20,259 nucleotides of DNA, taken from the IMG/VR virus record IMGVR_UViG_3300030012_003782, positions 1 to 20,259 of that record, one strand, 5' to 3'. The DNA is from a virus. The number at the start of each line of letters is the position of its first letter. The stretch's first letter is position 1. The position numbers and the translations under genes were made by a program. The notes beneath the pieces were generated by a model. It searched no databases, was not told the origin of the DNA, and worked only from the letters and a program-made list of their open reading frames with translations. Positions 1 through 20,259 of the stretch are shown piece after piece.

Positions 1-2286
1 ATTTAGTGTAGCAAATCCATTGTCATCTCCTAAAAAATTAAATGATTGAGTACCACTACCTTTTATACGAAGATTATCTGTCAATTCTCCTAATACAAAA
101 TCATCTCCACTTGTAATTTTTTTAACTGGAGATGTAGATATACCACTTGCATTTTCTACTACCACTCTACTCCAAGTAGCAAAGGAACTGCTTGTTGTAG
201 TATTTCCTACATAAAATTGTTCGTTGTCATTATAGCCCATAGCTAAACCACCCCAACCACCACCAGTATCTCTATTGGAAATTTTTGTAAAGTAAAAATA
301 TTGACTATCTACTGGCATACCCTCATCAGTACCTAAGTTAGCGTGCATCATAGCTCTATAACCCATTGGTAAATCAGAATACTCTTGTGCTGTATTTGTA
401 GTGCTGTCTATTGATACACTACCAGTAAACCCTAAATTAGTAGCACTATCTACAATAGCAAAAGTTTCTACTCTATCTTGACTAGCATCTACTAATAAAC
501 AATTAGTTTGATTATCTGACTCTACTCTAAAATCTGAATTGTGTCCACCCTCATTAAATACTGCTCCATACTGTACTGACATTGGAGAACTAAATGAAGT
601 ATTACCGTAAATATTGTGATTACCAGAGCCATCTATTTGGTATCTTGTAGTTTCATCTGTTCCTAATCTTAAAGAACGAGAACTTGAATTGTGATATATG
701 TGCATCGCATTTCCATCTAATGCTATTCCACCAGAATAACCATCACCCTCTACTCTTAGTTGTCCATTTCCACTACTTGACATACTTATATCGGTAGCAT
801 CTTTAATGTGCAGCTTATCTGTCGGATTTGATGTACCAATTCCAACATCTCCACCACCCTCAATAATAAATAAAGCGTGACTGCCTTGTGCTATTGAGCT
901 ATCGTGTGAAGCAGTTGATGTCTTTCTTGTTACTGCCCAAGCATCATTTGCATATAAAGTTCCACTAAAATATTCTATATCTGCTTCTGCATCGTGATAA
1001 AACACTCCTTGTCCACGATAACTTGCATCATCATCAGTTCCTTGAAATACAATTTGTCCTTGAGTATAACCATTACCTGCTCCATCTATAAAAAGAGTAG
1101 TATTGCCTGATGATTTAATTTTTGCTACTCCAGCTACATGCAAGAGTTCTTCTGGAGAATTTGTACCAATTCCAATTCGATCAGTAGAAGCATCAGCAAA
1201 TAATAAATTTGTATCACTATCTCCCTCTACTCTAAAATCAACATTACTACCACTTTCATTTACTACTACAGAATATCCACTTGCTGCTTTTAAATCTAAA
1301 TTGTTTGCTCCAGTTGCTGTAACTATTGCTCTACCAGTATCCCAAGATAATATTCCATGTGCTGCTGCACTACCCCAATGTATAGTACCATCATCTTTTA
1401 AATAAATTCTATCTCCTATATCTAAAGTAGCTCCAGGACTTGAAGTTGAAATACCAACTCTATCAGCACTTGCATCTACAAAAAATAAATGAGTGTCTGT
1501 ATCTCCCTCAATTCTTGTATCGTAATTACCACCATCTTGATTTACTGTTAATCCTCTGTGAATTTGAACAGAATTAACACCCCAAGTCTGTACCATAGCA
1601 CTATTGGTAGTATCTCTTAGATATAATACATCTTCTCCACTATTGTTATATTGAAGAAAGTTAGTATTTCCATTTGTAAATGATACACCATAACCAGTAG
1701 TGATTGAACTATTGACACTTAGTGCATTTAATATTTGAAAATTACCACTATTACTAACAACTAATCTATTAGCTGCTGCATTGGCATCGTATATAGTTAA
1801 TTGATTTGAACTGCCACTTGCTGATAAGAAAAAATCTGAATTGTCTGTTGCAAGTCTTAAGTGTGAGCCAGTACTTGCTCCAGCTTCGTGAACAGTAAGA
1901 TAATTATTGCTATCAGTAAAAGTAAGATTGGCTTCTGCGTTCATAGCATCTGTGCCAGTAGCAGTAAGTATTCTATCATTACTACCATTAGTCATAAAGT
2001 CAGAAACATCAACAGATATTGCATCTGCTGCTACATCAATACCAGTACCAGCTCCTATGTTTAAATCTACTGTACCAGATGTACCACCACCAGTTAATCC
2101 ATTGCCAGCAGTTACGCCCTCAATATCTCCTGCTGCACCACCAATGGCACTTAATCCAGTAGCAGCAGTAGATCCATCGCCAACGAATAATTCGTTAGTG
2201 TCAGTTTTGTATATAAGTTCTCCTGATGCAGGTGTACCTGCATTAGAGAGGTTAGTACCTCTCTTTACTTTTAAAGTATTACCCAT
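1..2286 (-). CDS. Large repeat-rich tail fibre / appendage protein, C-terminus beyond the window
   Basis: An open frame of 762 codons starts at an ATG (2284-2286) preceded by an AGGAG ribosome-binding site and runs off the left edge without a stop. Residues 1-50 form a module (MGNTLKVKRG..., ASGELIY, NELFVGDG) that resembles the start of the next gene upstream and probably attaches the fibre to the virion. The rest is Gly/Ser/Thr/Asn/Asp-rich. A module of the form FRVEGD-x-DT-x-LLF-x-DAS-x-DR-x-GIGT-x-SP recurs at about residues 257-284 and 351-378, with partial copies at 476-491, 510-515 and 586-606. Such modules are typical of beta-rich structural proteins of marine phages. Function as a receptor-binding or appendage protein is inferred. 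A chaperone-type tail end, if present, lies outside the window. Confidence 0.8.
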   Translation of the reverse strand, partial: MGNTLKVKRGTNLSNAGTPASGELIYKTDTNELFVGDGSTAATGLSAIGGAAGDIEGVTAGNGLTGGGTSGTVDLNIGAGTGIDVAADAISVDVSDFMTNGSNDRILTATGTDAMNAEANLTFTDSNNYLTVHEAGASTGSHLRLATDNSDFFLSASGSSNQLTIYDANAAANRLVVSNSGNFQILNALSVNSSITTGYGVSFTNGNTNFLQYNNSGEDVLYLRDTTNSAMVQTWGVNSVQIHRGLTVNQDGGNYDTRIEGDTDTHLFFVDASADRVGISTSSPGATLDIGDRIYLKDDGTIHWGSAAAHGILSWDTGRAIVTATGANNLDLKAASGYSVVVNESGSNVDFRVEGDSDTNLLFADASTDRIGIGTNSPEELLHVAGVAKIKSSGNTTLFIDGAGNGYTQGQIVFQGTDDDASYRGQGVFYHDAEADIEYFSGTLYANDAWAVTRKTSTASHDSSIAQGSHALFIIEGGGDVGIGTSNPTDKLHIKDATDISMSSSGNGQLRVEGDGYSGGIALDGNAMHIYHNSSSRSLRLGTDETTRYQIDGSGNHNIYGNTSFSSPMSVQYGAVFNEGGHNSDFRVESDNQTNCLLVDASQDRVETFAIVDSATNLGFTGSVSIDSTTNTAQEYSDLPMGYRAMMHANLGTDEGMPVDSQYFYFTKISNRDTGGGWGGLAMGYNDNEQFYVGNTTTSSSFATWSRVVVENASGISTSPVKKITSGDDFVLGELTDNLRIKGSGTQSFNFLGDDNGFATLN

Positions 2287-2300
2287 TAGATGCTCCTAGT

Positions 2301-3212
2301 TTAGTAAGTTCCACCATCAAAGGTAGTATCAACGAAACCTTGCTGTGCTTCAACAGGTTTGTTGAATTCCCATTGCGTTCCAGTGTGGTCATAAAGTATA
2401 GTTGCATCTGCACCTGCTACTTTAATACCTGCACCATCTGCATCAGATGATGAAGCAGCTCCACTTGCAATAATAACTTCCTTGTCTTCAACTGTTAATG
2501 TAGCAGTGTTTAAAGTAGTAGTATCTCCTTGTACTACTAAGTTACCACCAACTGTAAAGTTACCAGTTGTACTACAATTACCAGCTAAAGCAATGTTATC
2601 TGCAATTTTAGCAGCAGTTATTTGATCGTCTGCGATGTGTGCAGTATCAATAGAGCCATCAGTATAATGCTCACTATTTATAGCATCATCTGCTATTTGT
2701 CCACCAGTAACAGCGTCTAACGCTAATTTTGCTGTTGTCACTTGATTATCTGCAATATGCTCTGTATCAATACTGCCAGCAGCAAAGTGTTCACTATCAA
2801 CTGCATCATCTGCAATCTTAGCACCAGTAATAGCATCGGCTGCAATCTCTGCAGTTACCACACCACCAGTTTTGATAGTCACTACTCCACTAGATACTGC
2901 AAAGTTATCGCTTGAAAAAGAAGCTAATCCCTTTGCACTAGTTGAAGCAAATACATTAGAATCAGTTACATCTAAAGCTATAGAAACAGAATTGTCGTCA
3001 GTACCAGATGATACTGTACCACTTAATCCATTTCCATAAGTCAAATCTTGTAATGTAGGTAAATGGAATACTTCAACGCTACTGTTGTTATGTCTTCCAA
3101 CATATAGTTTTTTACCTGCCTGATTTAATGCTAACTCTCCACTAGCCAAACTACCTGGGGCTGATGTGTTAGTATTGCTACTATGTCTTTTAATTTGGAC
3201 TGTATTAGCCAT
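2301..3212 (-). CDS. Tail fibre-like appendage protein with 40-residue tandem repeats
   Basis: This is a 303-aa protein with an AGGAG site 7 nt before its ATG. Residues 1-50 (MANTVQIKRH..., SLASGELALN, KKLYVGR) are a short virion-attachment-like module also seen in the larger fibre gene. Residues 126-205 are two consecutive 40-residue units built around IADDA, SEH, GSIDT-x-HIAD and AKxA. Residues 218-290 (VGGNLVVQGDTTTLNTATLT and VEDKEVIIASG) resemble the beta-rich segment repeatedly found in marine phage fibres. The protein ends in FDGGTY, close to the EGGTYT end of the adjacent 79-aa protein. It is probably a virion appendage component; receptor or position is not determinable here. Confidence 0.75.
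   Translation of the reverse strand: MANTVQIKRHSSNTNTSAPGSLASGELALNQAGKKLYVGRHNNSSVEVFHLPTLQDLTYGNGLSGTVSSGTDDNSVSIALDVTDSNVFASTSAKGLASFSSDNFAVSSGVVTIKTGGVVTAEIAADAITGAKIADDAVDSEHFAAGSIDTEHIADNQVTTAKLALDAVTGGQIADDAINSEHYTDGSIDTAHIADDQITAAKIADNIALAGNCSTTGNFTVGGNLVVQGDTTTLNTATLTVEDKEVIIASGAASSSDADGAGIKVAGADATILYDHTGTQWEFNKPVEAQQGFVDTTFDGGTY
2598..2837 (-). repeat. Two 120-nt in-frame tandem repeats inside the fibre gene
   Basis: Residues 126-165 and 166-205 of the 303-aa protein align without gaps and I count 26 of 40 identical positions. Shared elements include IADDA, SEH, GSIDT and HIAD. The nucleotide units are 2718-2837 and 2598-2717. The divergence between units indicates an old duplication kept in frame, as expected for an extended repetitive fibre shaft. 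Confidence 0.85.
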
Positions 3213-3228
3213 ATTATTCTCCTAAAAA

Positions 3229-3468
3229 TTATGTATAAGTTCCACCCTCAAGGGTTTTATTACTTAGAGATTGGCTAGAACTTACATCAACAATGTCATC
3301 GCTATTTGAGCCGCCTACAGTTTTATCATCTAACTGATTAATCTCTGAAGCAGAAGCAGTAACACCATTTAGTTTTGCTAGATCACTTTGAGTCACACCA
3401 CTATCTTTTACTTTAGTGATATTGTTATCTATTTCTGTTCCTGTGTGTGTTGATGTATAGTTTGCCAT
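3229..3468 (-). CDS. Small fibre-like / virion decoration protein
   Basis: This 79-aa Ser/Thr/Asp-rich protein lies between the FmdB-like gene and the first fibre. Its middle, SDLAKLNGVTASASEINQLD, carries the LNGVTASASEIN type of repeat found in phage fibre and head-fibre proteins. Its end, SNKTLEGGTYT, resembles the last residues of the 303-aa protein (TTFDGGTY). The gene is only 16 nt upstream of the next one, so the appendage genes are likely co-translated from one message. A role as a short fibre or decoration protein is inferred from repeat type and position; no enzyme motif is visible. Confidence 0.65.
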   Translation of the reverse strand: MANYTSTHTGTEIDNNITKVKDSGVTQSDLAKLNGVTASASEINQLDDKTVGGSNSDDIVDVSSSQSLSNKTLEGGTYT

Positions 3469-3495
3469 ATCTATTCAATAGGGAATAAGATGACA

Positions 3496-3720
3496 CTATT
3501 CCATATCTAATTCTTTATATAAGTCTTTATCTTTCATTCGCTTATGACCTCTACCTATATCATCTGAAAAAATAGTAGGTCTTCCAATAAGTCTAGTGAG
3601 CTTTCCATTTTCTGAGCATCCAGAAAAATCTTGGTTGCATTGGGTAAGTTTTTCGTCATTCATGCGTTGTTGTACTTCAAATTGTTTTCCACATGAACAT
3701 TTATAATCGTAGATAGGCAT
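3496..3720 (-). CDS. FmdB-like small zinc-ribbon protein
   Basis: This 74-aa protein starts MPIYDYKCSCGKQFEV, the usual opening of the FmdB / CxxC_CxxC_SSSS zinc-ribbon family (typically YxYxCxxCGxxFE). A strong AGGAG precedes the ATG. The metal ligands are unusual: the first knuckle is C8-x-C10 and the second C28-x6-C35 instead of two CxxC pairs, so metal binding is plausible but not certain. Small proteins of this family are often annotated next to the capsid gene in marine phages. Whether it regulates transcription or is a virion-assembly factor is unknown. The C-terminal 30 residues are charged (Lys/Asp/Glu). Confidence 0.7.
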   Translation of the reverse strand: MPIYDYKCSCGKQFEVQQRMNDEKLTQCNQDFSGCSENGKLTRLIGRPTIFSDDIGRGHKRMKDKDLYKELDME

Positions 3721-3746
3721 TTATTTCTCCTTTTGTGAAATGAATA

Positions 3747-3765
3747 GGGGGGAAGTTATCCCCCC
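3747..3765 (-). terminator. G6/C6 hairpin just after the major capsid gene
   Basis: GGGGGG (3747-3752), AAGTTAT loop and CCCCCC (3760-3765) form a perfect 6-bp all-GC stem directly behind the capsid stop codon. On the transcribed minus strand no long U-run follows (TATTCATTTC), so it is not a classic intrinsic terminator. It may act as a partial terminator or a 3' stabilising hairpin that raises capsid mRNA relative to the downstream fibre genes. Confidence 0.5.
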
Positions 3766-3770
3766 AATCA

Positions 3771-4637
3771 TTATGCATTGTTAAAATTAACAATAGGCAA
3801 AGATGTGCTGTTAGCAGCGTGTGATAACGCAGCACCAAACAATACATCTGCAACAACAGAAGTAGCTAAATGATCGATGTCATAAGCTGACTGCACTCTA
3901 GGTGCTAATTGCTGTGCAAAGTATATTGAGTTTCTATTAAAGATGGTAGCTGTTTCATCGCCAGATCCTCCATCATCATCCCAGTCAGTAGATGCATAAA
4001 CAGGCATACCATACGCCATCATTACATTTCCACTTACTAATGGATTAGCGCCATCTCCTCTTTTTTGTGCTTCTGTGAAGTCACCAAGAGAGAGTAATGA
4101 CATATAAGCAGCTGGTGAACAATAAAAGAATGTTTCACCATCTGTGTAGTCATAATTAGCGTCAAGCAGTTTCTGTAAACCGCTTCTGATTAGAGCTGTA
4201 GTGAATGTGTTATCAGTTGAAAGAGCAACATCATTACCAGAAGCTGATTGTAGAATATCGACAGCCAGATAGTTCTCTACTTTCTTTGCAAGAGCATAGC
4301 CCATTGAACGAGCGTAAGCGTCAAACAAATCAGCAGATTCTTGTACTCTGACAATATCTTCAATTCTTTTAGCTTCATAGTGATGTTGATCTACTGAAAG
4401 TTGGATTTTTCCATCTGTGTTAGCAGAATAAGTTACTGCTGTGTCAGCTGATTTAGCTGCTGCAGCTTCTTCGGCTACTTTAGGAATATTTAAAATATCC
4501 CCGCCGCCTGATAACATAGATGAGAAGTCCAATACTTGATTTCTTAACTGAAATTGTCTTTCAGCATAGTCAAGAATTGCATCTCTCCACATCTCTGGGA
4601 TGAAATTTGCTGCTGTAGTTGTAGTTACATTAGCCAT
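3771..4637 (-). CDS. Major capsid protein (HK97-fold type)
   Basis: This 288-aa protein starts MANVTTTTAANFIPEMW and has a very strong AAGGAGTG ribosome-binding site, the best of the operon, as expected for the most abundant virion protein. It lies directly downstream of the coiled-coil scaffold gene, the normal position for a major capsid protein. The long acidic/hydrophobic central part, including DVALSTDNTFTTALIRSGLQ, FFYCSPAAYMSLLSLGDFTE and GMPVYASTDW, matches the pattern of HK97-fold capsid proteins that are not cleaved from a long N-terminal delta domain. The length is at the short end of the family. The call rests on context plus recognisable family-like segments, not on a profile search. 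Confidence 0.85.
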   Translation of the reverse strand: MANVTTTTAANFIPEMWRDAILDYAERQFQLRNQVLDFSSMLSGGGDILNIPKVAEEAAAAKSADTAVTYSANTDGKIQLSVDQHHYEAKRIEDIVRVQESADLFDAYARSMGYALAKKVENYLAVDILQSASGNDVALSTDNTFTTALIRSGLQKLLDANYDYTDGETFFYCSPAAYMSLLSLGDFTEAQKRGDGANPLVSGNVMMAYGMPVYASTDWDDDGGSGDETATIFNRNSIYFAQQLAPRVQSAYDIDHLATSVVADVLFGAALSHAANSTSLPIVNFNNA

Positions 4638-4650
4638 TTTATTTCACTCC

Positions 4651-5181
4651 TTATGAATTTCTATAATTATCTACTATTGTCTTCCAGTTTTGTCTTCTTT
4701 CATTTTTATCCATATCTTTGAAAGCGTCTTTTTCTAGTGACATTTTAGTAGATGCTGATTCCTGAGTTGCAACTGGCTTTGCTTTAACATTCATATCTAC
4801 AAATTTTTGTAGTTTAGCTAAAGGTAAGTCTGATGCAATCTCTTTTTGCTCATCAGATAATCTTTCCATAAGATTCGACCTCATCTCACTTTGAAAGTTA
4901 TCATATTCATCCGCTTTTACTTTGTATTGATCGCGCTCCTGCGATAAGCGTTCAGACAACTCTTTGTATTGCTCTTTTTCTTTTAGTTGAGCTTCGTCAA
5001 TATCTTTCAACTGAGCTTTGAGAGAAGCATTCTCCTCGCGGAGCTTTGCTTTATCTTGACGATGTTTCTTGGCTTCATATACTAATTCACCAATATTGTT
5101 ATCTGATTTGGTTTCTTGAGTCGGCTCTGACTCTGGCTGATCGGTGGTCATATCCTGACCGAGTGTTTTGTCTTCTGACAT
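4651..5181 (-). CDS. Capsid scaffolding protein
   Basis: This is a 176-aa, highly charged protein. Residues about 30-100 are rich in Glu, Lys, Gln and Leu with heptad-like spacing (KLREENASLKAQLKDIDEAQ), predicting a long coiled coil. The N-terminus is acidic and polar (GQDMTTDQPESEPTQETK) and the C-terminus basic (NERRQNWKTIVDNYRNS), which in scaffolds contacts the capsid protein. It sits immediately before the capsid gene (13-nt gap) with a strong AAGGAG site. This order and composition are the standard signature of a tailed-phage scaffold that directs procapsid assembly and then leaves. No protease motif is visible. Confidence 0.8.
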   Translation of the reverse strand: MSEDKTLGQDMTTDQPESEPTQETKSDNNIGELVYEAKKHRQDKAKLREENASLKAQLKDIDEAQLKEKEQYKELSERLSQERDQYKVKADEYDNFQSEMRSNLMERLSDEQKEIASDLPLAKLQKFVDMNVKAKPVATQESASTKMSLEKDAFKDMDKNERRQNWKTIVDNYRNS

Positions 5182-5191
5182 TAATTACTCC

Positions 5192-5695
5192 TTATAATTT
5201 CACTTTTATTGTAAAGGGTTTTTTATCTTTTAGCGCTTTGCTAATATTTCCCTTTGTATTATTAGAAAAATCGTTTACAAGAATCTTAAATACATCTTGC
5301 GGAACAGGAACATCTGCTCCTGGATTTACATAAGAAAATCTATTTGTATCTTTTTGTGTAAATCTAGAAGAAAGCCCTCTTCTTAAATTTTGTTCTTTAT
5401 TTTTTTTAAAATAATTACCTACACGATATGCAATCGAGCTAGATGTTGTTTCTCTATTATCTACCTTAAAAGATTCTAAAAGCTTTCCTGTCAAAGTAAA
5501 ATCTGAATAGCTAGGTGATCCAGGTCTAATTCTTTGTTTTCTTTTTTTATAAGCATCACTTAATTGTCCTGTTCTTTGCCCTATTACATTTTTACCACTT
5601 CTTAAAATCTGGACATGTTTTGTAACTGCCTTTTTTGCTGTTTTTTGATTCTGTTCTTTTGTTGGGAATAGTTTTTGTACTTTTGTTTTAGCCAT
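5192..5695 (-). CDS. Probable neck / tail-completion (Mu gpG- or HK97 gp10-like) protein
   Basis: I place the start at the ATG at 5695 because AGGA lies 8 nt upstream. An in-frame ATG at 5710 has no such site. The 167-aa protein overlaps the upstream gene by 8 nt. It is very basic (many Lys/Arg). The middle part, SDFTLTGKLLESFKVDN followed by SIAYRVGNYFKKNKEQNLRRG, resembles the T-x-G-x-L-x-x-S-F ... V-x-Y ... Q-x-G-x-x-x-R pattern of virion morphogenesis and tail-completion proteins that sit under the portal. Position between MuF and scaffold fits a head-tail joining role. No catalytic motif is seen, and the assignment is tentative. Confidence 0.5.
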   Translation of the reverse strand: MAKTKVQKLFPTKEQNQKTAKKAVTKHVQILRSGKNVIGQRTGQLSDAYKKRKQRIRPGSPSYSDFTLTGKLLESFKVDNRETTSSSIAYRVGNYFKKNKEQNLRRGLSSRFTQKDTNRFSYVNPGADVPVPQDVFKILVNDFSNNTKGNISKALKDKKPFTIKVKL

Positions 5696-6491
5696 CTTGT
5701 CTATCCTCATAGTATTGCTGTTGTGTTTTTACTCGTAAAGTTCTATTTTTACTCTTATATCTGTCTTCAACTCTTTTAAATTCTTTTTTAGCATCATCTA
5801 TCAAATCTTTATCAACATTCTCAGCTACTTCCCAATATCCACGACAATTAGGTCCACCTCTATCTGCGAAAGCACCTGGAAAATTAGCTTCTATAGTTTT
5901 TCTGTCCATTGCTCCAAAGGAAACCATTTTCATACACACATGTCTTGTTTTATTATCTATAGGATTTATAAATATGTATTTAGTATTTTCTGGTGCAGTA
6001 TCAGCCATAGATTGTGTAACTAGGTTAGCATAGTCAGCTATCTGTGTTTGAACAAAAGTAGATATGCTAGTTGATCTCAAAAAATAATCTCTTAATACTA
6101 AATTTTTAATAGCAGATGCTTCTTGTCCAGCTGAAATTCCCCTTATTACAGAAAGTTTCACTTTGTCACCTAAGGACAAAGAATAATTACGAATTAAGTT
6201 CTCATTTGCTAATCTAAATGCTTGTAATCTAGATTCACTAATTGTTCCAAATAAACGCAGATCATCTAAAACAGAATCTATGCGTGACATGTAGCGCGAA
6301 ATGGCTTGTTCGATTAGTAAGTCTTGCAGCCAATAATCTGCAATGACTAACCCCCCTAATGCTAAAAGTACAGTATCTTTATCGTTATCTTCTTCTAGCT
6401 GGACTGATTCATCTACGAATCTATTAACAGCATCCTCATAGGACTGTGTAAATTCTTCTTGAGCTTCTACAATCGTATCTTGTATAGGCAT
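5688..6491 (-). CDS. Phage head morphogenesis (Mu gpF / SPP1 gp7-like) minor head protein
   Basis: This 267-aa protein follows the portal gene with a 1-nt stop/start overlap (TAATG). Residues about 120-222 carry the MuF domain hallmarks: a helix-rich segment, then NPIDNKTRHVCMKM (178-191) and GGPNCRGYW (212-220), the conserved D-x-R-T/H-x-x-C ... P-x-C-R pattern. Proteins of this family bind the portal and are packaged in small copy number in the procapsid, where SPP1 gp7 affects DNA ejection. The N-terminal half is acidic and helical. The C-terminus is basic (ENVDKDLIDDAKKEFKRVED onward) and overlaps the next gene. Confidence 0.8.
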   Translation of the reverse strand: MPIQDTIVEAQEEFTQSYEDAVNRFVDESVQLEEDNDKDTVLLALGGLVIADYWLQDLLIEQAISRYMSRIDSVLDDLRLFGTISESRLQAFRLANENLIRNYSLSLGDKVKLSVIRGISAGQEASAIKNLVLRDYFLRSTSISTFVQTQIADYANLVTQSMADTAPENTKYIFINPIDNKTRHVCMKMVSFGAMDRKTIEANFPGAFADRGGPNCRGYWEVAENVDKDLIDDAKKEFKRVEDRYKSKNRTLRVKTQQQYYEDRQDG

Positions 6492-7831
6492 TATGACCTT
6501 AGTCTATTTAATAAAGAATTAGGACTTGGCTGCTCTTCCTCTGCGGGCTGATTTTGTTCTATCAGCTCTCGTATCTGCTCATCAGACATATCAGGATTAT
6601 TATATTTAAACCAATTTTCTTTATTATCTAATCCCTGGTCAAACTTCCATGTCCAGTAATTAATCTCTTCTTGAGGATCTAGGTACATCTTTGGCTCTAC
6701 AAAATCAACTGAATAGTCTTCAGATATAGATTGCCCTGTTTGTACTTCGATAATTTTTCTATCAATCTCAAATCTTTTCTTTTCAAATACTCTATAAGTA
6801 TCCTCTGTAGTAGCAATACGCTCTTCCATGTTTTCAATCTCTTGAATACGCAAAGCACTACCACTTGGTGCATTACCATGTGAGTCTGCCCATTTAATTC
6901 TTAAGTGATTATTAGACAATGTAGCAGATACATAAAATTTTATACCATCAATAATTTGTGTAATAGATGCGTTTGGTCCAGTAATACCAAAATTAGCTCC
7001 CTCTGGTAGATATAATAATTTATCTACGCCAAGTTCAATTCTGCTGGCATCATCCACTCCAGTAACAAAACGAATACCAATAGCGCCAAAACGCAAACAA
7101 AGCGCTAATTCTGTCATCGCAATAGAAGTGTGCAAGTCTGCTGAAACAACATCCGAAGCATTCGCAGAATAGAATTGTCCACGAAGCGGCGGGTAGCGAT
7201 GGGTAAATACTACAGGTAAAATACCATAAGGATTTATGTCCCCCTCATTAAAGGAAACTTTATTCCCATTTATGATGCCAAAGTGTTTTCCAGGATAACC
7301 TGGTCTATCTTCAGTCCATACTACCATCATATCACTTGCTTCGTCTTTTGAATACCCATAACTAGGAACAAAATAAGCAATACCAAATGGCTTGTCCTCA
7401 TAAGGCAAGAACAATGGCTCGAAGTGTGTTAAGTTTTCATATTCTACTTTTTGAGTAGCTTCATCCCATCTAGAACGAAATGCCATACAACCTAATAAAT
7501 AAGTTAAAGATTCTAATTGTCTTCTTTTGGCATTTAAGTCTGGAACATTTGCAAAATCTTTATATCTATCGTCTGCATTCATCACAGGCGGCCTTTTATA
7601 AGTCATGGATCTGGCTTTGATAACACGCCTGGTTAAGTTTTGTGAAAATACAGGTATTTGTTTTAAAGTTTCAGATGAGAAATAACTAGATACATAATCT
7701 TCAATATTAATCCCCTCATAAAAATCTAATAATTGATCGATTTCTTTATGTCGTTCTGTTTCTACATAAGAAAAGTGTTCTGATAAAACACTTATAATTT
7801 GTTGCTGTGTTGCGTCTTTAACTATTACCAT
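6491..7831 (-). CDS. Portal protein
   Basis: This 446-aa protein lies immediately after TerL (7-nt overlap) and before the MuF-type head protein, the canonical portal position. Length fits SPP1/HK97-class portals. Visible family features include the N-terminal DFYEGINIEDYVSSYF segment, the RVIKARSMTYKRPP stretch that opens the portal core, and a polar Gln/Glu/Pro-rich C-terminus (IEQNQPAEEEQPSPNSLLNR) as in portal barrels. It would form the dodecameric ring at one capsid vertex through which TerL drives DNA. The portal is not T7-like in size. No unusual residue loss is evident. Confidence 0.85.
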   Translation of the reverse strand: MVIVKDATQQQIISVLSEHFSYVETERHKEIDQLLDFYEGINIEDYVSSYFSSETLKQIPVFSQNLTRRVIKARSMTYKRPPVMNADDRYKDFANVPDLNAKRRQLESLTYLLGCMAFRSRWDEATQKVEYENLTHFEPLFLPYEDKPFGIAYFVPSYGYSKDEASDMMVVWTEDRPGYPGKHFGIINGNKVSFNEGDINPYGILPVVFTHRYPPLRGQFYSANASDVVSADLHTSIAMTELALCLRFGAIGIRFVTGVDDASRIELGVDKLLYLPEGANFGITGPNASITQIIDGIKFYVSATLSNNHLRIKWADSHGNAPSGSALRIQEIENMEERIATTEDTYRVFEKKRFEIDRKIIEVQTGQSISEDYSVDFVEPKMYLDPQEEINYWTWKFDQGLDNKENWFKYNNPDMSDEQIRELIEQNQPAEEEQPSPNSLLNRLRS

Positions 7832-9135
7832 TCTAATGTTCCTGCCTTGTTCTGTTTAATGGGGTAAAGGTTTACTATAAAATATCTTAATACATCTGCA
7901 TGGTGGTCATTTCTACCATCCTTTAGCGGCTCTTCTTTTAATCGTTGGTCTGTTTTCTTTTCTGGGTATCTATAATTTTCTATACTTGAAATACTGCCTT
8001 TACACTTTTCATCATAAAAAATATGAGCATCTCCCTCACCATCCTCAAACCATCTGCGGACATGAGCAACCCCATTTGCTATGTTCCTGGAAATCTTATC
8101 TCTCTTAAATTGTACATTAATACCATGTCTTCTAAAAATCTCTATATCACCAATACCGCTCTGAGCTTGTACACCGCCACCAGCTGGATCACAAAAATAC
8201 CTATGAACATCATAACCTCTATTCCATACCATCTTTGCTAAATCTTCTGTTTTTACATTTTCTTCATGACATATCTCATCAAATACATAAATGGTGTCCA
8301 TGCCATCCTCATCTTCAGACTTCTTTACCTGAAACCAATTCACACAAGGCATTCTAAAACCAAAGTCAATGGAACAGTAAGTAGGTAAATCGGGATCATA
8401 AGTATGGTTTCTAATATGTACCCTGCGGTCAAAATCATATACCTTACCCGCAAAAGAAGTAAATTCAGCACCAAACTCTTGAGCCAAAGTTTCTTTTGTA
8501 AGTGTCTTTTTAAGTTCATCCATGCTCTCCTTAAAATATGGTGATTCCCATGATGGATGCTGCCAGGAGTTCCAATCACTATATTCTTTTTGTTGTCCTC
8601 TGACATATAAATCATATATCCAATTATATCCCAGAGGGGTAGTTGTAAAAAGACACCATCCCCCCCTGTCTGATAGAGTTGGTCTGAGATATTGTTCCCA
8701 GACAATCTGTTTTACTCTAGCAGCTTCGTCAATAATCATCCAATCCAAACCCTCACCAACTAATGAGTCTGGGTTATCACATGACTTAATCCACAATTCA
8801 CTATTCAATCCCTGTAGTTTTAAATAATATATCTGTCCTGAAATCTCTTTTTTAGCTGCAATAGGTAATTTTAAATGTAAGATAACATATTCTTTTATCA
8901 AACGAGCAACTTTATCGCACAATTCATAATTAGGAGCAACCACCCACCCCCTAGTGTTAGGGGTGAGCAAGTATGGTAATGCTTCTGCCGCAGCAGAGAA
9001 TGACTTTCCTGATCTACGCCCCTGAATATTTACTCTAAATCTAGCAGTAGAATCATGAACATCTAATTGATTCTGTGTAGGGACATAATCTATCAGACTC
9101 CAAAGCTTTCTTTTATTCAGTATCTTTTTCAGCAT
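7825..9135 (-). CDS. terL: Terminase large subunit
   Basis: This 436-aa packaging motor has all expected parts. A Walker A motif (GRRSGKS, 39-45) and Walker B (MIIDEA, 133-138, with Asp136 and catalytic Glu137) are followed by the coupling motif TTT (164-166). The C-terminal RNase H-like nuclease shows SIDFGF (Asp257), FCDPAGG (Asp316) and NDHHADVLRY (Asp410, Asp414), the three acidic metal-binding positions. It overlaps the TerS gene by 23 nt and the portal gene by 7 nt, indicating translational coupling. It hydrolyses ATP to translocate DNA into the procapsid and cuts concatemers. Packaging type (cos or headful) cannot be read from this sequence alone. Confidence 0.95.
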   Translation of the reverse strand: MLKKILNKRKLWSLIDYVPTQNQLDVHDSTARFRVNIQGRRSGKSFSAAAEALPYLLTPNTRGWVVAPNYELCDKVARLIKEYVILHLKLPIAAKKEISGQIYYLKLQGLNSELWIKSCDNPDSLVGEGLDWMIIDEAARVKQIVWEQYLRPTLSDRGGWCLFTTTPLGYNWIYDLYVRGQQKEYSDWNSWQHPSWESPYFKESMDELKKTLTKETLAQEFGAEFTSFAGKVYDFDRRVHIRNHTYDPDLPTYCSIDFGFRMPCVNWFQVKKSEDEDGMDTIYVFDEICHEENVKTEDLAKMVWNRGYDVHRYFCDPAGGGVQAQSGIGDIEIFRRHGINVQFKRDKISRNIANGVAHVRRWFEDGEGDAHIFYDEKCKGSISSIENYRYPEKKTDQRLKEEPLKDGRNDHHADVLRYFIVNLYPIKQNKAGTLEW

Positions 9136-9460
9136 CTTTTATAGGGTTATCCACATATCCACATTCTTTTAGTATTGTTTCTAAGTTTCCACTAAAATCA
9201 ACCTCTTGTTTTTCTGATTGTCCAAGATATTGTTTACCTAAGAAAATCAAAAGAGCAGTATTCCCTAATGCTGCGTGCTTCCATTGAAGCTGACGAAGTT
9301 TAATCTTCATCTGTTCTTTACCAGCTTGTAATTCTGATTTGTATTTTTTTCTGATAGTAGATTCATCACAACCAAAGAATCTAGCAATCTCTACTGTGCT
9401 ACATCCAAAACTGGCTAATAATTCTACTTTATTTGAATCTATGTCTAATATTTTTGGCAT
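9113..9460 (-). CDS. terS: Terminase small subunit
   Basis: This 115-aa protein sits directly before and overlaps terL. Residues about 9-40 form a helix-turn-helix (VELLASFGCSTVEIARFFGC then DESTIRKKYKSEL), the DNA-binding part that recognises the packaging site. Residues about 45-85 are helical with ALLIFLGKQYLGQ, a segment commonly seen in small terminases of this type and probably used for ring assembly. The acidic tail may contact TerL. The start ATG overlaps the preceding 41-aa ORF. Only a weak ribosome-binding site (TTGAG) is present, consistent with coupled translation. Confidence 0.85.
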   Translation of the reverse strand: MPKILDIDSNKVELLASFGCSTVEIARFFGCDESTIRKKYKSELQAGKEQMKIKLRQLQWKHAALGNTALLIFLGKQYLGQSEKQEVDFSGNLETILKECGYVDNPIKDAEKDTE

Positions 9461-9554
9461 TAAATTTTCTCAATTTCTGTTTTATGCTTTTCTTCTTCAT
9501 CCCAAACAAGCGTTTAGGTATAAAATTTCTTGCTGTGCTTTTAGTTACATTCAT
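9429..9554 (-). CDS. Small basic protein (41 aa), coupled to upstream ORF and TerS
   Basis: A 41-codon frame starts at ATG 9554 inside an ATGA overlap with the preceding 47-aa ORF and ends 32 nt inside terS. The product (starting MNVTKSTARNFIPKRL) has many Lys and Arg residues and no acidic ones, suggesting nucleic-acid binding. No motif is recognised. The four-base start/stop overlap and the absence of another gene in this 330-nt stretch support it. The overlap with terS in another frame and the weak ribosome-binding site lower confidence. Confidence 0.45.
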   Translation of the reverse strand: MNVTKSTARNFIPKRLFGMKKKSIKQKLRKFNAKNIRHRFK

Positions 9555-9694
9555 GAATGTCTTTTCACTACTGGCACATTCATAGTTAATGATGATCCTC
9601 TATGTTTCTTATAACCACCTTTAGGATTTTTCATTAATTTGAATTTGCCTTTCTTTTTCATAAAGTGATAACCTCTAGGAGCTTTCACTTTCAT
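9551..9694 (-). CDS. Small basic phage protein (47 aa) upstream of TerS
   Basis: A complete 47-codon frame runs from ATG 9694 to TGA 9551. The product begins MKVKAPRGYHFMKKKGKFKL and continues with a basic, glycine-containing segment and a C-terminal S-L-x-x-x-V-x-x-x-V-K-R-H. This arrangement resembles small, basic proteins I recall next to terminase genes in marine phages, but I cannot confirm a family. An AGGAAG site lies about 10 nt upstream inside the preceding 20-aa ORF, with which it overlaps by ATGA. Function is unknown; nucleic-acid binding is possible from its charge. Confidence 0.65.
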   Translation of the reverse strand: MKVKAPRGYHFMKKKGKFKLMKNPKGGYKKHRGSSLTMNVPVVKRHS

Positions 9695-9753
9695 TTCTTT
9701 TTCTTCCTACCCATTTTCTTTTTCTTTTTCTTTTTTCCAGTATGATAAGGCAT
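9691..9753 (-). CDS. Tiny poly-lysine peptide (20 aa)
   Basis: ATG 9753 opens a 21-codon frame whose product starts MPYHTG and contains eleven lysines in twenty residues, in two runs separated by MGR. It ends in an ATGA overlap with the 47-aa ORF. A G6 run lies about 5 nt upstream and could serve as a ribosome-binding site. It may be a leader that couples translation into the following small genes or a genuine micro-protein. Because a poly-Lys frame can arise from a purine-rich tract, the call is tentative. Confidence 0.4.
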   Translation of the reverse strand: MPYHTGKKKKKKKMGRKKKK

Positions 9754-9793
9754 ACATCCCCCCGCGTTAATTAACTATTCACTAAATATATTT

Positions 9794-10108
9794 TTAGTTT
9801 ACATTAAAAAACTTCTCGCATTTCATCAATGCTCTGCGCCAATATGTTTTTGCACTACTGACTGATATATCTAAACCCTCTGCTATGTGGGGAAAAGTCA
9901 TGAGGTTAAGTCTTCTATTGAAAACCTGTCTTTCCCTATAAGACATTTCATCATAAGCTTTATGAGCAGCAAACTGCCATTTTCTATCTTTCTCTGGGAT
10001 TAACCCACTCTGAAAGACTTTTAACTTATGAGCAAATTCTTGACGCAGATCAACTGAGTCCTCTAGCATTTGTCTATTTTTATCAGTTAGCATTTCCCAA
10101 TCTGACAT
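9794..10108 (-). CDS. Sigma-70 region 4 / LuxR-like helix-turn-helix protein
   Basis: This 104-aa protein is the first gene of the leftward virion operon, with AAGGAAG upstream of its ATG. Residues about 55-101 (SYRERQVFNRRLNLMTFPHI, then AEGLDISVSSAKTYWRRA and LMKCEKFF) form a four-helix arrangement typical of sigma-70 region 4: an S-x-R-E-R-Q-V opening, a helix-turn-helix with IAEGLDISVSSAKTY, and a closing basic helix. Regions 2 and 3 are absent, so it is not a complete sigma factor. It could be a transcription activator of the late operon or a packaging-associated DNA-binding protein, since it precedes terS. Regulation of the operon is inferred from position. Confidence 0.65.
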   Translation of the reverse strand: MSDWEMLTDKNRQMLEDSVDLRQEFAHKLKVFQSGLIPEKDRKWQFAAHKAYDEMSYRERQVFNRRLNLMTFPHIAEGLDISVSSAKTYWRRALMKCEKFFNVN

Positions 10109-10197
10109 GTCATTACTTCCTTTACAATGGTATTGAAAATTTTAAGAGTCAATACGCCGCACCCCCCAGCGCCGCCTTGGGTGTTGGGGTTGCTAGT

Positions 10198-10212
10198 TAT
10201 ACATAATGTATA
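10198..10212. promoter_or_regulatory. 15-bp perfect palindrome, candidate operator
   Basis: TATACAT-A-ATGTATA is perfectly symmetric about position 10205. It lies immediately downstream of the leftward TATAAT hexamer, where a bound repressor would block that promoter. Outer sequences GGGGTTGC (10186-10193) and GCAATAACCCC (10219-10229) are also nearly symmetric around it. The operator role is inferred from symmetry and place. Confidence 0.45.
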
Positions 10213-10240
10213 TTATACGCAATAACCCCAGACGAAGCAA
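10212..10240 (-). promoter_or_regulatory. Candidate sigma-70-type promoter for the virion operon
   Basis: On the minus strand TTGCTT (10235-10240) is followed after 17 nt by a perfect TATAAT (10212-10217). The -35 matches consensus only at TTG. Transcription would start near 10205 and give a leader of roughly 95 nt before the ATG at 10108. The -10 touches the 15-bp palindrome. Confidence 0.4.
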
Positions 10241-10248
10241 CCAGAAAA

Positions 10249-10293
10249 AAGCGGGGGGGCTGCCAGGATGGCACAGAAGCGGGGGGGCGGGGG
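10249..10293 (+). repeat. Duplicated G7 tract, potential G-quadruplex
   Basis: AAGCGGGGGGGC occurs twice exactly (10249-10260 and 10277-10288), the second followed by a further G5 run. Between the copies TGCC-AGGAT-GGCA can form a small hairpin. Such G-runs are striking in a genome this AT-rich and could fold as a G-quadruplex on the plus strand or in the leader of the rightward transcript. Confidence 0.55.
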
Positions 10294-10417
10294 CTATTTC
10301 CGCTTCATTCCCTTTTTGTAAATTTAGACAAATAAAAACTTTATTATTTTATACCATGTCAATAAAATATTTACTATATTCTATTAATTGATATTAATAA
10401 TATAAAGGACTTTAAAA

Positions 10418-10657
10418 ATGAGATTAAAAAAACATGTTAAGATTAGAGTAATTACAGAAGCTTTTAGTTATGCTATTTCAATAGTAGCTTTAATTGGAAG
10501 CATTACAGCATTACTATTAATTACTACAACAGGACAAGCAACAGGTGAAGCAACATTAGCGCACCCTAACTTTCTAAATGGTATTATATTAATGGCTATA
10601 AGCGCCTGGTTATTCCTGGGCGGTTATGTTATCTATATATTAGGAAGATGCGAATAA
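10418..10657 (+). CDS. Small membrane protein with two transmembrane segments
   Basis: This 79-aa protein begins with a basic stretch (MRLKKHVKIR) followed by two hydrophobic helices, about residues 14-37 (AFSYAISIVALIGSITALLL) and 51-76 (FLNGIILMAISAWLFLGGYV). The basic N-terminus predicts a cytoplasmic start, giving a hairpin with both ends inside. An AAAGGA site lies about 10 nt upstream. It is the first gene of the rightward operon and ends with a TAATG overlap with the GP88-like gene. The family is not recognised; roles such as a superinfection or host-membrane effector, or a holin-like protein, cannot be separated by sequence. Confidence 0.7.
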   Translation: MRLKKHVKIRVITEAFSYAISIVALIGSITALLLITTTGQATGEATLAHPNFLNGIILMAISAWLFLGGYVIYILGRCE

Positions 10658-11619
10658 TGGACTTATCACTTAAAACTAATAAGATAAAACTTAATCAAAT
10701 AATAGCGCGCAGAGATTATACAACTGCGCGCGCCCTATGCGTTGAATACTTAGAGCAATTCCCAGCAAAGCCGGGGCTATCTGTTCAGGGTGCAAAGCAG
10801 ACGCATCAGGGCTACATCAAAAGCTTTATATATTTTTTAGACAATATGCACAGATTAGAAGATTTATATAATAATGGTTATATAGTGCTAGATGATAAAA
10901 AGATTAAAATTCTAGCAGATGATAACAGTAAAATTCCATTTGTTAATTATTCCAATTCACCAATAAGCAATTGCCCAGGCGCTCACAGCTGCCTAACTTT
11001 TTGCTACTCTTTAAATAGTTTTAGGTTTCCAGCGCCATTTACAAGATGGGCTATAAATTCAATAATAGAACAGGAACGCCCAGAGATCATACACCAGGCA
11101 CTAATTGATTATAAGAAAAAAAGATCTATTGCTAAGCTAATTAAAGACCAGGGGCATATTGATTTTAGACTTTTTGCGGATGGGGACTTTAAAGATTTAA
11201 ACGCTTTATATAATTGGATGGACTTTTTAAAGCAACATAAAGATATTAAAGCTTATGCATACAGTAAAAGCTGGACATTATTTATACAGGCCATAAAAGA
11301 ACGCGGCGAAAATTATTTCCCGCCTAATTTTGTTTTGAATCTTAGCAGCGGCGGCCGCTTCCATAATCTTAAAGACATAATGAAGCATTATAATTTTGTA
11401 CGCGGTGAATTTGTTAGCATTCAAATAGATAAGTTAATTAACCCGCACAAAATGACAAAAGAGCAAAAAAGAGATATAAGGAAACGCGCGCACAAGATGG
11501 GACATAAAAAAGTTTTTGTTTGCCCTGGCATCTGCGGAAGCTGTACAGCTTATGGGCATGCATGCGGGGACAATAAAAGATTTAAAGACTTTACAATAAT
11601 AACGCCTGTACATAAATAA
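10657..11619 (+). CDS. GP88-like phage protein with paired cysteine clusters
   Basis: I choose the ATG at 10657 (TAATG overlap with the previous stop) because AGGAAG lies 9 nt upstream; an in-frame ATG at 10648 is too close to that site. The 320-aa product resembles the phage GP88 family (named for mycobacteriophage gp88). It has an early Cys cluster NCPGAHSCLTFCYS (Cys106, 112, 116), a central FRLFADGDF (170-178), W187 and AYSKSW (201-206), and a late cluster CPGICGSCTAYGHAC (Cys289, 293, 296, 303). Seven clustered cysteines suggest an iron-sulphur or zinc site. The GDF and YSKS elements are the usual family landmarks. Enzymatic function is unknown. It lies in an operon with a membrane protein. 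Confidence 0.65.
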   Translation: MDLSLKTNKIKLNQIIARRDYTTARALCVEYLEQFPAKPGLSVQGAKQTHQGYIKSFIYFLDNMHRLEDLYNNGYIVLDDKKIKILADDNSKIPFVNYSNSPISNCPGAHSCLTFCYSLNSFRFPAPFTRWAINSIIEQERPEIIHQALIDYKKKRSIAKLIKDQGHIDFRLFADGDFKDLNALYNWMDFLKQHKDIKAYAYSKSWTLFIQAIKERGENYFPPNFVLNLSSGGRFHNLKDIMKHYNFVRGEFVSIQIDKLINPHKMTKEQKRDIRKRAHKMGHKKVFVCPGICGSCTAYGHACGDNKRFKDFTIITPVHK

Positions 11620-11646
11620 TTTGTTAATAACATAAGGACAAAGCAA

Positions 11647-11958
11647 ATGAGAAGAAAAAAGATAGCTAAGATATGCACAGAAATAAATAAAAGCATTGAC
11701 AAGCTAGAAAAAAAGTATAAGCAGCCATTTATTAAGCTAGAAGCAGAAGCAAAAGACGCCTATAATTATGAAAGTTATATGCCATATTATAGAGAAATAG
11801 CTTATATAGATGGACTTAAAAAAGCCCTGGAATTAATGGGCTGCGTTATTGTCTGGGATGGTGTCCAGGATGTAATAAAAGATGCTGTACAAGTTAAGCA
11901 TCTAACAAATGCAGAGCTGGACAAAGTCGCAGATATATTAGATAAAGGGGGCTATTAA
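11647..11958 (+). CDS. Hypothetical protein (103 aa)
   Basis: This protein starts MRRKKIAKICTEINKSIDKL and is preceded by AAGGAC 9 nt before the ATG. The N-terminal 45 residues are Lys/Glu-rich and probably helical; residues about 55-80 (GLKKALELMGCVIVWDGVQD) are more hydrophobic. No known domain is recognised. Its stop overlaps the next start by one base (TAATG), so it is the third gene of a co-translated cluster with the GP88-like protein. It has no signal peptide or membrane segment. Confidence 0.7.
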   Translation: MRRKKIAKICTEINKSIDKLEKKYKQPFIKLEAEAKDAYNYESYMPYYREIAYIDGLKKALELMGCVIVWDGVQDVIKDAVQVKHLTNAELDKVADILDKGGY

Positions 11959-12161
11959 TGACAAAAAAACATTATAAAGTATTAGCCCGCTTAATTGGTG
12001 AACATGGCATATATATTAATAGCGGCTTTGTAAATGATTTAATTCATGAACTTAAAAAAGACAATAGACGCTTTAATGTTGGAATTTTTAGGGATGCCAT
12101 TAATAGCAGCATAAAGCCAGATATAAAAAGACGAAACCAGGGGGGCGCGCCTATGAAATAA
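11958..12161 (+). CDS. Hypothetical small basic protein (67 aa)
   Basis: This 67-aa protein (MTKKHYKVLARLIGEHGIYI...) is the last gene of the operon and is followed 25 nt later by a strong terminator. The opening K-K-x-Y/H-x-x-x-A-x-x-I and the later RFNVGIFRDAIN resemble short proteins frequent in marine phage genomes, usually unnamed, which may be helical DNA-associated proteins. The C-terminus is basic (PDIKRRNQGGAPMK). Its last codons include an unusually GC-rich GGGGGGCGCGCC stretch. Function unknown. Confidence 0.65.
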   Translation: MTKKHYKVLARLIGEHGIYINSGFVNDLIHELKKDNRRFNVGIFRDAINSSIKPDIKRRNQGGAPMK

Positions 12162-12186
12162 AAACAGCTGGGACAAAAACAGCAAA

Positions 12187-12218
12187 AGCCCGCTATTCAT
12201 TTAGCGGGCTTTTTTTTT
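12187..12218 (+). terminator. Strong intrinsic terminator, probably bidirectional
   Basis: AGCCCGCTA (12187-12195), loop TTCATT, and TAGCGGGCT (12202-12210) form a perfect 9-bp stem followed by T9. The preceding A-run gives a shorter U-tail on the opposite strand. It closes the rightward operon and could also serve the minus-strand ORF ending at 12220. Confidence 0.92.
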
Positions 12219-12219
12219 G

Positions 12220-12480
12220 CTATTTATGCCCTGTTTTTATAGATCTTTTTCTAATATTATTATTGCCAGGGTTTTTTTGTATTTTATTAATCATGCTTAA
12301 TTTGTCCCTGGGTGAAGCTGTCATAAAACATTTTTTAAGATCTACAACATCAACAGCAGATTTAGCCCAGCCCAGAGTTTGACTACATAAATTTTTTTCA
12401 TTTTGTTGATCTGCAAATGGACAAGTAAGATCTGCTTCTTCACTATGCATACATTCATTGAATAATTCGGTTTTAATCAT
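12220..12480 (-). CDS. Hypothetical Cys-containing protein (86 aa)
   Basis: This minus-strand frame lies between the rightward terminator and the tandem repeats. The product (MIKTELFNECMHSEEADLTC...) has four cysteines (C10, C20, C32 and C51) and a basic C-terminus (NNNIRKRSIKTGHK). The residue mixture looks protein-like and the bidirectional terminator lies exactly at its end. No ribosome-binding site is visible before the ATG, and the 27-bp tandem repeats start only 8 nt upstream, so it may be leaderless or not translated. A copy of the repeat element lies inside it (12251-12277). Small metal-binding protein is one possibility; no family recognised. Confidence 0.5.
   Translation of the reverse strand: MIKTELFNECMHSEEADLTCPFADQQNEKNLCSQTLGWAKSAVDVVDLKKCFMTASPRDKLSMINKIQKNPGNNNIRKRSIKTGHK
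12251..12277 (+). repeat. Dispersed element copy (CTAATA-N10-CAGGGTTTTTT)
   Basis: CTAATATTAT, six bases, then CAGGGTTTTTT. The spacing is identical to the tandem copies at 12488 and 12515. It lies antisense inside the 86-aa ORF. Confidence 0.6.
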
Positions 12481-12487
12481 ATACTAT

Positions 12488-12541
12488 CTAATAATTAAGA
12501 TGACAGGGTTTTTTCTAATAATTAATATCTCAGGGTTTTTT
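12488..12541 (+). repeat. Two exact-length 27-bp tandem repeats
   Basis: Units 12488-12514 and 12515-12541 are directly adjacent. Both read CTAATAATTA, six variable bases (AGATGA or ATATCT), CAGGGTTTTTT. They lie in the 273-bp non-coding region, 8 nt before the start of the minus-strand ORF and about 215 nt before the rightward gene at 12754. They are the core copies of a dispersed element (see findings). Role not established: promoter, operator or replication iteron. Confidence 0.85.
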
Positions 12542-12563
12542 AAAAAAAAGGGGGGATACCCCC
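12542..12563 (-). terminator. Intrinsic terminator for leftward transcripts
   Basis: On the minus strand GGGGG, loop TAT, CCCCC form a stem (12550-12563 in total, with one more C), followed by eight T residues (A8 at 12542-12549). This is a compact classic terminator shape. It would stop leftward, antisense transcription before it reaches the tandem repeats and the 86-aa ORF. Confidence 0.6.
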
Positions 12564-12649
12564 ATTTAAAAGTAAGGCGGTATATAAAATAGTGGTATTA
12601 TTGGTACTATTAACCCCCAAAATACCGATAATTACCTATTCTGAGAATC

Positions 12650-12692
12650 GGGGGGGGATACCCCCCACCCCCACCCCCCCCATCTTTTTTTT
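12650..12692 (+). terminator. G8-ATA-C6 hairpin with C-rich run and T8; G-quadruplex-prone minus strand
   Basis: G8 (12650-12657), ATA, C6 (12661-12666) form a stem with three-base loop nearly identical to the hairpin at 12550. It is followed by ACCCCC and ACCCCCCCC runs and then T8 (12685-12692). The intervening C-run makes it an imperfect rightward terminator. The minus strand carries G8-T-G5-T-G6, which meets the usual G-quadruplex pattern. Confidence 0.5.
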
Positions 12693-12753
12693 CTTGTATA
12701 TTTCATTTTTTGTAAATAACTTAATTACAATTAAACAATGAAAGGACTAAAAG

Positions 12754-13089
12754 ATGTACATACATATTAACGAATCAGAATTTATAGATAGATCAAATAA
12801 AATGTCGCAGTATAAGGATAATTTCTCATATTGGGGTAAAAAAGCTTTATTTCAGCATCTAGAAGAGTATGAATCTGACACAGGCGATAGTGTTGAATTT
12901 GATTATATTGCTTTTTGTAGTGAATGGACAGAGTATGAAAGCGTAGATGAAGTAGAAGATGCTTATGGCACTCTGGAAATTGCTGGAATATCTGATTTAG
13001 AAAATCATACACAAGTAATAACTTTTAAACACTATACAAATATAATGGAAGATGTCTATACTACCAGATATATTGTAAAAGATTTTTAA
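12754..13089 (+). CDS. Conserved phage hypothetical protein (111 aa)
   Basis: This acidic protein starts MYIHINESEFID with AAAGGAC upstream. The pattern FSYWGKKALFQHLEEYESDT followed by VEFDYIAFCSEWTEYESVDE matches a widespread but uncharacterised early phage and prophage protein, in which NFS-x-x-G-x-x-A-L-x-x-x-L is followed by E-x-D-x-I-A-x-C-x-x-x-x-E-Y. I recall this family only as hypothetical. It is the first gene of the rightward cluster of small genes, in a typical early-gene position. No membrane segment, signal or catalytic motif is visible. A host-takeover or anti-defence role is possible but not shown. Confidence 0.75.
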   Translation: MYIHINESEFIDRSNKMSQYKDNFSYWGKKALFQHLEEYESDTGDSVEFDYIAFCSEWTEYESVDEVEDAYGTLEIAGISDLENHTQVITFKHYTNIMEDVYTTRYIVKDF

Positions 13090-13108
13090 ACAACGAAAGG
13101 AAAAAAAC

Positions 13109-13351
13109 ATGCCTAAATATGAAAAAACAGAAGATGTAGGTAAAAATTGGATTTGTAAAGACTGCGGAAGCGATGATGTACAGCAAGAAGCATGGGTTAA
13201 TGTGAATACATCAGAAATAGAAACATTTCCTGAGCATAATAAAGCTTGGTGTTGTGAATGTGCAGATCATGTCCGCATCGGTATTGATAATGAAATATAT
13301 GAAGAACAAAAAATAGATTATTTACAATCTGTGGGGGGACATTGTGGATAA
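13109..13351 (+). CDS. Small zinc-ribbon-like protein (80 aa)
   Basis: An AAAGGA site precedes the ATG. The product has CKDCG (about residues 15-19) followed later by CCEC (about 47-50), a CxxC ... CxxC pair spaced about 30 residues apart as in zinc ribbons. Between them is a polar segment (SDDVQQEAWVNVNTSEIETF). The acidic C-terminus ends CG. It is probably a metal-binding small protein of unknown target. The next gene begins within its last 8 nt at a GTG codon, so the two are coupled. Confidence 0.7.
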   Translation: MPKYEKTEDVGKNWICKDCGSDDVQQEAWVNVNTSEIETFPEHNKAWCCECADHVRIGIDNEIYEEQKIDYLQSVGGHCG

Positions 13352-13577
13352 TAATTTAAAAATATATAAAGTACATTTTGGTAAAGCTTACCCACTTTAT
13401 AATGGTTATGACAAAGATTACCACAGAATAAGAAAATACAATAATTTACAAAAAGCAGAAAAATGCGTACAAAGAGCAGATAATTGTAAATGGGTTGAAT
13501 GGGCGCACTTGGTAATAGACATTACATCAAGTGAAAAAGAGTTAAAATATGAAAGGGATAAAAACAATGGACAATGA
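13344..13577 (+). CDS. Hypothetical protein (77 aa), GTG start
   Basis: The frame opens with GTG at 13344, preceded by a G6 run about 5 nt upstream that can act as ribosome-binding site, and overlaps the previous gene by 8 nt. The product, MDNNLKIYKVHFGKAYPLYN and onward, is basic in the centre (RIRKYNNLQKAEKCVQRADN) and ends in a charged tail. The aromatic-rich start (YKVHFGKAYPLYNGYDKDYH) suggests a small beta-strand fold. No family recognised. It sits in the tightly overlapping early cluster. Confidence 0.65.
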   Translation: MDNNLKIYKVHFGKAYPLYNGYDKDYHRIRKYNNLQKAEKCVQRADNCKWVEWAHLVIDITSSEKELKYERDKNNGQ

Positions 13578-13755
13578 TATAAAACTATTAGCCGAATCGC
13601 TGCATAATGAAGTAGATTTTATTAAAGAGCGTATTAAAAAATTAGAGCTGCTAATAGGCAAAGTAATAGAAAAAGCAGCTGAAAATAAAGAAATTGTAAT
13701 AGAAAAAGAAATACCTAATTTGTCTTATGGTGAAAAAGACTATGTTGAATTATAA
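13567..13755 (+). CDS. Hypothetical coiled-coil protein (62 aa)
   Basis: I choose ATG 13567, which has AAAGGG about 9 nt upstream; an in-frame ATG at 13549 has none. The product (MDNDIKLLAESLHNEVDFIK...) is Leu/Ile/Glu/Lys-rich with heptad-like spacing over residues 5-45, predicting one amphipathic helix or coiled coil, then an acidic end (SYGEKDYVEL). It overlaps the previous gene by 11 nt and the next by 14 nt. Function unknown. Confidence 0.6.
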   Translation: MDNDIKLLAESLHNEVDFIKERIKKLELLIGKVIEKAAENKEIVIEKEIPNLSYGEKDYVEL

Positions 13756-13969
13756 ATCAATGTTAGGCGATAGCCATTATACATTCATAAAAGATATTAA
13801 GGGGGCTAATTTACTCTCATTCGCAAAGTATGAGAGCTATACATTCTCTCACTACTATATTATATCTCATGTTAGTATCAATCAGTCCAAAAAGAGAGTA
13901 GTTAGTTCCCTTAATGTATTTACAAAAAAGATAGATCATAAAGTTGAAAGTTTAGCGGATGCTATTTAA
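13742..13969 (+). CDS. Hypothetical protein (75 aa)
   Basis: The ATG at 13742 has GGTG about 9 nt upstream; an in-frame ATG at 13727 has no site. The product (MLNYKSMLGDSHYTFIKDIK...) is rich in Tyr, Ser, His and Phe, with an aromatic segment FAKYESYTFSHYYIISHVSI in the middle and a more basic second half. No membrane segment long enough is present. It is the last gene before a 134-nt structured gap, so it may end a transcript segment. Family not recognised. Confidence 0.6.
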   Translation: MLNYKSMLGDSHYTFIKDIKGANLLSFAKYESYTFSHYYIISHVSINQSKKRVVSSLNVFTKKIDHKVESLADAI

Positions 13970-13978
13970 AAAGAGATC

Positions 13979-14100
13979 AAGTAGTTGCGAGTGGGTGAAA
14001 ACCCTGGGAATAGTCGCCCACACCCCCCGCCCCTACTCATTTCTTGTAAATACAGGTTGGCTACTTAGGTGTCCGCTAATAATTATATGCCCAGGGTTTT
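13979..14100 (+). ncRNA. Structured non-coding segment, candidate leader/attenuator
   Basis: The gap 13970-14103 contains several pairings. GTGGGTGA (13991-13998) pairs with TCGCCCAC (14014-14021) with one G-U. AAGTAG (13979-13984) pairs with CTACTT (14061-14066). AAAACCCTGGG (13998-14008) is perfectly complementary over 11 bp to CCCAGGGTTTT (14090-14100), which is followed by another T. The first and last pairings cannot both form fully, because the loop of one is the arm of the other. This is the shape of an attenuator or antiterminator before the gene at 14104. A C6-G-C4 run follows at 14023-14033. No RNA family is recognised. Confidence 0.4.
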
Positions 14101-14102
14101 TA
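14076..14102 (+). repeat. Dispersed element copy immediately before the gene at 14104
   Basis: CTAATAATTA, six bases (TATGCC), CAGGGTTTTT: the ten-base left part is identical to both tandem copies at 12488 and 12515 and the spacing is the same. Its GGG lies 10 nt before the ATG at 14104, so a start at GGG would give an almost leaderless message. Confidence 0.75.
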
Positions 14103-14103
14103 T

Positions 14104-14319
14104 ATGGATAAAAAGAAATTAATTAAACAAGTTAAGTCATTAGATAAACAAATAAAAAAGATGGACTTAGAAATTTCAGATTTAAATGCAAAATATCATA
14201 GAGCATATAGTCCAAAAAGTTTAATTAAAATTCGCAAGCAAATTGATAAAAAAATATTAAAAAAAAGAGATAAGCAAAAGCTTCAAGATATTTTAAGGTT
14301 GGCATTGTCTTATGGATAA
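14104..14319 (+). CDS. Hypothetical lysine-rich coiled-coil protein (71 aa)
   Basis: The product starts MDKKKLIKQVKSLDKQIKKM and is about one third Lys plus Arg. Residues 1-30 and 42-65 have Leu/Ile at heptad spacing, predicting two helices that could form a helical hairpin. No ribosome-binding site precedes the ATG; only TTTTTATA lies between the repeat element and the start, so translation may be leaderless. The 53-aa ORF that follows begins within its last 8 nt. Function unknown; nucleic-acid binding is possible from charge. Confidence 0.6.
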   Translation: MDKKKLIKQVKSLDKQIKKMDLEISDLNAKYHRAYSPKSLIKIRKQIDKKILKKRDKQKLQDILRLALSYG

Positions 14320-14473
14320 GGCCTGGGACATTCAAAAAGAAAAACATCTTAATAAGAATAATATTATTTTTAAGGATGAAAAGTATTACATGCTTTATAA
14401 AAGTTTAAAGCAAGTAGATGATAAAATAAAACAACAAGGAAGAAAATATGGAAAAAGAAGTAAGGTTATATAA
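14312..14473 (+). CDS. Small hypothetical protein (53 aa)
   Basis: ATG 14312 overlaps the previous stop (ATGGATAA, 8 nt) and the frame runs to TAA 14471-14473, overlapping the next gene by 26 nt. The product, MDKAWDIQKEKHLNKNNIIF and onward, is Lys-rich with a YYMLYKSL segment. AAGG lies 13 nt upstream, longer than ideal. The 8-nt overlap arrangement is the same as for several neighbours, and without it there would be a gap of about 130 nt in an otherwise gapless cluster. No family recognised. Confidence 0.5.
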   Translation: MDKAWDIQKEKHLNKNNIIFKDEKYYMLYKSLKQVDDKIKQQGRKYGKRSKVI

Positions 14474-14696
14474 TGTTTACTATAACTATGACAATAGTAT
14501 GAGTTATGAAACCACAACAGATAACTTTGATAAATGGCTAGATCAACATAATCAACAAAGAGTGAGTGATGTAGCGTGTGGCAGTCAAGACGATTATGAA
14601 CACGAAAACGAAGAATGTATTTGTTATGAAAGTAAAGATATGTTTGAAGTAAAAGAAGCTAGTATAGCTTTGTTTGGTGGTAAAGATGAAGTATAA
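14448..14696 (+). CDS. Hypothetical acidic protein (82 aa)
   Basis: AAGGAAG lies 7 nt before the ATG. The product begins MEKEVRLYNVYYNYDNSMSY and is strongly acidic (many Asp/Glu), with a Cys pair in ECICYES (around residue 57-59). Highly acidic small proteins in phage early clusters are sometimes DNA mimics or enzyme inhibitors, but nothing specific is visible here. It overlaps the next gene by 11 nt. Confidence 0.65.
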   Translation: MEKEVRLYNVYYNYDNSMSYETTTDNFDKWLDQHNQQRVSDVACGSQDDYEHENEECICYESKDMFEVKEASIALFGGKDEV

Positions 14697-14865
14697 AATA
14701 ATAGTTAAAGATTATGATAATTATTATGAAAAAGACATAGATACAAATGATTATCATGAAAAAAGCGATAATGCAATTATAGACGCTGAAATTAATTACA
14801 TGCGTAAAGATTTCTATAAAGAGCATGGAAGTCAGCCAAATGATGCGGAAGTGATAAGATTATGA
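14686..14865 (+). CDS. Small hypothetical protein (59 aa)
   Basis: I choose ATG 14686, which has GGTGGT about 5 nt upstream; the frame can be extended only to a TTG at 14674. The product (MKYKIIVKDYDNYYEKDIDT...) is rich in Tyr, Asp and Lys. Its first strand-like segment KIIVKDY and the later helix DNAIIDAEINYMRKDFYKEH suggest a small alpha/beta fold. The stop overlaps the next start in an ATGA. Family not recognised. Confidence 0.6.
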   Translation: MKYKIIVKDYDNYYEKDIDTNDYHEKSDNAIIDAEINYMRKDFYKEHGSQPNDAEVIRL

Positions 14866-15215
14866 AGCATAAATTAAAACTAAGAGAAAAACAAGATCTA
14901 GCTGAATTAATGGCCAGGCATTTAGAGATGCCCGCCCAGGAAGTGTTGGAATTTATGTTTAATGATGATGATAGAATACTTGTTTGCAGAGATTATTACA
15001 GCGACTGCCCTGGATACAGGGGTACTATTGTATGGGTAATTGGTGGTGATAGCTGCTATCAGACTTGTTTTGCAACAAAAGACGAGGGCGGCTGGTATAT
15101 AAAGTATGAGATCAACGAAAATCAGTTCACCCCCTGGCTTGAAAATGGCAAGAAGTGGACAGATAAAAACATGAACGACTTAATGAGAATGTATATCATG
15201 AAAGGGGATATATAA
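14862..15215 (+). CDS. Hypothetical protein (117 aa)
   Basis: This is the largest gene of the small-gene cluster, coupled through ATGA to the previous one, with GGAAG upstream. Residues 8-33 are helical (EKQDLAELMARHLEMPAQEV) and the rest alternates short hydrophobic strands with Gly and Trp (RGTIVWVIGGDSCYQTCFAT, GGWYIKYEINENQFTPWLEN), as in a compact beta-rich domain. Four cysteines (about 42, 49, 65, 69) are spread without a clear metal motif. Its G+C content looks higher than that of neighbours. No family recognised. Confidence 0.7.
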   Translation: MKHKLKLREKQDLAELMARHLEMPAQEVLEFMFNDDDRILVCRDYYSDCPGYRGTIVWVIGGDSCYQTCFATKDEGGWYIKYEINENQFTPWLENGKKWTDKNMNDLMRMYIMKGDI

Positions 15216-15409
15216 TGCAATATTATGTAGGATGTAAAAATATAAATTGGTTTAAAGCAAAGCTAGATAAATTATATGGTAATGATAATAATGGCTTTGT
15301 ATATGGCCTGGAATTGCAAAAATATAATAGTTCTAAAAAATGTATTTGGTTTAGTTCCAGGAATCAAAGAGATCAGCACAGAAAACAAATTGAAAGGGGT
15401 TTAGCATGA
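15215..15409 (+). CDS. Small hypothetical basic protein (64 aa)
   Basis: A strong AAAGGGG site lies 6 nt before the ATG, which overlaps the previous stop by one base (TAATG). The product, MQYYVGCKNINWFKAKLDKL and onward, is basic with many aromatic residues; its end is positively charged (NQRDQHRKQIERGLA). It looks like a small folded domain but no family is recognised. It is coupled by ATGA to the next gene. Confidence 0.65.
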   Translation: MQYYVGCKNINWFKAKLDKLYGNDNNGFVYGLELQKYNSSKKCIWFSSRNQRDQHRKQIERGLA

Positions 15410-15720
15410 GCCATGCAGATAGTAGTTATTCTAAAAATAATTTAACAAATAATTATTTATTAACATTTTTAGGTAGCGTATTAGGTGAAGCCATAGACGA
15501 TAGTATTTCTGTTGCCTTTGAGGATACTGATGCGCCTGATAAATCAGGTGTTTGGCCTGTGATGGTATATAAAGAACATGTATGCATCATTGATGATGGG
15601 AATGCATTAACTTTTGAAAAAATGTATTTAATAATAGGTTATTGTACATTTCATAACATTGATTTTGTCATTAATGGTCAATTAGAAGAAAAATTTTGGC
15701 GCAAAAGTTGGCAATTATGA
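15406..15720 (+). CDS. Hypothetical protein (104 aa)
   Basis: The ATG lies in an ATGA overlap and has AAAGGGG 6 nt upstream. The product starts MSHADSSYSKNNLTNNYLLT and contains SVLGEAIDDSISVAFEDTDA, then a strand-rich part (GVWPVMVYKEHVCIIDDGNA, YLIIGYCTFHNIDFVING). The C-terminus ends RKSWQL. No domain is recognised. Acidic overall, soluble, in the early-gene cluster. Confidence 0.65.
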   Translation: MSHADSSYSKNNLTNNYLLTFLGSVLGEAIDDSISVAFEDTDAPDKSGVWPVMVYKEHVCIIDDGNALTFEKMYLIIGYCTFHNIDFVINGQLEEKFWRKSWQL

Positions 15721-15944
15721 TAGTAAAAGAAAAAATTTATCAGTTTGAAATAGAGAGAGTCGAAGTAGATGAGGATAAGATTACTGCTACTATGTTTAAA
15801 GAATTTCTAATATTACAAGAGTCAGGGGTTTATAATATGGTAAGCCCTGATGTAAGAGATCATCTTGGAATTTCTAAGAAGCAGCATCATTATATGCTTA
15901 AACATTTTGAAGATCTAAAACTTTTTTTCAATGAAAAAGACTAG
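15717..15944 (+). CDS. Hypothetical phage protein (75 aa), convergent with the primase gene
   Basis: I choose ATG 15717, in an ATGA overlap with the previous stop; a TTG at 15696 would extend the frame by seven residues. The product contains TMFKEFLILQESGVYNMVSP, then a D-x-R-x-x-L-G-I-S-K segment and a final helix with HYMLKHFEDLKLFF. The motif L-x-x-x-x-x-SG-x-x-NM-x-x-P followed by G-x-S-K is reminiscent of a small phage protein seen elsewhere and always unnamed. It ends in TAG sharing a CTAG palindrome with the stop codon of the converging primase gene. Confidence 0.65.
   Translation: MIVKEKIYQFEIERVEVDEDKITATMFKEFLILQESGVYNMVSPDVRDHLGISKKQHHYMLKHFEDLKLFFNEKD
15807..15833 (+). repeat. 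Dispersed element copy inside the last small gene
   Basis: CTAATATTAC, six bases, CAGGGGTTTAT. CTAATA and CAGGG are at the same spacing as in the tandem copies; the T-run is degenerate. Confidence 0.5.
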
Positions 15945-17854
15945 TCGTCTAAATATTTGAATGGTTTGATATTATAACTACCATGTCCTACGCGTTCAAA
16001 TAAGCCAAATTCTATTAACCTATTAACCCAGGAATATGTTGTTTTCGGGTTGCGCCCTAACTCATCTTCCACATAGGCCTTTATCTGTCTAATATCTAGT
16101 ACAGCAGGGTATTTTACAGAATTTATAGTTTTAGCTTTTGCGTAAGATTTCAAATGTTTAAAAGCTTGAAATTCAGGTTTTTTCTTAATGTCCACATAAT
16201 GTACAGCTTCATTCTCAATAGCATTTAATTTATTGAAGCACAGGGTATTTTCATCAAATTCCATACAAAATGGTACATTTAAAATGTCTGCCTGTTGTGA
16301 TCTACACTTAGTTAGTTTAAAGATTTTAAGCTCATGAGATAGGTTTGATTGAGCTACTTGTAAAGAATTAGATACAAAGTCGGTAAAAGATTTACCCCCG
16401 CGTATCATGTCTTTATTAAGTGTTTTATGATCTGCATTCATTTTTGTGTGGTGATTGATAAGCATGATGCCAATGTTGTGCTTATTTTTAATGTCAGCGA
16501 TTTTTGATAGCAGCTTAGCAAGTTCTTGGTTGTTTTGCACATCTTTTTCTGTTGATGTGTATAAATTATCAACGATGAGAATGTCATAGTCGTTTGAAGC
16601 CAATGATCCATCAATCATTGTCCAATTATCAACGAAGACTGAATTTTCGGTAACTCCTTTAATATCTAAGTACCCAGGGTTTTTTATGTCTTTTGCAAAT
16701 GAGTTATACATTGATTTTAATCTATTTCGTAATTCTTGATTTGATAACTCAAATTGTACCAATAGCACTTTGTATTGCTTTTTAATTGCAAACCCTAAAA
16801 ATTCTGTACCAGAAATACATGCTAATGCAAATTGTAATGCCAGGAATGATTTACCCACACCATCTGATCCAGCGATTGTGGTAACTCCCCCACGCGTCAT
16901 AATCTTATCAACCATAATTTCCTGTTCTTCTTCATCTCGTTCCAGGAAGCTATCTAATTGAAAGATGTCTAGCTTTTCTCTAAGGTCATATTTGGTACAA
17001 TTAGCAATGGCATCTTTAATTTCTATTTCAGTAGATGAAGACACATCCGCCCCCTCATCCATATTTTGCCATTCAGCTATATAAACATTTTGTGCTTTGT
17101 TAATACAAAGTTCATAAGCAAGTTTTTCTGCACCATCTATTCCAGCTTCATCATTATCATAGCAAATTAAAATTCTTTTATACTTTACTATCTCTCTTAC
17201 ATCTGGAAAAGACTTTGCGCCTGTGGTAGAGGTAATCGCACCCCCGCGAATAGATTGCATGCTAATATAATCTTTTTCACCCTCAACTATTACTAAGAGT
17301 TCATAATTATCATCCAGGTTTCTTTTTGGAAACCATCTTGATTTTGTATTACCATACTGTGAGCTTTTGTGCCACTTTATAAAATCTATATCACCATCTT
17401 CATTTCTATCAAAAAATACCCAGGACTTTGTATGCCAATCCCAACATGCATTCTTAATTGCTGCTTCTTTTTTCCAATGATCTGGTTTTTCTAGCTCATC
17501 CCAATGCTCATCTGTGTATTTTATGTACCCAGTAACCAAAGATAGCTGTTCATTAAATTTTTTATCTTTTTTCAAATTTTTTTCTCTCGAGGATGTGCTT
17601 TTACGCGACTTTCTTGGTGTCTTTGATGTAGTTGTATCATTATTATATGAAACGCTTGTATCGCCCATTTTAGAGCGTAATTTGTGAAAACTACCTCTTT
17701 CACCACATGAAAAGCATAAAAAGTACCCATTTTGCTGATGAATGCTCAAACTTGGTGTTTTATCATCATGAAATGGACAATTTGTTATAAAATTATCACC
17801 AGATTTTTTTACATTGCTAAAATACTGCCCAACAAAATTACTTACCTTGTTCAT
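15941..17854 (-). CDS. DNA primase-helicase (CHC2 zinc finger, Toprim, RepA-like ATPase)
   Basis: I choose ATG 17854 (AAAGGG 6 nt upstream); the ATG at 17887 has no ribosome-binding site. The 637-aa protein joins three parts. A CHC2-type zinc finger is at residues 26-50 (CPFHDDKTPS ... CFSCGERG; Cys26, His29, Cys47, Cys50). A Toprim domain has VEGEKD (190-195) and YDNDEAG (232-238). A RecA/RepA-like ATPase has Walker A GSDGVGKS (329-336), Walker B ILIVDN (425-430) and INHHTK. A C-terminal winged-helix-like segment (TTYSWVNRLIEFGLFERVGH) follows. It would make RNA primers and unwind DNA at the phage fork. The start overlaps the methyltransferase gene by 17 nt. Confidence 0.9.
   Translation of the reverse strand: MNKVSNFVGQYFSNVKKSGDNFITNCPFHDDKTPSLSIHQQNGYFLCFSCGERGSFHKLRSKMGDTSVSYNNDTTTSKTPRKSRKSTSSREKNLKKDKKFNEQLSLVTGYIKYTDEHWDELEKPDHWKKEAAIKNACWDWHTKSWVFFDRNEDGDIDFIKWHKSSQYGNTKSRWFPKRNLDDNYELLVIVEGEKDYISMQSIRGGAITSTTGAKSFPDVREIVKYKRILICYDNDEAGIDGAEKLAYELCINKAQNVYIAEWQNMDEGADVSSSTEIEIKDAIANCTKYDLREKLDIFQLDSFLERDEEEQEIMVDKIMTRGGVTTIAGSDGVGKSFLALQFALACISGTEFLGFAIKKQYKVLLVQFELSNQELRNRLKSMYNSFAKDIKNPGYLDIKGVTENSVFVDNWTMIDGSLASNDYDILIVDNLYTSTEKDVQNNQELAKLLSKIADIKNKHNIGIMLINHHTKMNADHKTLNKDMIRGGKSFTDFVSNSLQVAQSNLSHELKIFKLTKCRSQQADILNVPFCMEFDENTLCFNKLNAIENEAVHYVDIKKKPEFQAFKHLKSYAKAKTINSVKYPAVLDIRQIKAYVEDELGRNPKTTYSWVNRLIEFGLFERVGHGSYNIKPFKYLDD
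16089..16115 (+). repeat. Dispersed element copy antisense in the primase gene
   Basis: CTAATATCTA, six bases, CAGGGTATTTT. Eight of ten left-arm bases match the tandem copies and the spacing is identical. Confidence 0.5.
16225..16251 (+). repeat. Weak dispersed element copy in the primase gene
   Basis: TTAATTTATT, six bases, CAGGGTATTTT. Only five of ten left-arm bases match; listed because TAAT and CAGGG keep the spacing. Confidence 0.3.
16659..16685 (+). repeat. Dispersed element copy antisense in the primase gene
   Basis: TTAATATCTA, six bases, CAGGGTTTTTT. Seven of ten left-arm bases and the whole right arm match the tandem copies. Confidence 0.5.
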
Positions 17855-18347
17855 CTCTACCCTTTTGTACAGATTCAAATAATGCATTTAAAGAGCGATG
17901 ATCTTCTACCCCCCAAAATACAATCATACTGGGAAATGGTGCTGGGTTTGGCTGATCGTTAAATCTTAATCTGCCGCGTATAAAAAATATGTGAGCTTTA
18001 CCATAAATATAATCATGAAACCATTTAGTGTCAGTTCTGCTTGGAAGTAATGCTACTGTCATTTTATTATGATCTTTCCATTGTAAGTATGCTCTTTCAA
18101 TAAACTTATTCATACCCCTACTGTAAGGTGGATTCATATAGTTTATTTTACCCCATGGATTATCAAAGCAGCTATTTTCAGATGTATAATAATTTTCACA
18201 TAAATAGTTGCTATCATTAGCACACACATCACAGTCAAATTTAAAATATGTATTTAAAGTTTCAAACAGCCAATCTGGTGTGCGCCAATTTTGAAGTTCT
18301 GACCTAAATGCTAAATCTTTATAAAATTTAGGATCTCGCTTAGCCAT
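17838..18347 (-). CDS. Dam-like DNA N6-adenine methyltransferase
   Basis: This 169-aa protein matches the short phage Dam family (DNA N-6-adenine-methyltransferase). It opens with RTPDWLFETLNTYFKFDCDV (22-41), the conserved x-TP-x-x-x-F binding segment and FDxD. The catalytic NPPY lies at 72-75 in INYMNPPYSRGMNKF. Further segments TVALLPSRTDTKWFH and RGRLRFN are typical. It transfers a methyl group from S-adenosylmethionine to adenine, possibly to protect phage DNA from host restriction or to mark it. Target sequence is not predictable. The start codon overlaps the exonuclease stop by 8 nt (ATGGCTAA). Confidence 0.88.
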   Translation of the reverse strand: MAKRDPKFYKDLAFRSELQNWRTPDWLFETLNTYFKFDCDVCANDSNYLCENYYTSENSCFDNPWGKINYMNPPYSRGMNKFIERAYLQWKDHNKMTVALLPSRTDTKWFHDYIYGKAHIFFIRGRLRFNDQPNPAPFPSMIVFWGVEDHRSLNALFESVQKGRDEQGK

Positions 18348-18990
18348 ATTGCTTCTTTTGCAATTCAGCTAGCTCTAACAATCTTTCAAATACCTGCCAA
18401 CCCCAGTCTAATCTTTCTAAAGTAATATTGTGTTCTTCAAATCCATTACCATTTTTATCTATTCTTAGAAGCTTACCCCCCTGCAGCTTTTGTCCAGTTT
18501 GCTTTTCATACATATATCTGTATGCTGCTAGCTGTACAATAAACTCAGAATAAACCCCTTTTGAAGTTTTTAAATCACCAATATATAACTTATCATCAAC
18601 TTTTAATATTAAATCACAAGTCCCCCCAACGCATAAGTCATCATCAATTAATTTAATTTCAGACTCTACATATTCAGGTTTGACTTGTTTATCCCAATCT
18701 TTAAAAGCAATAAAAGCTAACTCAGCTGCTTTAATCTGATTTTTAGAATAATCATCTAGTTCGGTATCAAGCCCTTTAATATAATTTTCACAAAGTAAGT
18801 GAGCTAGCGTTCCAATCTCGGCTGCTTCATTCATTACCTTAGTAGCATCCTCACCTTTCATTGCCTGGCTCTTTGCCCAATTTACTAGGACATTCTTATT
18901 CCATCCTAGTTGATTACCAATAATGGTAGTAACGCTTTTTACTCTTACCCCATCTGATGTTTTATATACTGTATGTGCTTTAGTTTTCAT
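18340..18990 (-). CDS. PD-(D/E)XK exonuclease (RecB/Cas4-like)
   Basis: This 216-aa protein has the full RecB-type nuclease set: GTLAHLLCE with His64, E-x-Y-V-E-S-E (Glu109/Glu111), GGTCDLIL with Asp126, IGDLKTSK with Asp139 and Lys141, and QLAAYRY with Gln153-x3-Tyr157. The GAGGAG ribosome-binding site is strong and the start overlaps the GIY-YIG gene by 11 nt. It resembles phage nucleases used in recombination or host DNA degradation. No cysteine cluster for a Cas4 iron-sulphur centre is seen. Partner recombinase is not in this window. Confidence 0.85.
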   Translation of the reverse strand: MKTKAHTVYKTSDGVRVKSVTTIIGNQLGWNKNVLVNWAKSQAMKGEDATKVMNEAAEIGTLAHLLCENYIKGLDTELDDYSKNQIKAAELAFIAFKDWDKQVKPEYVESEIKLIDDDLCVGGTCDLILKVDDKLYIGDLKTSKGVYSEFIVQLAAYRYMYEKQTGQKLQGGKLLRIDKNGNGFEEHNITLERLDWGWQVFERLLELAELQKKQYG

Positions 18991-19417
18991 ATAACTCCTC
19001 TATCATTAACTTTGAAATTTTCCTGGACTTAACAATCAATGGCTCTTTACTTGAACTAACAAGAGCTTCAATTAGATCAGCTACTCTTACTTTGCTGTAT
19101 TGACTTGCACAGGTTAATGTGTGATAAGTTTCAGGCCTTAATCTAATTCTGTGTTTAGCTGATAAAGCTTTTGATTTGTGTCTTACATTAGCTTCAGGTT
19201 TTAGTTTCTTTATCAGCTTATATTCTAAATCTTTTGCTTTACCTACTGGTAAATATTTTACTTTGACATATCGCCAGGACTGCTCGTGCTTTAATAATCT
19301 ATCAAATATATCTTTAGAATATCCAATATATTTTAAATCTTTTTTACCTGTGTACATTACATAAACGCCAGATGCTCTTTTTACTCTATCTATCTCGCGT
19401 TCAGTAGTCCAGCTCAT
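18980..19417 (-). CDS. GIY-YIG nuclease-like protein with possible ribbon-helix-helix tail
   Basis: Residues about 16-78 of this 145-aa protein show the GIY-YIG core: GVYVMYTG (17-24), KYIGYSKDIFDRLLKHEQ and a distal Glu in DLEYKLIKKLKPEAN. Residues about 88-123, with HRIRLRPETYHTLTCASQYS then KVRVADLIEALV, look like a ribbon-helix-helix DNA-binding unit (strand, helix, helix). The combination suggests a sequence-specific nuclease or a nuclease-derived DNA-binding protein, such as a homing-type endonuclease without an intron. No intron or interrupted gene is seen beside it. Start overlaps the upstream gene by ATGA. Confidence 0.75.
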   Translation of the reverse strand: MSWTTEREIDRVKRASGVYVMYTGKKDLKYIGYSKDIFDRLLKHEQSWRYVKVKYLPVGKAKDLEYKLIKKLKPEANVRHKSKALSAKHRIRLRPETYHTLTCASQYSKVRVADLIEALVSSSKEPLIVKSRKISKLMIEELYEN

Positions 19418-19758
19418 TTACCCCATACTTCCTTTTTTACTAATAGAGATATAATAGCGTAGTTTGCTAGATCCATATATGAATCCTCTAATGATTCAAA
19501 TTTAATATCATCATCTTGAAAATCTTTTTTAAGAATGTTTTGAATGCGTTGTATTTTGTCATTCATTCTAAACCATAAGCCAAGTAAAGCCATTTTTCTG
19601 TCTTCATATTTTTCCATGTCCCCACTTAAAGAAACATTAGTAAGCCCATACATTGACTGCTTTTTAATAAAAATAGTGTACATCTCATCTGTTATAGATT
19701 TAAATGTATCACATGTTTTTTGTATTTCTAATTGTAATTGTTCTAAGTCGTTTGCCAT
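19414..19758 (-). CDS. DUF1599 / MazG-like protein
   Basis: This 114-aa helical protein shows the pattern of the DUF1599 family (related to nucleotide-modification-associated domain proteins): KKQSMYG (32-38), GD-x-x-x-YEDRK (46-55), the helix LLGLWFRMNDKIQR (58-71), and ESLEDSYMDLANYAIISLL (88-106). The acidic residues in EDR and in E-x-x-x-DSY-x-DLANYA are those expected to bind metal in the all-alpha NTP pyrophosphatase fold. It may hydrolyse or handle nucleotides to shape the precursor pool. It shares a TAATG overlap with the upstream gene and lies in a replication operon. The substrate is unknown. Confidence 0.75.
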   Translation of the reverse strand: MANDLEQLQLEIQKTCDTFKSITDEMYTIFIKKQSMYGLTNVSLSGDMEKYEDRKMALLGLWFRMNDKIQRIQNILKKDFQDDDIKFESLEDSYMDLANYAIISLLVKKEVWGK

Positions 19759-20123
19759 TAGTCTAAGCTTATGTGGTTATTAAGTATAAAGTTAATTAAT
19801 TTTTTAAGGCCTTTTTCAGTAAAACAATAATATCTTTGCCCTCTATCACGCCTAGTCATTAATATATCAGAATTTGTTTGAAGAAACCATTTAGGTAAAT
19901 CTCTGCGTCTTTTGCATTGTACAATAAATTTCTCATTTCTAAAAGACATGCGTAAGTCGCAATCTGCTGCTTCGCCAATAGAGCGTCCATCTGACATGAA
20001 CGCTCTTTCAGCATTAGGGTTGAAGTCTGAAAAGACATCTTCCAATGCCCTAACAGATTCATACTCGAATTGATTTCCTTTGCGTTTAGACTTACTCGTC
20101 ATTGTCCGCGCCAAATATCTCAT
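19758..20123 (-). CDS. PD-(D/E)XK nuclease, Holliday-junction-resolvase-like
   Basis: This is a 121-aa protein. Residues about 12-75 carry a compact PDDEXK core: KRKGNQFEYE (Glu20/Glu22), EAADCDLRM (Asp54/Asp56) and FIVQCKRR (Gln69, Lys71), as in archaeal Hjc-type and phage resolvases. The remainder (DLPKWFLQTNSDILMTRRDR) is more variable. It may cut branched replication intermediates before packaging. The start is uncertain: ATG 20123 has a weak GAG upstream, while ATG 20102 would give a shorter protein beginning MTSKSKRKG and an 11-nt overlap. Both overlap the preceding gene. Confidence 0.75.
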   Translation of the reverse strand: MRYLARTMTSKSKRKGNQFEYESVRALEDVFSDFNPNAERAFMSDGRSIGEAADCDLRMSFRNEKFIVQCKRRRDLPKWFLQTNSDILMTRRDRGQRYYCFTEKGLKKLINFILNNHISLD

Positions 20124-20259
20124 CGATTTCTCGGTTTAATAGGTCTGTTTCCAGCTTACCTAAAACATTTAATACAGCTTTGGATCTGCTTAAAAGTTCT
20201 TCTTCAGAAAAAGTAGATGGACTAATAGACCAACCAGCAACTTTAACAGCTACCCCCGC
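20092..20259 (-). CDS. C-terminus of an unidentified gene (partial)
   Basis: A minus-strand frame enters from the right edge and ends at TAA 20092-20094. The visible 55 residues end with LLNREIDEIFGADNDE. The segment STFSEEELLSRSKAVLNVLG is helical. The end is acidic, as in some single-strand-binding proteins and recombination mediators, but the part is too short to identify. It overlaps the resolvase-like gene, so it belongs to the same operon. Confidence 0.6.
   Translation of the reverse strand, partial: AGVAVKVAGWSISPSTFSEEELLSRSKAVLNVLGKLETDLLNREIDEIFGADNDE

Follow-up and report, generated by a model that had tools for sequence, protein, structure and literature searches.

What reads a 27-base element that is repeated seven times, in a single orientation, between positions 12251 and 16685 of a viral genome? 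The DNA analyzed (the window; 20,259 nucleotides of IMG/VR record IMGVR_UViG_3300030012_003782) is a partial contig from an uncultivated marine tailed phage. Among deposited phages, its terminase has only distant matches and its portal has no match. A host search, in which the primase and terminase were compared with 84,980 species genomes, returned no relative. The relevant features of the window are as follows.

9794-10108, minus strand: sigma-region-4 protein, conserved
10418..12161, plus strand: first rightward gene group (79-aa, GP88-like, 103-aa, 67-aa)
12184..12213, plus strand: intrinsic terminator of canonical type, bidirectional, separating copy 1 from the first rightward group
12220..12480, minus strand: 86-aa gene, four invariant cysteines (C10, C20, C32, C51)
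12251..12277, plus strand: copy 1, CTAATATTATTATTGCCAGGGTTTTTT, overlapping the leftward 86-aa gene at its 3′ end
12488..12514, plus strand: copy 2, CTAATAATTAAGATGACAGGGTTTTTT, immediately upstream of the 86-aa gene start codon
12515..12541, plus strand: copy 3, 27-bp tandem neighbor of copy 2
12754..15944, plus strand: second rightward gene group, composed of small genes and converging on primase
14076..14102, plus strand: copy 4, CTAATAATTATATGCCCAGGGTTTTTA, intergenic, ending just 5′ of the ATG of a 71-aa ORF
15807..15833, plus strand: copy 5, CTAATATTACAAGAGTCAGGGGTTTAT, within the final gene of the rightward block
15941..17887, minus strand: DNA primase/helicase (phrog_239, E 9e-28)
16089..16115, plus strand: copy 6, CTAATATCTAGTACAGCAGGGTATTTT, antisense at the primase 3′ end
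16225..16251, plus strand: weak copy of the original prediction, TTAATTTATTGAAGCACAGGGTATTTT
16659..16685, plus strand: copy 7, TTAATATCTAAGTACCCAGGGTTTTTT, antisense within primase

A directional repeat with fixed spacing

The original prediction listed seven spaced copies, and an exact pattern count recovered them all: CTAATA-N10-CAGGG at 12251, 12488, 12515, 14076, 15807, and 16089 and TTAATA-N10-CAGGG at 16659. All seven TAATA-N10-CAGGG copies in the window are on the plus strand and none is on the minus strand, in agreement with the single orientation reported earlier, and our recount of plus-strand CAGGG pentamers between 12.1 and 16.7 kb gave the same number, 10. The claimed excess over chance also held, as 1000 dinucleotide shuffles gave an expectation of 0.052 copies for the two strands summed (maximum 2). 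When TAATA and CAGGG were paired at every gap from 0 to 30, seven pairs occurred at gap 10, one at gap 3, and none at any other. In a post-hoc scan of all 5-mer pairs at gaps of 0-20, this pair at gap 10 ranked first, and seven copies were reached in 0 of 30 shuffles. An eighth, weak copy had been proposed at 16225. It scored 17 with a position weight matrix, compared to 27-33, is absent in all relatives and shows no codon constraint; this match is probably due to chance.

CAGGG is followed by GGGTTTTT in five copies, by GGGGTTTAT at 15807, and by GGGTATTTT at 16089, and the 3′ side of the element runs into a conserved T/G-TTTT. Positions 10-16 carry 0.02-0.47 bits across 28 copies. The consensus is asymmetric, with neither palindromic symmetry nor helical phasing, and the start-to-start distances in the window are 237, 27, 1561, 1731, 282, and 570. 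The copies cluster where genes converge, which happens at just two junctions: in the window, all except 14076 fall in the interval from 137 bp before to 715 bp after the end of a rightward group. They point the same way as the preceding rightward groups, with several lying antisense in leftward genes. Folding of RNA around 14076 was not better than that of shuffled sequences, and an Rfam scan yielded only sub-threshold hits, at the 12.2-kb terminator. The 86-aa gene product has no match in Pfam or PHROG, and its AlphaFold model (pLDDT 52) was too poor for structure search.

Copies turn over within a conserved zone

The original prediction proposed a motif search of related phages, which found the element, as CTAATA-N11-AGGG-T/G-TTTT, at matching places and always on the strand opposite primase. 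It is restricted to the surroundings of primase and the four-cysteine 86-aa gene. Using TAATA-N12-GGG-N-TTT, for which at most 0.055 copies per genome are expected by chance, we found all copies in the 11 motif-bearing contigs (near relatives and three far ones) opposite the primase strand and none elsewhere; the strand in G010 was assigned from the adjacent 86-aa gene. There are seven copies in the window, four in G003, and two in each of G034, G035, and G040. G003 is near-complete, and its copies are confined to the primase/86-aa zone rather than spread genome-wide. Thus, the directional repeat is real and is conserved in related viruses. Single pattern matches in L027, L028, L031, L034, and L038 come from unrelated contigs and are at chance level for 17 fixed bases. 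A minus-strand copy at G003:31089 is not retained in L071 and is probably also chance.

Individual copies differ in their persistence. Copy 7 is retained in every relative that covers its place, and copy 1 is kept in L074, L032, L067, L072, L030, L037, and L069 despite diverged flanks. A copy lies over the 3′ end of the 86-aa gene in motif-bearing relatives with that region covered, the exception being G040, where both copies are ~70-100 bp downstream of the gene. Copy 6 is retained in L073, L074, and L075 and has decayed to TCAATA in G003 and L071. L073 and L074 also have copy 2, which is missing from G003 and others; at this place L073 and L074 carry one unit, and copy 3 has no counterpart in relatives. 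Copy 5 is at the same place in L073 and L074; in the last gene of the block, it is shifted in L071 and in G003, which has a different copy elsewhere in the matching gene. For copy 4, there is no homologous DNA among relatives. G003, G010, and L032 have an additional copy inside the 86-aa gene. Copies therefore turn over while staying in the same zone.

One genome, G039, keeps primase, the 86-aa gene, and the sigma-like gene and lacks the element. Since primase and the 86-aa gene persist without it, the element is dispensable. Comparing the gene content of motif-bearing genomes with that of G039 indicated no partner protein. The amidotransferase-like and amidoligase-like genes that adjoin the element and are absent in G039 are absent in the window's group too.

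Selection acts on the DNA

Could the repeat be a by-product of coding? Copies 1, 6, and 7 share the reading phase of the leftward genes, so that a protein motif, K-N/Y-P-G/A-x-x-x-I, can be read at three places. However, copies 2, 3, and 4 lie outside coding sequence. The 86-aa homologue of L074 terminates within the element, in KNPG-stop, and the CTAATA half persists past the stop codon; element and stop codon likewise overlap in G035, G041, and G034. Moreover, codons are fixed beyond amino-acid need: 8 of 9 codons are identical at primase codons 401-409, the stretch occupied by copy 7 and the top 9-codon window of the gene, compared to 131 of 405 amino-acid-invariant codons gene-wide. Selection on the element acts on DNA. 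We give coding almost no credence as the source of the repeat, and as a full explanation it is already refuted.

A possible one-way stop for RNA polymerase

Rather than a T7-type promoter, the element probably provides a one-way landing site to a protein, which upholds the regulator-type binding site that the original prediction offered as an alternative. The reading we favor, at a probability of roughly 40%, is that CTAATA-N11-AGGG-T/G-TTTT is an asymmetric two-block site of ~25 bp whose bound protein blocks rightward RNA polymerase, or terminates its transcription, in a polar manner. A polar site that stops rightward transcription is favored because the polarity is uniform, the spacing irregular, and the copies clustered at convergent junctions; the lack of a palindrome and of helical phasing fits a factor whose target travels along DNA. 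From these features, we infer that a sequence-specific protein would bind the copies around the two junctions and halt rightward polymerase. The block would keep the 10418-12161 and 12754-15944 transcripts from running antisense through the 86-aa gene and primase, while the copy at 14076 may limit the distal part of the rightward block. Guarding of junctions explains copies 12488/12515 and 14076 less well, and most copies could conceivably block leftward instead.

Alternative roles

The original prediction favored rightward promoters for a T7-class single-subunit RNA polymerase, starting at GGG. The T7 consensus has TAATA starting 17 nt 5′ of GGG and an A at -1, and the element shares this AT-rich block, its distance, and the A. 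In contrast to T7-class promoters, it lacks a conserved specificity block (-12 to -8) or melting block (-4 to -1): bases from the TAATA block to -2 are unconserved, as are the ten positions at which specificity-loop contacts and a TATA melting block would be expected. It also has a conserved T/G-TTTT extension 3′ of the GGG. In far relatives, G replaces A at -1 or there are four to five G, and about half of the copies are antisense (16089 and 16659 to primase, 12251 to the 86-aa gene). We found no polymerase gene in G003 or G034. PF00940 had no match in 11 records including G003, in a search whose built-in control was silent too, and the only unaccounted polymerase-size ORF in G003 is an 820-aa tail-region protein without a Pfam match. 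The T7-class reading is therefore disfavored, and we consider it very improbable. Rightward termination by RNA alone, through a G-rich pause and U-run in hairpin-less or intrinsic terminators, would account for the T-run that immediately follows AGGG in most copies. However, a scan for a GC-rich hairpin directly before a T-run flagged no copy, the T-run of far relatives is just four long, and the TAATA block with its fixed 17-nt spacing requires another reader, making this explanation improbable. Leftward non-standard promoters, with TATTAG as the -10 box, AAAAACCC upstream, and perhaps the phage sigma-region-4 protein, are somewhat less improbable, though still unlikely. Two boxes at fixed spacing, the position of copies 2 and 3 immediately ahead of the leftward 86-aa gene, and the conservation of the sigma-region-4 protein are consistent with such promoters. 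Nevertheless, TATTAG does not have the crucial final T of a -10 box, the 12488 copy would yield a leaderless message, 14076 and 15807 would produce RNA antisense to rightward genes, and G039 has the sigma-like gene without copies.

The main rival of the polar roadblock is a role in replication, with the copies as part of the phage origin: sites for an initiator, a helicase loader, or a polar fork barrier near primase. All copies adjoin primase and the small conserved gene, and their polarity would fit a fork barrier. In far relatives (66% terminase identity), there are exactly two copies per genome, within ~800 bp of conserved non-coding DNA that also contains four TTATACATAA-type dyads, a TTTCTCG-CGAGAAA dyad, and an AT-rich stretch; G039 has lost copies and dyads together. 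This long non-coding stretch, with two copies beside dyads, is as origin-like as it is insulator-like. However, near relatives lack the dyads at the corresponding place, and no known initiator gene was seen. The element resembles iterons and phage origins in having repeated directional sites near primase, and differs in its irregular spacing and in copies that lie inside, and antisense to, coding sequence. Of the replication alternative in the original prediction, classical iterons are thus disfavored, since copies 27 to ~1700 bp apart form neither a tight cluster nor a helically phased array, while an origin role keeps support from the far-relative dyads. We regard this role as a serious possibility, if a doubtful one. 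We also set aside KOPS and Chi sites and a nick site like that of geminiviruses, TAATATTAC at copy 5, as the sequence does not recur in the other copies.

Comparison with known systems

A regulatory or replication element has been found here from raw metagenomic sequence of an uncultivated phage group and supported by comparison. It shows DNA-level selection inside protein genes, in one orientation, at the meeting points of the two transcription directions. As the mark of an origin, it would locate the start of replication in a phage group without an isolate. Should it halt polymerase in one direction, it would be a small polar terminator and a stoperator-like system occurring naturally in phages that are not related to the mycobacteriophages for which stoperators were described. 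More tentatively than the roadblock itself, we suggest that it may be a new polar DNA site which, with its binding protein, insulates convergent phage operons by stopping polymerase in one direction and is kept through coding sequence while individual sites turn over.

Sites of the Ter/Tus type are ~23 bp and work in one orientation. The element is likewise asymmetric and occurs in one orientation; it differs in sequence, and no Tus-like gene was seen here. The genes searched included a small Cro/C1-like HTH protein with a sub-threshold Pfam score (L068:2170-2379) and no repressor combining an HTH with a stoperator domain. The stoperators of cluster A mycobacteriophages (L5, TipsytheTRex) are similar in being multiple short, asymmetric, two-part sites with a selected orientation, located in intergenic regions or near gene ends (PMC9283540), and in L5, reversal of a stoperator site abolishes repression (PMC9283540). 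Unlike the >20 stoperators of L5, which occur genome-wide and follow gene direction, the 2-7 copies described here lie in one zone, have a different sequence, and keep one polarity whatever the gene strand.

The element in the window

The window (20,259 bases, classed as linear in IMG/VR) comes from an uncultivated tailed phage whose genes, including those for terminase, major capsid protein, primase/helicase, exonuclease, a RusA-like protein and a methyltransferase, run nearly all leftward. Two rightward groups form convergent junctions at 12161/12220 (86-aa gene) and 15944/15941 (primase).

10418-12161, plus strand: rightward group 1, mostly small genes
12754-15944, plus strand: rightward group 2, mostly small genes
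12251, 12488, 12515, 14076, 15807, 16089 and 16659, plus strand: starts of copies 1-7 of CTAATA-N10-CAGGG (TTAATA at 16659)

The related genome G003 (34,638 bases, contigs L067 and L068) wraps round the window ends, so nearly the whole genome is covered; all its other genes of size are leftward. With respect to the ends of the two rightward groups, six of the seven copies fall between 137 bp before and 715 bp after. A primase and terminase search of 84,980 species genomes found no host.

All seven positions in the original prediction were exact on recheck, as was the one-way orientation: TAATA-N10-CAGGG occurs 7 times on the plus strand of the window and 0 on the minus strand. The predicted excess also held, as shuffled sequences averaged 0.052 copies, with a maximum of 2. 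Across gaps of 0-30 between TAATA and CAGGG, gap 10 gave seven copies, gap 3 gave one and the others none. The pair ranked first in the window among all 5-mer pairs with gaps of 0-20, a count never reached in 30 shuffles. A weak eighth copy proposed at 16225 failed each later test (relatives, PWM, codon constraint).

Among 28 copies compared, TAATA and GGG do not vary because the set was chosen on them; beyond these, the outer C, A/T at position 7, T/A at position 9 and trailing T's are also conserved. The element has no palindromic symmetry, and the copies have no fixed spacing. Polarity is single in all cases, though the overlying genes run in both directions.

The divergent intergenic region at 12549-12690 contains G and C runs (GGGGGGATACCCCC, CGGGGGGGGATACCCCCCACCCCCACCCCCCCC), one of which is a leftward terminator-like hairpin directly before copy 3. 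Ahead of a sigma-region-4 gene, 10109-10417 is strongly conserved and non-coding, with a dyad, TTATACATAATGTATATTATACGCAA, retained in all aligned near relatives; it somewhat resembles the Xer site dif, but shuffled sequences can match E. coli dif as well as it does (20/28). The 86-aa gene (12220-12480, minus strand) belongs to a family with four invariant cysteines that adjoins or lies near primase, with homologues in contigs L074, L010, L032, L030, L077, L078, L086, L191 and L211 and no match in Pfam or PHROG.

Conservation in related phages

Near relatives keep CTAATA and CAGGGTTTTTT at homologous places, while the flanks and inner ten bases differ around them. The copy at 12251 is retained in seven loci and that at 16659 in every relative covering the place. 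A PWM scan recovered further family copies (e.g., L067:10650, L069:184, L032:1786 and L067:13581); among them the CAGGG block loosens to [CTG]AGGG.

In far relatives (terminase ~66% identical), primase is followed directly by the 86-aa homologue, and two copies take the form CTAATA-N11/12-GGGG-TTTT. The pair has the 86-aa gene on one side and, on the other, convergent genes of amidotransferase-like and amidoligase-like type.

G034: L077:5593 and L077:5719
G035: L078:8576 and L078:8730
G040: two copies, 30 bp apart, L191/L213
G041: weaker form, L086

Searching thirteen records for TAATA-N12-GGG-N-TTT (expectation ≤0.055 per record) gave 32 matches spread over eleven, not 32 independent events, as some records overlap or are near-identical. 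All lie opposite the primase strand within the primase/86-aa zone (in G010, where primase is not covered, strand was judged from the adjacent 86-aa gene). G039 keeps primase and the 86-aa gene; copies and adjacent dyads are both absent.

The neighbours at L077:6672-8766 (minus strand) and L078:5689-7903 (plus strand), which by eye, without a family search, resemble class II glutamine amidotransferase and amidoligase, are confined to element-bearing far relatives. In far relatives, tandem CACTATTGA-type repeats lie between primase and the 86-aa homologue, a second, different repeat class (L077:5280-5340, L078:8980-9045, L086:9905-9930). Putative tyrosine integrases, named by eye, lie at L076:14209-15303 (minus strand), L086:540-1640 (minus strand) and G039 24919-25986, and far relatives with this gene are probably temperate. 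No integrase was noticed in near-complete G003.

Constraint at the DNA level

Three copies lie in coding sequence and have a common leftward reading, K-N/Y-P-G/A-x-x-x-I, so a protein motif needed ruling out; another three are non-coding. In L074, the 86-aa homologue has only 72 aa, stopping right after KNPG within the element, and TATTAG is still present past the stop codon; G035, G041 and G034 also have a stop codon inside the element. Across five primase sequences, codons are identical at 131/405 amino-acid-invariant positions (Met and Trp excluded). At the 16659 copy, 8/9 consecutive codons are identical, the gene's best window, and the lone varying codon falls in the unconserved spacer. 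Retention beyond the L074 stop, codon identity and the non-coding copies rule out a protein motif as the whole cause. By these sequence comparisons, the element is constrained at the DNA level, not the protein level.

Possible roles

The original prediction compared the copies with T7-class promoters by their 17-nt TAATA-to-GGG distance. That distance is real, but the match in geometry is a coincidence. The bases at the specificity and melting positions are unconstrained, and copies 1, 6 and 7 point antisense. No single-subunit RNA polymerase gene was found in G003 or G034, although the control of the family search was silent as well. A terminator scan detected no canonical intrinsic terminator at any copy.

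We favor a polar block of rightward transcription because the copies have one polarity and mostly lie near the ends of the rightward groups, and because of the position of the far-relative pair; how the site acts is our inference. Asymmetry, irregular spacing and single polarity suit a site read by a single putative protein, whose effect when bound would depend on the direction from which polymerase or replisome arrives. Such a block would keep antisense read-through out of the leftward genes. Origin function is its main rival, since four TTATACATAA-type dyads accompany the far-relative pair in conserved non-coding DNA. Candidate binders, on grounds of position and fold type only, are a Cro-like protein and the four-cysteine product of the 86-aa gene. 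A precedent for a polar block is the L5-type stoperator, an asymmetric site bound by a monomeric repressor, in which reversal of the site abolishes repression (PMC9283540).
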